DNA of 64,000 nucleotides from Halobellus sp. MBLA0158 (lineage in GTDB: Archaea; Halobacteriota; Halobacteria; Halobacteriales; Haloferacaceae). The notes under the pieces were generated by a model. It saw nothing but the letters and a program-made list of their open reading frames with translations, was not told the DNA's origin and ran no database searches. Shown one piece after another: positions 1 to 64,000 of this stretch; positions within the stretch are counted from its first letter, which is position 1, and each line of letters opens with the position of its first letter. A program made the translations under genes and the position numbers. The stretch spans positions 1,302,001 through 1,366,000 of the forward strand of contig NZ_JBGNYA010000001.1 of the NCBI RefSeq assembly GCF_041477585.1, in the 5' to 3' direction.

Positions 1-595
1 TCGTATCCTCGTCCAGGGAGACGTCGTCGGAGGTCGTCACGTGCAGTCCGCCCTTGCCGCGCTTGGAGATGGTGACGTTCGGCGGCGACGTGTCGAGTCT
101 GATCTTGTTGTCGTACAACTCGCGCTGGAGCCGCTCGTAGCGCTCGATCTCGAAGACCGACAGCAGGAACACCACGAGGTCGGCCGTCCGGACGACAGAG
201 AGGACTTCCTTGCCGCCCCCGCGCCCGCCCGCGGCGCCCTCGATCAGCCCCGGGACGTCGAGGATCTGGATGTTCGCGCCGTTGTACTTCAGCATCCCGG
301 GGTTGACGTCGAGGGTCGTGAACTCGTACTCGCCGACCTCGCTGTCGGCGTTCGTGAGCGCGTTGATCAGCGTCGACTTGCCGACGCTGGGGAACCCGAC
401 GAGAGCGACGGTCGCGTCGCCGGTCTTCTCGACCGCATAGCCGTGGCCGCCGCCGGCGGAGGACTGGTTTTCGAGTTTCTCCTTCTTCTCCGCGAGTTTC
501 GCCTTCAGCCGCCCGATGTGCTCTTCGGTGGCCTTGTTGTAGGGCGTGTTCGCGATCTCCTCGCGGAGATCCTCGATCTCTTCTTCCAGTCCCAT
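1..595 (-). CDS. DRG/Obg-family GTP-binding protein (3' part outside window)
   Basis: This is the N-terminal 198 residues of a developmentally regulated GTP-binding (DRG) type GTPase; the rest lies beyond base 1. The protein starts MGLEEEIEDLREEI, a helical region typical of DRG proteins. A P-loop GFPSVGKST follows near residue 66, then the DVPGLIEGAAGGRGGGKE switch region that marks the Obg/DRG clan, then RTADLVVFLLS. DRG proteins of archaea are about 370 residues with a C-terminal TGS domain, so roughly half is visible. The family is linked to ribosome function; the precise role in archaea is not settled. The ATG at 593-595 is the first in frame and is preceded on the minus strand by a T-rich tract at 618-625. 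Confidence 0.93.
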   Translation of the reverse strand, partial: MGLEEEIEDLREEIANTPYNKATEEHIGRLKAKLAEKKEKLENQSSAGGGHGYAVEKTGDATVALVGFPSVGKSTLINALTNADSEVGEYEFTTLDVNPGMLKYNGANIQILDVPGLIEGAAGGRGGGKEVLSVVRTADLVVFLLSVFEIERYERLQRELYDNKIRLDTSPPNVTISKRGKGGLHVTTSDDVSLDEDT

Positions 596-703
596 CGGTT
601 CTCCCTCGTCCATCTGCGTCGAAAAAGGTGTTCTTTCCGGCCCGTCTCCGGGCCGGTCGGCAGAATCGAAGCGCTTTGTATCGTTCGGCTCCTTCCTCCG
701 GCA

Positions 704-1069
704 ATGAGCACCGACCCGGGTCTGTCGGAGCAGTATCGGATGGCGAGCCCCTGGCCGCTCTTCATCGCGCTTGGGATCCCCATCGCGGAGCTCGGAATCC
801 TCTTCGGGCTGTTTCCGCTCGCGGTGGGCGGACTCCTGCTCTTCGGCGGGAGCGTCGCCGGGATGAGCACAGAAACGGGGTACGCGCGGTCCCCGTGGCG
901 CGCGCTGGTCGGCGTCGCCGTCCCGCTGGCGGCGCTCGGCGTCGCCTTCGTCTTCACGCCGATCGATCTACCCAGCCGGGGGACCGCGATCGTCGCCGCG
1001 GCGGTCATCCTCGTCGCGGCGGGCGGCGCCGGCGCGCTGTTCAGCCAGGGACAGGAGCCGACCTACTGA
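704..1069 (+). CDS. Small membrane protein of the cox cluster (DUF7541-like)
   Basis: This 121-residue protein has four predicted membrane segments (about residues 15-35, 38-55, 68-88 and 95-115) with short loops and no catalytic motif. It resembles the haloarchaeal 'cox cluster protein' family DUF7541, a match made from memory. It lies upstream of another small membrane gene and of the oxidase subunit I gene on the same strand. A role in oxidase assembly or accessory function is inferred only from that position. The start ATG at 704 follows the T-rich stretch CTTTGTAT at 673-680. The last codons and the stop are duplicated in tandem just downstream (see findings). Confidence 0.8.
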   Translation: MSTDPGLSEQYRMASPWPLFIALGIPIAELGILFGLFPLAVGGLLLFGGSVAGMSTETGYARSPWRALVGVAVPLAALGVAFVFTPIDLPSRGTAIVAAAVILVAAGGAGALFSQGQEPTY

Positions 1070-1176
1070 CTGGGACAGGAACCGATCTACTGACGGCGGG
1101 ATTCTCACCGGACCGGCCCTGACGCCGTCGGCGCCGAACCAACAACCTATTTGATTCTCCACCGAAACGGTCGCCT

Positions 1177-1671
1177 ATGGCGAACAAGATCTTCGATCGG
1201 GACACGTTGCTCGACCTCACCGTCAACGTGGTTCCCCTGTTCATCATCGCGTTCTTCGTCGTCGCGTTCGCGGTGATCTCACCGTTCGGCATCGACCCGA
1301 TGGCGTCGGCCATCCAGTTCGGGCTGCTCGCCATCCCGTTCGTCCTGCTGGCGATCCTGACGTACTTCGCCGGCCGCGCCGTCGCGGGGAGCGAACAGTC
1401 CGGCGACGTCTATCTCCCGGGCCAGGCCGGCGTCCGCGGCGCCGAACCGCTCGAAGGCTACGGCCACGACGAATCCGACTCCGAGGTCGAAGCCGAAGCG
1501 GCGGCCGGTGCGGTCGAAGGCGAGACCGACGCCGACGCGGGCGACGATGCCGAGGCGACCGAGACTGACGCCGCGAGCGCGGAAGACACCGAGGCGGACG
1601 AGGGCGACGACGGCGCGGACGCCGACGCCGCAGACACCGACGACGGCGACGACTCCTCGAAAGCGAACTGA
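1177..1671 (+). CDS. DUF6684-like membrane protein with acidic tail
   Basis: The protein has 164 residues. Two membrane helices (about residues 15-38 and 45-68) are followed by a short conserved segment and a long acidic tail of Asp, Glu and Ala from about residue 95 to the end. The membrane part resembles DUF6684, a family repeatedly found beside haloarchaeal cytochrome oxidase genes. The acidic tail is low-complexity and is probably a cytoplasmic solvent-exposed extension. The gene lies between the DUF7541-like gene and oxidase subunit I, all on the plus strand. A CCTATTT box near 1150 is about 27 bases before the ATG, which suggests a leaderless transcript. Its biochemical function is unknown. 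Confidence 0.8.
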   Translation: MANKIFDRDTLLDLTVNVVPLFIIAFFVVAFAVISPFGIDPMASAIQFGLLAIPFVLLAILTYFAGRAVAGSEQSGDVYLPGQAGVRGAEPLEGYGHDESDSEVEAEAAAGAVEGETDADAGDDAEATETDAASAEDTEADEGDDGADADAADTDDGDDSSKAN

Positions 1672-1829
1672 GCCGCTTCCGCCGGCGTTCGATACGCGTT
1701 CTTCTCTCGGCGGATTCTCGTTCGTCACGTTCGATTCCCCCGCTGTGCCTCCTGTCGGTCGTTTTATCGGAGCTGAGACGGCTGCGCCGTCCCGAACCTT
1801 TCATTACCTTTCGTTCCTCAGACTCCCCT

Positions 1830-3605
1830 ATGCAGGTCAACGGACAGCTCGCACTGACGGTCCTTATGGGGCTCTTCCTCGTGGCCGTCGCCGCGTGGCT
1901 CGCGCGGATCGAAAACTGGCGTTCGTACAGCCCGATCGCGGGCGGCGGCGCCTTCGGGCAAGGGGAAGGATACGTTTCCGAGGAGAAACCGTCCGGTGTC
2001 ATCCGCTGGCTCACCACAGTGGACCACAAGGACATCGGCATCCTGTACGGCACGTACGGGCTCATCGCGTTCGTGGTCGGCGGCCTGATGGTCGTCGTGA
2101 TGCGGATCGAGCTGATCGATCCCGGGATGACGCTCATCTCGAATCAGTTCTACAACTCGATGCTGACGAGTCACGGTATCACGATGCTGTTCCTGTTCGG
2201 GACGCCGATCATCGCGGCGTTCGCGAACTATCTGGTGCCGCTCCTGATCGGCGCGGACGACATGGCGTTCCCGCGGATCAACGCGATCGCGTTCTGGCTC
2301 CTGCCGCCGGCGGCGCTTCTCATCTGGGCCGGCTTCTTCCCGATTCCGGAGGTCATTCCGGCGCAGACCGCCTGGACGATGTACACCCCGCTGTCTGCGG
2401 GCGTCGGTGCCGGCAATCAGGCCAACGCCGGCGTCGATCTGATGCTCTTGGGGCTTCACCTGTCAGGCGTCTCCGCGACGATGGGTGCGATCAACTTCAT
2501 CGCGACCATCTTCACCGAACGCGGCGACGACGTCTCGTGGGCGAACCTGGACATCTTCTCGTGGACGATCCTCACCCAGTCGGGGCTGATCCTGTTCGCC
2601 TTCCCGCTTCTGGGTAGCGCGCTCGTGATGCTGCTGTTCGACCGCAACTTCGGGACGACGTTCTTCGCCGGCGGCGACGGGGCGATCCTCTGGCAGCACC
2701 TGTTCTGGTTCTTCGGCCATCCCGAGGTCTACATTCTGGTGCTTCCCCCGATGGGGATCGTCAGCTACGTCCTCCCGCGCTTTGCGGGACGGCGCCTCTT
2801 CGGGTTCAAGTTCGTCGTCTACTCGACGCTCGCGATCGGCGTCCTCTCCTTCGGCGTGTGGGCGCACCACATGTTCGCGACCGGCATCGACCCGCGGCTC
2901 CGGGCGTCCTTTATGGCGGTCTCGCTCGCCATCGCGATACCGAGCGCGGTGAAGACATTCAACTGGATCACGACGATGTGGAACGGTCGCGTGCGGCTGA
3001 CGACGCCGATGCTGTTCTGTATCGGCTTCGTCTCGAACTTCATCATCGGCGGCGTCACCGGCGTCTTCCTGGCGTCGATCCCCGTCGACCTGATCCTGCA
3101 CGACACCTACTACGTCGTCGGGCACTTCCACTACATCGTGATGGGCGCGATCGCCTTCGCCGGGTTCGCGGGCCTGTACTACTGGTTCCCGCTCTACACC
3201 GGCCGGATGTACCAGAAGACGCTCGGCAAGGCGCACTTCTGGCTGTCGATGGTCGGGACGAACATCACGTTCTTCGCGATGATCCTGCTCGGCTACGGCG
3301 GGATGCCGCGGCGGTACGCGACGTACCTCCCGCAGTTCGCGACGCTCCATCAGGTCGCGACGCTCGGCGCGCTCATCTTGCTCGTCGGCCAGATCATCTT
3401 CGTGTGGAACTTCGTCCAGTCGTGGCTCGAAGGCCCGCAGATCGAGGACGGCGACCCGTGGAACCTCCGGGACGCGGGCCTCTACACCGCCGAGTGGGAC
3501 TGGTACGACCAGAAGCTTCAGACGGCCATCGCCGACGGCGGCGAGGAAGAACAAGCGCTGCCCGACGGCGGCGAAGCGGTCGACGCGTCCGCTGAGGACG
3601 ACTGA
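1830..3605 (+). CDS. coxA: Haem-copper cytochrome c oxidase subunit I
   Basis: This is the catalytic subunit of a terminal oxidase that reduces O2 to water and pumps protons across the membrane (591 residues, about 12-14 helices). The metal ligands are visible. His115 and His434 fit the low-spin haem, His432 the high-spin haem, and His297, His346 and His347 CuB. The HPEVY motif at 297-301 supplies the Tyr that is cross-linked to the CuB histidine in A-type enzymes. The signature HDTYYVVGHFHY lies at about 424-435. The C-terminus is acidic and soluble. Subunit II is not in this window, so the complex must be completed elsewhere. Small cox-cluster membrane genes flank it on both sides. The leader contains an A/T-rich tract at about 1798-1813. 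Confidence 0.97.
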   Translation: MQVNGQLALTVLMGLFLVAVAAWLARIENWRSYSPIAGGGAFGQGEGYVSEEKPSGVIRWLTTVDHKDIGILYGTYGLIAFVVGGLMVVVMRIELIDPGMTLISNQFYNSMLTSHGITMLFLFGTPIIAAFANYLVPLLIGADDMAFPRINAIAFWLLPPAALLIWAGFFPIPEVIPAQTAWTMYTPLSAGVGAGNQANAGVDLMLLGLHLSGVSATMGAINFIATIFTERGDDVSWANLDIFSWTILTQSGLILFAFPLLGSALVMLLFDRNFGTTFFAGGDGAILWQHLFWFFGHPEVYILVLPPMGIVSYVLPRFAGRRLFGFKFVVYSTLAIGVLSFGVWAHHMFATGIDPRLRASFMAVSLAIAIPSAVKTFNWITTMWNGRVRLTTPMLFCIGFVSNFIIGGVTGVFLASIPVDLILHDTYYVVGHFHYIVMGAIAFAGFAGLYYWFPLYTGRMYQKTLGKAHFWLSMVGTNITFFAMILLGYGGMPRRYATYLPQFATLHQVATLGALILLVGQIIFVWNFVQSWLEGPQIEDGDPWNLRDAGLYTAEWDWYDQKLQTAIADGGEEEQALPDGGEAVDASAEDD

Positions 3606-3621
3606 GGTCGCCGTCGGATCC

Positions 3622-3632
3622 GATTTTTTCGT
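3622..3632 (+). terminator. T-rich putative terminator after coxA
   Basis: A run of six T at 3624-3629 follows the coxA stop by about 20 bases. Short T-tracts are the usual archaeal termination signal. No hairpin is needed and none is obvious. Confidence 0.5.
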
Positions 3633-3691
3633 TTCTCTTCGTTTCAGTTCCGCCGATTCTGTCACGGCCTGCGGTCGATCGTCGAGAGCGG

Positions 3692-3775
3692 TCAGACCGC
3701 GAGGATGATTCCCGTCGCGAACATCAGCACCACGACGGCCGCCAGGATGAGTCCGAGGAGGTCTCTGTCGCTCAT
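3692..3775 (-). CDS. 27-residue single-helix membrane micro-protein
   Basis: A 28-codon reading frame on the minus strand encodes a polar start (MSDRDLLG) and one hydrophobic helix, ending in ILAV and TGA. It lies between coxA and the next cox-cluster gene. Tiny one-helix subunits are common in terminal oxidases, so it may be an accessory oxidase peptide; that is inference from position and composition. It faces the opposite way from coxA. Its very short length means chance is possible. Conservation of the same short frame beside coxA in other haloarchaea would be the test. Confidence 0.5.
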   Translation of the reverse strand: MSDRDLLGLILAAVVVLMFATGIILAV

Positions 3776-3930
3776 ACGCCGAATTCGACCCAGTCGGGCA
3801 AAGGTGCGTCGGTCCGGAGCAGGTGACCCGTCCCGAGTCCGTGCCGGTCCGTCCGCTTCGCCGCGCCGAGTGGCGCGCCGTCCGCGCGGCCGATAATCAC
3901 TATTATCGGCCTGCGCGACGCACCTCCGGT

Positions 3931-4260
3931 GTGACCGAACGGGACCCCGACGCGGAGAGGGACGTGCGAGTCGGCGACGACCCGACGGCGGGAGCGGCCC
4001 GCACGGACGCCCGCGAGGGATCGCGGTTCGTCATCCAACTGTACGTCGCGCTCGTCGCGGTCGCGGCGACCGCCGGACTGCTCACGGGGGCGTTCGTCGA
4101 TGGGCTCTCGGCGCCGCGGTTCCTCTTTCTGGTTCCGCTGCCGCCGACGCCGCTCGGTTTCGCCGTCTACGGCGGGCTCACCGTCGCGCTCGTCCTCGGG
4201 ATCCCGCTCGCGCTGGTGCGCTACGTCTCGCAGAACATCGACGACGTCGAGGGACAATAG
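3931..4260 (+). CDS. Cox-cluster two-helix membrane protein (DUF7520-like)
   Basis: The protein has 109 residues and starts at a GTG. An acidic N-terminal stretch of about 35 residues is followed by two membrane helices (about 38-60 and 72-95) and a short polar tail ending VSQNIDDVEGQ. The match to the haloarchaeal cox-cluster family DUF7520 is from memory. The GTG start at 3931 was chosen because it follows an A/T-rich box (about 3895-3907) at leaderless distance, and the upstream in-frame sequence is Arg-rich and unlike a protein. Its C-terminal coding sequence contains one copy of a 30-bp direct repeat. Confidence 0.7.
   Translation: MTERDPDAERDVRVGDDPTAGAARTDAREGSRFVIQLYVALVAVAATAGLLTGAFVDGLSAPRFLFLVPLPPTPLGFAVYGGLTVALVLGIPLALVRYVSQNIDDVEGQ
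4187..4216 (+). repeat. 30-bp direct repeat, copy 1 (inside DUF7520-like gene)
   Basis: This segment recurs at 4392-4421 with one mismatch (G to A). Copy 1 encodes the second membrane helix of the upstream gene; copy 2 is intergenic. Confidence 0.85.
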
Positions 4261-4391
4261 CAGCGCAGCCGCTCGCGGAGGGCTGACAGCCGACGACGCT
4301 CGGCTACTCGCGTCGGTGTCGTCGGACACCCGCGGGCCGACGCGAGCGGGGCTTACCTCACGGGGACGCTGGCCGCGGCTTCGGGGATAAA

Positions 4392-4421
4392 CGCTCGTCC
4401 TCGGAATCCCGCTCGCGCTGG
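4392..4421 (+). repeat. 30-bp direct repeat, copy 2 (intergenic)
   Basis: This is the second copy of the 4187-4216 segment, 29 of 30 bases identical. It ends six bases before the TATA-like box of the RPA operon. Confidence 0.85.
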
Positions 4422-4426
4422 CCACG

Positions 4427-4434
4427 TTTTTATT
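4427..4434 (+). promoter_or_regulatory. TATA-like box of the rpa1 operon
   Basis: TTTTTATT lies about 28 bases before the rpa1 ATG at 4459. This is the spacing expected for a haloarchaeal leaderless transcript. The sequence around it is GC-rich, so the box stands out. Confidence 0.6.
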
Positions 4435-4458
4435 CCGGGCGGGCGTAGCGTCCCGACG

Positions 4459-5730
4459 ATGGACGTAGACGATCACGCCGAGGAGCTCGCCTCCGCCCTC
4501 GGTGTCGACAAAGCGGAGGTCAAAGACGACTTGGAGAACCTCGTGTCGTACAGCGTACCGATCGACGAGGCCAAACAGAGCATCCGCCGCAAGTACGGCG
4601 GCGGCGACGGGGGCGACGCGACTCCCTCGACGAAGGACGTCGCGGACGTCACGCCCGAGGACGGCAACGTCACCGTGACCGTCCGGGTGCTCTCTGTCGG
4701 CCGTCGGTCGATCCGCTACCAGGGCGAAGAGCAGGTCATCCGCGAGGGCGAGTTCGCGGACGCGACCGGGAAGATCTCCTACACCGCCTGGGAGGACTTC
4801 GGCTTCGAGCCCGGCGACTCGATCACCGTCGGCAACGCCGGCGTCCGCGAGTGGGAGGGCGAGCCCGAACTCAACGTCGGGCAGTCCTCGACGGTCGCCA
4901 TCGAGACCGAGCCCGTGGAGGTCCCCTACGAGATCGGCGGCGACACCGACCTCGTGGACCTCCGGTCGGGCCACCGCGGCCGAAACGTCGAAGTCCGGGT
5001 GCTGGAGGCCGAAGAGCGCGTCATCGACGGCCGCGACGGCGAGACCACGATCCGCTCGGGCGTCGTCGCCGACGAGACCGGGCGGCTCCCGTTCACGGAC
5101 TGGGAGGCCAGATCGGAGCTCCGCGAGGGCCACGACTTCCGGCTCGAAGAGGTGTACGTCCGGGAGTTCCGCGGCGTGCCGCAGGTGAACCTCTCGGAGT
5201 ACACGACCGTGACCCCGCTGGCGCGCGAGATCGAGGTCGACGACGAGGCCCCGCGGATGGGCATCGCCGAGGCCGTCGGCTCCGGGGGCCTCTTCGACGT
5301 CGAACTCGTCGGGAACGTGCTCGAAGTCCGCGACGGTTCGGGGCTCATCGAGCGCTGTCCCGAATGCGGTCGGGTGCTCCAGAACGGCCAGTGCCGCACC
5401 CACGGCGCGGTCGACGGCGAGGACGATATGCGCGTGAAGGCGATCGTCGACGACGGGACCGGTACCGTGACGGCGATCTTGGACCGCGAACTCACAGAGG
5501 AACTGTATGGCGGCACCCTCGAAGACGCGATGGAGGCCGCCCGCGACGCGATGAGCAAGGAGGTCGTCGCCGACGAGATCCGCGAGCGCGTCGTCGGTCA
5601 CGAGTACCGCGTCCGCGGCAATCTCTCGGTCGACGACTACGGCGCGAACGTCGAGGCCAGCGAGTTCGAGCGCGCGGGCGACGACCCGGCCGCGCGTGCG
5701 ACCGAGATCCTGACGGAGGTGCGGCCGTGA
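4459..5730 (+). CDS. rpa1: Replication protein A, RPA1-type single-stranded DNA-binding protein
   Basis: This 423-residue protein binds and protects single-stranded DNA in replication and repair. An N-terminal helical segment (1-50) is followed by OB-type domains at about 60-155 and 165-260, then a third at about 275-405. A zinc finger is inserted in the third, with Cys300, Cys303, Cys312 and His315. The order of domains and the length match haloarchaeal RPA1. The stop overlaps the GTG start of the next gene, so the two are translationally coupled. In Haloferax volcanii rpa1 is known to share an operon with an RPA-associated protein gene and a phosphoesterase gene, exactly as here. Confidence 0.95.
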   Translation: MDVDDHAEELASALGVDKAEVKDDLENLVSYSVPIDEAKQSIRRKYGGGDGGDATPSTKDVADVTPEDGNVTVTVRVLSVGRRSIRYQGEEQVIREGEFADATGKISYTAWEDFGFEPGDSITVGNAGVREWEGEPELNVGQSSTVAIETEPVEVPYEIGGDTDLVDLRSGHRGRNVEVRVLEAEERVIDGRDGETTIRSGVVADETGRLPFTDWEARSELREGHDFRLEEVYVREFRGVPQVNLSEYTTVTPLAREIEVDDEAPRMGIAEAVGSGGLFDVELVGNVLEVRDGSGLIERCPECGRVLQNGQCRTHGAVDGEDDMRVKAIVDDGTGTVTAILDRELTEELYGGTLEDAMEAARDAMSKEVVADEIRERVVGHEYRVRGNLSVDDYGANVEASEFERAGDDPAARATEILTEVRP

Positions 5731-7484
5731 GCGACGCGCCGCAGGGTCGCGAGGTGGCCCGTCGGGTCTTCGCCGCCGAGTTCGACGACGCGACGCTGTC
5801 TTATTCGGAAAGCGACGAGGAGCGCGCGCCGAACTACGTCGTCACCCCCACCGGGGCGCGGATCAATCGCCTGTTCGCCGTCGGCGCGCTGACCGAGGTC
5901 GAGTCGGTCAACGACGACATCGTCCGCGGGCGGATCGCGGACCCGACGGGCGTGTTCGTCAGCTACGCCGGCCAGTACCAGCCCGACGCGATGGGCTTTC
6001 TCGAACGCGCGGAGCCGCCGTGCTTCGTCTCGCTGACCGGCAAGGCCCGCACCTACCAGCCGGACGACTCCGATCGGATCTTCACGTCGGTCCGCCCCGA
6101 GAGCCTCAACGAGGTCGACGCCGACACCCGCGACCGCTGGGTCGTCGCCGCCGCCGAGGCGACGCTCGAACGCGTCGCGACGACCGCCGCGGCGCTCGAT
6201 CTCGACGTCTGCGGCGACGACCTCCGAGCCGCGCTCGAATCCCGCGGCGTCGACGCGGCGCTCGCTCAGGGCGTCGCGCTCGCGATCGATCACTACGAGC
6301 CGACCGAACACTATCTCGAAGCGGTCCGCACGATGGCGATCCAGGGGCTCGAACTCGTCGCCGGCGAGCGCGAGGCCGTCGACGGGCTCGCGGTCGATCC
6401 CGACGAGGCCGGCCCCGACGAACTCGGCCCGCTCCCCGACGTCGCCGCGGCCTCCGCCGCGCCCGCCGACGCGACAGCGACCGCCGGTACGGGAACGGAA
6501 GGAGCCGGAGCCGCCGACGAGGCCGCCGAAGCGACCGGATCGACTGCATCGACCGCATCGGAGCCGTCCTCCCAGTCCGCGGCGGACGAATCCGAGCCGA
6601 CGGTCGAGACCTCCGAGTCGCCGACGGCGGACGAATCCGAGGCACAGCCCGCGGCCGAGACCGCCGCCGCCGACGTGTCCGATCAGTCTGCACCCGCTGA
6701 AGTCGACTCCGAGGGCTCCGCGTCCGCGGACGCCGAATCGACGGCGACGGAGGACCCGTCGCCGAGCGACTCGGTCGACGGACCGGGCGATTTCGACGGA
6801 GCGGACGAAGGCGACGAACCGGACGCGCCCGCGGAATCGGCCGCCGACGAGACAACCGGATCCGACGAACTGGGCGACTTCGGCGTCGACGCCGGCGGGG
6901 CGGATCCGGACGATATCGAAACCGGAATCGACGAGGGCGAGATGTACGAACTCGACCCCGAGGAGCGCGCCGAGATCGAGGCCGAGTACGGCACCGAGTT
7001 CGCGACGGGCAACGAAGTCAGCGAGCCGGGCGAGGCCGACATCGACGTCCCGGACGTCGACGAACTGGAGGCCGAGGCCGGAGAGTCGGACGAGGCCGAC
7101 GCGACCCCGTCCGAGCCGGCGGCCCCCGAGCCGACTGCGGAGTCGTCGCCGGCCGAGGAGACCGCCGACGCAGACGTCGAATCGGCTGACGTCGCTGGCG
7201 AAGGCGCCGGCGACGGGACAGCAACGGAGGACGACCCCGAGCCGGCGGTCGACGACTCAGCCGACGACTTGGCTGCGGACGCAGCGGACGTCGACCTCGA
7301 AGACGCCGCGGTCGCCGTGATGGAGAACCTCGACGACGGCGACGGCGCCGACCGGGAGGCGGTGATCGCGGCCGTCGTCGAGGAGTACGGCGCCGACCCC
7401 GACGACGTCGAGGACGCGATCCAGGAGGCGCTGATGAGCGGCCAGTGCTACGAGCCCAACGAGGGCACGCTGAAGGCGATCTGA
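5727..7484 (+). CDS. rpap1: RPA-associated protein RPAP1 (COG3390)
   Basis: This partner of RPA1 has 585 residues. The N-terminal part (about 1-230) is an OB-like region, including VFVSYAGQYQPDAMGFLE and LTGKARTYQ. A very acidic Ala/Glu/Asp/Ser-rich linker runs from about 230 to 510. The C-terminal 65 residues form a compact helical segment, DLEDAAVAVMENLDD followed by DREAVIAAVVEEYG, which resembles the winged-helix tail of eukaryotic RPA32. The GTG start at 5727 overlaps the rpa1 stop by three bases. Co-purification of RPAP proteins with RPA has been reported in Haloferax. The linker is longer than would be needed for a simple tether and may act as a flexible acidic spacer. Confidence 0.88.
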   Translation: MSDAPQGREVARRVFAAEFDDATLSYSESDEERAPNYVVTPTGARINRLFAVGALTEVESVNDDIVRGRIADPTGVFVSYAGQYQPDAMGFLERAEPPCFVSLTGKARTYQPDDSDRIFTSVRPESLNEVDADTRDRWVVAAAEATLERVATTAAALDLDVCGDDLRAALESRGVDAALAQGVALAIDHYEPTEHYLEAVRTMAIQGLELVAGEREAVDGLAVDPDEAGPDELGPLPDVAAASAAPADATATAGTGTEGAGAADEAAEATGSTASTASEPSSQSAADESEPTVETSESPTADESEAQPAAETAAADVSDQSAPAEVDSEGSASADAESTATEDPSPSDSVDGPGDFDGADEGDEPDAPAESAADETTGSDELGDFGVDAGGADPDDIETGIDEGEMYELDPEERAEIEAEYGTEFATGNEVSEPGEADIDVPDVDELEAEAGESDEADATPSEPAAPEPTAESSPAEETADADVESADVAGEGAGDGTATEDDPEPAVDDSADDLAADAADVDLEDAAVAVMENLDDGDGADREAVIAAVVEEYGADPDDVEDAIQEALMSGQCYEPNEGTLKAI

Positions 7485-7493
7485 GGGGGAGTG

Positions 7494-8309
7494 ATGGACG
7501 GCGGCGATTCCCCGTCGGTGAGCGGTTCGGGTTCCCTCGTCGAGCCGATCCCCGGCGAACCCGCGGCGCGCGCGCGCCTCGATGGCGAGACGGCGCTCGT
7601 CGTTTCCGACTACCACGCCGGAATCGAGGTCGGCCTCCGCTACGAGCGCGGCGTCGAACTCGACAGCAACGCCGACCTCCGACGCATCCGGCTCCTCGGC
7701 CTGCTCGATCGCGTCGACCCGGATCGCGTGGTCGTCCTCGGCGACCTCGGCCACCGGATCGGATCGGCCGACGGCGCCGAGTCCGAGGAGCTCGCCGACC
7801 TGTTCGACGCCCTCGGCGACCGGCCGGTCACGCTCGTCCGCGGGAACCACGACGCGGGGCTCGAATCCGAACTCGCCGACGTCGGCGGCGAGCGCGTCAC
7901 CGTGACAGGCCCGGAGGGCGTCAGACTGGGCCGCGTCGGGTTCGTCCACGGCCACACCTGGCCGTCGCGGGAGGTCGTCGAGAGCGACGTCGTCTGCGTC
8001 GGCCACGAACACCCGGCCGTCAGACTCGAAGACGAGGTCGGCGGCGGCCGCAAGGAGCGCGCGTGGCTCCGCGGGCCGCTCCGACCCGAGCCCTTCGCCG
8101 AACACCTCGGCGTCGCCGTCGACGAGTTCGACTGGCGCGGTCCCGAACTGATCGTCTTCCCGGCGTTCAACGACCGCTCGGGCGGCACCTGGGTCAACGT
8201 CGAGGGCCAGGGGTTCCTCTCGCCGTTCCTCCCCCGCGCGCTCGTCGCCGCCGACGCCGACGTGTATCTCCTCGACGGCACGCGGCTGGGGCCGTACCGG
8301 ACGGTCTGA
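7494..8309 (+). CDS. rpe: Calcineurin-like metallophosphoesterase of the RPA operon
   Basis: This is a 271-residue metal-dependent phosphoesterase. The ordered metal-binding motifs of the calcineurin superfamily are visible: SDYHAG, LGDLGH, RGNHDAG, VHGHTW and GHEHP. It is the third gene of the operon, nine bases after the rpap1 stop, with the purine-rich GAGGGGG as ribosome-binding site just before the ATG at 7494. A GTG at 7491 is a possible start but leaves no spacing. The Haloferax homologue is called rpe. Its substrate is unknown; the operon suggests a link to DNA or nucleotide processing, which remains inference. Confidence 0.9.
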   Translation: MDGGDSPSVSGSGSLVEPIPGEPAARARLDGETALVVSDYHAGIEVGLRYERGVELDSNADLRRIRLLGLLDRVDPDRVVVLGDLGHRIGSADGAESEELADLFDALGDRPVTLVRGNHDAGLESELADVGGERVTVTGPEGVRLGRVGFVHGHTWPSREVVESDVVCVGHEHPAVRLEDEVGGGRKERAWLRGPLRPEPFAEHLGVAVDEFDWRGPELIVFPAFNDRSGGTWVNVEGQGFLSPFLPRALVAADADVYLLDGTRLGPYRTV

Positions 8310-8345
8310 GCCGAGCGGCGAACGCCGGACTCGTAGTGACTACTC

Positions 8346-8666
8346 TCAGGCGACGCCGACGAGCAGTCCGAGCGCGTAGAGGACCGCGCCCGCGACGGCC
8401 GCGATCGCGACGAGGTTCCACTCCTCGGGACCGCCCGCGCGCTCGGGTCGGCGCAGGGCGTAGCCGGCGCTCGCGACGACGAGGACGCCGCCGACGGCGA
8501 CGCCGATCGCGCCCGGGCCGCCGGATCGGATCGAATCTGCGACCGAGACGACAGAGAGGACGCCGTAGGCCAGGAGGGCCGCCCAGAACGCCGTTCGGGG
8601 CTTCACGTCCGGGCTTCGGTCCTCCGGCACGAAATACTTCCCGGCGAGGTCGCGCCCGCGGGGCAC
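8346..8666 (-). CDS. Three-helix membrane protein, unknown function
   Basis: This 106-residue protein has a polar N-terminus (about 1-24) and three hydrophobic segments at about 25-45, 52-70 and 84-104. No known family is recognised. The start is a GTG, and no internal ATG gives a sensible protein. It converges with the phosphoesterase gene, 36 bases between the ends, and is divergent from the 41-residue membrane protein gene. Confidence 0.65.
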   Translation of the reverse strand: MPRGRDLAGKYFVPEDRSPDVKPRTAFWAALLAYGVLSVVSVADSIRSGGPGAIGVAVGGVLVVASAGYALRRPERAGGPEEWNLVAIAAVAGAVLYALGLLVGVA

Positions 8667-8711
8667 ACCCGAGGGCGCCTCCCTTTTCCGTTTCGAGCGG
8701 GAATCGGCGGT

Positions 8712-8837
8712 ATGCGAACCTCGACTAAGGTGATCGCGGCGGGCGTGCTACTGTTCGCGGTTCCGCTTCCGGGGACCTTCATCGGCGGCGCGCTCGTCGC
8801 GGCCGCGGGCGGCGGCATTCGGCTCTTCCTCGAGTAG
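8712..8837 (+). CDS. 41-residue membrane micro-protein
   Basis: A short frame starts MRTSTKVIAAGVLLF. One or two hydrophobic segments rich in Gly and Ala fill residues 5-34, and the end is GGIRLFLE before TAG. Its composition and the typical Gly-rich hairpin suggest a small haloarchaeal membrane peptide. It lies 81 bases upstream of the Lhr-type helicase gene on the same strand. Function unknown. Confidence 0.6.
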   Translation: MRTSTKVIAAGVLLFAVPLPGTFIGGALVAAAGGGIRLFLE

Positions 8838-8887
8838 GGTGCCGCGGTCCGGCCGCGTTCGGCCGCGCTCGGCGATCGGAACGTGGT

Positions 8888-8893
8888 GCTTAA
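8888..8893 (+). promoter_or_regulatory. TATA-like box of the Lhr-type helicase gene
   Basis: CTTAAT lies about 28 bases before the chosen ATG at 8919, the leaderless spacing. This supports the 8919 start over an earlier in-frame GTG at 8883. Confidence 0.5.
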
Positions 8894-8918
8894 TCCGCTC
8901 GCGCCGGTAGTGGGACCG

Positions 8919-11771
8919 ATGTCGGACGGTACGTCCGCCCGCGGGATGGACGCGTTCACGGCCCTCGGCGAGCCCCTCCGGACGGCCCTGTCCGAGCGCG
9001 GCTTCGCGACGCCGACCGAGCCGCAGCGCCGCGCGATTCCCCCGCTCGCGGCCGGACGCAACGCCCTCGTGATCGCGCCCACCGGAACGGGCAAGACGGA
9101 GACGGCGATGCTCCCCGTCTTCGATGCGATCGTCCGCGCGGACGGCGAGGCGCGCGAGGGCATCTCCGCGCTGTACGTCACGCCGCTTCGCGCGCTGAAC
9201 CGCGATATGCGCCAGCGGCTGGAGTGGTGGGGCCAGGAGCTGGACGTCGAGATCGACGTCCGCCACGGCGACACCACCCAGTACCAGCGGCAAAAGCAGG
9301 CCGACGACCCGCCGGACGTCCTCGTGACCACGCCGGAGACGCTCCAGGCGATGCTCACGGGCAAGAAGCTCCGGCGCGCGCTCTCGGACGTCAGCCACGT
9401 CGTCGTCGACGAGGTCCACGAGCTCGCCTCCGCGAAGCGCGGCGCACAGCTGACCGTCGCCTTGGAGCGGCTCCGCGCGCTCGCGGGCTCGTTCCAGCGC
9501 ATCGGGCTCTCGGCGACCGTCGGCTCGCCCGAGGAAGTGGGAAAGTTCCTCACCGGCGATCGGGACTTCGAGATCGTCGAGGTCGACGTCGGCAGCGAGG
9601 TCTCCTTCACCGTCACGCACCCCGAGGTGACCGCCGAGGACGAGACACTGGCCGGCGAGCTCGCGACCGACGCCGAGATCGCGAGCCACGTCCGCGCGAT
9701 CCGGGATCTCGTCCGCGACCACGAGTCGACGCTGGTCTTCGTCAACACGCGTCAGACCGCGGAGGCGCTCGGATCCCGATTCAAGGCGCTCGGCGAGCCG
9801 ATCGAGGTCCACCACGGCTCGCTCGCGAAGGACGTCCGGATCGACGTCGAGGACCGCTTCAAGTCGGGCGAGCTGGACGCGCTCGTCTGCACGTCCTCGA
9901 TGGAGCTCGGGATCGACGTCGGCCGCGTGGACCACGTCGTCCAGTACGGGAGTCCCCGCGAGGTCGCCCGCCTGCTCCAGCGCGTCGGCCGTGCGGGCCA
10001 CCGCCGCGACGAGGTCTCCCGCGGCACGATCGTCACCGCCGAGCCCGACGACACGCTCGAAGCGCTGGCGATCGCCCGCCGCGCCGAGGTCGGGGAAGTC
10101 GAGCCCGCGCGCATCCACCACGCCAGCCTCGACACCGTCGCCAATCAGATCGTCGGGGTCGTGATGGACGAGGGCGAGGTGTCGGCGCGGCGCGCCTACG
10201 AACTGGTGACTGCGGCCTACCCCTTCTCGGACTTGGCCGAGGAAACCTTCCGCGAGGTCGTCCGCGAGCTTTCGAAGAACCGCCTACTGTGGCTCGACGA
10301 GGAGGCCGACCGCTTAGAGAAGTCCGGCGGCACCTGGCAGTACTTCTACGCCAATCTCTCGATGATCCCCGACGAGGAGACCTACGAAGTCCACGACATC
10401 TCCTCGCGCGGCCAGATCGGCACCCTCGACGAGCGCTTCGTCGTCAATTTCGCCGAGCCCGGCGCGGCGTTCATCCAGCGCGGCGAGATGTGGCGCATCA
10501 ACGACATCGACGACGAGGAGGCCCGGGTGAACGTCACGCCCATCGAGGACCCGAGCGGCGAGGTTCCCTCCTGGACCGGCTCGGAGATCCCGGTCCCCGC
10601 CCACGTCGCCAACGAGGTCGGCGAGATCCGCGCCGTCGCCGCCGACCAGTTCGCCCGCGGCGCCTCCCGCGAGGCCGTCGCCCGCGACCTCCGGGCCAGG
10701 TACCCGACCGATCCCGACACGCTGGCGACGGCGCTGGAGCCGATCGAGCGCCAGGTCGAGGCCGACCTCCCGGTCCCGACCGTCGAGCGGGTCGTCGCGG
10801 AGGGGCAGGGCCGCACGGTCGTCGTGAACAGCTGTTACGGCCACCGCGTCAACGAGACGCTCGGTCGCCTGCTCGCGGCGCTCGTCGGCCAGCGCACCGG
10901 CTCCTCCGTCGGAATGGAGGTCAGCCCCTACCGGATCGAACTCGAAGTCCCCACTCGGGCTTCGGTTCGGGACGTCGTCGAGGTCTTAGAGACCACCGAA
11001 CCGGGACACGTCGAGGCCGTCCTCGAACTGGCGCTGAAGAACTCCGACGCGCTGAAGTTCACGCTCGCGCAGGTCGCCGCGAAGTTCGGCGCGCTCAAGC
11101 GCTACCAGGGCCGCGAGCGCTTCGGCGCCGACCGCCTGCTCGCCGCGCTTGAGGACACGCCCGTCTACGACGAGGCCGTACGGGAAGTGTTCCACGTCGA
11201 CCTCGCCGTCGAGGAGACAGCCGATCTCCTGGCCGGGATGCAAGGGGACTCGGTCGCCCTCGAAACCGCCAGAGAGCGCACGCCGATCGGGACCGGCGGC
11301 CGCTCCAGCGGGCGCGAACTCCTCGTCCCCGAGAACGCCGACGCGAGCGTGATCCAGGCGGTGAAAGAGCGGATCCAGAACGACCGCGTTCGGCTCTTCT
11401 GTCTGCACTGCGCCGACTGGGAGCGCGAGACGAAAGTGCGTCGCGTCCGCGACCAGCCGGAGTGTCCCGAGTGCGGCGCGACCCGAATCGCCTGTCTCAA
11501 CCCCTGGGACGAGGAGACGCCGAAGGCCGTCCGCGCGGACGACGCCGACCGCGACGACGAGGCGGAGCGGCTGGTCGAGCGCGCCTACCGCTCGGCGAGT
11601 CTGGTTCAGAGCCACGGCAAGCAGGCCGTGATCGCGCTGGCGGCGCGCGGCGTCGGGCCGCAGACGGCCGCGCGGATCATCAGTAAGCTCCGCGAGGACG
11701 AGGCCAACTTCTATCGGGACATCCTCGAACAGGAGCGGCAGTACGCCCGGACGCAATCGTTCTGGGACTGA
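8919..11771 (+). CDS. Lhr-family DEAD/DEAH-box helicase
   Basis: This is a 950-residue ATP-dependent superfamily 2 helicase of the large helicase-related (Lhr) group. Residues 53-60 hold the Walker A motif APTGTGKT. The DEVH box follows in VVVDEVHELA, then SATVGSPEE (motif III), SSMELGIDVG and QRVGRAGHRRDE (motifs V and VI). The C-terminal third is the Lhr-type extension. It contains a zinc-binding Cys set, FCLHC followed by CPECG, at about residues 826-855. Lhr proteins act in DNA repair or RNA metabolism; which applies here cannot be read from the sequence. The gene stands alone with its own promoter-like box. Confidence 0.93.
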   Translation: MSDGTSARGMDAFTALGEPLRTALSERGFATPTEPQRRAIPPLAAGRNALVIAPTGTGKTETAMLPVFDAIVRADGEAREGISALYVTPLRALNRDMRQRLEWWGQELDVEIDVRHGDTTQYQRQKQADDPPDVLVTTPETLQAMLTGKKLRRALSDVSHVVVDEVHELASAKRGAQLTVALERLRALAGSFQRIGLSATVGSPEEVGKFLTGDRDFEIVEVDVGSEVSFTVTHPEVTAEDETLAGELATDAEIASHVRAIRDLVRDHESTLVFVNTRQTAEALGSRFKALGEPIEVHHGSLAKDVRIDVEDRFKSGELDALVCTSSMELGIDVGRVDHVVQYGSPREVARLLQRVGRAGHRRDEVSRGTIVTAEPDDTLEALAIARRAEVGEVEPARIHHASLDTVANQIVGVVMDEGEVSARRAYELVTAAYPFSDLAEETFREVVRELSKNRLLWLDEEADRLEKSGGTWQYFYANLSMIPDEETYEVHDISSRGQIGTLDERFVVNFAEPGAAFIQRGEMWRINDIDDEEARVNVTPIEDPSGEVPSWTGSEIPVPAHVANEVGEIRAVAADQFARGASREAVARDLRARYPTDPDTLATALEPIERQVEADLPVPTVERVVAEGQGRTVVVNSCYGHRVNETLGRLLAALVGQRTGSSVGMEVSPYRIELEVPTRASVRDVVEVLETTEPGHVEAVLELALKNSDALKFTLAQVAAKFGALKRYQGRERFGADRLLAALEDTPVYDEAVREVFHVDLAVEETADLLAGMQGDSVALETARERTPIGTGGRSSGRELLVPENADASVIQAVKERIQNDRVRLFCLHCADWERETKVRRVRDQPECPECGATRIACLNPWDEETPKAVRADDADRDDEAERLVERAYRSASLVQSHGKQAVIALAARGVGPQTAARIISKLREDEANFYRDILEQERQYARTQSFWD

Positions 11772-11797
11772 GTCGGTCTCTCGTCGAAGCCGCGTCG

Positions 11798-12079
11798 TCA
11801 GTCGTCAGCGGTGTAGGCCCCGCTCCGATGCTCGATGCGATGCACTTCGAGCATCGTTCTGTCCCGGTCGAGCGTACACGCCAATCGGTACTGACCGATC
11901 CGGAGTTTGGAGAAGGGCCCGCCGGTCAGCGGTTCCAGAAACTCGTCGGGATCGCGCCACTTCGAGTCGACGATCTCGTCCAGCTTCGAGACGATCCGGT
12001 CCTGGATGTGTGGGTCGAGGGCGACGAACTGATCGCCGGCCTGCCGGCTGAACTCCCACGACCAGTTCTCACTCCCCAT
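11798..12079 (-). CDS. RelE/ParE-type toxin
   Basis: The protein has 93 residues with the RelE/ParE fold signature: WSWEFSRQAGDQFVALDPHIQDRI (two helices), then PFSKLRIGQYRLACTLDRD and a final LEVHRIEHRSGAY strand. RelE proteins cleave mRNA on the ribosome, whereas ParE proteins poison gyrase; the basic Lys/Arg residues in KLRIGQYR favour RelE but do not prove it. The start ATG lies inside the end of the upstream antitoxin gene (11-base overlap). Such overlap is classic for type II toxin-antitoxin operons. Confidence 0.85.
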   Translation of the reverse strand: MGSENWSWEFSRQAGDQFVALDPHIQDRIVSKLDEIVDSKWRDPDEFLEPLTGGPFSKLRIGQYRLACTLDRDRTMLEVHRIEHRSGAYTADD

Positions 12080-12362
12080 CGCCCTCGTGGTCCATCAGCT
12101 CCAGGATCTCCGCTCGGGAGAACGACTCGGACTCTCCGGTCCGCCGCTCGTGTTCGACCGTCGCGATCTGCTTCCACCCTTCCCGGGAGAAGCCCGGATG
12201 CTTCACCGCGTCGCGCGCGACGTACCGGAGGAATTCGCTCCGGGAGTTGAACCCCTCTTCCTTCCAGGTTTCGTCGATGTCTTCGAGGAAAGATCTGCTG
12301 AGACGGAGATTGATCTGCACCATCTCGGGATCGTCGCTGTTGGTGGTATCGGTCCCGGACAT
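12069..12362 (-). CDS. Ribbon-helix-helix (CopG-like) antitoxin
   Basis: The protein has 97 residues. The N-terminal part carries a ribbon-helix-helix DNA-binding unit, with the strand MVQINLRLS at about 15-23 followed by two helices (FLEDIDETWKEEG and SRSEFLRYVARDAV). The acidic C-terminal tail probably wraps the toxin. It precedes and overlaps the RelE-type gene, and such antitoxins usually repress their own operon. The start ATG at 12362 is about 22-30 bases from the TATA-like box, so the message is likely leaderless. An in-frame TTG two codons earlier is less likely. Confidence 0.87.
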   Translation of the reverse strand: MSGTDTTNSDDPEMVQINLRLSRSFLEDIDETWKEEGFNSRSEFLRYVARDAVKHPGFSREGWKQIATVEHERRTGESESFSRAEILELMDHEGDGE

Positions 12363-12383
12363 ATACAAATGCTTTACAGACGT

Positions 12384-12392
12384 CTATACTAA
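12384..12392 (-). promoter_or_regulatory. TATA-like box of the toxin-antitoxin operon
   Basis: On the minus strand TTAGTATAG lies 22-30 bases before the antitoxin ATG. The antitoxin itself would be expected to bind nearby. Confidence 0.5.
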
Positions 12393-12428
12393 TTCCTGCC
12401 GGTGGCACGGACGGTTCGTATCCCCGAC

Positions 12429-14624
12429 CTATCCTGACGGCCCGACGCTCCCCATCGCCGCCTCGAAGTGCGCCCGCGTGAGCAGCACCTCGTCGGCGTG
12501 GTCGTTCGCGGCCTCGCCCTCGTAGGCGCTCGCGACGTCCTCGATCGCCCGCATCGACGCCTCGCGAACCACGGCGGCGACGTCGGCGCCGGAGTAGCCC
12601 TCCAGGTCCCGCGCGAGGGCATCGCGGTCGACGTCGCCGGCCAGCGGCTTGCCGTCGAGGTGGACGTCGACGATCTCCCGGCGGGCCGCGCGGTCGGGCG
12701 CGGGCACCTCGACGTGTGACTCCAGGCGGCCGGGACGCAAGAGCGCGGGGTCGAGCGCCGCCTTCCGGTTCGTCGCCGCGAGGACGACCAAGCCCGGGTG
12801 GTCGGCGACGCGGTCGAGTTCGGTGAGCAGTTGGGAGACGACGCGCTCGCCGACGCCGGAGTCGCCGCCCGCGGCGTCCCGGTCGGTCGCGACGGCGTCG
12901 ATCTCGTCGAAGAAGACGATCGCGGGCGCGGCCTGGCGGGCCCGCTCGAACACCTCTCGGACGGCCTTCTCGGACTCGCCGACGTAGCGATCGAGCAGTT
13001 CCGGGCCGGCGACCTGCACGAAGTTGACGCCGCTCTCGCCGGCGATGGCGCGCGCCAGGAGCGTCTTTCCGGTCCCGGGCGGGCCGTACAGGAGCACGCC
13101 CGTCGGCGGATCGGTCCTCGCGGCCTCGAACAGCGGGCCGTAGGTCAGCGGCCAGGTGACGGCGCGTTCGAGCGTCCGCTTGGCCTCGTTGAGCCCGCCC
13201 ACGTCGTCGAACGTCGTCGTCGGCGACTCCGCGACGTACTCGCGCATCGCCGAGGGCTCGACCGCGGCCATCGCGGCCTCGACGTCCGCGCGGGTCACCT
13301 CCAGCTCCGTGATCGGCGCGTCGACGTCCGCCCGGCGGCCGCGCCGGAGCGCCGTCATCGCGGCCTCGGTCGCCAGCGACTCCAGGTCCGCGCCGACGAA
13401 GCCGTGAGTCCGGCTCGCCAGCCGCTCGATGTCGACGTCCTCGGCCAAGGGCATCCGGCGGGTGTGGACCTCCAGAATCTCTCTGCGTCCCTGCTCGTTC
13501 GGCACGCCGATTTCGATCTCGCGGTCGAAGCGACCGCCGCGCCGGAGGGCGGGATCGAGCGTGTCGACGCGGTTGGTCGCGCCGATCACGACCACGTCGC
13601 CGCGGGCGTCTAGGCCGTCCATGAGCGAGAGGAGTTGGCCGACGACGCGGTTCTCGACGTCGCCGCCGTCGTCGCGCTTGCCCGCGATGGAGTCGATCTC
13701 GTCGAAGAAGACGATCGCGGGGGCGTTCTCCCGCGCCGTCTGGAACTTCTCGCGGAGCTTCTCCTCGGATTCGCCCTTGTACTTCGACATGATCTCGGGC
13801 CCGGAGACGTCGACGAAGGTAGCGTCGACCTCGTTGGCGACGGCCTTCGCGATCAGCGTCTTGCCGGTGCCCGGCGGCCCGTGCAAGAGGACGCCCTTCG
13901 GCGGGTCGATGCCGAGGTGGGCGAAGACCTCCGGCTCCGAGAGGGGCAGTTCGATCATCTCTCGCACGAGGTCGAGTTCCTCGTCGAGGCCGCCGATGTC
14001 CTCGTAGGTCACCGTCGGCGCGGTCCCCGACGGGCTCGCGTCGGCGGTGCCGTCCGGGGCGGAGCCGTCCTCGCCACCGCCGCGGTCGCCGCCCGCGACG
14101 GCCGAGACGACTCGGCTCAGCGTTCCTTCGCGTTCGAGCCGAAGCTTCGTCGAGTCCGCGACGCGAACCATCCCGTCGGGCGCCGTCTCGCTCACGACGA
14201 ACGGCGACGCGCTCAGCGACTCGAAGCGGATCTGGCCGCCGGGCTGGATCGGCCGGTCCCTGATCGCCCGCTTTATCAGTTCGACCGCGCGGTCTTCGTC
14301 CTCGAAGGCGACGTCGTCCGGCATCGACAGCGTCACCGACCGGGCGGTCTCGACGTCGACTTTTCGTACTCTGACGGTCTCGCCGATCTTCGCGCCGGCG
14401 TTCGTCCGTGTGTCGGCGTCGACGAGCACGACGTCGTCGGGGACGTCGCCGCCCGCCGGCCACACTTTCGCGACCGTCTCGCGCTCGCCCTCGACGACGA
14501 CGGTGTCGCCGCTGAGCACGCTCAGTCGTCGCCGCGCCGGCTCGGGAAGGCGCGCGATCCCCCGGCCGGCGTCTCGCTTTTCGGCCCCGCGAACGGTGAG
14601 TTCGAGGCCGTCGTCCGCGCTCAT
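12429..14624 (-). CDS. Cdc48/VAT-type AAA+ ATPase
   Basis: This is a 731-residue protein unfoldase of the Cdc48/p97 family. The N-domain (about 1-180) has the double-psi barrel and the second Cdc48 subdomain. Two AAA modules follow: D1 with Walker A GPPGTGKT at 249-256 and Walker B FFDEIDS, and D2 with GPPGTGKT near 520 and FFDEIDA. Pore-loop and second-region-of-homology residues appear intact in both. The length matches archaeal Cdc48 proteins (about 730-755). It has no obvious C-terminal HbYX motif for docking to the proteasome. Haloarchaea carry several paralogues, so no specific symbol is given. It is divergent from the zinc micro-protein gene at 14738. Confidence 0.95.
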   Translation of the reverse strand: MSADDGLELTVRGAEKRDAGRGIARLPEPARRRLSVLSGDTVVVEGERETVAKVWPAGGDVPDDVVLVDADTRTNAGAKIGETVRVRKVDVETARSVTLSMPDDVAFEDEDRAVELIKRAIRDRPIQPGGQIRFESLSASPFVVSETAPDGMVRVADSTKLRLEREGTLSRVVSAVAGGDRGGGEDGSAPDGTADASPSGTAPTVTYEDIGGLDEELDLVREMIELPLSEPEVFAHLGIDPPKGVLLHGPPGTGKTLIAKAVANEVDATFVDVSGPEIMSKYKGESEEKLREKFQTARENAPAIVFFDEIDSIAGKRDDGGDVENRVVGQLLSLMDGLDARGDVVVIGATNRVDTLDPALRRGGRFDREIEIGVPNEQGRREILEVHTRRMPLAEDVDIERLASRTHGFVGADLESLATEAAMTALRRGRRADVDAPITELEVTRADVEAAMAAVEPSAMREYVAESPTTTFDDVGGLNEAKRTLERAVTWPLTYGPLFEAARTDPPTGVLLYGPPGTGKTLLARAIAGESGVNFVQVAGPELLDRYVGESEKAVREVFERARQAAPAIVFFDEIDAVATDRDAAGGDSGVGERVVSQLLTELDRVADHPGLVVLAATNRKAALDPALLRPGRLESHVEVPAPDRAARREIVDVHLDGKPLAGDVDRDALARDLEGYSGADVAAVVREASMRAIEDVASAYEGEAANDHADEVLLTRAHFEAAMGSVGPSG

Positions 14625-14737
14625 ACTCGCCCTTCGGCGGGCCCGCTCTTTTGTCTTGCCCGGGAGGGAGTACCCGCCGGACGCGCGCTCGACGCACCGG
14701 GGGAAGGGTTTTGGCGTGTGACCTCGTGACACCCGAT

Positions 14738-14872
14738 ATGGTGTCGACCGTCGAACGTGACGGCCAGACGTGGTACGAGTGCGACGAGTGCGGCCTGTTG
14801 CTCGAAGACGAGTCCGACGCGAAGACCCACGAAGAGAACTGTACCGCCGAGGAGCCCTCGTACCTCCAGTGA
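14738..14872 (+). CDS. Zinc-finger micro-protein (DUF7128-like)
   Basis: The protein has 44 residues. A CxxC pair (YECDECGLL) and a downstream H-x4-C (THEENC) form a likely single zinc site. The rest is polar, ending AEEPSYLQ. It resembles DUF7128, a small haloarchaeal family, from memory. Such proteins of under 70 residues are numerous in haloarchaea and many affect stress or biofilm traits, but the role here is unknown. The ATG at 14738 was chosen because the zinc motif and conserved start begin there. Confidence 0.8.
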   Translation: MVSTVERDGQTWYECDECGLLLEDESDAKTHEENCTAEEPSYLQ

Positions 14873-14946
14873 GCGCTCGGGAGGGCTTCGGTCCCCGCCC
14901 GAGGTAGCGCACGCTCGCGCGTTGCTGTCCTCGCGTCCGTCCGCGG

Positions 14947-15636
14947 TCACTCCAGCAGGAGCCACCCGGCGACCGCGACCGCGCCGGTGACGATCACGGC
15001 GACGACGAGCGACAGCACCACCTCGCCGACCGCGGCGATCACCGCGAGCCCGACGAGCACGGCCACCACCGCGAGGCCGAGGAAGGCGAGCGTCTCGGGC
15101 GAGTCGGCGTCCACCCGCGCGAGGAGCTCCGGCACCGAGTCGTCGAAGAACGTCGTCCCGCGCTGCGATCGCCGCGCTCGGGAGGTCCGTCGCGTGCGAC
15201 TCCTCCGATCGCCGCCCCGAGTGAGTCTGGAGCTACTCGGGGTGGCGGACGCGGTCCCGCGCTGTTGGGTTTCCTCGGCGTCCGATTGCGTCGCCGCGTC
15301 GTCGACGTCGCTCGCGTCGGGATTCGCGATGGTGAGTTCGATCGCCGCGGTCTCGGCGCCGTAGCCGGAAACGATCTCCAGGCGGCCGCTGGCGGGCGTT
15401 CGGTCCGGGACGACGCCGATCGGGATCCGGCTGGTCTCGCCGCCCTCGACGTAGTGGTTCGCCTCGTTGAGCCGCGCGGTCCCCGAGAGGTCGTCGTCGA
15501 GGTGGAGATGCACGTGGACCGGACCGCCGGCGTTGTGGAGGACGACGTGGAACGGGCCGCGGACGGTCGCCTCGTCGGGCGCGTCGATCGCGTGGACTGC
15601 CCCCTCGTTGAGTTCCACCCGGAGCGACTCTGACAC
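14947..15636 (-). CDS. DUF7524-like membrane-anchored protein
   Basis: The protein has 229 residues and starts at GTG. Residues 1-105 are rich in beta strands and hold a HVHLHLDDDL segment. An Arg/Ser/Thr-rich linker fills about 120-155, and two hydrophobic helices form the C-terminus (about 178-200 and 204-226). The N-terminal domain looks like a beta-sandwich facing one side of the membrane. No enzyme motif is evident. The name DUF7524 is a memory match. A minus-strand CTTTTAGTC box near 15,658-15,667 lies about 25 bases upstream of the start. Confidence 0.7.
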   Translation of the reverse strand: MSESLRVELNEGAVHAIDAPDEATVRGPFHVVLHNAGGPVHVHLHLDDDLSGTARLNEANHYVEGGETSRIPIGVVPDRTPASGRLEIVSGYGAETAAIELTIANPDASDVDDAATQSDAEETQQRGTASATPSSSRLTRGGDRRSRTRRTSRARRSQRGTTFFDDSVPELLARVDADSPETLAFLGLAVVAVLVGLAVIAAVGEVVLSLVVAVIVTGAVAVAGWLLLE

Positions 15637-15711
15637 GAAGTGACAGACGTAGCGAACGACTAAAAGCGTTCAGGTGGGCGCGGGTGGACGGCGGGCAGAA
15701 GACGGGTGTCG

Positions 15712-15797
15712 CTATCGTAGCGTTTGCAAGTCTTCCTTCACTCGATCGCACGCCGTCGTGCGATCGGATGTGTAATCAGTTGCAGACGCTACGATAG
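15712..15797. repeat. 86-bp nested inverted repeat
   Basis: Outer arms of 18 bases (15712-15729 and 15780-15797) pair with one mismatch. A second, perfect 10-bp hairpin with a 4-base loop (15743-15766) sits inside. The right arm ends on the base before the stop codon of the Trm112-like gene. It could be a terminator, an RNA structure or a small mobile element. Confidence 0.85.
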
Positions 15798-15986
15798 TCA
15801 GTCGTCGTCGCGCATGTCCGGCGGCAGGAGGTTCGGAATCCCGTCTTCGATCGGGTAGACCTCGCCGGTGACGGTGCCGATGAGGCGCCCCTCGATGATC
15901 TCCTCGCCATCGCGCTCGTCGACTTCCAGTTCGAGGTCGCTCTTGTCGAGGGGGTCACAGAGGATGTCCATCAGTGACTCTTTCAT
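15798..15986 (-). CDS. Trm112-like small protein
   Basis: The protein has 62 residues: MKESLMDILCDPLDKSDLEL, then a strand-rich segment and EVYPIEDGIPNLLP. This is the Trm112p-like family, small proteins that activate methyltransferases in archaea and eukaryotes (in Haloferax, aTrm112 binds several SAM enzymes). Only one Cys remains, at position 10, so zinc binding is probably lost, as in many short Trm112-like proteins. The ATG at 15986 is used because upstream in-frame sequence is not protein-like. The gene stands alone, followed directly by a nested inverted repeat. Confidence 0.85.
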   Translation of the reverse strand: MKESLMDILCDPLDKSDLELEVDERDGEEIIEGRLIGTVTGEVYPIEDGIPNLLPPDMRDDD

Positions 15987-16187
15987 CGCTCGGTAGGAGG
16001 CGAGCGGCCGTGAAAAGGCTACGGGTTCGGTGGGGTGTCGCTCCGGGAGTTTATGTACCACGACGGGACCACCGACGGCGTGATCTGAGAGACGCCCCGC
16101 GTCGGGCCGCGGTCGCTCGGCACGCCGACGCGGGGAGCGGTTCGAGAGTTCGGACCGCGCGGGTGCCGACTGTTCGCCCCTCGGGAG

Positions 16188-17513
16188 CTACTGCTCGAAG
16201 GGATTCGCCAGTTCGATCGTCTGCGCGCGGTCGGGGCCGACGCCGACGGCGTAGATCGGGGCGCCGACCTCCTCGGAGAGGTACTCCAGATACGTCTGGG
16301 CGTTCTCCGGGATGGCGTCGTAGCCCTCGGCGGCGACGGCCGACCAGTCGACCTCCGGCCACGGCTCGAACTCGCGGAGGTTGGGCTCACAGCGGCCCCA
16401 GCGCTCGGTCGTCGCGGGCATCGTCAGCAGCTCTTCGCCGTCGAGGTCGTAGGAGTGGCCCACCTTCACCTCGTCGAGGCCGGCGAGGACGTCGATGTGG
16501 TTCACCGCGAGGCCGGTGAAGCCGTTCGCGCGGGCGGCGTGGCGGAGCATCGGGACGTCCAGCCAGCCGATGCGCCGCGGCCGGCCGGTGACGGTGCCGA
16601 ACTCGCCGCCCTTCTCGCGTATGTAGTCGGCCAGTTCCTCGTCGTCGCCGGTCAGTTCGGTCGGGAGCGGGCCGGTGCCGACCCGCGAGAGGTACGCCTT
16701 CACGATGCCGACGACCTCGCCGCGGCCGACGACGGTCGGGCCGACGCCCGTTCCGGTAGCGGCGCCGCCGGCGGTCGGGTTCGAGGAGGTGACGTAGGGG
16801 TAGATCCCGTGGTCGATGTCGATCGAGGTGCCCTGTGCGCCCTCGAAGAGGACGTCGTCACCGGCGTCGACGTGGGAGCCGAGGAACTCCCCCGCGTTGA
16901 CGGTCATCGACTCCTCGCGGAGGCGCTCGCCGATCTCCACGTACTCCTCGTAGACGGCGTCGATATCGAACGCCTCGCCGGTGTCGACGCCGAAGACGTC
17001 CTCGGCGAGCGCGCGCTTCTGCGGGATGACGTACTCCAGCCGGTCCCGGAGCACCTCGGGGTCGAGCAGGTCGCCGACGCGGATGCCGCGGCGGCCGGCC
17101 TTGTCCTCGTAGGTCGGGCCGATGCCGCGGCCGGTCGTCCCCGCGTCGAGGTCGGAGTCGGACTTCGCTTCCTCTTCGATCCCGTCGAGGACGCGGTGAT
17201 ACGGCATAATGACGTGCGCGCGGCGAGCCACGCGGACGTCGGGGTCGAGGCCGCGCTCGCGCAGTTCGTCGATCTCCGAGAACAGCGTCTTGGGGTTGAC
17301 GACACAGCCGTTGCCGAGGACGCCCACCTTGTCGCGGATGGCGCCGCTCGGCACCAGCGAGAGCTTGTACTCGTCGCCGTCCTGGACGACGGTGTGGCCG
17401 GCGTTGTCGCCGCCCTGATACCGGGCGACCACGTCGGCGTCGCCTCCCCACAGGTCGACGAGGGCGCCCTTGCCCTCGTCGCCCAACTGGGAGCCGACAA
17501 TCGTGACGGTCAT
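16188..17513 (-). CDS. purA: Adenylosuccinate synthetase
   Basis: This enzyme joins IMP and aspartate using GTP to form adenylosuccinate, the first committed step to AMP. It has 441 residues, close to the usual 430. The N-terminal P-loop-like motif GSQLGDEGKG begins at residue 7. Other family landmarks are the GGDNAGHT loop, GRGIGPTYEDK, the EGAQGTSIDIDHG segment and the C-terminal KVGHSYD region. The gene is monocistronic. It is divergent from the NAD(P)-binding protein gene at 17686. Confidence 0.97.
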   Translation of the reverse strand: MTVTIVGSQLGDEGKGALVDLWGGDADVVARYQGGDNAGHTVVQDGDEYKLSLVPSGAIRDKVGVLGNGCVVNPKTLFSEIDELRERGLDPDVRVARRAHVIMPYHRVLDGIEEEAKSDSDLDAGTTGRGIGPTYEDKAGRRGIRVGDLLDPEVLRDRLEYVIPQKRALAEDVFGVDTGEAFDIDAVYEEYVEIGERLREESMTVNAGEFLGSHVDAGDDVLFEGAQGTSIDIDHGIYPYVTSSNPTAGGAATGTGVGPTVVGRGEVVGIVKAYLSRVGTGPLPTELTGDDEELADYIREKGGEFGTVTGRPRRIGWLDVPMLRHAARANGFTGLAVNHIDVLAGLDEVKVGHSYDLDGEELLTMPATTERWGRCEPNLREFEPWPEVDWSAVAAEGYDAIPENAQTYLEYLSEEVGAPIYAVGVGPDRAQTIELANPFEQ

Positions 17514-17685
17514 ACGTGCCGCTACTTCGCCCCCCGTGAAACGGGTTACGGTCCGCCGCGCGGGGGCCTCGGCTCCGCACGCGCCCTTCAGACGTCGCGT
17601 TCGACCCGTCTCGACGTCCCGGGTGCCGGTCGGCGTTGCCGGAGCCCTCGCCCTTTCGCCGGTCGACGTCGTAGATCGACGACAG

Positions 17686-18324
17686 ATGCACGTACTACTG
17701 CTCGGCGCCAGCGGGCGGATCGGACGGCGGGTCGCGACGGAACTGCTCGACCGGGACCACGCCGTGACGGGCGTCTCCCGGAGCGGAACGGTCCCCGAGA
17801 TCGAGGATCCGGACTTCGTCGCGGTCGCAGGCGACGCGACCGATCCGGACCAGATCGCACGACTCGCGACCGGTCACGACGCCGTCGCTTCCGCGCTTGG
17901 TCCCGGCGACGACGAATCGCCCGAACTGCTCGCGGAGATGATCGAGGCCGTCATCGAGGCGATTCGCCGCGCCTCGGTCGATCGGCTCGTCTGGACGGGC
18001 GGCGCCGGCGGCCTGTACGTCGGTCCCGACACCCGCCTCGTCGAGACCGACGACTTCCCCGAAGAGTGGGTCCCCATCGCCCGCGCGGCCATCGACGCCT
18101 ACGAGATTCTCGCGGCGGCCGAGGACCTCCGGTGGACCTACCTCGCGCCCGCGGCGCTCATCGAACCCGGCGAACGGACCGGGGAGTACCGGACCGCCGA
18201 GGGCGAACTCGTCACCGACGAGGAGGGCGACAGCTACATCTCGATGGAGGACTTCGCGATCGCGCTGGTCGACGAACTCGAAGACCCCCAGGGGATCCAC
18301 ACGTACCTCGGCACCGGCTACTGA
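17686..18324 (+). CDS. Atypical SDR / NAD(P)-binding protein (NmrA-like)
   Basis: The protein has 212 residues with a Rossmann fold. The nucleotide-binding motif GASGRIGRRV is at residues 7-16. The protein lacks the YxxxK catalytic pair of classical short-chain dehydrogenases. It matches the NAD(P)H-binding group related to NmrA and biliverdin reductase B, including the DDFPEEWVPIARAAIDAYEIL and WTYLAPAALIEPG segments. Substrate unknown. The ATG at 17686 precedes the first beta strand directly, which is typical. A GATACTG sequence directly follows the stop. Confidence 0.85.
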   Translation: MHVLLLGASGRIGRRVATELLDRDHAVTGVSRSGTVPEIEDPDFVAVAGDATDPDQIARLATGHDAVASALGPGDDESPELLAEMIEAVIEAIRRASVDRLVWTGGAGGLYVGPDTRLVETDDFPEEWVPIARAAIDAYEILAAAEDLRWTYLAPAALIEPGERTGEYRTAEGELVTDEEGDSYISMEDFAIALVDELEDPQGIHTYLGTGY

Positions 18325-18579
18325 TACTGTCGGAGGGAACTACCCGAATCCGGTGTGCCACTGACGCGAAGTCCGGACGACATCCGGGACCGCTCGGTCG
18401 GATCTCGGCCGTACTTCGGACGGCGAACGCTCGCTGCGACTGCTGCCGAGCCACGGGCGTCGAAGGTCCCGAAACCGTCGGATTCCCCCGTCACACGAGC
18501 ATTAACCGAAGATTAATTACCCGCGCTAGCGTACGTCAGGCCGGACGCTGTTTCCTGGTTCGTCGGACGGAGGGCAAGG

Positions 18580-18586
18580 TTTAAAT
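18580..18586 (+). promoter_or_regulatory. TATA-like box of the winged-helix regulator gene
   Basis: TTTAAAT lies 27-33 bases before the ATG at 18613. Upstream, an A/T-rich tract at about 18,500-18,522 with repeated ATTAA elements may be an operator. Confidence 0.6.
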
Positions 18587-18612
18587 CCCGACCAGACAAG
18601 TTAACAGATGAC

Positions 18613-18918
18613 ATGATAGACCGACTGGAAAAGGAAGTGGATATGCTAGAACGCCACTTGCAGGTCCTGAGAATGGTCATCGAGAGCGAACCCATCGGCA
18701 TCGTGAAGATGTCGAACGAGACCGGCTACCCCCACCACAAGGTGCGCTATTCGCTGCGCGTCCTCGAAGAGGAGAACCTCATCGAGCCGTCGAGCCAGGG
18801 TGCCATCACGACTGAGCAGACCGCGGACTTCGTGGACGAACTCGACGAGAAACTGGACCACATCGTCGAGAAGCTCGACGAGATGAAGATCGAAGAGACC
18901 GTCGAAGTCGAGAACTGA
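18613..18918 (+). CDS. Winged-helix transcription regulator with coiled-coil ends
   Basis: The protein has 101 residues. An N-terminal helix (1-22, MIDRLEKEVDMLERHLQ) and a C-terminal helix (about 70-95) are heptad-like and probably dimerise. Between them lies a winged helix, where GIVKMSNETGYPHHKVRYSL is the recognition unit. It resembles a widespread archaeal family of small predicted regulators. The target genes are unknown. The start at 18613 agrees with a TATA-like box about 30 bases upstream; an ATG at 18608 hits a stop within three codons. It converges with the large coiled-coil protein gene. Confidence 0.85.
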   Translation: MIDRLEKEVDMLERHLQVLRMVIESEPIGIVKMSNETGYPHHKVRYSLRVLEEENLIEPSSQGAITTEQTADFVDELDEKLDHIVEKLDEMKIEETVEVEN

Positions 18919-18953
18919 ACGCTTCGGCCGGAATCTCGGAGACGTCTCGTCTC

Positions 18954-18958
18954 TTTTT
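18954..18958 (+). terminator. T-tract between convergent genes
   Basis: Five T lie between the regulator stop at 18918 and the end of the opposite gene at 18959. It can serve as terminator for the plus-strand regulator. Confidence 0.4.
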
Positions 18959-21388
18959 CTACAGATCCGGAACGTTCAGGTGGAACTCCCCGTTCCGCGC
19001 TTCCACCAGACAGAGGTGATAGCCGCGTTTTCGCGAGAGCTTGACGTACGAGAGCTTGTTCGACCGCGAGAGCAGTCCCCCGCCGGTCGCTTCGGCGACC
19101 GTCTCCAGCGCGCCGGGCTCGTAGAAGGACTCGGTGACGTAGAACCCCGCTGCCAGCGACTCGTCGCTCTCGGCGAGGGTTCCCGTGTTCTCCACGAGCG
19201 AGCCCACCATCGCCTCGGTCGTCGCGTTCCGCGAGGCGTTGATGTCGGCCACGAACAGCGGATCGCCCATCTTGTCCCGGAAGATGACGTCGAAGGCGCG
19301 CTCTTCGGCGCCGTCCTCGCCCGCGATGTCGACGGTCCCGGAGAGTTCGATCCGGTCGATGTCCGGAATCGCGTCGAAGACGCCCCCGAGCTTCGATCGG
19401 TTCCCGGTCTCGCCGATCTCATAGAGGAGGTCGGAGACGACCCACTCGGCGAACGAGTACTCCGTGCTGTCGTGGAGGAACTCCTCGTAGGGACGGTCCG
19501 CGACGATCAGGTCGTCCGTCTCGAAGGTGGTGTGGTGTTCGAGGCGGAGGTTCGCGCTCACGTCCTCGCGGGAGGCCTTGCCGTCGTGCGCGTGTTCGAG
19601 CGTCGCCTCGCCCTTCCTGTCGTACCGGACGAAGAGGTTCGTGCCCGCGAGCGCCCGGTCGGGGGCCATCGTCTCCGTCTCGGCGGCGTCCGCACCCCCG
19701 CCCCCGCTCGCGTTCGCCTCCTGGGATTCGAGCTCGGCTTCGAGGCGCTCGACCTCCGACTCCAGCCGCTCGCGCTCGGCTTCGAGTTCGTCGATCCGCT
19801 CGCGCTGCTTCTCGCGGGCCGCCTCCAGCTCCTCGACGCGCTCGCGGTACTCGTCGCGCTCCTCGGCGAGGTCGTCGCGCTCGGACTCCAGCGATTCGAG
19901 CCGCTCGCGCGCCCGGGAGAGCCGCTTCCGGAGGCGGTCCGGGTCCTGGCCGTCGATCTCGTTCCGGTCCTGGCCGCGCCGGCGTTCGCGTCTGGCCGCC
20001 GCTCGGTCGCGAGCCTCGCGGGCGCGTCGTTGTCGCGTCGAGGTCCGTTCTGGCGTCTGTGATTGCGATTTGGACTGGGCGTCGCCCTCTCGGACGCTCG
20101 CCTCGCCGTTCGATCGCCCGGGATCGAGGGAGGGAATCGTGCGCGCCTCGCGCCAGCGCTCCTCGTCGGAGAAGACGCCGTCGCGCTCTGAATCACTCGC
20201 CGGTGACGGATCGGCCGCCTGTGCCTCCGCTCCGGCGGCGGTCTCGGCCGTTCCGCCGCCCGGTCGGTCGGAGCCGTCGACGGATCGGGGGTCGGATTCT
20301 GTTGGCGCCGCCCGCTGGTCGTCCACGGCTGTCGCCTCGGCGGCGTTCGTTTCGGTAGTCGTGTCCGTCGGCGTCGACGACGGCTCGCGAGCGTCGGCCG
20401 CGACGTCCGCTTCGGCGTCCGAATTGGCGTCCGCATCGGCGACGTCGGCCGTCGCGTCGGCCTCTGCGGCCGTCGTGGGAGTGTCGGAATCAGCCGGCTC
20501 GGCGCTCGCGGCGGCGTCTGCGGGATCGTTGACGGCCGCTGTGTCGGTCCCGCGGTTCGCGGCCGCCGGCGCGTTCGGTGGTTCGTCCGCGTCGTCGCCG
20601 ACCGATTCGGCCGTCCCGCTACCGTCCTCGCCTGCGACCGCTCCGTCGTCCGGTTTCGGGTCGGCGTCGGTGGCGTCGACAGCCGATCCGTCGTCTTCGC
20701 GGGCCTCGTCGCCGTCGTCGATCGCCGCGTCGCGATCGGCCATCGGCTCCGTCTCGGCGGCGTCTTCGTCGGCGTCTCCGTCCGCGGCGTCTTCGTCGCT
20801 CGTGTCCGATTCAGCCGTCTCGTCGCCGGCCGCATCGCCGCCGTCCGGGAGTTCGGGGATGTCGACCAGCTCGATGTCGACGTCTTTGACCTCGTAGATC
20901 CCGACCTCGTCTGCGGCCTTCTCGAAGGCCTCATCGCCCGTGACGAGCCGCTGGGAGCTGCCGACGAAGGCGGCGCTCATCGACTTCCCGCCGTGGTAGA
21001 CGACGTAGTAGTCCCCCGAGAGCACGTTCTCGGAGAGCTCGATGTAGCCGGTGAAGCCGCCGCTTTCGAGCGTCTTGTCGGCGTCCGAAAGCGGCGTCTC
21101 GTTCGTGTAGTACTTCGCGCGCGTCTCGCCGCCGCGTTCCTGCATCGCGAAGAGGAGCGGCAGGCTCGGGTCGGCCGCGCGGTACGCGGTGAGTGATGCG
21201 TCCTCGAAGTCCCCGATTTCCCCCTTGAAAACCCCGACGACGCGGCCGTTCAGGAAGAACGCCCACGTCGTCCCGGCGGAGACGGCTCCGCTGAACTCCG
21301 AATCCGAAAGCTGGTGGAGCCCCTCGTATCCGTCCGGCGCGGCGACCGTCTCCCACTCGGTCACCACGTCGATAGTGCGACTGTTCAT
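18959..21388 (-). CDS. Large acidic coiled-coil protein (DUF7527-like)
   Basis: The protein has 809 residues with a clear modular layout. Residues 1-180 form a globular domain with the segment GFTGYIELSENVLSGDYYVVYHGG, reminiscent of small sensor domains such as DUF2226. About 180-430 is an acidic, Ala/Asp/Thr-rich disordered region. About 430-475 is basic and Arg-rich. About 480-570 is a strongly predicted coiled coil (Glu, Arg, Leu heptads). Residues 590-809 are a second globular domain with FDVIFRDKMGDPLFVADINAS, which resembles the core of PD-(D/E)XK folds but lacks the Lys. The name DUF7527 is from memory. The ATG at 21388 was preferred over one five codons upstream because the conserved-looking start begins there. 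It is divergent from the K+ channel gene. Confidence 0.8.
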   Translation of the reverse strand: MNSRTIDVVTEWETVAAPDGYEGLHQLSDSEFSGAVSAGTTWAFFLNGRVVGVFKGEIGDFEDASLTAYRAADPSLPLLFAMQERGGETRAKYYTNETPLSDADKTLESGGFTGYIELSENVLSGDYYVVYHGGKSMSAAFVGSSQRLVTGDEAFEKAADEVGIYEVKDVDIELVDIPELPDGGDAAGDETAESDTSDEDAADGDADEDAAETEPMADRDAAIDDGDEAREDDGSAVDATDADPKPDDGAVAGEDGSGTAESVGDDADEPPNAPAAANRGTDTAAVNDPADAAASAEPADSDTPTTAAEADATADVADADANSDAEADVAADAREPSSTPTDTTTETNAAEATAVDDQRAAPTESDPRSVDGSDRPGGGTAETAAGAEAQAADPSPASDSERDGVFSDEERWREARTIPSLDPGRSNGEASVREGDAQSKSQSQTPERTSTRQRRAREARDRAAARRERRRGQDRNEIDGQDPDRLRKRLSRARERLESLESERDDLAEERDEYRERVEELEAAREKQRERIDELEAERERLESEVERLEAELESQEANASGGGGADAAETETMAPDRALAGTNLFVRYDRKGEATLEHAHDGKASREDVSANLRLEHHTTFETDDLIVADRPYEEFLHDSTEYSFAEWVVSDLLYEIGETGNRSKLGGVFDAIPDIDRIELSGTVDIAGEDGAEERAFDVIFRDKMGDPLFVADINASRNATTEAMVGSLVENTGTLAESDESLAAGFYVTESFYEPGALETVAEATGGGLLSRSNKLSYVKLSRKRGYHLCLVEARNGEFHLNVPDL

Positions 21389-21482
21389 CCGTGTGTGTAT
21401 CACGGAATCCGGATCAAATACTTTCCGGAGCGTCAGACGCCGGCTCCGGCGAACTTTTCCCGCCGCGCACCGAGCGACCGGT

Positions 21483-23132
21483 ATGGCAGACGGCTCGGCC
21501 TGGTCTTCGACCGAGGCCCGGCGGCGGCTCGGGATCTATCTCGCGGTCGCGCTCGGCGCGGTCGGTTTCTACACTATCCTCTACCGCTGGACCCTCGCGA
21601 CCTTCGAGGGGATCTCCGTCGGGTGGATCGAGGCGATGCACGTCGTCGTCGAGACGTTCACGACCACCGGCTACGGCGAGGACGCCGGGCTCTGGAACGC
21701 GCCGCCGACGTTCCTGCTCTCGATGGCGATGCAGTTCACCGGCGTCGCGCTCATCTTCACGACGCTGCCGCTCTTCGTCGTGCCCCTGGTCGAGCGCGCG
21801 CTCGAACGCGACCCGCCCACGGAGTCGTCGCTCACCGACCACGTGATCGTCACGCCGCTGACCGCCCACGGCGAGATCCTCATCAACGAACTCCGCTCGA
21901 AGGACATCCCGCACCTGGTGATCGAACCCGACCGCGAGCGGGCCAGGGAGCTCCGCAACGACTACGAGATCGTCCACGGCGACCCCGAGTCGGTCGCGGA
22001 CCTGCGCGCCGCCAACGCCGACGAGGCTGTCGCGCTCGTCGCCGACAGCGACGACCGGACGAACGCCAGCGTGATCCTGACCGCAGAGCAGTTAGACGCC
22101 GACGTCCGGCTCGTGAGCCTCGTCGAAGAGCCCGAAGTGGCGGACTACCACCGCTACGCCGGCGCCGACGACGTCGTCTCGCCGCGGCAGCTCCTCGGCG
22201 AGAGCCTCGCGCGGAAGGCCGCCTCGCCGATCAACCCCGAGAGCGAGGAGGCCGTGCTGATCGGCGACGACTTCGAGGTCGCGGAGGTGCTGATCCACCC
22301 CGACAGCGAACTCGAAGGCCGGACGATCGCCGACGGCGAGATCGGCCGGCGGACCGGCGCGGACATCATCGGCATCTGGTCGCGCGGGGAGTTCGTCACG
22401 CCGCCGTCGCCCGCGACCGTGCTCGACGAGCGCACGACGCTTCTCGTCACCGGCCACGAGGATCAGGTGGCGCGGCTCCGCGAACTCGCCCGCTCGGAGG
22501 CGCGCCGGCACCGCCGCGGCCGGGTCGTCGTCGCGGGCTACGGCGAGGTCGGATCGACCGCCGCCGACGCGCTCGCCGACGCCGGCGTCCCCCACGTCGT
22601 CCTCGACTCGGAGGAGAAGCCGGGCGTCGACATCGTCGGCGACGTCACCGATTACGAGGCCTTAGAGCGCGCGGGCGTCGCGGACGCCGAGAGCGTCCTG
22701 ATCGCGCTCGACGACGACACCACCGCCATCTTCGCGACGCTCGTCGTCGAGCGCCTCGCGCCGGGCGCGGAGATCATCGTCCGGGCGAACGACGCCGCGA
22801 GCGTCAAGAAGATCTACCGCGCGGGCGCCGAGTACGTCCTGGCGCTCTCGACGGTCAGCGGGCGGATGCTGGCGTCGAACCTCACCGACGAGGAGGTGAT
22901 CGCACCGCAGTCCCAGATCGAGATCGTCCGCGTCGACGCGCCGCGGCTTGTCGGGACGTCGCTCGCGGAGGCGGACGTGCGGGCGCGGACCGGCTCGACC
23001 GTCCTCGCCGTCGAGCGCGACGACGAACTCCGCACGGACGTCGGCCCCGACTTCCGGATCCGATCGGGGGACACGCTCGTCGTCGCCGGCACCGACGAGG
23101 CCGTCAACGCGTTCAACGAGCGGTACGGTTAG
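21483..23132 (+). CDS. Two-helix potassium channel with duplicated RCK (TrkA) domains
   Basis: This 549-residue channel has two membrane helices (about 16-36 and 72-95) flanking a pore helix. The selectivity filter TTGYGE is at 61-66. Two regulator-of-K-conductance units follow in the cytoplasm, each a TrkA-N Rossmann domain and a TrkA-C domain: about 110-330 and 345-549. The second contains VVVAGYGEVGSTAADAL, a typical nucleotide-binding loop, while the first has a degenerate one (VIVTPLTAHGEIL). Cation or nucleotide ligands would gate the pore. Such channels suit salt-in osmoadaptation, where cytoplasmic K+ is molar. Confidence 0.93.
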   Translation: MADGSAWSSTEARRRLGIYLAVALGAVGFYTILYRWTLATFEGISVGWIEAMHVVVETFTTTGYGEDAGLWNAPPTFLLSMAMQFTGVALIFTTLPLFVVPLVERALERDPPTESSLTDHVIVTPLTAHGEILINELRSKDIPHLVIEPDRERARELRNDYEIVHGDPESVADLRAANADEAVALVADSDDRTNASVILTAEQLDADVRLVSLVEEPEVADYHRYAGADDVVSPRQLLGESLARKAASPINPESEEAVLIGDDFEVAEVLIHPDSELEGRTIADGEIGRRTGADIIGIWSRGEFVTPPSPATVLDERTTLLVTGHEDQVARLRELARSEARRHRRGRVVVAGYGEVGSTAADALADAGVPHVVLDSEEKPGVDIVGDVTDYEALERAGVADAESVLIALDDDTTAIFATLVVERLAPGAEIIVRANDAASVKKIYRAGAEYVLALSTVSGRMLASNLTDEEVIAPQSQIEIVRVDAPRLVGTSLAEADVRARTGSTVLAVERDDELRTDVGPDFRIRSGDTLVVAGTDEAVNAFNERYG

Positions 23133-23160
23133 GCCGACTCGACGGCCGACCGCGTTCATC

Positions 23161-23236
23161 GTGATTACTCTCCCTGTTTCCCGCCGAACGCCACCCACGG
23201 TGACGGCGCTCGGCGGGAAGAGACGAGAGTAATCAC
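23161..23236. repeat. 76-bp interrupted palindrome between convergent genes
   Basis: Perfect 12-bp outer arms (23161-23172 and 23225-23236) enclose a five-base mismatch, then a further 15-bp stem with one mismatch (CCGCCGAACGCC-type sequence). It ends two bases before the stop of the amidohydrolase gene and begins 28 bases after the channel stop. It may be a bidirectional terminator or a mobile relic. Confidence 0.85.
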
Positions 23237-23238
23237 TA

Positions 23239-24510
23239 TTAGTCCCCGTGCCCGCCCAGTTCGAGGATCGCCCGCGAGACAACGTCGATGCCGACGCCGA
23301 TGCTCGCCTCGTCGACGTCGAACGTCGGCGTGTGGTGGCCGCCGGGGTGGTCGGTGCCGATCCCGACGTAGGCCGCCTCGCCGCCGTGTTCCTGGACCGC
23401 GCGCATCAGGTACGTCGCGTCCTCGCTGCCGCCGAGGTGGTCGGCATCGAGCACCGAGACGACGCCCTCGGTCTCGCTCGCCGCCCGGCTCACGACGTCC
23501 CGGAGTTCCGGGTCGCTCACGGCGGAGGGCGCGCGGCCGGCCTGCGTACGTTCGACCTCGCAGCCGTGCATCTCGGCGGCCGATTCGAGGACGCGCTCGG
23601 CGCGCTCGTCCATATACTCCATCAGGTCGGTGGTCTCGCCGCGGACCTCGCACTCGATGCGGACCCGCTCGGCGACGATGTTCGTCGCCGTCCCGCCCTC
23701 GACGACGCCGACGTTCACGCGAGTCGCGCCGTCGCCGTGCCGCGGGATCCCGTAGAGGTTCTCGATCGCCGTCGCGGCCGCCTGCATCGCGTTTCTGCCC
23801 TCCTCGGGGCGCGCGCCGGCGTGGGCCGACGCGCCGCGGAACTCGGCCTCGAACTGCGAGACCGCGAGGAAGCCGTCGATGCCCGCGACGACCTCGCCGG
23901 AGGGGTGATCGAGGCCGACGTGGACCGCGAACAGGTAGTCCACGTCGTCGAGGCGGCCCGAGTTCGCCATCGGCTCGCCGCCGACGATCCGCTCTTCGCC
24001 GGGCTGGAAGAACACCTTCAGCGTCCCCGCGAAGTCGCTTTCGAGGATCCGATCGAGGACGCCGAGCCCGATCGCCGTGTGGGCGTCGTGGCCGCAGGCG
24101 TGCATATACCCCTCGCGCTCAGAGCGGAAGCCGCCGGCCGCGGGCGCGTGGTCGTCCGATTCGGACTCGGTGATGGGGAGGGCGTCGATGTCGACCCGGA
24201 GGGCGACCGTCGGCCCGTCGCCGCGTTCGGCGACCGCGAGCGCGCCCGTGTAGCCGCCCTTCAGCCGATCGAGGATGTCCTCGCGGGCGCCGGCCTCGCG
24301 GGCGCGGTCCAGCCAGGCGTCGAGTTCGTCGTCGTCGGGAACGCCCGCTCTGGAGCCCTCGTCGAGGACCTCCCTGCCGACATACAGGGAGTCGAGGTCG
24401 CGGGTCTCCAGTTCGTCGACGATGCGCGCGGTCGTGTAGAACTCCCGCCAGGCGGGCTCGGGGTGTCGGTGCAGGTCCCGACGGAGTTCGACGAGGTCGT
24501 CGGTGGTCAC
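23239..24510 (-). CDS. M20 family amidohydrolase / metallopeptidase
   Basis: This 423-residue zinc-dependent amidohydrolase is of the M20 aminoacylase type, acting on N-acyl or amide bonds. Family landmarks are RRDLHRHPEPAWREF at 10-24, DIDALPI, MHACGHDAHTA (metal ligands) and FQPGEER. The C-terminal half includes an intact dimerisation-domain region with GGTATNIV. A loop at about 48-80 is longer than in typical IAA-amino acid hydrolases and closer to p-aminobenzoyl-glutamate hydrolase subunits. The start codon is GTG. Substrate uncertain. Confidence 0.92.
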   Translation of the reverse strand: MTTDDLVELRRDLHRHPEPAWREFYTTARIVDELETRDLDSLYVGREVLDEGSRAGVPDDDELDAWLDRAREAGAREDILDRLKGGYTGALAVAERGDGPTVALRVDIDALPITESESDDHAPAAGGFRSEREGYMHACGHDAHTAIGLGVLDRILESDFAGTLKVFFQPGEERIVGGEPMANSGRLDDVDYLFAVHVGLDHPSGEVVAGIDGFLAVSQFEAEFRGASAHAGARPEEGRNAMQAAATAIENLYGIPRHGDGATRVNVGVVEGGTATNIVAERVRIECEVRGETTDLMEYMDERAERVLESAAEMHGCEVERTQAGRAPSAVSDPELRDVVSRAASETEGVVSVLDADHLGGSEDATYLMRAVQEHGGEAAYVGIGTDHPGGHHTPTFDVDEASIGVGIDVVSRAILELGGHGD

Positions 24511-24827
24511 ACCCCCGATACTCCCCGGAGGGGCAAGTACCCGACGGGTCCGGCGGTCACGCGTCGCTCGGATCCGACCTCGGACGCGCCGGTAGCACCC
24601 GGCGAACCGGACCTATTCGGTGTGAATACATATCAATAGAATGTTCGTTCGGGGCCCAAGTGGGCACCATCCCTTTCTCCGGCCCGGTCGGTCGCGAAGA
24701 ATTCCACGACGGCAGGTGAAACTGGGATGTCCAAGCTAAAAATGTCGATCTTCCGAACGTAATAATATTTTGGTGGATGAATACTGACTTATTTGTAGGT
24801 CTCCGGTGTAGTGCGGCCCGTGGTAGT
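24511..24827. promoter_or_regulatory. A/T-rich divergent intergenic region
   Basis: This 317-base gap separates the divergent amidohydrolase and NhaC genes. The half nearest nhaC (24,620-24,800) is far richer in A/T than its surroundings, with tracts AATAATATTTT at about 24,760-24,771 and CTTATTT at 24,788-24,794. The latter lies about 34 bases before the NhaC start and is the likely promoter. No gene or RNA structure is recognised here. Confidence 0.5.
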
Positions 24828-26390
24828 ATGAGTGACAGCGAAGACACTGAGATCAACGAGGAGATCGCCGAGGCCGAACTGGCCTCGGAGTCGGCGCCCG
24901 AGATCACGTTCCGTGGCGGGAAGTTCGTCAGCGCGTTCCCGCTGGCGTTCTTCGTGGTCTGGGCGATCGTCCAGAGCGGCCTGCTCCGGATCGGCGACAC
25001 GACGGGGCTCGTCGCCGGGATGCTGGTCGCGCTCATCATCGGGATGTTCCTCGTGAAGGGATCGTGGCAGAGCTACGCGAACACCATCTTCGAGGGGATG
25101 ACCCGCCGGGTCGCCGCCACCGCGGTCGTCGCGTGGCTGTGGGCCGGGATGTTCGCCGAGACCATCCAGGTCGGCGGCTTCGTCGAGGGCCTCGTCTGGG
25201 CCGCGAACGCGGCCAACGTCGGCGCCGGGCTGTTCCCGGCGGTGACGTTCATCCTCGCGGGCCTGCTCGCGACCGGCATCGGGACCGGATACGGGACGAC
25301 CGTCGCGTTCACGACGCTGTTCTTCCCGGCCGGCGTCCTGCTCGGCGCGAACCCGGTACTGCTGTTCGGCGCGATCCTCTCCGGCGCCGTCTTCGGTGAC
25401 AACCTCGCGCCCGTCAGCGACACCACCATCGTGAGCGCGGTGACGCAGGACTCCGACATCGGCGGCGTCGTCGCCTCGCGGTTCAAGTACGCGATCGTCG
25501 CGGCGTTCGTCGCCCTCGTCGGCTACCTCCTCGCGGGGCCCGCGATGGGCGGCCTCGACGTCTCGGCGCAGGCCCAGGAGATTTTCATCCAGAACTCCGA
25601 GCCCGCCGGCCTGCTCCACCTGGTCTCGATGCTGATCGTCATCGGCACCGCGGTCGCCGGCCGGCACATCATCGAGGCGATCTCGTGGGGCATCGTCGCG
25701 GCCGTCGTCTTCAACCTCGTGTTCGGCCTCGCGTCGGTCCCCGAGATGGTGGCGTTCCGAGCCCCCGAGTCGCTCGGTATCGCCCAGTCGCTGGCGTGGC
25801 TCCCCTTCGTCGAGCTGGTCACCGCCGGCCAGACCGGCGTGGGCGGCAGCCTCTACACCGGCGCGCAGGGCTTTTTCCCGCTCATCGTGCTCGTCCTGCT
25901 CATCGTCGCCGGGGCCCAGGTGATGATCCGTGGCGGCGGCTTCCAGGCGCTGCAGGACTGGCTGCTCGACTCCGTCGCCACGAGCGTCCGGCGCGCCGAG
26001 ACCACGATGGTCCTCGGGACGGCGCTCGTCAACGCGATGATCACGATCAACACGGCCGCCGAGATCGCCATCGGGCCCTACATCGCGCGGCTCGGCGAGC
26101 GCTTCAACATCAACGGCTACCGGCGCGCGAACATCCTCGACGCCAACACCTCGGCGCTCGGCTACATCTTCCCGTGGTCGGGCGGCGTGCTGGTCGGCTA
26201 TGCGGTCATCCAGGGCCTCCCCAACGAGTACGAGTGGTTCACCCAGTCGATGGTGGTGAACCCCGCCGACGTCGTGCCGTTCGTGTTCCACGGGTGGGTG
26301 CTCGTCGCGGTCTTCCTCCTGGCGGCGCTCACCGGCTTCGGGCTCGAATACACCAGCGACCGCGAGGCCGAGGAGGTGGCTCGCGTATGA
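24828..26390 (+). CDS. nhaC: NhaC family Na+/H+ antiporter
   Basis: This integral membrane protein of 520 residues has about 11-12 helices and exports Na+ in exchange for H+. A polar acidic N-terminus of about 30 residues precedes the first helix. The family core includes GIGTGYGTTVAFT and the conserved FGDNLAPVSDTTIVSA, which carries the discontinuous-helix polar residues. NhaC relatives can also exchange amino acids or organic acids, so the exact substrate is not certain. The stop overlaps the next gene's ATG by four bases, so the two form an operon. Confidence 0.9.
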   Translation: MSDSEDTEINEEIAEAELASESAPEITFRGGKFVSAFPLAFFVVWAIVQSGLLRIGDTTGLVAGMLVALIIGMFLVKGSWQSYANTIFEGMTRRVAATAVVAWLWAGMFAETIQVGGFVEGLVWAANAANVGAGLFPAVTFILAGLLATGIGTGYGTTVAFTTLFFPAGVLLGANPVLLFGAILSGAVFGDNLAPVSDTTIVSAVTQDSDIGGVVASRFKYAIVAAFVALVGYLLAGPAMGGLDVSAQAQEIFIQNSEPAGLLHLVSMLIVIGTAVAGRHIIEAISWGIVAAVVFNLVFGLASVPEMVAFRAPESLGIAQSLAWLPFVELVTAGQTGVGGSLYTGAQGFFPLIVLVLLIVAGAQVMIRGGGFQALQDWLLDSVATSVRRAETTMVLGTALVNAMITINTAAEIAIGPYIARLGERFNINGYRRANILDANTSALGYIFPWSGGVLVGYAVIQGLPNEYEWFTQSMVVNPADVVPFVFHGWVLVAVFLLAALTGFGLEYTSDREAEEVARV

Positions 26391-26653
26391 GCCTCCTGGA
26401 GAAGTACACGAAGGGCTGGTCGTTCCGCAGCAACACCCCGTCGTTCGACGAAGGCGACGAGATCTCGGTCTTCGTCACCGGCGTCGAGGACGGCGAGCCG
26501 GTCGCCCGCATCGGCGACTCGAAACTCCGCGTGACGGGCGGCTCGCGGAACTTGGTCGACAAGCGCGTGCTCCTCCGCGTGACGGCCTTCGACGACGGCG
26601 AGCACGTCGGCGAGGCCGAGTACCTCGAAACCGTCGGCGAGAGCGCGTTCTAG
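26387..26653 (+). CDS. Small TRAM-like protein (DUF7513-like)
   Basis: The protein has 88 residues. After a basic start (MSLLEKYTKGWSFR), the core DEGDEISVFVTGVEDGEPVARIGDSKLRV has the strand pattern of a TRAM or OB-type beta-barrel, which often binds RNA. It ends ETVGESAF. The start ATG overlaps the nhaC stop (ATGA), so translation is coupled. The name DUF7513 is from memory. A link between a TRAM-like protein and an antiporter is odd and may mean only shared expression. Confidence 0.75.
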   Translation: MSLLEKYTKGWSFRSNTPSFDEGDEISVFVTGVEDGEPVARIGDSKLRVTGGSRNLVDKRVLLRVTAFDDGEHVGEAEYLETVGESAF

Positions 26654-26870
26654 AACCCACCTTTTACTTCCTCGGGTGGCTCGCTTCGCTCGCCACCACT
26701 CGTCGTAAAAGCTGGACCAAAACATCCGCGCGAGCGACCGACGGTCGCTCGTCGCTGTCGTCGTTACAGTTTCTTGTTGAGAATACGCGAATCGAGGCTC
26801 GTGAGACGTGGCGGGTCTCACGGTGGACCAAAACCCTCGGATTTCTCCTTCTTCGTCGCTCGCCCAGGAA
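26654..26870. repeat. Hairpin-rich intergenic segment with repeated 11-mer
   Basis: The 11-mer TGGACCAAAAC occurs at 26713-26723 and 26824-26834. Short stem-loops lie between or beside the copies: 26675-26697 (6-bp stem), 26731-26751 (perfect 9-bp stem, 3-base loop) and 26801-26821 (7-bp stem). The genes on either side converge. No gene is seen. Confidence 0.6.
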
Positions 26871-27203
26871 TCAATCCCGGAGGTGCCCGAGCGGCTTCTT
26901 TTGTTCGACCTCGATCTCGACGTGGAGGCTCTCGGGGAAGTCCATGTGCCCCACCTCGCGGGCGATGTGGTCGTTGCCGTGGATCTCCAGCTTCCGGGAG
27001 TAGACGGTGTAGTCCCACGAGGGGAACTCATCGCCCGGCTGGAGCGTCCGGTACTGCGGGACGGCGATCTGTTCCGGCGGGTCGGCGTGGGGGCCCTTAC
27101 ACTCGGCGCCCTTCCGTTCGAGCATCGACTTGAGGTCTTCCACCTGGGATTCCAGTTCGTATCGGTTTCCCGACTGGAATCGGAGTTTCGTGACGAAGGT
27201 CAT
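26871..27203 (-). CDS. uS10/mL48-like ribosomal-protein-fold protein
   Basis: The protein has 110 residues of S10-like fold: MTFVTKLRFQSGNRYELESQVEDLK, then a Cys/Pro-containing loop and YTVYSRKLEIHGNDHIAREV, the typical 'RKLEIHG' strand of the S10 group. It ends basic, EVEQKKPLGHLRD. It is not the main uS10, which is shorter and more basic. It matches the group annotated as uS10/mL48 in haloarchaea. A role on or near the ribosome is inferred from the fold. The ATG at 27203 is the only good start. Confidence 0.8.
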   Translation of the reverse strand: MTFVTKLRFQSGNRYELESQVEDLKSMLERKGAECKGPHADPPEQIAVPQYRTLQPGDEFPSWDYTVYSRKLEIHGNDHIAREVGHMDFPESLHVEIEVEQKKPLGHLRD

Positions 27204-27396
27204 GGCTGGGGTCTCGCTGGGATAGGAGAGACATCGAGGGCGAGCCGTAAAAACACATCCATAGGTGCTGGTGACTCCCGTCTCGTACCGCCGAGCGCCG
27301 GCAACGGGGTGAGCGTCCGCGATAAAAAGTGGGAGTCATCATCAAGTGCGGCACGTCGGCGCCTCGGCCCTCGTCTCGGTCGAACGTCCGATAGTC

Positions 27397-27404
27397 TCTT
27401 AACT
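27397..27404 (+). promoter_or_regulatory. TATA-like box of the Nudix gene
   Basis: TCTTAACT lies 23-30 bases before the ATG at 27427. A second A/T-rich tract, GTTTATGTAGCTAATG, directly precedes the start. Confidence 0.45.
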
Positions 27405-27426
27405 CCCAACCGGGTTTATGTAGCTA

Positions 27427-27888
27427 ATGACGGTAGAAGCGGTCAGCGCTGGAGCCATCCTCTTCCGCGACACCCGCGGCGAACGGGAGTATTTGCTCCT
27501 GAAGAGCCGCCCCGGGGACTGGGAGTTCCCCAAAGGCGGGGTCGAAGGCGAAGAGGAGCTCCAGCAGACGGCGATCAGAGAAGTGAAAGAGGAAGCCGGC
27601 ATCGAGGACTTCCGTCTCATCGACGGCTTCCGCGAGGAGTACGACTACGTGTTCGAGGCCGGCGGTGACACGATCCACAAGACGGTCCACCTCTTCATCG
27701 CGCGCTCGTTCGAGGCGAACGCGGAGCTGTCGAACGAACACCGCGACCTCCAGTGGCGCGACTACGAGCAGGCGATCAACACGATCACCCAGGACGGACC
27801 GCGGGAGATCTTCGAGGAGGCCCACGAGTACCTCGACCAGCTCGCCGCCGAGAACGCCGAGGCCGGCGACGGGAAGTACCTCGCGTAG
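27427..27888 (+). CDS. Nudix hydrolase, diadenosine tetraphosphatase type
   Basis: This 153-residue protein carries a complete Nudix box from Gly37 to Ile59 (G-x5-E-x7-REV-x-EEAGI), which binds Mg2+ and the diphosphate. The overall pattern, AGAILFRDTRGEREYLLLKS then WEFPKGGVE, matches bis(5'-nucleosyl)-tetraphosphatases of the asymmetric type, which split Ap4A to AMP and ATP. The C-terminal Glu/Ala helix is normal for the group. It precedes the DUF5787 gene on the same strand by 15 bases, so the two may be one operon. Confidence 0.92.
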   Translation: MTVEAVSAGAILFRDTRGEREYLLLKSRPGDWEFPKGGVEGEEELQQTAIREVKEEAGIEDFRLIDGFREEYDYVFEAGGDTIHKTVHLFIARSFEANAELSNEHRDLQWRDYEQAINTITQDGPREIFEEAHEYLDQLAAENAEAGDGKYLA

Positions 27889-27903
27889 GCGGCGCGTCGA
27901 GAC

Positions 27904-28992
27904 GTGGCCCCCGGAACCGCGGAGTTCGGCTTCGAACTCCTGGTCTGTCGGTGGGCGGAGAGCGCCTGGCCGCCCGGCAGTCACGAGGACACCGACGAGA
28001 GCGGCGCGGCGAGCCCTCCCGCGCGAGCCCGCGAGGACGCCGTGCTCGTCGCCCGACAGCTCGGCACACAGGAGCGCCGCTGGGACACGGTCGTCCTCGA
28101 ATGCGACCCGGCCGGGCTGGCGGCCCGCGCGCGGTTCGGCGAGCGCGAGCTGGACTCGGACCTGCTGCACGTCGTCCGCAACGCCCCCGAGGAGTGGGCG
28201 TGGTACCGCGACGCCCTGCCGCACCCGGGCTACCCGTGGCGCTACGTCCGGGCGGCCGTCCACCGCGCGGCCGGGCGGGGCGTCGTCGAGAAGCGCCGCC
28301 GCGGCAACCGGATCGAGATCCGCCGCGTCGCGCCGTACCCCGACTGGCTCCGCCGGATCGTCGCCATCGAGAACAAGCCCGACCTCGACGCATCGGCGGC
28401 GCGGGCGCTCTCGGCGCAACTGGAACACGACGTCGAGACCGGGCTGGCCGACGAGGTCTGGGTGGCGACCGAGGCGACGGGCGATCGGATCGAGCCCGCA
28501 CTCCTGGAGGACCTCCCGGTCGACGTGGGCATCGTGGCGCTCTCGTTCGACGGGGGCGACGACGCCGCTTCGCCGGCGGGCCCCCACGTCCGGACCGACG
28601 CGTCGGTGGAGTGGTACCCGACCGAGGTGACGCCGCCCGACGCCGACCGCGACGAGGAGCGGCGGCGGCGCCGGCTCGAACTCGCCGAGCGCGCCTACGG
28701 CCGCGGCTGGCGGTCGTACCACGAGACGATGCGGCCGGACTGCCGGCACTTCGAGCTCCGACGGGTCGGGCGCGCCCTCGTCCCGCACTGCGCGGCCAAA
28801 GAGCGATCACAGACCGCCGCCGAGTGCGCCGGGTCGTGCCCCGACTTCGAGCCCGAGCCGCCCGCCTGGCGGACGCGCGGGTGGCCCATCGAGGGCGGTC
28901 CCGGGAAGGGAATCAAGCGGCTTCTGGCGGGGCGTCGGGAGTGGATCCGCGATCGGGAGCGAGAACAAGAGCGGACGGACGAACGCGAGTGA
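27904..28992 (+). CDS. DUF5787 protein with PD-(D/E)XK nuclease-like motif
   Basis: The protein has 362 residues and starts at GTG, 15 bases after the Nudix stop. The region around residues 140-160 reads RVAPYPDWLRRIVAIENKPD, and Pro146-Asp147 with Glu156-x-Lys158 fits the catalytic core of the PD-(D/E)XK nuclease superfamily. A following amphipathic helix is present. The C-terminal third holds several Cys residues (DCRHF-like, HCAAKE, CAGSC) that could bind metal. The family is haloarchaeal (DUF5787, from memory). Catalysis is unproven. The position next to a Nudix hydrolase suggests nucleotide or nucleic-acid metabolism. Confidence 0.82.
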   Translation: MAPGTAEFGFELLVCRWAESAWPPGSHEDTDESGAASPPARAREDAVLVARQLGTQERRWDTVVLECDPAGLAARARFGERELDSDLLHVVRNAPEEWAWYRDALPHPGYPWRYVRAAVHRAAGRGVVEKRRRGNRIEIRRVAPYPDWLRRIVAIENKPDLDASAARALSAQLEHDVETGLADEVWVATEATGDRIEPALLEDLPVDVGIVALSFDGGDDAASPAGPHVRTDASVEWYPTEVTPPDADRDEERRRRRLELAERAYGRGWRSYHETMRPDCRHFELRRVGRALVPHCAAKERSQTAAECAGSCPDFEPEPPAWRTRGWPIEGGPGKGIKRLLAGRREWIRDREREQERTDERE

Positions 28993-29002
28993 CGAACGGG
29001 CG

Positions 29003-29518
29003 CTACTCGGTCACTTCGACGTCGACCTCGTCGCGGTCGACGGCCAGACGGAACGTCGGGACCGTCCGGTAGATCACCTCGACGACGCCCTTGCGCCGGA
29101 GGCTCTGGAGCGCCTCGCGGACGTCCTCGACGGACGGGTCGACGTCGAAGGCGTCGCGGACGCCGTTGAGGACGCTCACGACGCTCTCGGAGCGCTCGTC
29201 GGGGCCGGCGACGACCGCGAACACCTGTGACTCCAGTTCGGGGACGCGGATCACCGAGGGCACGCCGCCGCCCTCCTCGTCGCTCTCGACGCCCGGCTCG
29301 ACGTCGACCAGCTCCGCCGCCTCGCTCGTCGCCCGGATGAGGCTGTTGTCGTCGCGGTAGTAGTAGTCCTTCAGTTCGTTTTCGAGGTACTGGTGGACCT
29401 CGCTGCCGGACTCCAGCCCCCACCGCTCTTGGAGCTCTTTGTTCTTCGTCGGTTGCAACCGTACGACGTCGGCGAGGCGCTCTGTGGCCTCGGCCGAGAG
29501 GGCGCTGTCGTCTGTCAC
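29003..29518 (-). CDS. DUF5797-like winged-helix protein
   Basis: The protein has 171 residues and starts at GTG. The N-terminal segment TERLADVVRLQPTKNKELQERWGLESGSEVHQYL reads as a helix-turn-helix, followed by a DNNSLIR-like wing. The C-terminal part (about 115-171) has a second helical unit and a strand-rich end, RRKGVVEVIYRTVPTFRL. A transcription-regulator role is likely but the target is unknown; the name DUF5797 is from memory. It is divergent from the TFS gene, with a shared 96-base gap. Its 3' end meets that of the DUF5787 gene, ten bases apart. Confidence 0.78.
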   Translation of the reverse strand: MTDDSALSAEATERLADVVRLQPTKNKELQERWGLESGSEVHQYLENELKDYYYRDDNSLIRATSEAAELVDVEPGVESDEEGGGVPSVIRVPELESQVFAVVAGPDERSESVVSVLNGVRDAFDVDPSVEDVREALQSLRRKGVVEVIYRTVPTFRLAVDRDEVDVEVTE

Positions 29519-29582
29519 GGCCGTCCGTTCGTTCCGGACCGTTAAGACGTTTCGACATCCGCCGCCCCGGGAATCCCGGCCG

Positions 29583-29589
29583 CTTAAGT
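29583..29589 (+). promoter_or_regulatory. TATA-like box of the tfs gene
   Basis: CTTAAGT lies about 26-32 bases before the ATG at 29615. Confidence 0.5.
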
Positions 29590-29614
29590 CTCTCAAGCGT
29601 CTGCGTGCGGGTAA

Positions 29615-29938
29615 ATGGAGTTCTGCGACGAATGCGGTTCGATGATGAAGACCGACGGCGACGTCTGGGTCTGCGGTAGCTGCGGCTACGAGAAGCCCCG
29701 TAACACGGCCGACGAGGAGCATATGACCTCGACGGCCGCCCGCGAAGAGAGCGAGGTCGTCGACATGTCCGACGTCGACGACTCCGAGATCGGCCCGACC
29801 ACCACGGTCGTCTGCCCCGAGTGCGGCAACGACCGCGCGCGCTACGAGATGAAGCAGATCCGGTCCGCAGACGAGTCCGAGACGCGATTTTTCACCTGTA
29901 CCGAGTGCGGTCACAAGTGGCGCGAGGACGACCACTGA
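29615..29938 (+). CDS. tfs: Transcription factor S (TFIIS/RPB9-like cleavage factor)
   Basis: This 107-residue RNA polymerase accessory protein stimulates transcript cleavage by stalled polymerase. The N-terminal zinc ribbon uses Cys4, Cys7, Cys20 and Cys23. The C-terminal ribbon uses Cys67, Cys70, Cys95 and Cys98. The tip of the second ribbon carries Asp86-Glu87 (RSADE), the acidic pair that enters the polymerase active site. This marks it as an active cleavage factor rather than a silent RPB9 subunit. Asp/Glu-rich residues fill the linker. The gene is monocistronic, followed by a small palindrome. Confidence 0.96.
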   Translation: MEFCDECGSMMKTDGDVWVCGSCGYEKPRNTADEEHMTSTAAREESEVVDMSDVDDSEIGPTTTVVCPECGNDRARYEMKQIRSADESETRFFTCTECGHKWREDDH

Positions 29939-29956
29939 TACTGTCAATTATCAGTT
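29935..29956 (+). terminator. Short palindrome after tfs
   Basis: CTGATA and TATCAG form a 6-bp stem around an 8-base loop directly at the tfs stop, followed by an A/T-rich stretch. The same leading sequence TACTGATACTGTC occurs at the stop of the gene ending at 18324. Confidence 0.45.
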
Positions 29957-30194
29957 ATTTGATCTGAGGCCGACTGCACAGCCCCGGCGAGCGGCCGGAA
30001 CGAATCCCCCATAGGTCGCGGCCATCGTTCCCAGCCAGCGGAAATCTCCACCGCTTGTTCCCCGCGTCGGACGCGACGTCCAACCGGGCACGTAGTTCCA
30101 ACCGGAAGAACGTCCGTGCGGTCGAAGAGCGGTCGGGGGTCGTGAGTCCGCGCGGCACGTCCCGGCGCGTGAGCCGTCGGCCGTGCGGGAGGCT

Positions 30195-30219
30195 CTGGGT
30201 TCGAGTCCCAGCGTGTCCA
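30195..30219 (+). tRNA. tRNA 3'-end fragment (T arm plus acceptor strand)
   Basis: A perfect 5-bp T stem (CTGGG/CCCAG) with the consensus loop TTCGAGT is followed by a 7-base acceptor strand, CGTGTCC, and discriminator A. I could not find a matching D arm, anticodon arm or 5' acceptor strand at normal distance. The best 5' pairing candidate, GGACGCG at 30,069-30,075, has A rather than U at tRNA position 8. It may be the end of an intron-containing tRNA that I cannot resolve, or a remnant left by integration into a tRNA. The rest of the 29,957-30,297 gap shows no gene. Confidence 0.5.
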
Positions 30220-30297
30220 TCGTCCGGACGAGGCGTTCTACTGCGCTTGGCCGCGCTCACGCCGCGACTTAAGTCGCTCGCCGCCCAACGGCGACCC

Positions 30298-30852
30298 GTG
30301 TCTCCCGACGTCCCACCGCCGGAGCTGTCGGTCCCGGAGGGGTGGCGGCTCGTCGCCGAGGACTTCCGGACGCCGCTGGAGGTGAGCGTCGCCTCGATCG
30401 AGACCTCGACGCGGATCTACGAGGACGTCGACCTCCGCGAGCGACTCGCGGACGTGACGGGCGTCGACACCACCTGGCGGTTCGCCTTCGCGAGTCGGCT
30501 CCGGATCCGCCCGCGGGCGCCGCCCTCGCGGGCGCTCACCCGACTGGTCACCGACCGGGCCGAATCGAAGTTCGAGGACGTGCTCCGGAACCGCGGCTTC
30601 GACGGGATCGACCGCGCTGACTCCCACCGCATCGACGTCGGCGAGGCGACCACGTCGGCGACGCGGTACCGCGCCCGCGTCGGCGTCGGGGGGCTGGACC
30701 TGCCGGTGGAGGCGTTCTTCGCCGTCTGGCCCGCCGAACGGGATTACCTCCTCGGCGGCGGGGCCTACCCCCTCTCGCTCCCGGAACCGGAGACGTTCGA
30801 CGCCGAGCGGGGCCGCGAGGAACTCTTCTCACTAATCCGGTCCATTCGGTGA
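30298..30852 (+). CDS. Uncharacterised protein of about 184 residues
   Basis: The protein starts at GTG with VSPDVPPPELSVPEGWRLVAED. It has a beta-rich middle, including TWRFAFASRLRIRP and the pattern VEAFFAVWPAERDYLLGGGAYP. No signal peptide, membrane segment or metal site is present. The layout, with a repeated strand and a Gly-rich turn near the end, resembles a group of haloarchaeal proteins of unknown role (possibly DUF6517). The GTG was chosen because upstream in-frame sequence crosses the tRNA fragment. Confidence 0.7.
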   Translation: MSPDVPPPELSVPEGWRLVAEDFRTPLEVSVASIETSTRIYEDVDLRERLADVTGVDTTWRFAFASRLRIRPRAPPSRALTRLVTDRAESKFEDVLRNRGFDGIDRADSHRIDVGEATTSATRYRARVGVGGLDLPVEAFFAVWPAERDYLLGGGAYPLSLPEPETFDAERGREELFSLIRSIR

Positions 30853-30909
30853 GCCGATACCGGTGAGCAAGCGGGCGACTGATCCGAAACGAGATGCGTT
30901 CTCCCGCCG

Positions 30910-31644
30910 CTAGCGGCCGTTCCGCGCGAACGTGAGATAGCCCGTGTGGCCCACGCCGGCCGTCGAGGGGCGCGACCCGCGCTCGCCGAAATCCATCTCG
31001 CGCTGGATGGTCTCGAGGGTCTCGATGTCGACGAGGCCGGCCTCGCGCGCGGCCCCGACGGCTTCGCGGCTGTTCTCGACGAACGGCGAGTAGACGGCGA
31101 CGTGGCCGCCGTCGGCGAGCAGGTCGGGCGCGCACCGCACGACCGCGGGGGCGTCGCCAGTGTCCAGCGTGATCGCGTCGAAGGGGCCCTCCTCGGCGAC
31201 GTCGTCGAGGTGTTCCGTGAGGTCGCCGGTCCGGACGTCGACGCGGTCGTCGACGCCCGCGAGGCGCATATTCTCTCGGGCGACTTCGGCGAACTCGGGG
31301 TCGACCTCGTAGGTCGTCACTGCGGCGTGCATCCGCCCGAGGTAGGCCGCGAGGACGCCCGTGCCCGTGCCGGCGTCGAGGACGCGGTCGCCGGCCGCGA
31401 CGCCCGCGTGCCCCACGATCAGGCCGACGTCGCGGGGCATCATCGGCGCGCCGGTGCGCTCGAAGTGATTGAAGAGGTCCGGCCCGCGCAGGCGGCGGAC
31501 GACGAACGGCTCGCCGAGGTGCGTTTCGAGCACGTCGCCGGGCTCGACGTCCTCGGGGACCTCCAGGACGCCGAGGTCCGTCTGGAGCTCGTCGCCGGGC
31601 GCCCGGAGGTACTCGCGGTCGTCGTGGACGAGGAGGAAACTCAT
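30910..31644 (-). CDS. trmI: tRNA (adenine-57/58-N1)-methyltransferase
   Basis: The enzyme methylates A57/A58 in the T loop of tRNA using S-adenosylmethionine. It has 244 residues. An N-terminal beta domain (1-75) precedes the Rossmann-like methyltransferase domain, with motif I LDAGTGTGVLAAYLGR at about 105-120, YEVDPEFAEVARENM as motif II and FDAITLDTGDA as motif IV. The entry sequence TGAPMMPRDVGLIVG is characteristic of archaeal TrmI. It lies 73 bases downstream of the NAC gene on the same strand, a pairing that recurs in haloarchaea. Confidence 0.92.
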   Translation of the reverse strand: MSFLLVHDDREYLRAPGDELQTDLGVLEVPEDVEPGDVLETHLGEPFVVRRLRGPDLFNHFERTGAPMMPRDVGLIVGHAGVAAGDRVLDAGTGTGVLAAYLGRMHAAVTTYEVDPEFAEVARENMRLAGVDDRVDVRTGDLTEHLDDVAEEGPFDAITLDTGDAPAVVRCAPDLLADGGHVAVYSPFVENSREAVGAAREAGLVDIETLETIQREMDFGERGSRPSTAGVGHTGYLTFARNGR

Positions 31645-31717
31645 CGTGCGTCTCGCAGGTCGGCGCCGACGTCTCGCCGCGCGGGGCGCGAGAATCCGCG
31701 AACGGGTGCGGTCCGCA

Positions 31718-32107
31718 CTATTCCAGTCGGGAGATGGCGGCCGCCAGGTCGCCGTCGGCGGCTTCGAGCGCCTCGCGGGCCGCGTCGCTGTCGACGCCCG
31801 CGCGCTCGGCGACGAGTTCGACGTCGTCGGCCGGGATCCCGTCGTCGGATCCGGCCTCCTCGGCGTCGCCCTCGCCCTCGCTTTCGCTTTCGCCGGCCCC
31901 GCGCTCGCGGCTCTCGGGCTCGCCGACGACCTGGTAGGTCTGCTGGCCCTGGGCGTCCATCCGGGTGACCTGGGCGTCGGAGAACACGAGCTCCTCGTCG
32001 GCCGTCTTGATGACGACCTCCTCGGCGTCGAGCTCGGTGACGTCGATGCCCATCTGTTCCATCATCTGCTTCATCTTCCGGGGGTTCATTCCGCCTCCGC
32101 CGAACAT
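31718..32107 (-). CDS. nac: Nascent polypeptide-associated complex protein
   Basis: This 129-residue ribosome-associated chaperone binds newly made chains. The start [20 protein letters not shown] is the archaeal NAC signature. Residues 20-65 form the NAC domain (beta-barrel, homodimer in archaea). An acidic linker at about 65-85 leads to a UBA domain at 90-129, [34 protein letters not shown]. The tail is complete. Confidence 0.95.
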
Positions 32108-32182
32108 AGCTGGCCGAAGCGAGGGCGGCCGGTAGCAAAAACGTGGCGAACCGCGGGCTCTGGGGGCGTTTCGCGTCCCCGT

Positions 32183-32647
32183 TCACTCGGCGTCGTCCGG
32201 CACCCGCTGGAGGCCGGTCGCCTCTTCGATCTCCATCTCGTAGCCGATGATCGAGAGCTGGCGCCTGCCGACGCCCGTGAGGTCCGGCGACCACGCGTTC
32301 TCGTCGATCAGCGAGCCGATGTCGCCCCACTCGCCGGTCGACAGCTCCTCGATCGGCCCGAACGCGAGGACGCTCCGCCAGTTCCGGTGGGATTCGATGT
32401 CGTAGACGGAGAGACACGCCCGCTCTGTCGTCTCGCTGAACGCGATCTTCCGGCTCTGGGGTCGGAACTGCCAGAAGGCGAAGACCGCCCGACCGGGCTC
32501 GTAGCCGAAGGAGATCGGCACCGCGTAGGCCTCGTCGCCGTCGGCCAGCGAGAGGATGCCGGTCCCTTGGGCCTCCAGGTACGCGTCGATCTCCGCGTCG
32601 GTCATCTGCCCGCCGCGGACCCGGTCCGGGTCGACTTCGTCGGTCAT
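32183..32647 (-). CDS. Pyridoxamine 5'-phosphate oxidase-like flavoprotein
   Basis: The protein has 154 residues with the split-barrel FMN-binding fold. It begins with MTDAEIDAYLEAQGTGILSLADGDEAYAVPISFGY, which is the family's usual entry: helix, then two strands reaching the flavin phosphate. The segment FWQFRPQSRKIAFSETTERACLSVYD follows. These haloarchaeal proteins bind flavin or haem rather than acting as true PNP oxidase. The ATG at 32647 was chosen over one 30 codons earlier because the upstream sequence is Arg-rich and unlikely. It lies 75 bases upstream of nac on the same strand. Confidence 0.85.
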   Translation of the reverse strand: MTDEVDPDRVRGGQMTDAEIDAYLEAQGTGILSLADGDEAYAVPISFGYEPGRAVFAFWQFRPQSRKIAFSETTERACLSVYDIESHRNWRSVLAFGPIEELSTGEWGDIGSLIDENAWSPDLTGVGRRQLSIIGYEMEIEEATGLQRVPDDAE

Positions 32648-32731
32648 ACCCCGGCGTTTGTGGGCGTCCGTAATGGCCTTGTTCCTTCTGGCGACTCGCG
32701 CCGTCCGGCGGCGTCGCGGAGGCGCGGACAG

Positions 32732-32739
32732 TTTCAATA
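32732..32739 (+). promoter_or_regulatory. TATA-like box of the methylmalonyl-CoA mutase operon
   Basis: TTTCAATA lies 23-30 bases before the ATG at 32762, the leaderless spacing. Confidence 0.5.
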
Positions 32740-32761
32740 GCCGGCGGGCGCTGTCTCCGGT

Positions 32762-34438
<1,677 letters not shown>

Positions 34439-34879
34439 ATGCCGCGCGCTTTCGATCACCTGGGGATCGCGACCGACGACGGAGCCGACCTCGCGGCGAC
34501 GTTCGAGGCCGTCTTCGACGCGCCGCTCGTCCACGAGGAGCGCTTCGACGGGATGGTCGTCCGCTTTCTGGAACTGGAGTCGGGCTACTTCGAGGTCCTC
34601 GAACCCGAGGAGTCGGGAACGATCGCCCGCTTCCTCGACCGCCACGGCCCCGGAATCCACCACGTCGCGCTCCGGACCGACGACGTCGCGGCCGAACTCG
34701 CGCAGGCCCGCGAGACCGGCCTCGACCTGATCGACGAGGAGCCCCGACCGGGCGCGTGGGGCCACGAGGTGGCGTTCCTCCACCCCAAATCGACCGGCGG
34801 CGTCCTCGTGGAGTACGTCGAGGTTGGGGGACACGACGGCGACGACGGCGCCAGCGACGACAACGCCGACGCCCGCTGA
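34439..34879 (+). CDS. mce: Methylmalonyl-CoA epimerase
   Basis: This 146-residue glyoxalase-fold enzyme converts the (S) to the (R) form of methylmalonyl-CoA so the mutase can use it. The vicinal-oxygen-chelate repeats are visible: FDHLGIATDD (metal-binding His) and HGPGIHHVALRTDDV, then HPKSTGGVLVEYVE, which holds the final Glu ligand. An acidic tail of about 15 residues follows. It is adjacent to mcmA1 with no spacer and is surely co-transcribed. The start ATG directly follows the mutase stop. Confidence 0.96.
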   Translation: MPRAFDHLGIATDDGADLAATFEAVFDAPLVHEERFDGMVVRFLELESGYFEVLEPEESGTIARFLDRHGPGIHHVALRTDDVAAELAQARETGLDLIDEEPRPGAWGHEVAFLHPKSTGGVLVEYVEVGGHDGDDGASDDNADAR

Positions 34880-34926
34880 CCGACCAACAGTACAGTTTTG
34901 GCGGCCGCTCCCCGAACACGAATCCG

Positions 34927-36615
34927 ATGCGCGATTTTCTCTCTCACCGCGCGCGGATCGAGCCCGACGGCGAGGCGCTCGTGATCGCCGGGAGCGGCGA
35001 CGGCTACACCTTCGGGAACCTCGACACGCTCGTCGACGACCTCGCGGGACGGCTCGCCGCCGCGGGCGTCGAGCCCGGCGACCACCTCGGCGCCGTCCTC
35101 CGATCGCGGCTCGAATACGTCTGTCTGATCCACGCCGCGATGCGGCTCGGGGCCACGCTGGTCCCGATGGGCGACGGCCTCACCGCCCGCGAACTGGCCG
35201 GCCAGATCGACGCCGCCGACGTGACGAGCGTCGTCTGCGGCGAGGACACGGAGGCGGCCGTCATCGACGCGGTCTCGCGGATCGAAGGGGCGGAGGCCGG
35301 GGCCGACGATTCCGACGAGCCTGCGGCTGACGCCGAGGCCGACACCGATCCGGAACGGGAATCCGAATTCGAGTTCGCGCCCGACTCCGAACCGATCACC
35401 GTCCTCGCCGTCGACGACCCCTCGACCGAGCGGGCCGTCGCGCTGTCTGAGACGCCCGCCGAGGAGGTGACGCCCGCCGAGTGGGCGCTCGACGGCACGC
35501 AGTTGATCCTCTTTACCTCCGGCACGACGGGCGATCCGAAGGCGGTCCGGCTCACCGTCGAGAACCTCCTAGCCAGCGCGGTCGCGTCGGTCTTCCGGCT
35601 CGGGTTCGATCCGACGGACCGCTGGCTCGTGACGCTCTCGCTGCATCATATGGGCGGCATCGCGCCGGTGCTCCGGATGCCCCTGTACGGGATGGCGGTC
35701 GTCCTCCGGGAGTCGTTCGCGGCCGGCCCGGCCGTCGACGACATCGACCGCTACGACGTCACCGCGACGTCGCTCGTGCCCACGATGCTCGATCGGATGC
35801 TCGACCGGCGGGGGACGCTCCCGGAGTCGCTTCGGGTGGTCCTGCTGGGCGGCGCGCCCGCGTCCGCCGAACTGATCGAGCGGTGTCAGGCCTACTCGGT
35901 GCCCGTCCATCCGACCTACGGGATGACAGAGACGGCCTCCCAGATCGCCACCGCGCGGCCCCGGGAGGCCTTCGCGGCGCCGGACTCGGTCGGCCGGCCG
36001 CTCCTCTTCACGGAGGTGACGGTCGTCGACGAGGCGGGCGCGTCCCTCCCGCCCGGCGAACCCGGCGAGATCGTCGTCGACGCGCCGACTGTCACGCCCG
36101 GCTACTACGGCAACGCCGCGGCCACCGAGGACGCGTTCGGGCCGTTCGGCTTCCACACGGGCGACGTCGGCGTCCGCGACGAGGACGGCTCTCTCACGGT
36201 GCTGAACCGCCTCGACGACCGAATCGTCTCCGGCGGCGAGAACGTCGACCCCGGCGAGGTCGTCGAGGTGCTCCGCGGCCACTCCGACGTCGCCGACGCG
36301 GCCGTGGTCGGCGTGCCGGACGCCGAGTGGGGCGAGCGGGTCTCGGCGCTCGTCGTCGGCGCGGGCGAGGGCGACCCCGACCGCGCGGACCTGCTCGACT
36401 TCGCCCGCGAGCGGCTGGCGGCTTACAAAATCCCGAAGACCGTCGCCTTCGCCGACGCGCTCCCCCGGACCGTTTCCGGAACGATCGACCGCGCGGCCGT
36501 CAGAGACCGCCTCTCGCGGGATGACGACGGTCGGGCGCCGGCCGGCAGGGACTCCGCGCCAGACGGCGCGGCCGATTCCGCCGAATCGTCACCTGACGAC
36601 GACCGCGGCGAGTAA
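34927..36615 (+). CDS. menE: O-succinylbenzoate-CoA ligase (menaquinone biosynthesis)
   Basis: This adenylate-forming enzyme activates o-succinylbenzoate to its CoA ester for menaquinone synthesis. It has 562 residues, longer than the usual 480-490 because of an acidic insertion at about 125-160. The P-loop-like motif LFTSGTTGDPKAVRLT is near 198-213, and the YGMTET motif and the C-terminal GRxDDxI-like NRLDDRIVSGGENV and Lys in YKIPKTVAF are present. The C-terminal 30 residues are a disordered acidic tail. The best match is MenE, but a related acyl-CoA ligase cannot be excluded. It lies 47 bases after mce. Confidence 0.86.
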   Translation: MRDFLSHRARIEPDGEALVIAGSGDGYTFGNLDTLVDDLAGRLAAAGVEPGDHLGAVLRSRLEYVCLIHAAMRLGATLVPMGDGLTARELAGQIDAADVTSVVCGEDTEAAVIDAVSRIEGAEAGADDSDEPAADAEADTDPERESEFEFAPDSEPITVLAVDDPSTERAVALSETPAEEVTPAEWALDGTQLILFTSGTTGDPKAVRLTVENLLASAVASVFRLGFDPTDRWLVTLSLHHMGGIAPVLRMPLYGMAVVLRESFAAGPAVDDIDRYDVTATSLVPTMLDRMLDRRGTLPESLRVVLLGGAPASAELIERCQAYSVPVHPTYGMTETASQIATARPREAFAAPDSVGRPLLFTEVTVVDEAGASLPPGEPGEIVVDAPTVTPGYYGNAAATEDAFGPFGFHTGDVGVRDEDGSLTVLNRLDDRIVSGGENVDPGEVVEVLRGHSDVADAAVVGVPDAEWGERVSALVVGAGEGDPDRADLLDFARERLAAYKIPKTVAFADALPRTVSGTIDRAAVRDRLSRDDDGRAPAGRDSAPDGAADSAESSPDDDRGE

Positions 36616-36652
36616 CGGTAAACGAGTTTCAAGTTTTTCAAAGTTCCGAGAG

Positions 36653-36659
36653 TTATTTG
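36653..36659 (+). promoter_or_regulatory. TATA-like box of the acyl-CoA dehydrogenase gene
   Basis: TTATTTG lies 24-30 bases before the ATG at 36683. It follows a T-rich tract (36,627-36,648) that may terminate the menE transcript. Confidence 0.5.
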
Positions 36660-36682
36660 CTCGTGGCTTCCCTCTCTGGGCT

Positions 36683-37834
36683 ATGGACCTACTCGACGAG
36701 TCGGTCGTGCCGGAGCACGCCCGCGAGGTGAAACGGGAGGCGCGCGAGTTCGCCGACGAGTACATCCGACCGAACGCCGAGGAGTACTTCCGCTCGGGCG
36801 AGTACCCCTGGGAGATCCTCGAAGCGGGGATGGACGCGGGACTGGTCGCCCAGGACATCAGCGAGGAGTACGGCGGCAAGGGCTACGACCTCGAAGAAGT
36901 GCTCGCGATCAACGAGGAGTTCTACGCCGCCGACGCGGGGATCGCGCTCACGCTGATGCTCGCGTCGTTCGGCTGCGAGATCGTCGAGAAGTACGGCACC
37001 GAAGAGCAGAAGGACGAGTACCTCCGCCCGGTCGCCGCCAACGAACAGCTCTCGGGGCTCGCGGTCTCGGAACCCCAGACCGGCTCGGATATGGCCGGGA
37101 TGACCACCAAAGCGGAAAAGACCGACGAGGGCTGGGTCCTCAACGGCGAGAAGTACTGGGTCGGTAACGCGGTGGAGGCCGACTGGCTGACCGTCTACGC
37201 GAAGACGGGCGACGGCGACGACCGCTACGGCAACTACTCGATGTTCATCGTCGAGACCGACACGCCGGGCTACGAGGCCGAACACATCCCCGAGAAGATC
37301 GGGATGCGCGCCTCCAAGCAGGGCCACATCGTCTTCGACGACTGTGAGATCCCCGAGGAGAACCTCGTCGGGACCGAGGGCGGCGGCTTCTACGCCCTCG
37401 CGGACTTCTTCAACCACGGCCGGGTCGTCGTCGGCGGCCACGGCATCGGCCTCGCCGCCCACGCCATCGAGGAGACCTGGGAGTTCGTCCACGAGCGCGA
37501 GGCCTTCGGCCGGACGCTCTCGGAGTTCCAGTCCACCCAGCACATCCTCGCGGACCTGCGGATGGAGTACGAGTCCGCGCGAGCGCTGAACTGGCGGGCC
37601 GCCCGGAAAGTCAAAGAGAACGAGGACGCCGGCTTCTGGGCGGCCGCGACGAAGACCAAGTCGACCGAGATGGCCGTGAAGTGCGCCGAGCGCGGGATGC
37701 AGCTCCACGGCGGCCGGTCGGTGCTGGAGGAGTACCCGATCTCGCGGATCTACCGCGACGTCCGCATCCCCGTCATCTACGAGGGCGCGAACGAGATCCA
37801 GCGGAACCTCATCTACCGGCAGGGCGGCGTCTGA
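36683..37834 (+). CDS. Acyl-CoA dehydrogenase
   Basis: This 383-residue FAD-dependent enzyme introduces a double bond at the alpha-beta position of acyl-CoA. Landmarks are GLAVSEPQTGSDMAGMTTKAE (FAD contacts), WVGNAVEADWLTVYAKT and FGRTLSEFQSTQHILADLRMEYESARAL. The C-terminal segment VIYEGANEIQRNLIYRQ carries the catalytic Glu in YEGANEIQ. The length is standard. Chain-length preference cannot be read. The ATG at 36683 follows the promoter-like box; an earlier in-frame start would add a segment encoded in the menE 3' end. Confidence 0.95.
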   Translation: MDLLDESVVPEHAREVKREAREFADEYIRPNAEEYFRSGEYPWEILEAGMDAGLVAQDISEEYGGKGYDLEEVLAINEEFYAADAGIALTLMLASFGCEIVEKYGTEEQKDEYLRPVAANEQLSGLAVSEPQTGSDMAGMTTKAEKTDEGWVLNGEKYWVGNAVEADWLTVYAKTGDGDDRYGNYSMFIVETDTPGYEAEHIPEKIGMRASKQGHIVFDDCEIPEENLVGTEGGGFYALADFFNHGRVVVGGHGIGLAAHAIEETWEFVHEREAFGRTLSEFQSTQHILADLRMEYESARALNWRAARKVKENEDAGFWAAATKTKSTEMAVKCAERGMQLHGGRSVLEEYPISRIYRDVRIPVIYEGANEIQRNLIYRQGGV

Positions 37835-37951
37835 TCGGACGGTTCCGAGACCGCCCGCGACACCGGAATCGGGCGCCCGTACCGTGGGCCTAACATTGTA
37901 GGGGCCGTTCTCAATGGACTACCGTTCCTTGTCTCGGGTACCGAACAGACG

Positions 37952-38152
37952 ATGTCCAAAAGCCAGCCCACCGTCACCGAGCTCACCGAGTACTGCGACG
38001 CCTGCGACGCCCGGACCCCCCACGAGGTCTCGATCGAACTCAAGACCGAGAGCAAAAAGCGGACCAATCGGGCGTTCTCGCGGGAGCCCTACCGCGTGAC
38101 GAAGTGTCACACCTGCGGCGACGAGCGGAGCCAGCGGATGAACGACGCCTGA
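37952..38152 (+). CDS. Zinc beta-ribbon micro-protein (DUF7835-like)
   Basis: This 66-residue protein has two CxxC pairs: YCDACDART at about 14-21 and KCHTCGDE at about 51-58. This is a classic four-Cys beta-ribbon. The middle is basic (SKKRTNRAFSREPYRVT), which suggests contact with nucleic acid. It is highly similar to a conserved haloarchaeal family recalled as DUF7835. Function unknown. The gene stands alone between the acyl-CoA dehydrogenase gene and the convergent regulator gene. Confidence 0.85.
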   Translation: MSKSQPTVTELTEYCDACDARTPHEVSIELKTESKKRTNRAFSREPYRVTKCHTCGDERSQRMNDA

Positions 38153-38209
38153 CTCGGACGCGATTCGACCGAGGCTCAGCCCGCGCGAATCGGCAGATGC
38201 GGGCCGAAC

Positions 38210-40096
38210 TCAGTCGTCGCTCCCGGTCGCGCCGTCCCCTGACGCCGTCCGGTCCCCCGCGGTCTCCGCGAAGAACGACTCGATGAGCTTCCGCTCGCCG
38301 GCTCGCAGGTGCTCGTGGAACGTCGGCGCCGCGATGCCCAGCGCGTCGGCGACCTCCTCGGCGGTGCTCCCGCGCGGCCACTCGAAGTACCCCGACGCCA
38401 GCGCCGTCTCCATCACGTCGCGCTGTCTGTCGGTCAGCTTCTCTTCGAGCTGTTTCCGGAACGCCGAGGGCGACTGCACCTCGGATTCGACCTCCCGCTT
38501 TGCCACCACGGTCGTCTCCGGGAACGACTTCTGTACAGCGGCGGTGAGCGCCCTGAGGTCGGACTGCGGCGGCACCCTGACGGCGAGCTCGCCGACGCCG
38601 TCGGTCGCGGTGAACGACTCGACGGTCGCGCCCAGCTCCGCGACCGTCACGAGCGCCGAGGCGTCGGTCAGCCGGAGCTCGACGAGCGTTTCGTCGGACT
38701 CCTCGGAGATCGTTCGCACGTCCGCGACGGCGTCGAGCGGCGCGATCGCGGACATGATCGAGCCGGCGTCGACGCCCTCGACGGAGAGGTAACAGGAGAC
38801 GACCCCGTCGTCCGACGGCGTGAGCGCCTCCATCCGGACGGTCGTCCCGAACTCGAGCGAGAGGTCGACGACGACGTCGCGGGTGTCGGTGTGCTCGAAG
38901 ACCAGTTCGACGGCCGTGTCGCCGTAGAGCAGCTGCTTCGACTCGGCGGCGTTGATGCCGTTGCCGATCGTCTCGCCGACCTCGCCGAGCATCGATCGCT
39001 CCTCGTCGGTGATCGCGCCGCGGACGTAGACCACGAGCGCGCCGTAGACCGTATCGCGGTACCGGACGGGCACGACGACCGCCCGCCGCTGGCCCTCGAT
39101 CGGCTCGGGATCGGCCAGCACGCGCTCGACGTGCGCCTCGGAGACGGGCGCGGTGACGACCTTTCGATCGTCGATCGCGGCCCGGACCGTTCGCGTCGGA
39201 TCGAACGACCCCTCAGGGTCCGCGGTCGCGGACCCGCCGTCGGGGCTCGCCTCCTGGGCGTCGGCGAGCGGGGCGACGACCGACGCCGCGGTCGCCTGGG
39301 GCTCAACGGCGTCGACCGCCTCGTCGTATCGGGCGATCCACGCGCCGTCGTATGGCGCGGACTCGAACGACTCACAGACCGTCTCGGCGATATCCGCGCG
39401 CGTCGTCGCGTCCACGAGCGCCTGGTCGATCCGCCGCAGGAAGCCGTTGATCCGGCGGGCGCGTTCGAGCTGGCGCTCGCGCTCGCGGATCTCCGACTCG
39501 CGCTCGGCCCTGAGCTCTTGGACCCGCGCCGTCAGGTCGTCGAGCGCGTCGGGGTCGCCGAGCTCGGCGAGGTTCCGGGATTCGAGCACCGCCTCGGTCG
39601 ACTCCAGCGCGAAGTACTCGCGGACCCGCGCGTCGAACTCCGCGCGGACGAGCAGTTCCTCCACGGTGCCGACGACGTCGTCCTCGCCGACCGGCTTGAC
39701 GAGGTACTCGTCGAACGGCATGTCGACGATGTCGGTGTCGGGCTCGACCGCGGTCATCATCGCCACCCGGCAGTCGAGGCCGCGGGCGTCGATCTCCGCC
39801 AGGACCTCGTCGCCGGAGAGGTCCGGCATCCGCCGGTCGAGGAGCACCACGTCGACCGCCTCGTCGACCGCTTCGAGGGCCTCCTCGCCGCCGTAGGCCA
39901 GCCGGACGTCGAAGTCGTCCCGGAGCCAGTACTCGCAGGTGTCCGCGAGGTCCTTGTCGTCGTCGACGACGAGCACGACGGGGTTCGCCTCCGGCGTATC
40001 CACGTCGCCGTCGGTGTTCGGCGCTTCGCGAGCGTCGGATTCGGCGGCCGCTGACGCCCCGGTTCGCTCGCTGTCGGCCGACCCGCCCGATGTCAT
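38210..40096 (-). CDS. HalX/Bat-type response regulator with GAF and HTH_10 domains
   Basis: This 628-residue regulator has domains in order. A disordered acidic start leads to a receiver domain at about 39-155, with the phospho-acceptor Asp87 in LLDRRMPDLSG and the conserved Lys in YLVKPVGEDD. Next is a HalX helical segment with coiled coil at about 155-225. A GAF-like sensor module lies at about 225-400, then the Bat-type bacterio-opsin activator domain at about 410-555. A C-terminal HTH_10 lies at about 565-615, TDRQRDVMETALASGYFEWPRGSTAEEVADALGIA. It would integrate a two-component signal with a small-molecule or redox cue. No kinase gene adjoins it. It is divergent from the zinc micro-protein gene. 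Confidence 0.88.
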   Translation of the reverse strand: MTSGGSADSERTGASAAAESDAREAPNTDGDVDTPEANPVVLVVDDDKDLADTCEYWLRDDFDVRLAYGGEEALEAVDEAVDVVLLDRRMPDLSGDEVLAEIDARGLDCRVAMMTAVEPDTDIVDMPFDEYLVKPVGEDDVVGTVEELLVRAEFDARVREYFALESTEAVLESRNLAELGDPDALDDLTARVQELRAERESEIRERERQLERARRINGFLRRIDQALVDATTRADIAETVCESFESAPYDGAWIARYDEAVDAVEPQATAASVVAPLADAQEASPDGGSATADPEGSFDPTRTVRAAIDDRKVVTAPVSEAHVERVLADPEPIEGQRRAVVVPVRYRDTVYGALVVYVRGAITDEERSMLGEVGETIGNGINAAESKQLLYGDTAVELVFEHTDTRDVVVDLSLEFGTTVRMEALTPSDDGVVSCYLSVEGVDAGSIMSAIAPLDAVADVRTISEESDETLVELRLTDASALVTVAELGATVESFTATDGVGELAVRVPPQSDLRALTAAVQKSFPETTVVAKREVESEVQSPSAFRKQLEEKLTDRQRDVMETALASGYFEWPRGSTAEEVADALGIAAPTFHEHLRAGERKLIESFFAETAGDRTASGDGATGSDD

Positions 40097-40243
40097 CTAC
40101 TATCGGGAAGGAATACAGCCACGGATAAATAACTGCCCCTGAAACCGGGAATTCCCTAACAGCATAGGGTGTCGTGTTAGGCCACTTGCACCCCTCGTAC
40201 CGAGTGGATATGCTCGATCGAACCGTCACCGAGGTGGGCGCCG

Positions 40244-40411
40244 ATGCCTGAATGCCAGAACTGCGAATCCTTCGTCTCGCGGGACTACGTCCGGGTGTTC
40301 GCCCCCGAGGGGTTCGAGGACGCCCGCGTCTGTCCGCACTGCGAGGACGCCATCCGCGAGGGGGCCGAGGTCCGCGAGGCGCGCGCCCGCCGGGTGTCGT
40401 CGTCGCCGTAG
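40244..40411 (+). CDS. Zinc-finger micro-protein (DUF7563-like)
   Basis: This 55-residue protein has two CxxC pairs: ECQNCESF at the start (Cys4, Cys7) and VCPHCEDA near 30. Together they can hold one zinc. The C-terminal half is helical and Arg/Glu-rich. It resembles a haloarchaeal family recalled as DUF7563. The ribosome-binding site GAGGTG ends eight bases before the ATG. A 13-codon frame starting at 40210 overlaps this start and could act as a leader peptide. Confidence 0.75.
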   Translation: MPECQNCESFVSRDYVRVFAPEGFEDARVCPHCEDAIREGAEVREARARRVSSSP

Positions 40412-40574
40412 CTCACGGTCCCACACTCCCACACACCCACACTCCGTACCGCCGTCCCCCGGGACGACTGCCCGGAACCGACCCGGACGCGACGCGCTCC
40501 GTTTTCTCCCGCGGTCGGCCGGTCCCCCGCGGCCGACCGCCAACCTACAAGGCGCTGCCCGAAGAGGTGCGGGT

Positions 40575-42329
40575 ATGCGACTGGAGGACTACTGGGGCGT
40601 CGGCCCGAAGACGAGCGAGCGCCTCCGCGAGTCGATGGGCGTCGAACGCGCCGTCGAGGCCATCGAGAGCGCGGACATCCGCGCGCTCGTCGACGCCGGA
40701 CTCCCGCGCGGCCGCGCGGTCCGCATCCTCCGCCGGGCCAACGGCGCCGCGGGGATCAAGATGCTCGGGACGCGCGACGCCCGCGACGTCTACGACGACC
40801 TGCTCGCGCTCGCCAGCGAGTACGCGCTCACCGCCCACGCCGAAGACCGGATCCGCGTCCTGACGCCGCTCACCGACACCGACGAGCGCGAGGCGCGCCT
40901 CGATCGCGTGCTGGCCGCCCGCGACGCGTGGGCCGCCCTCGACGACGGCGACCGCGACGCGATCCGCTCGGCCTTCGACGACTACGACGACGCCGGCGGG
41001 ACCGACCGCGCGGCCGTCGAGACGGCGCTGAAGCTCCGCGAGGCCGGCCTCCACGGCGGGACGTTCACCGCCCTCGACGACCTCGACGAGGACTCGCTGC
41101 GCGCCGCGGCGGGCGCGCTCGGGACCGTCGGCGACGACGGACGCGTCGCGCCCGGCGCGGACGACGAACTCGACCGCCTGCGGGAGCGCCGCGACTCCGT
41201 CGCCGACCTGGAGACGAGCGCGCTCGACGTCCTGGAGGCGATCCGCGAGCGCGGCGTCCGGAGCTTCGAGGAGTTCCGCGCGGCGTTCGTCGAGTACGTC
41301 GCGGGCGAGGCCGACGTCCGCCGCGGGCGCGTCGAGGCCGCCGTCGCCGAGGACGCCCGCGACGAGGCGGACTTCACCTCGACGTCGCTGCGGGCGCTCC
41401 GGGCGGAGCTCGACGAGGCAGTCGACGAGCGGGAGTCGACCGTCGCGGCCGAACTCCGCGGGTCGATCGAGTCCGCGCGCGGGGACGTCGACACCGCGGT
41501 CGCGGCGGTCTCGGACATCGCCTTCGAGCTCTCCTTGGGCCGCTTCGCCGCCGAGCACGACCTGACGCGCCCGGCGCTCGTCGAGGACGGCCTCGCGGTC
41601 GTGGGCGCGCGCAACCTCACGCTCTCGGGCGAGGTCCAGCCCGTCACCTACGCCGTCGGCGACCACGGCCTGGACGCGATCGACCGCGACGACGACCCGG
41701 CGCCGCCGACGGGCGACCGCGTCGCGGTCCTCACCGGCGCGAACTCCGGCGGGAAGACGACGCTCTTGGAGACGCTCGCGCAGGTCGTCCTCCTGTCGGC
41801 GATGGGACTGCCGGTCCCCGCAGAGCGCGCCGAGGTCGGGCAGTTCGACACGGTCGTCTTCCACCGCCGGCACGCCAGCTTCAACGCCGGCGTCTTGGAG
41901 TCGACGCTGAAGTCGATCGTTCCGCCGCTCTCGACGGGGGAGCGGACGCTGATGCTCGTCGACGAGTTCGAGGCGATCACCGAACCGGGACGCGCCGCCG
42001 ACCTCCTGAACGGGCTCGTCGACCTGACGGTCGATCAGGACGCCCTGGGCGTCTACGTGACCCACCTCGCCGACGACCTCAGCCCGCTGCCGCCCGAGGC
42101 GCGCATCGACGGCATCTTCGCGGAGGGGCTGACCGAGGACCTCCAACTCCGGGTCGACTACCAGCCGCGCTTCGGCACCGTCGGGAAGTCGACGCCGGAG
42201 TTCATCGTCTCCCGACTGGTCGCGAACGCCCGCGACCGCGCGGAGCGCCGCGGCTTCGAGGCGCTCGCGGCCGCCGTCGGCGAGGAGGCCGTCCAGCGGA
42301 CGCTCTCGGACGCGGCCTGGAACGAGTAG
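40575..42329 (+). CDS. MutS-like ATPase with helix-hairpin-helix (MutS5-type)
   Basis: The protein has 584 residues. The start, MRLEDYWGVGPKTSERLRESMGVERAVEAI with GLPRGRAVRILRR, is a helix-hairpin-helix-like DNA-binding unit. The middle is an Arg/Glu/Asp-rich helical clamp. The C-terminal half is the MutS ATPase, with Walker A GANSGGKTTLLETL near 388-401, Walker B MLVDEFEA and the MutS signature region YVTHLADDL. It lacks the N-terminal mismatch-recognition domain, so it belongs with the MutS2/MutS5-type group rather than with classical mismatch repair. A role in recombination or DNA-structure processing is inferred. Confidence 0.87.
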   Translation: MRLEDYWGVGPKTSERLRESMGVERAVEAIESADIRALVDAGLPRGRAVRILRRANGAAGIKMLGTRDARDVYDDLLALASEYALTAHAEDRIRVLTPLTDTDEREARLDRVLAARDAWAALDDGDRDAIRSAFDDYDDAGGTDRAAVETALKLREAGLHGGTFTALDDLDEDSLRAAAGALGTVGDDGRVAPGADDELDRLRERRDSVADLETSALDVLEAIRERGVRSFEEFRAAFVEYVAGEADVRRGRVEAAVAEDARDEADFTSTSLRALRAELDEAVDERESTVAAELRGSIESARGDVDTAVAAVSDIAFELSLGRFAAEHDLTRPALVEDGLAVVGARNLTLSGEVQPVTYAVGDHGLDAIDRDDDPAPPTGDRVAVLTGANSGGKTTLLETLAQVVLLSAMGLPVPAERAEVGQFDTVVFHRRHASFNAGVLESTLKSIVPPLSTGERTLMLVDEFEAITEPGRAADLLNGLVDLTVDQDALGVYVTHLADDLSPLPPEARIDGIFAEGLTEDLQLRVDYQPRFGTVGKSTPEFIVSRLVANARDRAERRGFEALAAAVGEEAVQRTLSDAAWNE

Positions 42330-42376
42330 GCCCTCGGGCCGAACGCTTTTGCGACAGCCCGTGGTACCGGGTGCCA

Positions 42377-42748
42377 ATGGTCGAGTTCCCCTGGAGTCGC
42401 GGCGCCGCGGACGGATCGAGCGGCGGCGACGAGGACCACCCCGAGGCGCTCGTCGCCTGCGCGTTCCAGGACGGAACGCTCGCGGTCTACGCCGACCGCG
42501 TCGTCATCGAGCGGGTCGACCGATCCAGGTTCGACGACAAGACGATCCCGATGGGGGAGATCGAGGGCGTCGACCTCGAAAACGGCATCACGATCGGCTA
42601 CCTCCAGATCGAACAGACCGGGGTACCGGTGGATTCTGGGGGACTCTTCAGCGACCCGGTCAACGAGAACACGCTCCACTTCGGCCGCGGGAGCCGCGAC
42701 TGCGCGAGCGAGGCGCGCACGGAGATCCTGGCCCACGCGGAGGGGTGA
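42377..42748 (+). CDS. Small PH-like-fold protein, unknown function
   Basis: This 123-residue protein has a beta-rich core, ALVACAFQDGTLAVYADRVVIERVDRSRFDDKTIPMGEIEGVDLENGITIGYLQIEQTG, followed by a helix (SEARTEILAHAEG). The alternation of strands with one C-terminal helix is the bacterial pleckstrin-homology pattern, seen in DUF4429 and SHOCT-linked proteins. No catalytic residues are evident. It starts 47 bases after the MutS-like gene on the same strand. Confidence 0.75.
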   Translation: MVEFPWSRGAADGSSGGDEDHPEALVACAFQDGTLAVYADRVVIERVDRSRFDDKTIPMGEIEGVDLENGITIGYLQIEQTGVPVDSGGLFSDPVNENTLHFGRGSRDCASEARTEILAHAEG

Positions 42749-42802
42749 TCGCGGCACGGCCACCGCCACGGCGGTCGCTCGGTCGTGGTCGTCCGTCGTC
42801 GC

Positions 42803-43108
42803 TCAGAGTTCGAGTTCGGTCGCCTCGCTCACCTCGAACTGGATCACTTCGGGCTCGCCCGCCAGCAGGTCCGGAAGCGCCGCCTCGAACGCCTGGAAGT
42901 GGTCGGTCTCCTCGTGGTGTTCGAGCGCGGCGGCGTCCTCGTACTGCTCGAAGAAGCGGAGCGTGTGCTCGTCTTCGACGTCTCTCGTCGCCCGGTAGTC
43001 GATGACGCCGGGCTCCTCGTTGGTCTCGGCGACGAGCGTCTCGGCGTGGTCGAGCGCCTCGTCCATCCGCTCCGGGTCGATCGGGAAGGTCGCGTGAAGT
43101 ACGATCAT
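42803..43108 (-). CDS. Antibiotic biosynthesis monooxygenase-like protein
   Basis: This 101-residue protein has the ferredoxin-like ABM fold: MIVLHATFPIDPERMDEALDHAETLVAETNEEPGVIDYRATRD, then LRFFEQYEDAAALEHHEETDHFQAFEAALPDLL. This is the standard pattern of small quinol-monooxygenase and haem-degrading enzymes. The substrate is unknown. It is the minus-strand neighbour downstream of the chemotaxis operon but shares no obvious function with it. Confidence 0.88.
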   Translation of the reverse strand: MIVLHATFPIDPERMDEALDHAETLVAETNEEPGVIDYRATRDVEDEHTLRFFEQYEDAAALEHHEETDHFQAFEAALPDLLAGEPEVIQFEVSEATELEL

Positions 43109-43186
43109 CGGTCGGATCCGTCCGCGACGTCGCCGTCCAGCGGTATATGCGCCGGGGATCCAGAAAGATTCGTCGTCGCCGCGGCG

Positions 43187-44071
43187 TCACATCTCCGCGC
43201 CCTGCTCGTCGATCGCATCGGCGGCGATCGACCGGCCGCGGGCGTTGAGCTCGACCTCGTGGCGGATCCGGACCTCGTCGAGGACGTCGTGGTCGATCAG
43301 GCGGACGAACAGCTGTTCGACCTGATCGACGTCGATCCCCAGGAACTGCGGGATGTCGAACGGCGAGACGCCGGAGTACAGCGCCATCAGCACCTGTTTG
43401 TCCTGCATCGAGAGGTCCAGCGAGGTCTCCGTCTGCTCCTCGCCGATCCTGAGGAGGGATTTCAGGATGCTCACCGCGCGCTCGGGGCCCGAGACGTACG
43501 TCTGCACGCTCGTCCCCTCGCTGTCTGAGTGTTCGACCTCGATGACCTCGCGCTGTTCCTCGCGGACGGTCCGCCGCCCCATCTCGATGTCGCCGATGTC
43601 GTCGAGGCGGACCTCGACGAACGTCCCCGAGACGGTCGCGATGCTCACAGACTCCTCTTCGACCTTCAGGCGCCCGCCCTCCCACTCGGTGTTCTGGACG
43701 ACGCCGCCCTCGACCGCGGGGTGGCGGACGAGGAACTTCGTCGAGGAGAGGAGGGCGTCGTAGAGGTCCATCTCGAACTCCTCGAACTCCGCGGGCGCGA
43801 CGAGGATGACGTTCTCGCCGTCGTCGAACTGCAGGGCGAGGTAATCGGAGACGGTCGCGACGCGCTGATTGACGTCGAACCGGCCGCCGACGCGGTCGAT
43901 GGCGTCGAGGCGGAACGTCCGCTTGCCGCCGGTCCCCGCGAGGACGATCCGTTTGTTCGAAAGCAGGATCCGCCCGTTCGTCCAACCGGCTTCGTTCCGC
44001 TCGCGACCGTCACGGAGCGCCCGCAGGAACTGTCCCCGTGTGTCTGCGATCTTCGTTTCGCCGGGTTGCAC
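43187..44071 (-). CDS. cheF: Archaeal chemotaxis adaptor CheF
   Basis: CheF links phosphorylated CheY to the archaellum motor and exists only in archaea. The protein has 294 residues. The N-terminal half begins with a PH-like strand pattern, GWTNGRILLSNKRIVLAG, and the C-terminal third has a winged-helix segment, MALYSGVSPFDIPQFLGIDVDQVEQLFVRLIDHDVL. The start codon is GTG at 44071. A strong GGAGGTGA ribosome-binding site overlaps the stop of cheR on the same strand, so translation follows cheR directly. It is the last gene of the cheB-cheA-cheR-cheF unit. Confidence 0.93.
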   Translation of the reverse strand: MQPGETKIADTRGQFLRALRDGRERNEAGWTNGRILLSNKRIVLAGTGGKRTFRLDAIDRVGGRFDVNQRVATVSDYLALQFDDGENVILVAPAEFEEFEMDLYDALLSSTKFLVRHPAVEGGVVQNTEWEGGRLKVEEESVSIATVSGTFVEVRLDDIGDIEMGRRTVREEQREVIEVEHSDSEGTSVQTYVSGPERAVSILKSLLRIGEEQTETSLDLSMQDKQVLMALYSGVSPFDIPQFLGIDVDQVEQLFVRLIDHDVLDEVRIRHEVELNARGRSIAADAIDEQGAEM

Positions 44072-44077
44072 GTGTGT

Positions 44078-45064
44078 TCACCTCCTGGAGGTAGATCGTG
44101 ACGTCGAGCCGGATCTCGATTGCGAACCGGACCGCGATCCCGAGTTCGACCGCGACGTCGACGACCGAGAGCGAGAGCGGGATCGGGATCCGGACCCGCC
44201 GTCGTTGTTGCCGCCGTCGCCGTCGGTCGAGTCCCGGTAGATCCGCAGTCGCTTTTCGACCGGATCGAACCGCTCCCGACAGGACGCGGGCACGGTCTCT
44301 GTCATCCCGATCGTGAGGTAGCCGCCGGGCTCGACGGCCGAACTCAGCGTCTCGAACATCGCCTGTTTGGCCTGCTTGTTGATGTAGATGAAGAGGTTCC
44401 GGCAGATGACGAGATTGAACGTCTGCGGCGGGCTCTCCTGTACCAGGTCGTGCTTCCGGAACGACACCAGCTCTTTCACCTCGTCGGCGACGCGGTAGGT
44501 GTCGCCGTCCCTGGCGACGTACCGGTCGTTCCCGGCCAGCGGCTCCAACTGCTCTTCGAGGTCGTTGGTCTCGGAGGCGTGGTACTCCCCGCGGCGCGCC
44601 GCCCGGAGGATCTCGGGCTTGATGTCCGTGCCGAGGATGCTGAGGCGTCCCGCGTCGATCCGGTCGTCGTCGAGCGCGAGCATCGCGACCGAGTAGGCCT
44701 CGCGGCCGTCCGAGCAGGCGGCGCTCCAGACGTTCGTCCGACCCGACTGGCTCAGGTCCGCGAGGATCTCCCGCAGCGACTCCCAGACCTCGGGGTTGCG
44801 GAAGAAGCTCGTGACGTTGACGCTGAGCGCGTTCAACAGCTCTTCGCGTTCGTCTTCGTCCTCCCGGAGGAGCTCCTGGTAGTCGGCGTAGTCGTCGACG
44901 CGCTGGCGACGCATCCGCGCGGAGATCCGCCGGTCGAGGTACGAGCGGTTGTACGAACTCGTCGCGAACGACAGCGACGACTCGACGAACTCCAGCAGCT
45001 CGTCGAAGCCCTCGTCGGTATCGTCGTCGTCGCTCCCGCCGCCGAGGTCGATGTCCAGGCCCAT
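44078..45064 (-). CDS. cheR: Chemotaxis methyltransferase CheR with Ser/Arg-rich tail
   Basis: CheR methylates glutamates on transducer receptors with S-adenosylmethionine, resetting their sensitivity. It has 328 residues. A helical N-domain (about 15-75) precedes the Rossmann methyltransferase core, with VWSAACSDGREAYSVAM near 115-131 as the SAM-binding loop and FNLVICRNLFIYI as motif IV. The last 40 residues are a run of Ser, Arg and Gly unlike the usual CheR end. The ATG at 45064 overlaps the cheA stop (TGATG). The Ser/Arg tail may bind a receptor or nucleic acid; that is inference. Confidence 0.94.
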   Translation of the reverse strand: MGLDIDLGGGSDDDDTDEGFDELLEFVESSLSFATSSYNRSYLDRRISARMRRQRVDDYADYQELLREDEDEREELLNALSVNVTSFFRNPEVWESLREILADLSQSGRTNVWSAACSDGREAYSVAMLALDDDRIDAGRLSILGTDIKPEILRAARRGEYHASETNDLEEQLEPLAGNDRYVARDGDTYRVADEVKELVSFRKHDLVQESPPQTFNLVICRNLFIYINKQAKQAMFETLSSAVEPGGYLTIGMTETVPASCRERFDPVEKRLRIYRDSTDGDGGNNDGGSGSRSRSRSRSSTSRSNSGSRSGSQSRSGSTSRSTSRR

Positions 45065-47634
45065 CAGTCGGCTGCCCCCTCCGCTCCGGCGCCGGCCTCG
45101 GTCTCGGCGTCGTCCTCCGGCGGGGTCCACTGACGGCGCGCCTGCTTGCCCTCCTCCGGAATCGACAGGGAGTTCACATCGAGGATCGGGACGACGTTCC
45201 CGTCGCCGACGACGGCCGTGCCGGAGAGCCCCTCGGTGCCCTTGAGCGGGCCCTGGAGCGGCGTGACGACGACCTCCTCCTGCCGGGAGACGCTGTCACA
45301 GCGCAGCGCGACCTGCCGGTCGGCGGGACGGATCCGGACGGTCATCCCCTTCTCGCGGCGGCGTCCGTCGATCTCCAGCGCCTCGCGGAGGCGAATCAGC
45401 GGGAAGATCCGCTCCTCGTGGACGATCACTTCGGCGCCGTCGACGCGCTGGACGCGCGCCTGCTGGGAGACCTCGTCGATGTACTTGATCGGCACGCCGA
45501 ACTCGCGGTCGTCGATCCGGACGAAGAGCACCTTGATGATCGCGACCGACACGGGCAGTCGGATCGAGATCCGCGTCCCCTCGCCGAGGTCGCTCTCGAC
45601 GTTGACCGAGCCGTCGAGGGACTCGACGGTGGTCTTGACGACGTCCATCCCGACGCCGCGGCCGCTGACGTCCGTGATCTCGTCGTTGGTCGAAAAGCCC
45701 GGGTGGAAGATGTAGTCGTAGACCTCGCTGTCTGTCATCTCCGCGAGTTCGCTCCGCGGGCGGATGCCCTTCTCTGCGGCCTTGTCGCGGATGACGTCGG
45801 CGTCGATGCCGGCGCCGTCGTCCTCGACGGTGATCACGACGGTGTCGTGCTCGCGCCGCGCCCGGAGTTCGACAGAGCCCGTCTGCGGCTTCCCCGCGGC
45901 TTCGCGCTCCTCGGGCGGCTCGATGCCGTGGTCGACCGCGTTGCGCAGGACGTGCATCAGCGGATCGGAGATCTCGTCGAGGATCGTCCGGTCGAGTTCG
46001 ATGTCCTGGCCCTCCACCGAGAAATTGACCCGCTTGTCCTGGTCGCGCGCGAGGTCGCGCACGAGCCGCGGGAACTTGTCGAAGACCTTCTTCAGCGGGA
46101 TCAGCCGCATGTCCATCACGGTCTCCTGGAGGTTCGAGGAGATCTTGTCCAGCTCGTCGAGGGTGTCCCTGCCCGCGCTGTCGTCGGCGCCGAGCGCCTG
46201 GCGGAGCTTGATCCGGCTCGTGACCAGCTGCTCGACGAGGCTGTGGAGCTCGTCCAGTTGGTCGACGTCGACGCGGACGGACTTCACGGCGGAGATCGAG
46301 CGGGTCTCCTCCTCTTCTTCCTCTTTTTCCTCCTCCGTCTTTTCCTCGGCGTCGTCTCCGTCTCCGCTTCCGCCTTCATCTCCCGACTTCTCAGAGCCCT
46401 CGCCCGACTCAGCCTCGGCTCCGGTATCTGCGTCGGCCGGAGCTGCCGACGCGGACTCGACATCGCTCTGGGACTGGGCCGGTTCGTCGGGGCCGCTGGA
46501 CGCACCGCCGCTCGATGGCTCGGCCGTCGGTTCGTCCGGCGCCGGATCCGCGGTGCTCGGCTCGGCTCCTTCCGCGGGATCTGCCCCCGAGTCGTCGCCG
46601 TCGCTGTCGCCGGACCCGCCGGACGTGTAGGCGTCGACGACCGCGTCGACCGCGGCGGCCGCGTCGTCGGCGTCGACGTCGTCGGTCGGCGTGGCCGTCG
46701 AGACGGTCGGCTCGCTGGCCTCACCGGTCCCGCCGGACGCGTCAGTCGGCGCGTCGTCCGGGGTCGCGTCGCCGTCGTGATCGGCGGCTTCGGCGCCCTC
46801 GGGCTCGCCCGTGGATTCCGCTTCGGCGCCGTCGTCGACGACGATGCTGACGTCGGTGAGCGTCACCGATTCGACCTTCCAGAGGTCCCACAGCGTCGCT
46901 TCGAGGTCCTCGCGGGGCTCGTCGGCGACGAAGACGACGAAGGTCTCGCCGAAGTCGCCGTCCTCGATCCGGTCGAGGCTCGGGTCGGCCCCCACGACGG
47001 CGAGGCCCTCCGGGAGGCCCTCGACGAACAGGCCGCCGTCGACGGCCTTCATGTCGCCGACGTTCAGCGCGATCTCGGCGTGGTAGAGCCGATCGGCGTC
47101 CGCGACGGCCGGGTCGTCGAGGTCGAGAACGTCGGCCGCCAGTGCGGGCGCGTCGCCGCCGCTCGCGTCGTCTTCGGCGTCTGCGTCCGCCGCGTCGCCG
47201 TCGCCCTCTCCGGCCTCGGCTCCGTCGTCGGAACCGCCGGCACCGCCCTCGTCGGCGTTCGGTTCGGCCGCCGCGCGGATCTCGTCGACGAGGTCGCTCG
47301 GATCGCGGGTCGACTCGCCGTTCTTCTCGATCTCGTGGAGGATGTCGAGGATCTCGTCCATCCCGTCGAAGACCAGGTCCATCCGCTCGTGGGTGACTTC
47401 GATCCGGCCGTTCCGGACCTCGTCGAGGAGGTCCTCGACGGCGTGGGCGACCGTCGCGGCGTTGTCGAACCCCATCGCGCCGAAGTTCCCCTTGAGGGTG
47501 TGCGCCTGGCGGAAGATGTCGTCGATCGCTTCCGCGTCCTCGGGGTTCGATTCGAGGTCCAGTAGCGAGTTGTTCAGCTGGGTGATGCTCTCTTCGGACT
47601 CGGTGATGAATTCCTGGTACAGTTCGTCGTCCAT
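45064..47634 (-). CDS. cheA: Chemotaxis histidine kinase CheA
   Basis: CheA autophosphorylates and passes phosphate to CheY and CheB. It has 856 residues, long for the family because of a very acidic, Ser/Ala/Asp-rich linker at about 120-425. The HPt domain is first, with phospho-acceptor His45 in QAHTLKGN. The dimerisation segment is at about 430-500 and the ATPase at about 500-690, with LMHVLRNAVDHGIEPP as N box and GRGVGMDVVK as G box. A CheW-like domain ends it at about 700-850. It lies three bases downstream of cheB and is coupled to cheR by an overlapping stop and start. Confidence 0.96.
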   Translation of the reverse strand: MDDELYQEFITESEESITQLNNSLLDLESNPEDAEAIDDIFRQAHTLKGNFGAMGFDNAATVAHAVEDLLDEVRNGRIEVTHERMDLVFDGMDEILDILHEIEKNGESTRDPSDLVDEIRAAAEPNADEGGAGGSDDGAEAGEGDGDAADADAEDDASGGDAPALAADVLDLDDPAVADADRLYHAEIALNVGDMKAVDGGLFVEGLPEGLAVVGADPSLDRIEDGDFGETFVVFVADEPREDLEATLWDLWKVESVTLTDVSIVVDDGAEAESTGEPEGAEAADHDGDATPDDAPTDASGGTGEASEPTVSTATPTDDVDADDAAAAVDAVVDAYTSGGSGDSDGDDSGADPAEGAEPSTADPAPDEPTAEPSSGGASSGPDEPAQSQSDVESASAAPADADTGAEAESGEGSEKSGDEGGSGDGDDAEEKTEEEKEEEEEETRSISAVKSVRVDVDQLDELHSLVEQLVTSRIKLRQALGADDSAGRDTLDELDKISSNLQETVMDMRLIPLKKVFDKFPRLVRDLARDQDKRVNFSVEGQDIELDRTILDEISDPLMHVLRNAVDHGIEPPEEREAAGKPQTGSVELRARREHDTVVITVEDDGAGIDADVIRDKAAEKGIRPRSELAEMTDSEVYDYIFHPGFSTNDEITDVSGRGVGMDVVKTTVESLDGSVNVESDLGEGTRISIRLPVSVAIIKVLFVRIDDREFGVPIKYIDEVSQQARVQRVDGAEVIVHEERIFPLIRLREALEIDGRRREKGMTVRIRPADRQVALRCDSVSRQEEVVVTPLQGPLKGTEGLSGTAVVGDGNVVPILDVNSLSIPEEGKQARRQWTPPEDDAETEAGAGAEGAAD

Positions 47635-47637
47635 CTG

Positions 47638-48987
47638 TCACTCCTCCTCGAAGTATCGCAGTGTGTTCTCGGCGATCCGTTCGGCCGGCGCCACGTCCGC
47701 GACGCACCCCGCCTCGATCGCTCGCCGGGGCATCCCGAAGATGGCCGAGGTCTCCTCGTCCTGGGCGATCGTGTGGCCGCCCCCGCCGCTGATCCGCTTG
47801 AGGCCGTCCACGCCGTCGCGTCCCATCCCGGTCAGGAGGACCGCACACAGCGGCCCCTCGACGGTCTCGGCGGCCGAGGCCATCGTGACGTCGATGGCGG
47901 GTCGGACGCCGTGGATCGGCTCGGTGTCGGTGAGTTCGAGCTTGAGCCGCCCCTTGCGGTCGCTCGTCGTGAGCAGGTGGTGTCCGCCGGGCGCGACCCG
48001 CGCCTCGCCGGGCTCGATCCGCTCGCCGGACTCGGCCTCGGTGACCGAGTACGCCGAGCGCCCGTCGAGCCGGCTGGCGAAGCGCGTCGTGAAGCCCTCG
48101 GGCATGTGCTGCACGACGAGGATCCGGAGGTTCGCCTCGCGGGGGAGCCCGCCGAGGACGCGCTCGACGACCGCCGGGCCGCCGGTCGACGCGCCCACGA
48201 CGAGGGTTCCGACGTCGGGGTAGGTCGCCGCCGACGCCGCGGTACCGGCGCCCGACTGCGCGGCGCTCTCAGACGCCGCGTCGCGAGCGGCGTCGGAATC
48301 TGCGTCCCCGCCTGCGGCGGTCGATCTGCTCCGTCCCCGCCGCCGCGACGATCCGCCCGGGCCGTCGGTCGACGTCCCCGACGACCGCGACGGCGACTCG
48401 GCCGCGTCCGTACTTCGCGTCGATCCCGATCGAGTCCGCGACCCGGAGCGGGTCGCCGATCCCGACCGCGTCGTCTCGGTTGCCCCGCCGGACCGGTCCG
48501 ACTCGCGCGTCCGACTCCCGGTCGATCCGCGGTCGGAGACCCGGGCGCTCGCCGAGAGGTCGACGCGCGCCGCGGACTCGACCTTCTCGACCAGTTCGCG
48601 CTTCACGCGCGGCATCGACGAGGTGACCTCGCCGCCGGGCTTCGTCACGAAGTCGACCGCGCCGCGGTCGAGCGCCTCGAAGGTCACGTCGGCGTCCTCC
48701 TCGGCGTGCGCCGAGAGCATCAGGACCGGCGTCGGGTGGTCCTCCATAATCGCCTCGACGGCTTCGAGGCCGTTCATCGCGGGCATCTCGATGTCCATCG
48801 TCACGACGTCGGGGTCGTGCTCGCGCACGGCGTCGAGCGCCTCTGACCCGTCCGACGCTTCGCCGACGACGTCGACCCCGCCCTCTTCGAGCAGGCTTCG
48901 AATGAGCGTCCGCATGAACCGCGAGTCGTCGACGATGACCGCCCGCGTCGACTGCCCCTCTCGGCCCCGCTCTGAAGCCGTGCTCAT
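47638..48987 (-). CDS. cheB: Chemotaxis methylesterase CheB
   Basis: CheB removes methyl groups from receptors. It has 449 residues. The receiver domain has Asp20, Asp21 and phospho-acceptor Asp65. The methylesterase domain at about 255-445 has the catalytic Ser in VVGASTGGP, the His in VVQHMPEGFT and the Asp in LLTGMGRDGVDG. The two are joined by an unusually long Ser/Arg/Thr/Gly-rich linker of about 115 residues (about 140-250). Asp/Glu tails are absent there, so the linker is strongly basic for a haloarchaeal protein. The ATG at 48987 was chosen because the receiver starts ten residues later. Confidence 0.95.
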   Translation of the reverse strand: MSTASERGREGQSTRAVIVDDSRFMRTLIRSLLEEGGVDVVGEASDGSEALDAVREHDPDVVTMDIEMPAMNGLEAVEAIMEDHPTPVLMLSAHAEEDADVTFEALDRGAVDFVTKPGGEVTSSMPRVKRELVEKVESAARVDLSASARVSDRGSTGSRTRESDRSGGATETTRSGSATRSGSRTRSGSTRSTDAAESPSRSSGTSTDGPGGSSRRRGRSRSTAAGGDADSDAARDAASESAAQSGAGTAASAATYPDVGTLVVGASTGGPAVVERVLGGLPREANLRILVVQHMPEGFTTRFASRLDGRSAYSVTEAESGERIEPGEARVAPGGHHLLTTSDRKGRLKLELTDTEPIHGVRPAIDVTMASAAETVEGPLCAVLLTGMGRDGVDGLKRISGGGGHTIAQDEETSAIFGMPRRAIEAGCVADVAPAERIAENTLRYFEEE

Positions 48988-49285
48988 CGGTCCTCGCTCC
49001 TGTCGTCCGCGCTGCCGGCCACCGTCGGGAACGCCGCCCGCGCGCTGGTGTTCCCTCGCCGGTCGTCTCGCCGGCTGCCGGACGCGCGGCTCGGTCGTCC
49101 CGGGATGGGAATCGGGTGGTCCACAGCGTACTCGTACCCGCTCATCTCTACCGGCCATTCCCAACTGGGGGACTTAAGCGCTCGCCGGCGAAAATCAGCC
49201 GTGATAATAGCGTGCGTACATTTATTGCCGACCTGTGCGCTCGACTGAGTAACGACCGACGGCCCACGCCGTCGGCGACATCGCT
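48988..49285. promoter_or_regulatory. Divergent promoter region between cheB and cheW
   Basis: This 298-base gap has a palindromic CTTAAG at 49173-49178, which could act for the minus-strand operon. TTTATT at 49221-49226 with flanking A/T-rich sequence lies about 60 bases before the cheW ATG. The remaining bases are GC-rich with no gene recognised. Confidence 0.5.
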
Positions 49286-49774
49286 ATGTCCCAGGAACAA
49301 ACCGCGGCGGCGGGTGCCTCAGCCCCTACCGCCACCGACGACGCCGACGCCGATGCCACCGCCCGCAAGATGCAGGTCCTCGAGTTCGAACTCGGGGGCG
49401 AGACCTACTGCGTCGACATCGACTACGTCTCGGAGATCGTCGACCGCGGCTCGCTCACCTCGGTTCCGAACGCGCCGAACTACGTCGAGGGCGTGATGGA
49501 CCTCCGCGGGCGAACGACGTCGATCGTGAACCCGAAGACGCTCCTGAACGTCGAGGACAGGGGCGAGGCCAGCAGAATCGTCATCTTCGACGCCAGCAAC
49601 TTCCAGGACGACGCCGCGGTCGGCTGGCTCGTCGACGAGGTCGACCAGGTCGTCCGGGTCTCGATGGACGACGTCGAGGACCCGCCGATGGAGCGCGGCG
49701 AGTTCATCGAGGGCATCGTCCGCCAGGAGGACGGCCTCGTGGTCTGGATCTCCCCGACCAAGACGGTCAGCTGA
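49286..49774 (+). CDS. cheW: Chemotaxis coupling protein CheW
   Basis: CheW joins receptors to CheA. This 162-residue protein has an Ala/Asp/Thr-rich disordered start of about 27 residues, then the CheW SH3-like double barrel: MQVLEFELGGETYCVDIDYVSEIVDRGSLTSVPNAPNYVEGVMDLRGRTTSIVNPKTLL. The length and core match the family. It is the only plus-strand gene of the chemotaxis block and has its own promoter-like box. cheY, cheC and cheD are not within the window. Confidence 0.96.
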   Translation: MSQEQTAAAGASAPTATDDADADATARKMQVLEFELGGETYCVDIDYVSEIVDRGSLTSVPNAPNYVEGVMDLRGRTTSIVNPKTLLNVEDRGEASRIVIFDASNFQDDAAVGWLVDEVDQVVRVSMDDVEDPPMERGEFIEGIVRQEDGLVVWISPTKTVS

Positions 49775-49842
49775 GCCCGGCGGACGGCCGGCGCTCGAAC
49801 ACCTGCCTCAGCGTCGGGCCATTATCAATTTCTGAGTCCCGA

Positions 49843-51267
49843 CTACGCCTCGGCGGCGGCGCTCTCGCTCGGAGCCCCGCTCCGGACGAGCCCGATCGCG
49901 ACGACGACGAGTCCGCCCGCCGCGAGGAACGCCACGAGATAGCCGACGCCCTCGGCGACGGCGCCGCCGAGGACGCTCCCGAGGCCGCCGCCGAAGCTCC
50001 CGATCGCCGTGTAGAGCCCCAGCGCCTCGGCCCGGGCCGACTCGGGCGCGAGTCGCGACACGAGCGCGGTCGCGGTCACCGCGATGAACGCCCAGGAGGC
50101 TCCGATCGCGAGGAAGAGCGCGCCGACGACGAGCAGTCCGAACGGGGGCGCGACGGCCGCCCCGGCGACGGCGACGATCGGGAACGCGACGACCCGGAAG
50201 CCGAGCGCGCCGACCTGGAGCCCGAGCGGGTCGCGCGTCGTCGCCAGCGCCCCGGCGCGGGCGTAGACGGCGGCCGACGCCGCGGAGTTGACGATGAACA
50301 GCGCGAACACCTCGTCGGTCGCGTAGCCCGCATCGACAAGGTAGGCCGGCAGCGGCCCGAAGAACGCGGAAAAGCCCGCGAAGAAGATCGTCGCGCCGAG
50401 CAGATATCTGAGGAGCGTCCCCGAAAAGCGGCTCCGCAGGCGCGTGAGGACGTTCCCGCCGCCGATGTCGCGGAGCGCCCAGTAGATCCGGACGGGGCCG
50501 AACGGGACGCCGCGGGCGCTCCGGACCGAGGTGCCGCCGTTGAGTCGGAGCCGCCGGGCCAGCCGCCGGAACCGCTGTTCTGAGATGGTCGACGCCTCGG
50601 GGTAGCGGGCCACCACGAGGAGGAAGCCCCCGACGGTCGCGACGGCGCTGACGACGAAGAACAGCCGCATCGCCGGCAGCGAGGCCAGCCCCAACTGCGG
50701 TCCCGCCACCGACGACCAGGCGCCGCCGGCGACGAGGCCGGCCAGCCAGCCGTAGCCCTGGTAGTGGTTCAGCAGGCCGAAGCGCCGCGTCCACTGGTCG
50801 GTCCTGAACCCCTCGACGACGATGATGTTCAACACCGGTGCGGCCGCCGCGATGACGAACCACAGCGCGGCGTTGACGACGAGCACCGACCACGGCGACG
50901 CGAGGAACGGCAGGAGCAGGAAGACGACCGCGGTGAGGCCGAGCGCGACGAGGATGAACGGCCGGCGGCGTCGCGTCCGCGTCACCAGCCGCCCCCAGAG
51001 GATCGCGCCCGGAACGCCCGCGAACGCCGCCGTCGCGGCGATCAGGCTGACGACGAGCGCGCCGGCCCCGAGTTCGATGGCATAGAGCGGCACGAGCAGC
51101 GACGCCGCTCCGACCGCGGCGTAGCCGAGCGCCCAGCCGTACAGCCATCCGTCGGCCCCTCGCGGGCGGTCGTCGCCGGCGGTCGGATCGCTGGCGCCGG
51201 GGGCCTCTGCCGATCGGTCCGCGCCCTCGCCGTCGCTCGGTCCGTCGCGGTCGCGCTCTCCGCTCAC
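49843..51267 (-). CDS. Major facilitator superfamily transporter
   Basis: This 474-residue transporter has about 12 membrane helices. An acidic, disordered N-terminus of about 40 residues precedes the first helix. The MFS loop 2-3 motif appears as ILWGRLVTRTRRRRPFILVALG at about 88-110, close to the consensus GxLaDrxGrrrxl. Conserved symmetry between the N and C halves is visible. The start codon is GTG. The substrate cannot be read. No partner gene adjoins it apart from the zinc-ribbon gene upstream on the same strand. Confidence 0.92.
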   Translation of the reverse strand: MSGERDRDGPSDGEGADRSAEAPGASDPTAGDDRPRGADGWLYGWALGYAAVGAASLLVPLYAIELGAGALVVSLIAATAAFAGVPGAILWGRLVTRTRRRRPFILVALGLTAVVFLLLPFLASPWSVLVVNAALWFVIAAAAPVLNIIVVEGFRTDQWTRRFGLLNHYQGYGWLAGLVAGGAWSSVAGPQLGLASLPAMRLFFVVSAVATVGGFLLVVARYPEASTISEQRFRRLARRLRLNGGTSVRSARGVPFGPVRIYWALRDIGGGNVLTRLRSRFSGTLLRYLLGATIFFAGFSAFFGPLPAYLVDAGYATDEVFALFIVNSAASAAVYARAGALATTRDPLGLQVGALGFRVVAFPIVAVAGAAVAPPFGLLVVGALFLAIGASWAFIAVTATALVSRLAPESARAEALGLYTAIGSFGGGLGSVLGGAVAEGVGYLVAFLAAGGLVVVAIGLVRSGAPSESAAAEA

Positions 51268-51328
51268 GTCCGCCGCGACGGCAGGGCGACGTATAGTAGT
51301 TGACGGTCCGGTCGTTTCGCTTTCGTCC

Positions 51329-51637
51329 TCATCGTTCGAGACCGACGACCCCGTCCGCGCGGGGGTCGAACCGGAGCACGAAGGCCGGATGCTTGTAGAG
51401 GACGGCCCCGCACGCCCGACAGCGCGTGAAGAGCGGCCGCTCTGCGTCCCAGATGTCCGCCCGGCGCACGACGCCCCCGTTCCGGACGCCGTAGCGGGCG
51501 CCCGCGGTCCCGACGTGGGCGAACTCGCGGCCGCCGCAGTCCGGACAGGGATCGCTCAATCGGTCCCACTCACCTCGCTCGACGCCGGTGATCGTGACCG
51601 ATCGACCGCCGGCGACGACGCGGAGTCTCCGTTCCAT
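51329..51637 (-). CDS. Zinc-ribbon protein of unknown function
   Basis: This 102-residue protein has two CxxC pairs, PCPDCGGREF at about 30-37 and RCRACGAVLYKHPAF at about 73-80. They probably hold one zinc in a ribbon. A Gly/Arg-rich loop separates them. It is upstream of the MFS gene on the same strand and starts 43 bases after the PD-(D/E)XK-like gene ends, so all three could be co-expressed. No family name is recognised. Confidence 0.72.
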   Translation of the reverse strand: MERRLRVVAGGRSVTITGVERGEWDRLSDPCPDCGGREFAHVGTAGARYGVRNGGVVRRADIWDAERPLFTRCRACGAVLYKHPAFVLRFDPRADGVVGLER

Positions 51638-51680
51638 CGGCGGCTCTGGCTCCGTCTTCGGTTATAATGCTCCGGGCCCG

Positions 51681-52907
51681 CTACCGCGGACCGACCGGGT
51701 GTTCGAGCGCCCACGGGTCCGCCAGCGCGGCGGCCTTGTCGTCGGTGCCGCGGTCGGTGACGAGGCCGACGTGGTAGAGCTGCGCCTTGTACTGGAAGTG
51801 GATGCCCGACTTGTAGACGCCGGGGTCGTCGAGCGCCTCCGCTCGGAGCGTTCCGTCCCGTTCGAGCACGGCGTCGCGGCCGCCCTCGGTGAAGAACACC
51901 TCGACGGCCAGGGGACGGTTGATCTCGCAGGCCGTCGCCGCGAGGTCGGGCAGCGTCGCCGGGCGGACGCCGTCGGCGTGGAGCCGCTCCAGCGCCTCGA
52001 CGACGAGCCGGGTCGGTTCGTACCCCATCGCTACGCTCCGGGCGAGCTGTGCCCAGCGGGGCGCGAGCTCCGTGAAGCGCGTCGACTTGCCCGTCCACGC
52101 ATCGAACTCGGCCAGCGCCGATTCGACGCTCCCGCACTCGGCGCGAGCGAAGCGGACGACCTCGCGGCCGAGGTGCGTGAGCCGATCGACGCCGCGGCCT
52201 TCGACTAGTCCGAGGAGGATCGCGCCGCGGCGACCGTCGCCGACGAGCCGGATCACCCGGTCCTCGTAGACGGCTTCGGTGTCTGCGTCGGCCGCGAGCG
52301 CGAGCGGGTAGCCGAGGTAGTTCTTCGGGTGATTGACCGGGAAGCTCCCGTCGGTCAGGCGGTGGGTCCGGGCCCGGAACCGGACCGCCTCGACCCCCGT
52401 CGAGAACTCCCCGGCGCCGGTCACCCGCGGGGGTTCGAGCACCGTCGCAGCGGCCTCGCTCTCGACGCCGACGACCCCGACGTTCAGTTCGCGCGCGAGC
52501 GATCTCGCCGTCTCGGTGACGCTCTCGGCCGGCGCGGCGACGTAACCGAGGTTCACCTCCGAGAGGCGCGAATGCGCCTGTTCGATGCCGCGGGCGACGT
52601 CGGCGGGAGCGTGCTCGCGGTGGCCCTTCGCCTCGACGGCGACGACCGGCGCGCTCGCGACCGACGCGTCGAGGACCTCGCCGGCGGGCAGGCCGACCCC
52701 GAGCAGGTCGGGCTCGCCCGAGTCGAGCCGGATCGCGTTGAAGGGTCGGAGCCGCTCGCGGACGTCGTCCGGGATCGACCACCCGCCCCACGCCTCGGCC
52801 GTGAACTGCGTCTCCGTGACGGCGTACTGGTCGTCGCGGTCGTCGAGGTCGGGATAGAGCGCGTCCTTCGCGGCGGCGAGCACGGCGGGCTCTGCGAGGG
52901 TCGCCAT
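51681..52907 (-). CDS. Uncharacterised protein with PD-(D/E)XK nuclease-like core
   Basis: This 408-residue protein has Pro66-Asp67 (EPDLLGV) and, after one strand-turn-strand, Glu92-x-Lys94 (VAVEAKGH). This is the ordered active-site pattern of the PD-(D/E)XK superfamily, with a following helix (DVARGIEQAHSRL) that fits the fold. The N-terminal half is the nuclease-like unit. The C-terminal half (about 230-408) is helical, with a probable HTH. No known family name can be given. The ATG at 52907 was preferred because residues upstream overlap the region just before thyA. Confidence 0.72.
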   Translation of the reverse strand: MATLAEPAVLAAAKDALYPDLDDRDDQYAVTETQFTAEAWGGWSIPDDVRERLRPFNAIRLDSGEPDLLGVGLPAGEVLDASVASAPVVAVEAKGHREHAPADVARGIEQAHSRLSEVNLGYVAAPAESVTETARSLARELNVGVVGVESEAAATVLEPPRVTGAGEFSTGVEAVRFRARTHRLTDGSFPVNHPKNYLGYPLALAADADTEAVYEDRVIRLVGDGRRGAILLGLVEGRGVDRLTHLGREVVRFARAECGSVESALAEFDAWTGKSTRFTELAPRWAQLARSVAMGYEPTRLVVEALERLHADGVRPATLPDLAATACEINRPLAVEVFFTEGGRDAVLERDGTLRAEALDDPGVYKSGIHFQYKAQLYHVGLVTDRGTDDKAAALADPWALEHPVGPR

Positions 52908-53008
52908 CGGGCTCCCGTTCGCGACGCGATCACTTAAGTGTCGGACGGCGCGCCCCGCCGACCCGAACAATCAAGATTGACCGCGCGCCAGGGTAGAACA
53001 TCCGGACT

Positions 53009-54007
53009 ATGCGCCAGTATCTCGATCTCGTCACCGACGTCCTCGAAGCGGGGGGACACAAGCCGAACCGAACGGGGGTAGACACGATCTCGGCGTTCAG
53101 CCGGCACTACCGCGTCGACCTCTCGGAGGGCTTTCCGCTGCTCACGACGAAGGACCTCTCGGGAGCGCGCTGGAACTCCCTGATCCACGAGTTCGTCTGG
53201 TACCTCTCCGGCGAGGAGCACATCCGGACGCTCCGCGAGGAGACGGGCATCTGGGACGCCTGGGCCGACGAAGACGGGAACCTGGACACGGCGTACGGGC
53301 GCTTCTGGCGGCGCTTTCCGGTTCCTGAAGAGGGCCTGCCCGGCGAGTCGTGGCCCGAGGACGGCCACCGCTGGATGAACGACGAGGGGACCTTCGACCA
53401 GATCCAGTACGCCCTGGATATGCTCCGGGAGAACCCCAACTCCCGGCGGATCGTCGTCAACGCCTGGCACCCCGCCAACGCCGCGGTCTCGACGCTCCCG
53501 CCGTGTCACTACACCTTCGTCCTCAACGTCCAGGGCGACGAACTGAACGTCCACCTCCACCAGCGCTCCGGCGACGTCGCGCTCGGGATCCCGTTCAACA
53601 TCGCCGCCTACTCGCTCCTGGCGACGGCGCTCGCCCAGCGGACCGGCTTCGAGCTCGGCGAATTCGCCCACAGCGTCGTCGACGCGCATATCTACTGCGG
53701 CGCGGGCGATCGCGGCGCGTGGTACGCCGACAACCTCGGCGAACTCCAGTCGCGGCTGGCCGACGTCGACGAGCGGACCGAGTACCGCGACGTCCGCAGG
53801 TGGCTCGAATCGACCGCGCCGCCCGAGGCCGAGGGCGAAGAGCGGTACGACCACGTGCCGGGCCTCCTCGAACAGTGCGCCCGCGAGCCCCGCGAGCGGC
53901 CGACGATCGACGTCGCGGACGTCCCGCTCGACGACCTGACCTTCGAGGACGTCGAACTCTCCGGCTACGACCCCGCGCCGGGCATCGAGTTCGCGGTGGC
54001 CGAGTGA
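53009..54007 (+). CDS. thyA: Thymidylate synthase
   Basis: The enzyme converts dUMP to dTMP with methylene-tetrahydrofolate. It has 332 residues, somewhat longer than the bacterial 264 because of internal insertions and an acidic tail. The catalytic Cys is in LPPCHYTF near 171. Other landmarks are KPNRTGVDTIS at the start, the TAYGRFWRR segment and HQRSGDVALGIPFNIAAYS. The gene is coupled to dihydrofolate reductase by a TGATG stop-start overlap, the usual functional pair. Confidence 0.97.
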   Translation: MRQYLDLVTDVLEAGGHKPNRTGVDTISAFSRHYRVDLSEGFPLLTTKDLSGARWNSLIHEFVWYLSGEEHIRTLREETGIWDAWADEDGNLDTAYGRFWRRFPVPEEGLPGESWPEDGHRWMNDEGTFDQIQYALDMLRENPNSRRIVVNAWHPANAAVSTLPPCHYTFVLNVQGDELNVHLHQRSGDVALGIPFNIAAYSLLATALAQRTGFELGEFAHSVVDAHIYCGAGDRGAWYADNLGELQSRLADVDERTEYRDVRRWLESTAPPEAEGEERYDHVPGLLEQCAREPRERPTIDVADVPLDDLTFEDVELSGYDPAPGIEFAVAE

Positions 54008-54576
54008 TGGTCGGCGACGACACCGCGGACAGTCATCGCGACGGCGACGCAGACACCGACAGCGACGATGACGACGTCGACGTCGTCTTGATCGCCGCCG
54101 TCGCCGCGAACCGCGTGATCGGCCGCGACGGCGAGATGCCGTGGCACCTCCCCGCCGACCTGAAGCACTTCAAGCGGACGACGACGGGCCATCCGGTGAT
54201 CGTCGGCCGCCGGACCTACGAGACCGTCGTCGAGGCGCTTGGCGAGCCCTTCCCCGGCCGGACGAGCGTCGTCCTCACCTCGCAGTCGCTGGACCTCCCG
54301 GCGGGCGCGGTCGTCGCCAATTCGATCGACGAGGCGGTCGAACTGGCCCGCGAGGACGCGGCGGCGCGCGGCGTCGACGCCGTCTACGTCGCGGGCGGCG
54401 GCCGCGTCTACGAGCAGTTCCTCCCCCGCGCCGACCGGCTGGTGCTCACCGAACTCCGGGCGTCTCACGACGGCGACACGCGGTTCCCGGCGTGGGACGA
54501 CGACGAGTGGCGCGAGACCGATCGCGAGGAGCGCGACGGCTTCGCCTTCGTCACCTACGAGCGTATCCGCGACTGA
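54007..54576 (+). CDS. folA: Dihydrofolate reductase
   Basis: The enzyme reduces dihydrofolate with NADPH and regenerates the cofactor used by thymidylate synthase. It has 189 residues. An acidic, Asp-rich N-terminal extension of about 25 residues precedes the fold, which starts at VVLIAAVAANRVIGRDGEMPWHLPADLKHFK with the Met-Pro-Trp-His substrate loop. VIVGRRTYETV and VYVAGGGRVYEQFL are the NADPH-binding segments. The extension is unusual in length and is probably an adaptation to salt. Translation is coupled to thyA. Confidence 0.97.
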   Translation: MVGDDTADSHRDGDADTDSDDDDVDVVLIAAVAANRVIGRDGEMPWHLPADLKHFKRTTTGHPVIVGRRTYETVVEALGEPFPGRTSVVLTSQSLDLPAGAVVANSIDEAVELAREDAAARGVDAVYVAGGGRVYEQFLPRADRLVLTELRASHDGDTRFPAWDDDEWRETDREERDGFAFVTYERIRD

Positions 54577-54627
54577 GGGCCGATCCCGTGCGAACATTTA
54601 CCATCGATCGCTGCGAGGGACGAACGT

Positions 54628-54813
54628 ATGTCGGCGAAATTCGAGCTGTTCGAAGACCGATCGGGACAGTACCGCTGGCGGCTCGTCCACTCGAACGGGA
54701 ACATCATCGCGGACAGCGGCGAGGGGTACGCCTCGAAGCAGAAGGCAAAGCAGGGCATCGAGAGCGTCAAGAAGAACGCACCGGACGCGGAGGTCGTCGA
54801 GGAAGAGCCCTGA
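54628..54813 (+). CDS. YegP-like (DUF1508) small protein
   Basis: This 61-residue protein has one DUF1508 unit: FELFEDRSGQYRWRLVHSNGNIIADSGEGYASKQKAKQGIESVKKNAPDAEV. Family members contain two such units in bacteria but one in haloarchaea. The role is unknown; structural data show an alpha-beta fold and probable dimers. It lies 51 bases after folA on the same strand but has its own likely box, CATTTACCAT, near 54,594-54,603, about 25 bases before the ATG. Confidence 0.9.
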   Translation: MSAKFELFEDRSGQYRWRLVHSNGNIIADSGEGYASKQKAKQGIESVKKNAPDAEVVEEEP

Positions 54814-54865
54814 TCGTTCCCGGAGCGATCCGTCGGTTCCGGTAATATCGTGTGACGCTGGTGGC

Positions 54866-54870
54866 TTTAT
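54866..54870 (+). promoter_or_regulatory. TATA-like box of the proteasome alpha gene
   Basis: TTTAT lies 27-31 bases before the ATG at 54897, the leaderless spacing. Confidence 0.5.
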
Positions 54871-54896
54871 CCGTCCCCGGCCCGGAGTAGGGGTAG

Positions 54897-55649
54897 ATGA
54901 ACCGAAACGACCAGCAGGCGTACGACCGAGGGACGTCGCTCTTCTCCCCGGACGGACGCATCTACCAGGTCGAGTACGCCCGGGAAGCGGTAAAGCGCGG
55001 GGCGCCGAGCCTCGGTGTCAGAACGAGCGAGGGCGTTGTCCTCGCGGCCCAGCGCCGGACGAGCTCGCCGCTGATGGAAGGCGAGAGCATCGAGAAACTC
55101 CACAAGCTCGATGACTTCCTCGGCGCCGCCTCAGCGGGCCACGTCGCCGACGCCCGCCGCCTGATCGACGACGCGCGGACGGCCGCCCAGCGGAATCGCC
55201 TGCGCTACGGCGAGCCGCTCGGCGTGGAGACGCTCACGAAGACGCTCTCCGACGAGATCCAGGAGACGACCCAGGTCGGCGGGACCCGCCCGTTCGGCGC
55301 CGCGCTCCTCGTGGCCGGGATGGACGGCGACGACCCGGAGGCGGCACCCCGGCTCTTCCAGACCGACCCCTCCGGCGCGCCCCAGGAGTGGCGCGCGGTC
55401 GCCATCGGCTCCGGCCGCGACGACATCCAGGAGTTCCTCGAAGACAACTGGAGCGACGACCTCTCGCTCGACGACGGGATCGCTATCGCCGTTCAGGGCC
55501 TCTTCGAGTCCGACGACGAACTCGGCGCCGAGAGCGTGAGCGTCGCGACGATCACGAGCGACGGTTACGAGAGCGTCTCCGAGGACGCGGTCGCGGCCGT
55601 CATCGACGAGCACGTCGACGACGAGACGGACGCCGACGACGCCGAGTAA
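54897..55649 (+). CDS. psmA: Proteasome alpha subunit
   Basis: The alpha subunit forms the outer rings of the 20S proteasome and gates entry. It has 250 residues. The N-terminal alpha-specific segment YDRGTSLFSPDGRIYQVEYAREAVKRG is present, with the gate YDR at residues 9-11. The Lys in SLGVRTSEGVVLAAQRR is replaced by other residues compared with many alpha subunits. The end is acidic. The beta subunit and the Cdc48-type unfoldase lie elsewhere. No other gene shares the operon; tRNA-Glu follows 110 bases after the stop. Confidence 0.96.
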   Translation: MNRNDQQAYDRGTSLFSPDGRIYQVEYAREAVKRGAPSLGVRTSEGVVLAAQRRTSSPLMEGESIEKLHKLDDFLGAASAGHVADARRLIDDARTAAQRNRLRYGEPLGVETLTKTLSDEIQETTQVGGTRPFGAALLVAGMDGDDPEAAPRLFQTDPSGAPQEWRAVAIGSGRDDIQEFLEDNWSDDLSLDDGIAIAVQGLFESDDELGAESVSVATITSDGYESVSEDAVAAVIDEHVDDETDADDAE

Positions 55650-55759
55650 GCCGTCTGCAGTCGTCCGCAGTCGTCGGAATCCGGTACGGCACACCACCGC
55701 ACGGCGCGGGCAAAACGGAACCGTTTTACACATCCCACCGGTATCTCGGAGTGCGCACC

Positions 55760-55834
55760 GCTCCGTTGGTGTAGTCCGGCCAATCATCTTGCCCTCTCAC
55801 GGCAAGGACCAGGGTTCGAATCCCTGACGGAGCA
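55760..55834 (+). tRNA. tRNA-Glu (anticodon CTC)
   Basis: The 75-base cloverleaf is complete. The acceptor stem GCTCCGT/ACGGAGC ends with discriminator A at 55834. The T arm CAGGG-TTCGAAT-CCCTG is perfect. The anticodon arm TTGCC-CTCTCAC-GGCAA gives anticodon CTC at 55796-55798. There is no intron. A mobile region starts soon after its 3' end, with a truncated integrase-like gene within 900 bases, so this tRNA is the likely attachment site. Confidence 0.97.
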
Positions 55835-55966
55835 CTCCCTTTCCCGCGCTGTCCGGTGGTTTTGGGCTGTGAGCAAGGAGCGAGATCACCAATGCTCCAG
55901 ACCAAGCAAGAACGGACGATTGGCAGACACCGACGCTGTATTGCGATTAGACCGTCTGCCCCACCA

Positions 55967-56663
55967 GGCACTGTTCAGATAAGATCGAAAAGTGAGGCGG
56001 TCGTAGTTCGTTGGTGCCTATGCAAGAACCCAACCGCCTCACCGGAGGTAGCGACTTTCCAGAGTTAGGTTTTGTGGAGCGAGAGGCGACACCCGAGTCG
56101 GCGATGAAGTTGGGTATCCAACTGCATTTGGCGGGATTATCGCTGTCGGATACCGTCTCTGTTCTTGCAAGCCTGGGTGTCGATCGGTGTCGCTCCACCG
56201 TTCACAACTGGATTCAGAAGGCAGACCTACAGCCTGCCGAGGGACAGAATCCGAATTACGTCGCGGTTGATGAGACTGTAATTCGAGTGAATGACCAGCG
56301 CTACTGGCTGTTTGCGGCGGTCGATCCCGACACGACTCGCCTGCTGCACGTGCGACTATTCCCGACCAGGACCCAAGCGCTGACCGAGATGTTCCTTGCG
56401 GAACTCCGCGAGAAACATCTCGTTTCTGACGCGATCTTCCTGGTCGATGGCGCACCCTGGCTGCAGGCGGCCTGCCACCGTCACTCGCTCCGATTCCAAC
56501 ACGTCACTCACGGGAATCGGAACGCCGTCGAACGTGTCTTCAAAGAACTCAAACGCCGAACTGAAGCCTTCGCAAACCACTTCAGACACGCTCGTCCTGA
56601 AACCGCAGAAACGTGGCTCCAAGCATTCGCCGTCTGTTTCAATCAACTAATCTGAACAATGCC
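55967..56663 (+). mobile_element. IS6-family insertion sequence, apparently intact (copy 1)
   Basis: This 697-bp element has terminal inverted repeats GGCACTGTTCAGAT (55967-55980) and ATCTGAACAATGCC (56650-56663), 13 of 14 bases matching. Between them is a full-length DDE transposase gene. No clear target duplication flanks it, so one border may have been lost by recombination, or the ends lie a few bases away. It resembles the ISH15/ISH29 type common in haloarchaea. Confidence 0.85.
56020..56655 (+). CDS. IS6-family DDE transposase
   Basis: This 211-residue transposase has an N-terminal helix-turn-helix (about 45-75, ending HNWIQKADLQP). The catalytic DDE triad follows: VAVDETVIRV (first Asp), IFLVDGAPWL (second Asp) and RNAVERVFKELKRRTEAF (Glu). 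The reading frame is intact, so it may be active. The ATG at 56020 begins MQEPNRL, the family's usual start. It probably also acts on the inactive copy at 56859 if the ends are recognised. Confidence 0.92.
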   Translation: MQEPNRLTGGSDFPELGFVEREATPESAMKLGIQLHLAGLSLSDTVSVLASLGVDRCRSTVHNWIQKADLQPAEGQNPNYVAVDETVIRVNDQRYWLFAAVDPDTTRLLHVRLFPTRTQALTEMFLAELREKHLVSDAIFLVDGAPWLQAACHRHSLRFQHVTHGNRNAVERVFKELKRRTEAFANHFRHARPETAETWLQAFAVCFNQLI

Positions 56664-56721
56664 CCAATCCCTTTCAAAGGATTTATCAGTGGGCGCTGAG
56701 CGTCTCACGGGAGCGATTTTG

Positions 56722-56858
56722 ATGACCGGTTTTGAGGACCTGTCGGTGCTTACCGAGGCGTCAGCAGCGTACCTGAACCCGCGGCAGCGACTCGACTACA
56801 AAGCCGAACGCGAGGACTGCCTTGAGTGGTTGCTCACGTTCGGAAAGGACCCACAGCC
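56722..56858 (+). pseudogene. Truncated integrase-like N-terminus
   Basis: A frame starts MTGFEDLSVLTEASAAYLNP and continues RQRLDYKAEREDCLEWLLTFGKDPQP. It is then cut by the left end of IS6 copy 2. The sequence resembles the N-terminal SAM-like, DNA-binding part of haloarchaeal tyrosine recombinases (about 400 residues when whole). No continuation is found beyond the IS, so the rest was deleted. A TATA-like tract ATTTATC near 56,681 lies about 40 bases upstream. The identification rests on memory of this family and is moderate. Confidence 0.5.
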
Positions 56859-57550
56859 GGTCTGTTTAGTTAAGGATGAAGAGTGAGGCGGGGTGATTTT
56901 GTGGTGCTCTATGCCAAAAATCGCCCGCCTCAGCGGATGCACGGACTGGATTGATTTGGATTTTGTGGAGCGCCAGCGGACACCCGAGCGTGCGATGAAA
57001 CTCGGTATTTAACTGCAGTTAGCGGGGTTGTCGCTCAGGAATACCGTCTCGATTCTCGAAGAGTGGAGTGTCGAGCGCTCGCCGAAGGCGATTCACGATT
57101 GGGTGTAGAAGGCCGAGTTACAGCCTACAGCGGGTCGAAACCCGAATCACGTTGCGCTCGACGAGATTGTGATTCGAATCGACGATCAGCAATTCTGGCT
57201 GTATGCCGCCGCTGATCCCGACACAAACGATCTCTTGCATCTGCGACTGTTTTCAACGACGACCACGGTTACTGAGATCTTTCTGCGTGAACTGCACCAG
57301 AATCACGATGTCGAATCCGCCGTATTTCTGGTCGATGGCGCTCAACACCTCCAAACTGCGCTGGCCAGAACCTCACTCCGATTTCAAACCGAACAGAATG
57401 GAAATCGGAACGCCATCGAGCGAATCTTTCGAGAGCTCAAGCGTCGAACCTCCTCGTTCTCGAACTGTTTCAGCCACATTGAGCCGCAAACTGCCGAAAA
57501 TTGGCTTCAAGCATTTGCCGCCTGGCTCAATGCCCCTAACTAAACACCGC
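56859..57550 (+). mobile_element. IS6-family insertion sequence, inactive (copy 2)
   Basis: The left end GGTCTGTTTAGTTA (56859-56872) is the inverted match of the right end TAACTAAACACCGCC (57537-57551), sharing TGTTTAGTTA. The transposase between them carries two nonsense codons. The ends differ from those of copy 1, so this is a related but distinct IS6 type. Confidence 0.8.
56911..57543 (+). pseudogene. IS6-family transposase pseudogene (two in-frame stops)
   Basis: The frame has 210 codons and collinear similarity with copy 1: FVERQRTPERAMKLGI, then DLLHLRLFSTTTTVTEIFL and NGNRNAIERIFRELKRRT. It stops at TAA (57010-57012) and at TAG (57106-57108). At both places copy 1 has Gln, so each stop is a single C-to-T change. 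No frameshift is seen. The catalytic Asp, Asp and Glu codons are otherwise kept, which suggests recent inactivation. Confidence 0.88.
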
Positions 57551-57557
57551 CTAGCGA

Positions 57558-58346
57558 TCATTCCTTGATAGCTTGTTCGAGGTTGTAGACCGCAGTGGTC
57601 AAAATCAGTTCACGGAACTGACGGTACCAGGCCCTCGGCCCGACAGCGGATCCGTATCGGCGCTTGATTGTCCAACCGTGTGTTGTGGGCGTGGTCGTAG
57701 TGGGCGAACAGACGGTGTTTGATCAGCTGCCAGACACCCTCTGAACGGAGGGTGTTCCGCAGTGATTGATCGTCGTAGCCTTTGTCACCGGCGAGGCTCT
57801 CAATTACGCCGGTGTTGGCGCTGTGCTACCCGACGGCCCACCTGTGTGTCGTGGAGCCAGTGTTCTAAACAGTGGAGATCCAGGACGGCACACGAGTCCG
57901 TATCGACCAGGACCGTCGTCTTTAGCGTCTGTATGTGGCGATCCGATCGGTCTCTGTAGTGGCTGGATGCCGCTTGCCGATCAAAGAACGTGGCATCCAG
58001 GGCGCCGTGTTCACCCGGATCGTAGGTGATCGCAGACCGATCAAGCAGTTGGCGCTAGACACGGGGGTGGGAACCCGCTCAAACGACCGCCACAGCGTTG
58101 AGGGTGCCGGGAACTCTGAGCGGACCAACTGCAAGACGGCACGAACGCGATCCATCTCACTCGCCCAATCGACGGTTTCTGCGTAGCTCGCGTCCATATG
58201 AACCCGCAAAAAGTGCAACGTAAGATGCTTCCAGCCGGCAACCCGTTGTCAGCCGGGTCGCTCACCACTGCTGTGGGGTTGGCGGCATAGCGCTTTTGAG
58301 CTAGCGACGTCGCTTGCTTAACGAAGCCGAAGAGGATCTTAGGCAC
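57558..58346 (-). pseudogene. Decayed IS5/ISH1-type transposase
   Basis: The minus strand holds pieces of one transposase in shifting frames. An N-terminal piece starts MPKILFGFVKQATSLAQKRYAANP. A middle piece reads SEMDRVRAVLQLVRSEFPAPSTLWRSFERV. Later pieces read GDKGYDDQSLR and KHRLF-like, and the end reads TAVYNLEQAIKE followed by TGA at 57558. These match the layout of haloarchaeal IS5-group (ISH1-like) transposases of about 280 residues. Several frameshifts break it. IS6 copy 2 abuts its 3' end and may have inserted into or deleted the element's terminus. Confidence 0.75.
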
Positions 58347-58425
58347 ATTTCCTCTCTCCGCTTCGCTTTCACCATTATAGCGACGCTATCTCGCTGCCGT
58401 CTTCGGATTCAATAGAGGAGTGTGG

Positions 58426-58492
58426 ACCATTGAATCAGGCGGCAAATGCTTGGGCCAATGTTCACACTTTCAGGTTGTGCGGGTGCCATAGC
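58426..58492 (-). pseudogene. 3' scrap of a third IS6-family transposase
   Basis: Read on the minus strand, the segment encodes AQPESVNIG, then (after a one-base shift) QAFAA, a stop and FNG. It aligns with ARPETAETWLQAFAVCFNQ of copy 1 and the same region of copy 2. At DNA level the GCGGCAAATGCTTG core is shared with copy 2. No inverted repeats or upstream transposase sequence remain. Confidence 0.65.
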
Positions 58493-58558
58493 AGAATTCA
58501 CGAGGCGTAGTGGAAAGCAAAATAGTCTCCTATCCCGGAGAAATAAATATCAGTTGAT

Positions 58559-59458
58559 ATGAAAATTCGTCAAATACCCCGTGTTGGCATTCTGCTGTGT
58601 GTTCTCCTGCTACTGACAGTAACAATCCCTGGCGCGTCGGGAACCGACGGTGGGGACTACGGGATCACCCTCAACGAGTCCGTCGACATTCCGGAGCGGA
58701 CGCTCGAAACCGACTCGGAGAACTACACCGTCGCGAGCATCGGGCGGTATGTGGAGGGTGAAACGGTCACCGTCCGGACAGACGGCCCGGAGAACACATC
58801 GTACGCCGTTCGACTCGTCGACAGTCGGGAACGTTCCCGGATGACCGCATACGTCGCGGGCAACGGCAGTCGGCAGTTCCCGCTGGCCGGATACGAGCCC
58901 GGGACGTACGCAGTCGTCATCACGAACGAGAGTGACGCTGACACAGTATACGACGTCAAGCTCCTCGTGGTCTCCGGGTACACGGTGACGCATTTGACCC
59001 CGTCCGAGATCGAGCACAATACGACGCTATCTGTCGAGTTCCGTCTACGAAGGGCGAGCGAGGGCGTCGCCGAATCCCCGGAGGAGGTGGAAGTTGCGAT
59101 TGGGAACGGGTCGATGTCGATTAGGACCGAGGCGACACGGACATTTGGGCTGAATTACACGGCCGAAATCGACACGCGGTCGTTGGCACCGGGCGAGTAC
59201 CAACTTTACACCGGAGTGCAGCGGAACGATACGGTGTACGGCTACAAGGAGTTCGTTGGCGTCGATACGTACCGGGTGACGGTGGTCGACTCCTCGGCGT
59301 CGACGACGACGGAGGCACCACAGCGTGACTCCGACACCGCGGCGACGACCACAATTACGACTACGACGAGCACTGGGACGCCCGGCTTTGGGCCGCTCCC
59401 GGCGCTGGTTGCGCTCGGTGGCGTGGTGTTGTTGGCGCGTATGAGACGCGTGCGGTAA
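58559..59458 (+). CDS. Secreted surface protein with PGF-CTERM-type anchor
   Basis: This 299-residue protein has an N-terminal signal peptide (MKIRQIPRVGILLCVLLLLTV, cleavage near AGA/SGTDG). The body is beta-rich with many NxS/T sites (NESVD, NYTVA, NTSY, NESD, NTTL, NYTA), which are likely N-glycosylated. A Thr-rich stalk at about 250-275 leads to TPGFGPLPALVALGGVVLLARMRRVR, a PGF-CTERM-like motif, a membrane helix and an Arg end. Archaeosortase ArtA removes such tails and attaches lipid. Sugar-nucleotide genes nearby fit a surface glycosylation locus. Function otherwise unknown. Confidence 0.86.
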   Translation: MKIRQIPRVGILLCVLLLLTVTIPGASGTDGGDYGITLNESVDIPERTLETDSENYTVASIGRYVEGETVTVRTDGPENTSYAVRLVDSRERSRMTAYVAGNGSRQFPLAGYEPGTYAVVITNESDADTVYDVKLLVVSGYTVTHLTPSEIEHNTTLSVEFRLRRASEGVAESPEEVEVAIGNGSMSIRTEATRTFGLNYTAEIDTRSLAPGEYQLYTGVQRNDTVYGYKEFVGVDTYRVTVVDSSASTTTEAPQRDSDTAATTTITTTTSTGTPGFGPLPALVALGGVVLLARMRRVR

Positions 59459-59810
59459 CGATCCAATTTTTGGTGTCTCAGTTAGTGACGGAGCGCGTTG
59501 GATGCGTCTGCTCGTGCCTCGGACGCAGGCTACAACGAATTCCATCCCGAATATACAGACGGCTGTATCGACTCACCCACCTCGGAAACGGTCGAGGTGC
59601 TCGCTAAAACGAGTGGTAGTACTGTCACAACCATTCCGACGATCTCGAAAGTCTCGCTTCGGTGGATGTGAGCGTTCATCGACGTCCTGCTGGTTTCATC
59701 CGTGGGACCTCCCACTGACGGTAGCTTTTCTGGTCAGCGATCGCCTGTGTGGTCACTCCTGTTGGACGAGTGGAAAGACCTATCTTCCTCTCCTGCAATC
59801 GGTTGGATAG
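59459..59810. other. 352-base gap without a recognisable gene
   Basis: The segment is lower in GC than the core genome. Reading frames on both strands are short. One plus-strand stretch at about 59,520-59,670 has a protein-like reading frame without a start and ends at TGA; it may be gene debris. An A/T-rich box (ACCTATCT near 59,778) about 30 bases before 59811 could be the promoter of the next gene. No inverted repeats stand out. Confidence 0.5.
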
Positions 59811-60566
59811 ATGAAAGCCGTCGTGCTAGCGGCCGGCGAGGGAACCCGCCTCCGGCCGCTCACCGAGGACAAACCCAAGGGGATGGTCGAGGTCAACGGA
59901 AAACCCATCCTGACGCACTGCTTCGAGCAGTTGGTCGAGTTGGGGGCCGACGAGCTCGTCGTGGTCGTGGGGTATCTGAAGCAGCGGATCATCGACCACT
60001 ACGGCGACGAGTTCGCGGGCGTCCCGATCACCTACACACACCAGCGCGAGCAGAAAGGGCTGGCACACGCGCTGTTGAGTGTCGAGGAGCACATCGACGA
60101 CGACTTTATGTTGATGCTCGGGGACAACATCTTCCGGGCGAACCTGGCGGACGTGGTGCGCCGGCAGCGCGAGGACAGGGCCGATGCGGCGTTCCTGGTC
60201 GAAGAGGTGCCGTGGGACGAGGCGTCGCGATATGGAGTGTGTGACACGAACAAGTACGGCGAGATCACCGACGTCGTGGAGAAACCCGAGGATCCGCCCT
60301 CGAATCTGGTGATGACGGGCTTCTATACGTTCACACCGGCGATCTTCCACGCGTGTCATCTGGTCCAGCCGTCGAACCGCGGTGAGTACGAGATTTCGGA
60401 GGCGATCGATCTGCTGATCCAGAGTGGGCGGACGATCGACGCGATCGGCCTCGAGGGCTGGCGAATCGACGTCGGATATCCCGAGGATCGTGACGAAGCC
60501 GAAGCACGGTTACAGGACGAGGCCGGGCGGTCCGAGGCGGTTGCAGAATCGGCCGGCGACAGCTGA
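59811..60566 (+). CDS. Sugar-1-phosphate nucleotidyltransferase (AglF-like)
   Basis: This 251-residue enzyme attaches a nucleotide to sugar-1-phosphate, giving an activated sugar. The start MKAVVLAAGEGTRLRPLTEDKPKGMVEVNGKPIL holds the nucleotide-binding G-x-G-T-R-L and Lys. The active-site segment MLGDNIF carries the metal-binding Asp. EEVPWDEASRYGVCD and VEKPEDPPSNLVMTGFY complete the family signature. Either UTP-glucose-1-phosphate uridylyltransferase (AglF in Haloferax N-glycosylation) or a dTTP enzyme fits. Neighbours suggest surface glycosylation. Codon use includes more TTG and A/T than in the core genes. Confidence 0.9.
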   Translation: MKAVVLAAGEGTRLRPLTEDKPKGMVEVNGKPILTHCFEQLVELGADELVVVVGYLKQRIIDHYGDEFAGVPITYTHQREQKGLAHALLSVEEHIDDDFMLMLGDNIFRANLADVVRRQREDRADAAFLVEEVPWDEASRYGVCDTNKYGEITDVVEKPEDPPSNLVMTGFYTFTPAIFHACHLVQPSNRGEYEISEAIDLLIQSGRTIDAIGLEGWRIDVGYPEDRDEAEARLQDEAGRSEAVAESAGDS

Positions 60567-60710
60567 TCGGGGCGCGCCTCGGAGATCACCCACCGGGAGT
60601 CAGATACGGGGAGACCGCTCCAGACACTCCGTCCGCCCAGTCGTCGAGTCGGTTTTCCCTTTACAGACGGTCGATCCGGTCAAGCACCATCGGGTGATCG
60701 CATCAACACC

Positions 60711-60941
60711 TTATGACCGATGGTTCCCGCCCACCGAAAGCAGCCACCGCACGGCCCGTCGCACCCCGAGGGCGGTCAACGCCACGAGATAGACGACGAG
60801 GAGTCCACCGACACCGAGGAGGCCCTGGACTGACGGGGTGGGGTGGCTGTTCTGTTCGCGTGCGGTAGCACCGGAGGCTGGAGCATTCACGTGCTCGGGC
60901 TGGTTGGGGGGCGACTGTGGAGGGGACGGCTGCGGGGCCAT
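60711..60941 (-). CDS. Small proline-rich membrane protein
   Basis: This 76-residue protein begins MAPQPSPPQSPPNQPEHVNAP, a Pro/Gln-rich unstructured stretch. One hydrophobic helix (about 42-60, VQGLLGVGGLLVVYLVALTAL) and a basic end (RRAVRWLLSVGGNHRS) follow. The layout suggests a single-pass protein with a positive-inside C-terminus. No family is recognised. A minus-strand AAACTTAAATTG tract near 60,990-61,002 upstream could be its promoter. The gene is isolated in the surface-sugar locus and could instead be chance, but the helix and the start are well formed. Confidence 0.55.
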   Translation of the reverse strand: MAPQPSPPQSPPNQPEHVNAPASGATAREQNSHPTPSVQGLLGVGGLLVVYLVALTALGVRRAVRWLLSVGGNHRS

Positions 60942-61366
60942 ACGTCGCAGTTCGGACCAGGCCGTAAGGAATACCTCGAAGAGACAAACTACAATTTAAG
61001 TTTGTGTTCGGCGGGGAGGGGGTGACAGCGAGGGGCGCCACCGTGGTCCGGTACGGCCGCGCCTTTGGGGAAGGACTGGCCTCCGACCGACAGCACCCGG
61101 GTACGTAGGCGCTCGGCAGGTCTGCCGTGATTCGCTCGGTACCTGCCCTGTGGTCCCAGCACGGGGGGCGATCGTTGGTGCCTGGCTAGTCTGTCGTCGG
61201 GTGGGCCCAGCGATTCGAAGCCGGGCCCGGCGGTGGGGCCCTCCCGGCTCGGGGCCCCAAGGCCGACTCACACACAATGGGTGCTAACGCGAGAACGTGC
61301 CGTATCGTCGCGGTCCGATTCGATGGAAGCCCCCACTTCAACCACTCTCACCCCGACTGCGTCCGC
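60942..61366. other. GC-structured 425-base intergenic region
   Basis: The start (60,985-61,003) is A/T-rich and promoter-like. From 61,200 to 61,265 the sequence is dense in complementary GC runs (GCCGGGCCCGGC and GGGGCCC/GGGCCCC types) that could fold stably. No protein frame looks real. Signature motifs of SRP RNA or RNase P RNA were looked for and not found. Confidence 0.4.
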
Positions 61367-62356
61367 TCAGGAGGCTAACACGAGCGGTTCGTACCACTCC
61401 CGGTTCTGCCGATACCACGCGATGAACTTCGAGACGCCCTCCCGGATCGAATGCGTTGGGTTATAGGCGAGCAACGCCTGGGCTTTCGCCGTGTCGGCGT
61501 GGGTGTGATCCGCATCCGCGTCGTACCGCTCGGCGAACTCCAACGCCAACTCGGGGGCGAGTTGATCCCGAATTTCTTCGGCGAGCGTCCGGATCGCGAT
61601 CCGATCCGTCGAGCCGATGTTGACGGCTTCGCCGTCGGCCGCGTCCGTTTCGAGGAGGGCGCGGTTCGCCGCGATCACATCGTCGATATAGGTGAAATCC
61701 CGCGTCTGGGAGCCATCACCGTAGACGACCGGTGGCTGGCCGTTGCAACACCGGGAGACGAAGTTCGAGATGGCCATATTCGGTCGCATCCGCGGGCCAT
61801 ACACCGTGAAATACCGGAGGGCGACCGTCGGTAGCCCATAGACCTCGTGGTAGGCACACGCGTACCGTTCGGCCGCGAGTTTAGAGGCCCCGTACGGCGA
61901 GACCGGCAGTGTCGGATCAGTTTCGGAAAAGGGGAGGTACTCCTCGCGGCCGCCGTAGACCGACGACGACGACGCCATCACGAACCGCTCGAGGTCGGTG
62001 TCGCGGGCCGCATCCAAGAGGTTGAGCGTACCATCGGCGTTCACCGTGTGGTATTCGCGCGGGGCTTCGATACTCGAGCGGACCCCCGCCTTTCCGGCTT
62101 GGTGATAGACATAGTCGGCGTCGGCGACGAGCTCGGCGACGAGCTCGGCATCGCGGATATCACCGTTGATGAACTCGTAGTCGACGCCCTCGCGGGTGGC
62201 CACCTCGCGGTGGCGTTCGCGGGTGTGCTCCTTGATCCGGAGATCATAGAAGGGATCCATCGCGTCCAGCACGGTCACGTCGTAGCCGTCTTCGAGGAAG
62301 GCTTCCGCAAGGTGGCCGCCGATGAACCCGGCGCCGCCGGTGACGAGAATGTGCAT
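61367..62356 (-). CDS. NAD-dependent sugar epimerase (UDP-glucose 4-epimerase-like)
   Basis: This 329-residue extended short-chain dehydrogenase acts on nucleotide sugars. The Rossmann motif is GGAGFIGGHLAEAF at 7-20. The catalytic Ser-Ser-Ser and YxxxK appear in ASSSSVYGG and PYGASKLAAERYA. RYFTVYGPRMRPN and VYGDGSQTRDFTYIDDV are family landmarks. It could be a GalE-type or a UDP-glucuronate epimerase. The neighbouring nucleotidyltransferase supplies a likely substrate. The ATG at 62356 was chosen because residues start with the MHILVTGG strand. Confidence 0.93.
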   Translation of the reverse strand: MHILVTGGAGFIGGHLAEAFLEDGYDVTVLDAMDPFYDLRIKEHTRERHREVATREGVDYEFINGDIRDAELVAELVADADYVYHQAGKAGVRSSIEAPREYHTVNADGTLNLLDAARDTDLERFVMASSSSVYGGREEYLPFSETDPTLPVSPYGASKLAAERYACAYHEVYGLPTVALRYFTVYGPRMRPNMAISNFVSRCCNGQPPVVYGDGSQTRDFTYIDDVIAANRALLETDAADGEAVNIGSTDRIAIRTLAEEIRDQLAPELALEFAERYDADADHTHADTAKAQALLAYNPTHSIREGVSKFIAWYRQNREWYEPLVLAS

Positions 62357-62609
62357 ACTATTGCTGGGAGGGAGGTCGTTGAAAAACCTCGGATTTGACA
62401 CACTGTGGGGGCAGCGATTGGGACGGGTGTTCGAAGCGGCGATGTCAGGGCCCGGCGATCGCGTGTGCACCCGGCGAGGAGATACGGTGCGGGCGTAGGT
62501 TGGTGGCGACACGCGTTGCCACGACCGACGCGGGCGCGAGCAGGGAGGTTCTGGAAACACACACTCGTAGTTCCGCTGGAACTATCCGAAACAAAGCCCT
62601 TCGGAGGGT
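62357..62609. other. Divergent intergenic region with ORB-like sequences
   Basis: The 253-base gap lies between the epimerase start and the orc gene. Near the orc start, GGTTCTGGAAACAC (62,548-62,560) and the palindrome AGTTCCGCTGGAACT (62,569-62,583) resemble the dyad core of archaeal origin recognition boxes (TTCCAxTGGAAAC). No G-rich tail follows as in full boxes. An A/T-rich patch at 62,381-62,402 lies farther away. It could be a minimal origin or only an operator. Confidence 0.35.
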
Positions 62610-63857
62610 ATGACCGATTACGACGACCTGTTCGCCGAGACGGCCGCCTCGGACAGTCTCTTTGTCGACAAGCGGGCGCTCGATCCACTGCGCGAGCCCG
62701 ACGAGATCGTGGCTCGCAGCGAGCAACAACAGCAGGTGGCGCGCTTGCTCAATGGGGTCCACGAGGGCTATCTCCCGACGACGGTCTCGATCTATGGCCC
62801 GCCGGGGACTGGGAAAACCGTGACGACCCGCCGGGTCTGTGGTGAGTTTGCCGCGCGGACGGAGACGTTTGCGGTCGAGTATGTGAATCTCAAGGAATGT
62901 CGGTCGCTGTTCAGTGCAGCTAACGAGATCCACCTCGAGTTGACGGGCACGAAGCGGGGCGCCTACGAGGGGTTGGATGGGGTCTTCGAAGGCATCTGGG
63001 AGGCGCTGGAGGCCTATCCCGAGTGGACGGTCCTCATCCTGGATGAGATCGATCACATCCAACACGACTCGAACTACGATCCCAACGACTTCTTCTATCG
63101 GCTGTTGCGCGGGGAGGGGAAACTGAAGCGAGACTTGAACCTCTCGGTATTCTTGGTGAGCAACGAATTGCTGGAAGTCGATCTCCGCTTGGACAGTCGG
63201 GTCAAAAGCGCGATGGACGGTGAGGAAGTATTTTTCCCGCCGTATGGCGTCGCGTTGTTGGAACGGATTCTGCGACCGCGGATCGAGCAGGCGTTCCGGG
63301 ACGGGGCGGTCCCGGATGCTGTCTTCGAATATGGCGTGCGGGAGGCGGCTCGCCGGTGGGGCGACGTCCGGAAGGCGTTGCGGTTGTTCCGGCAGGCCGG
63401 CGAGACCGCGACCGAACGGGGGCTCGAGGCAGTGACGCGGGAGTGTCTCGATGCGACTATCGAGACGACTGGGAAGGAGGCCGTGACCGAGAAGCTGTTG
63501 GCGCTGCCGTTCAATCACTTCCTGGTGTTGACCGGGGTGACCGGCTGGACCGAACGGCCGAGCGGCGAGATCAAACAGCCGGTGACCACGAGCGAGGTTG
63601 TCGCGTCCCTCCACCAGCAGAACTTGGCCGAGGAGTTTCTGTTGAGCGAGCGGGCCGTCCGGGAGTTGGTGACCGATCTCGAGACGATGGGGCTTGTCGA
63701 CACCTGGGTCGACTCCCGCGGCCGCGAGGGGCGGGTCAAACAGATCGAGACGTCGTTCGATCCCCAGTGGGTTCGCGATGTGTTGGAACGGTATGTCGCC
63801 GAGACGGAGCAGGTCGACCCCGAGTCGGTACTCGCCGATCCGGACGTGGGGTCGTAG
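62610..63857 (+). CDS. Orc1/Cdc6-family replication initiator
   Basis: This 415-residue protein binds replication origins and loads the MCM helicase. The AAA+ ATPase is N-terminal, with Walker A GPPGTGKT at 63-70 and Walker B ILDEIDHIQ near 148-156. Sensor 1 lies in FLVSNELLEVDLRLDSRVKS and sensor 2 in GDVRKALRLFRQAG. The C-terminal 100 residues form the winged helix. It starts ATG at 62610 with GGAGG close upstream. Use of TTG for Leu and CGG for Arg is higher than in the core genes, which fits an accessory-region Orc paralogue rather than the main chromosomal initiator. Confidence 0.93.
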   Translation: MTDYDDLFAETAASDSLFVDKRALDPLREPDEIVARSEQQQQVARLLNGVHEGYLPTTVSIYGPPGTGKTVTTRRVCGEFAARTETFAVEYVNLKECRSLFSAANEIHLELTGTKRGAYEGLDGVFEGIWEALEAYPEWTVLILDEIDHIQHDSNYDPNDFFYRLLRGEGKLKRDLNLSVFLVSNELLEVDLRLDSRVKSAMDGEEVFFPPYGVALLERILRPRIEQAFRDGAVPDAVFEYGVREAARRWGDVRKALRLFRQAGETATERGLEAVTRECLDATIETTGKEAVTEKLLALPFNHFLVLTGVTGWTERPSGEIKQPVTTSEVVASLHQQNLAEEFLLSERAVRELVTDLETMGLVDTWVDSRGREGRVKQIETSFDPQWVRDVLERYVAETEQVDPESVLADPDVGS

Positions 63858-64000
63858 TCGATCGGGATGTGTGGGGCCTGTCGCTGGAAAAATACCGGCA
63901 GGGAATGTAATGAGGGCACCTGGAGAGACTGAGCTGCGAGGCTCCAGTCGTGGACACGCCGAGCAGGAACCGTGCTCTCTGAGCGGGGAACTCACTATAT
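63858..64000. other. Downstream sequence without a recognised gene
   Basis: The last 143 bases hold no convincing reading frame. A GCTGGAAAAATACC sequence at about 63,884 shares the GCTGGAA half of the upstream palindrome near 62,575, but no dyad. Confidence 0.4.

Follow-up and report, generated by a model that had tools for sequence, protein, structure and literature searches.

The DUF7527 protein encoded in the window (the whole stretch of Halobellus DNA analyzed here, 64,000 nt) was read, with moderate confidence, as a cytosolic coiled-coil scaffold with a dead PD-(D/E)XK domain used for binding, nucleic acid being the likelier ligand, and the neighbouring K+ channel was read as unrelated to it. 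The coiled coil would join the chains into an elongated dimer or higher oligomer, and the C-terminal PD-(D/E)XK-like domain, its cutting motif lost, would have been retained for binding. The N-terminal domain may form the other binding end, the acidic linker would space the two globular domains, and a conserved linker peptide would dock on a partner or on the DUF7527 protein itself. The gene would be driven by a promoter element of its own.

The 809-residue open reading frame and the K+ channel gene diverging from it across a gap of 94 nt between the two starts, both described by an earlier sequence-only reading, were real in the window (Table 1). An in-frame GTG 5' of the DUF7527 ATG offered an alternative start that would add 5 aa. 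The label K+ channel was considered fair because the divergent protein contains TrkA_N and TrkA_C regions, two of each, together with TTTGYG, a motif that we take to be the K+ filter. Among the best 80 of 260 relatives, the closest named ones came from six Halobellus genomes, with 77-86% identity in the C-terminal domain.

Table 1. Positions of the DUF7527 gene, its parts and its flanking genes in the window.
Feature	Positions	Strand	Remarks
DUF7527 protein gene	18959..21388	(-)	809 aa; ATG at 21388
N-terminal alpha/beta domain, residues 1-178	20855..21388	(-)	Conservation, predicted model
Acidic, low-complexity linker, residues 179-405	20174..20854	(-)	
Conserved linker peptide F-S-D-E-E-R-W-R-E-A-R-T-I-P-S-L-D-P, residues 406-423	20120..20173	(-)	
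Basic patch, residues 448-472, net +9	19973..20047	(-)	Varies within the family
Coiled coil, about residues 484-560	19709..19939	(-)	Heptad pattern; coiled-coil type family matches
DUF7527 domain, residues 574-809, PD-(D/E)XK-like fold	18962..19669	(-)	Pfam and predicted model
Asp700 codon (domain residue 127), first catalytic Asp position	19289..19291	(-)	
Asn717 codon (domain residue 144), likeliest catalytic Lys position	19238..19240	(-)	Strand pattern, register by eye
BRE/TATA-like element CGGAAAGTATTTG	21415..21427	(-)	39 to 27 nt 5' of the DUF7527 ATG
Convergent gene of a 101-aa winged-helix-like protein	18613..18918	(+)	Conserved 3' neighbour, separate from the DUF7527 protein
Divergent K+ channel, two TrkA_N and two TrkA_C regions, TTTGYG motif	21483..23132	(+)	ATG at 21483

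Conservation was followed in two sets of loci. The diverse set comprised 74 genus-spread stretches (L032-L105), 73 of which carried the gene and one (L103) a C-terminal remnant only. The named set consisted of the best 80 of 260 relatives (L106-L185), all haloarchaeal by name, with the gene complete and in frame in 73. Together with the window these gave a main set of 147 proteins, 144 of them distinct, in which three pairs of loci came from duplicate genomes (L033/L123, L036/L115 and L070/L145). Seven named loci without a complete in-frame N-terminal domain were kept outside this set (L126, L127, L139, L151, L161, L177 and L180). In L139, from Halorubrum kocurii, the N-terminal and C-terminal domains were not in one open frame, which may reflect a frameshift or an assembly error. 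Residue counts in the C-terminal domain were made on 151 distinct sequences out of 154 taken.

Residues 574-809 formed a full-length member of Pfam DUF7527 (PF24371), aligned over model positions 1-237 (E 1e-107, with a score of 359.5 bits where the cut-off is 27). The Pfam model describes the C-terminal domain only and leaves the N-terminal domain, the linker peptide and the coiled coil outside. An AlphaFold2 model of this 236-residue domain (61 sequences) reached a pLDDT of 86.8 and a pTM of 0.88, and its elements (H69-87, H95-103, E106-117, E120-131, E137-144, H152-168, E174-179, H185-195) included the alpha-beta-beta-beta-alpha-beta core of PD-(D/E)XK proteins, with moderate structural scores. 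Ten of the first 12 Foldseek rows were NucS/EndoMS, AF1548, EcoO109I, Can2 and MspJI, which we take, like the further VIA matches, to be PD-(D/E)XK proteins. The best row was NucS 2vld (E 2.2e-3), followed by EndoMS, AF1548 (1y88) and EcoO109I and later by Can2 and MspJI; the remaining two rows, 8jkz_B and 8k87_A, were chains of prokaryotic Argonaute systems. No Foldseek match of the domain reached an E of 0.001 or better, and the best rows had TM-scores of 0.20-0.30 by query length.

Re-alignment with VIA placed 1y88 first (Z 8.7 over 113 aa at 4.0 A), the sole match with a Z of at least 8, with EndoMS (7.4), Can2 (6.9), Card1 (6.1), SfsA (6.0), NucC (5.6) and YaeQ (5.3) among the further rows and RNA polymerase chain E (RPB5) recurring at Z 5.1-5.8. 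By the tool's own statement, models without clear relatives commonly have a best Z of 7-8, so that the fold is argued from the consistency of the rows and from the topology. In a profile comparison with 13 NucS proteins, 81 columns aligned and D127 fell on the NucS Asp, with an E of 0.0028 for the single comparison and a probability of 11%. The sequence of the domain gave nothing below E 0.24 against solved structures, and no match of the 809-aa protein to the NucS/EndoMS model (PF01939) was listed with an E limit of 10. A PD-(D/E)XK-like fold, on which the sequence-only reading had staked its view of the C-terminus, was supported at moderate scores by the predicted model and by matches that were mostly PD-(D/E)XK proteins.

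At the other end of the protein, the N-terminal domain was present in all 73 DUF7527-bearing diverse loci, and its conservation is a feature new to this analysis. The domain had been described as small, beta-rich and sensor-like. Residues 1-185 were predicted as mixed alpha/beta rather than purely beta (pLDDT 92.8), and a sensor function is at most putative, all fold matches being unconvincing. Foldseek gave at best E 0.096 in PDB and 0.024 in BFVD, VIA matches to PPC/acetolactate-decarboxylase-like folds did not exceed a Z of 6.4, within the stated background, and mostly covered some 80 residues, and the sequence had no match among solved structures. The Pfam scan of the window protein assigned no family to this domain, and a scan of 28 N-terminal domains gave one composition-type match in one member (E 0.0007), all others having an E of at least 0.02. 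PATAN/DUF4388 (PF14332), which we had presumed to be a candidate family, was not among the six families matched by these 28 domains at E up to 10, and with an E limit of 0.1 its model had no match in 13 genomes. Comparison of the two halves with hhalign gave no match that would indicate an internal repeat. The domain is placed in no family, and the lack of a match is no proof of a new fold.

The region between the two globular domains was largely as it had been described. The acidic low-complexity linker was real, with medians of 27% D+E against 5% K+R in 141 proteins, and a heptad contrast more than 3 SD above shuffled sequences bore out the long coiled coil in 140 of 147 proteins. The basic patch was present in the window protein, 25 residues carrying net +9, but no more than 70 of 141 relatives reached net +5 over that length there. 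Hydropathy indicated no transmembrane segment in the window protein (maximum 19-residue value 1.07), and the 19-residue value reached 1.6 in just one of the 147 proteins; a membrane protein was rejected.

A conserved peptide at residues 406-423 is a second new feature, absent from the sequence-only reading. Outside this peptide the linker was highly variable in length and sequence, and the 25 commonest linker hexamers listed all came from the peptide stretch. Its core, [IV]-P-[SA]-[LIV]-[DN]-P, was found 89-212 residues N-terminal of the C-terminal domain in 140 of the 147 proteins, or 137 when only the 144 distinct ones are counted, against three of 7200 shuffled linkers; L081, with a Thr variant, stands outside the 140. 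At positions outside the search pattern, a W was found six residues ahead of the core in 122 of the 140, followed by R in 115, and an E nine residues ahead in 123. The core with a preceding W-[RQ] occurred in 118 of 147 proteins and the full consensus, F-S-x-E-x-x-W-R-E-x-[RK]-[ST]-I-P-[SA]-[LI]-D-P, exactly in 42. A docking tag common to other proteins was considered and rejected: a DNA pattern for the core had three matches in its own genome, one being the DUF7527 gene itself and neither of the two others lying in frame in an open reading frame that, by eye, made a plausible gene. The pattern covered only some of the codons and variants that could occur, and further copies are possible. K19 of the C-terminal domain (codon 19613-19615 in the window) was changed in five of six peptide-less proteins against about 2% of peptide-bearing ones, a comparison in which the six are divergent overall and many columns were tested. 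K19 is a possible docking site for the linker peptide, or its change may reflect general divergence.

Nucleic acid was considered the likelier ligand because K/R positions with a conservation of at least 95% occur in the C-terminal but not in the N-terminal domain; there are eight, three of them by an unordered loop. These three, R202 (K/R in 96.5%), R213 and K214, lie in or beside residues 199-212, where the pLDDT fell below 50, yet S207 and V209 were each kept in 149 of 151 sequences. Going by the model, the loop might conceivably become ordered on an anionic ligand. The argument for nucleic acid is weak, because the net charge of the domain is negative, at a median of -8.9 per 100 residues, and 11 conserved acidic positions stand against the eight basic ones.

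The same acidity agrees with another reading, possible though doubtful, in which the dead domain serves protein-protein contacts, as its counterpart in RPB5 does, and the entire protein is a hub without involvement of nucleic acid. The recurrence of RPB5 among the VIA rows and the resemblance of the linker peptide to a protein-docking element also favour it, but an anionic ligand would fit the eight basic positions and the loop, which is conserved yet unordered. Precedents exist for both ligands: PMC1185551 describes RPB5 as a known inactive PD-(D/E)XK domain working in protein contacts and RecC as a dead version of the fold that guides ssDNA. The N-terminal domain of RPB5 and the C-terminal domain of RecC are, according to that source, catalytically dead and kept for binding, as is proposed for DUF7527, but both are parts of stable enzyme complexes, whereas the DUF7527 domain ends a long haloarchaeal coiled-coil protein.

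A more specific form of the scaffold reading, which we regard as unlikely, would make the protein a flexible nucleic-acid tether of haloarchaea: the NucS-like dead domain would grip DNA or RNA, the coiled coil would dimerise and the linker peptide would recruit or release a partner, giving an organiser of chromosome or transcripts without counterpart elsewhere.

The dead state of the domain was judged from its catalytic positions. The first catalytic Asp, D127 (Asp700), was kept in 150 of the 151 distinct sequences. At position 142, the place of the second acid in a register set by eye, residues were mixed (D 68, N 55, T 10, E 9, A 5, M 3, V 1), D or E making up 77 of 151. Position 144, the place of the Lys by strand pattern, was N in 132, T in 7, D in 7, H in 2, V in 2 and S in 1, and K in none of the 151; the claim that Asn replaces the catalytic Lys holds in this likeliest register. 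The alignment of the NucS profile put the NucS Glu on A141 and Lys on S146, and an ungapped reading pointed to 141 and 143; across the 151 sequences no acid was found at 141 and no Lys at 143 or 146. On this sequence evidence the canonical D...(D/E)-x-K cutting motif is gone in every register across the family. The core fold resembles that of the C-terminal nuclease domain of NucS/EndoMS (PF01939), and a D-x4-D-x2-G hairpin was common, by eye, to DUF7527 and several of the 13 NucS proteins, but the strand reading E-[LV]-K in NucS reads A-[DN]-L-N in DUF7527. Together, the fold and the family-wide absence of the motif support the scaffold-like architecture with a dead-nuclease module that had been suggested for this protein, the module presumably serving for binding.

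An alternative in which the protein still cuts, by means of a rearranged active site, appears improbable. D127, together with the near-invariant E84, H218, E223, R106 and R147, would suit such a site, and PMC1185551 states that catalytic residues, the acid and the Lys, can migrate within the PD-(D/E)XK superfamily. The mixed second acid position, a position 144 that is never Lys, and NucS Glu and Lys equivalents that hold neither acid nor Lys argue against it.

In the diverse set 71 of 73 loci, and in the named set 78 of 80, had the convergent winged-helix gene at most 600 nt away, with 78-97% identity. Its protein had in Pfam a best match to CggR_N, below the cut-off. An obligate partnership with DUF7527 was rejected: each of the 14 genomes searched had a best match 74-100% identical to the winged-helix protein, and 12 of the 14 had no complete DUF7527 gene. 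The purA gene turned up in 71 of 73 diverse loci, two of which (L041 and L073) had it displaced or inverted.

UPF0058 (PF01893; solved relative 2gf4, Vng1086c), the co-directional 5' gene in many other lineages, is an improbable working partner. In 39 of 73 diverse loci (L075, for example) it shared the strand of DUF7527 and ended at most 400 nt 5' of it, and it was found at most 1600 nt 5' in 41 of 73 diverse and nine of 80 named loci. Against a partnership, it lay directly 5' of DUF7527 in none of 19 loci of the window's own family (and in one of 13 in family f3), and the two copies in the genome of the window are both elsewhere, none adjoining DUF7527. It also stayed, together with the winged-helix gene, in L199, L200 and L201, where no DUF7527 sequence was found, and in L206, where DUF7527 is a remnant, and the DUF7527 gene has its own promoter element. 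The L206 remnant, 34 C-terminal residues at 6721-6822 between the winged-helix gene and UPF0058, is apparently a gene in decay. A literature search by the name UPF0058 found no paper.

The promoter element CGGAAAGTATTTG, a Halobellus-derived consensus, lies 39 nt 5' of the ATG in the window and is presumably a BRE/TATA element, the mRNA being leaderless, as we assume from haloarchaeal promoters generally. With at most three mismatches it was found at -42 to -35, about 38 nt 5' of the start, in 135 of 147 genes (132 of 144 distinct ones, 63 of 73 in the diverse set), against 0, 0, 0 and 1 matches in four control bands.

The sequence-only reading had linked the protein to osmotic control through its shared gap with the K+ channel and had expected this divergence to be conserved, neither of which held up. 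The channel was the immediate divergent neighbour (at most 300 nt) in only three of 147 loci, namely the window and two named Halobellus loci (L107 and L108, with gaps of 206-216 nt). In five others (L032, L106, L109, L110 and L111) an M20 peptidase gene took its place directly 5' of DUF7527, with an antiporter gene beyond in four of the five. Nine of the 73 diverse loci and 16 of the 80 named ones had a channel with at least 40% identity over 300 aa anywhere in the fetched stretch, mostly 2-5 kb from DUF7527 and on either strand; in L050 it lay at 488 nt, with UPF0058, ending 87 nt from the DUF7527 gene, in between. The promoter element was invariant in eight same-genus 5' regions, of which only three adjoin a channel and five do not. 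An osmotic-control unit of DUF7527 and the channel, for which the 94-nt gap, the two further Halobellus pairings and the channels within the stretches could be cited, is refuted as a conserved unit by the rare pairing, the peptidase replacement and the unchanged promoter, and we hold it to be very improbable; the channel looks like a bystander.

DUF7527 was restricted to haloarchaea in the genomes sampled. One match each was found in 231 of 242 genomes of the class Halobacteria, 230 of them over the cut-off (about 95%). The 11 genomes lacking it belonged to six families, and a twelfth genome (G215, that of L206) held the remnant; these absences count against a constant requirement for the protein. 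In a draw across the phylum the domain was found in 22 of 148 genomes; the window's order supplied 24 rows, two of them without a match, and the remaining 124 genomes had none. Among 14 control genomes only Haloferax volcanii carried it. Coverage of other phyla came from these controls and from the scan for relatives, of which the best 80 are described above. A profile of the N-terminal domain had one match each in 20 of 130 genomes, all 20 within the window's order. In the paper collection searched, a full-text query by the family name DUF7527 found no paper.

Two further roles were set aside. A defence role was considered unlikely because of the near-universal single copy; the PADLOC matches listed (25 of 27) all began at residue 436 or later, in the linker and coiled-coil part, at E 0.0024 or worse, and a search of PHROGs gave nothing below E 0.23. 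A link to the archaellum was not supported either: among the negative genomes listed (20 of 50), the ArlDE family was missing from some that carry DUF7527 (G017, G056 and G141, for example), and it was present in some without DUF7527 (G021, G128, G194 and G217).

A single copy in about 95% of the sampled haloarchaea, with none in the 124 other genomes, makes the DUF7527 protein a good candidate for a clade-defining function. Specific residues to mutate are given by the predicted fold and its dead motif, by the basic positions conserved in the C-terminal domain and by the linker peptide, and Haloferax volcanii is a tractable host with a member of the family.
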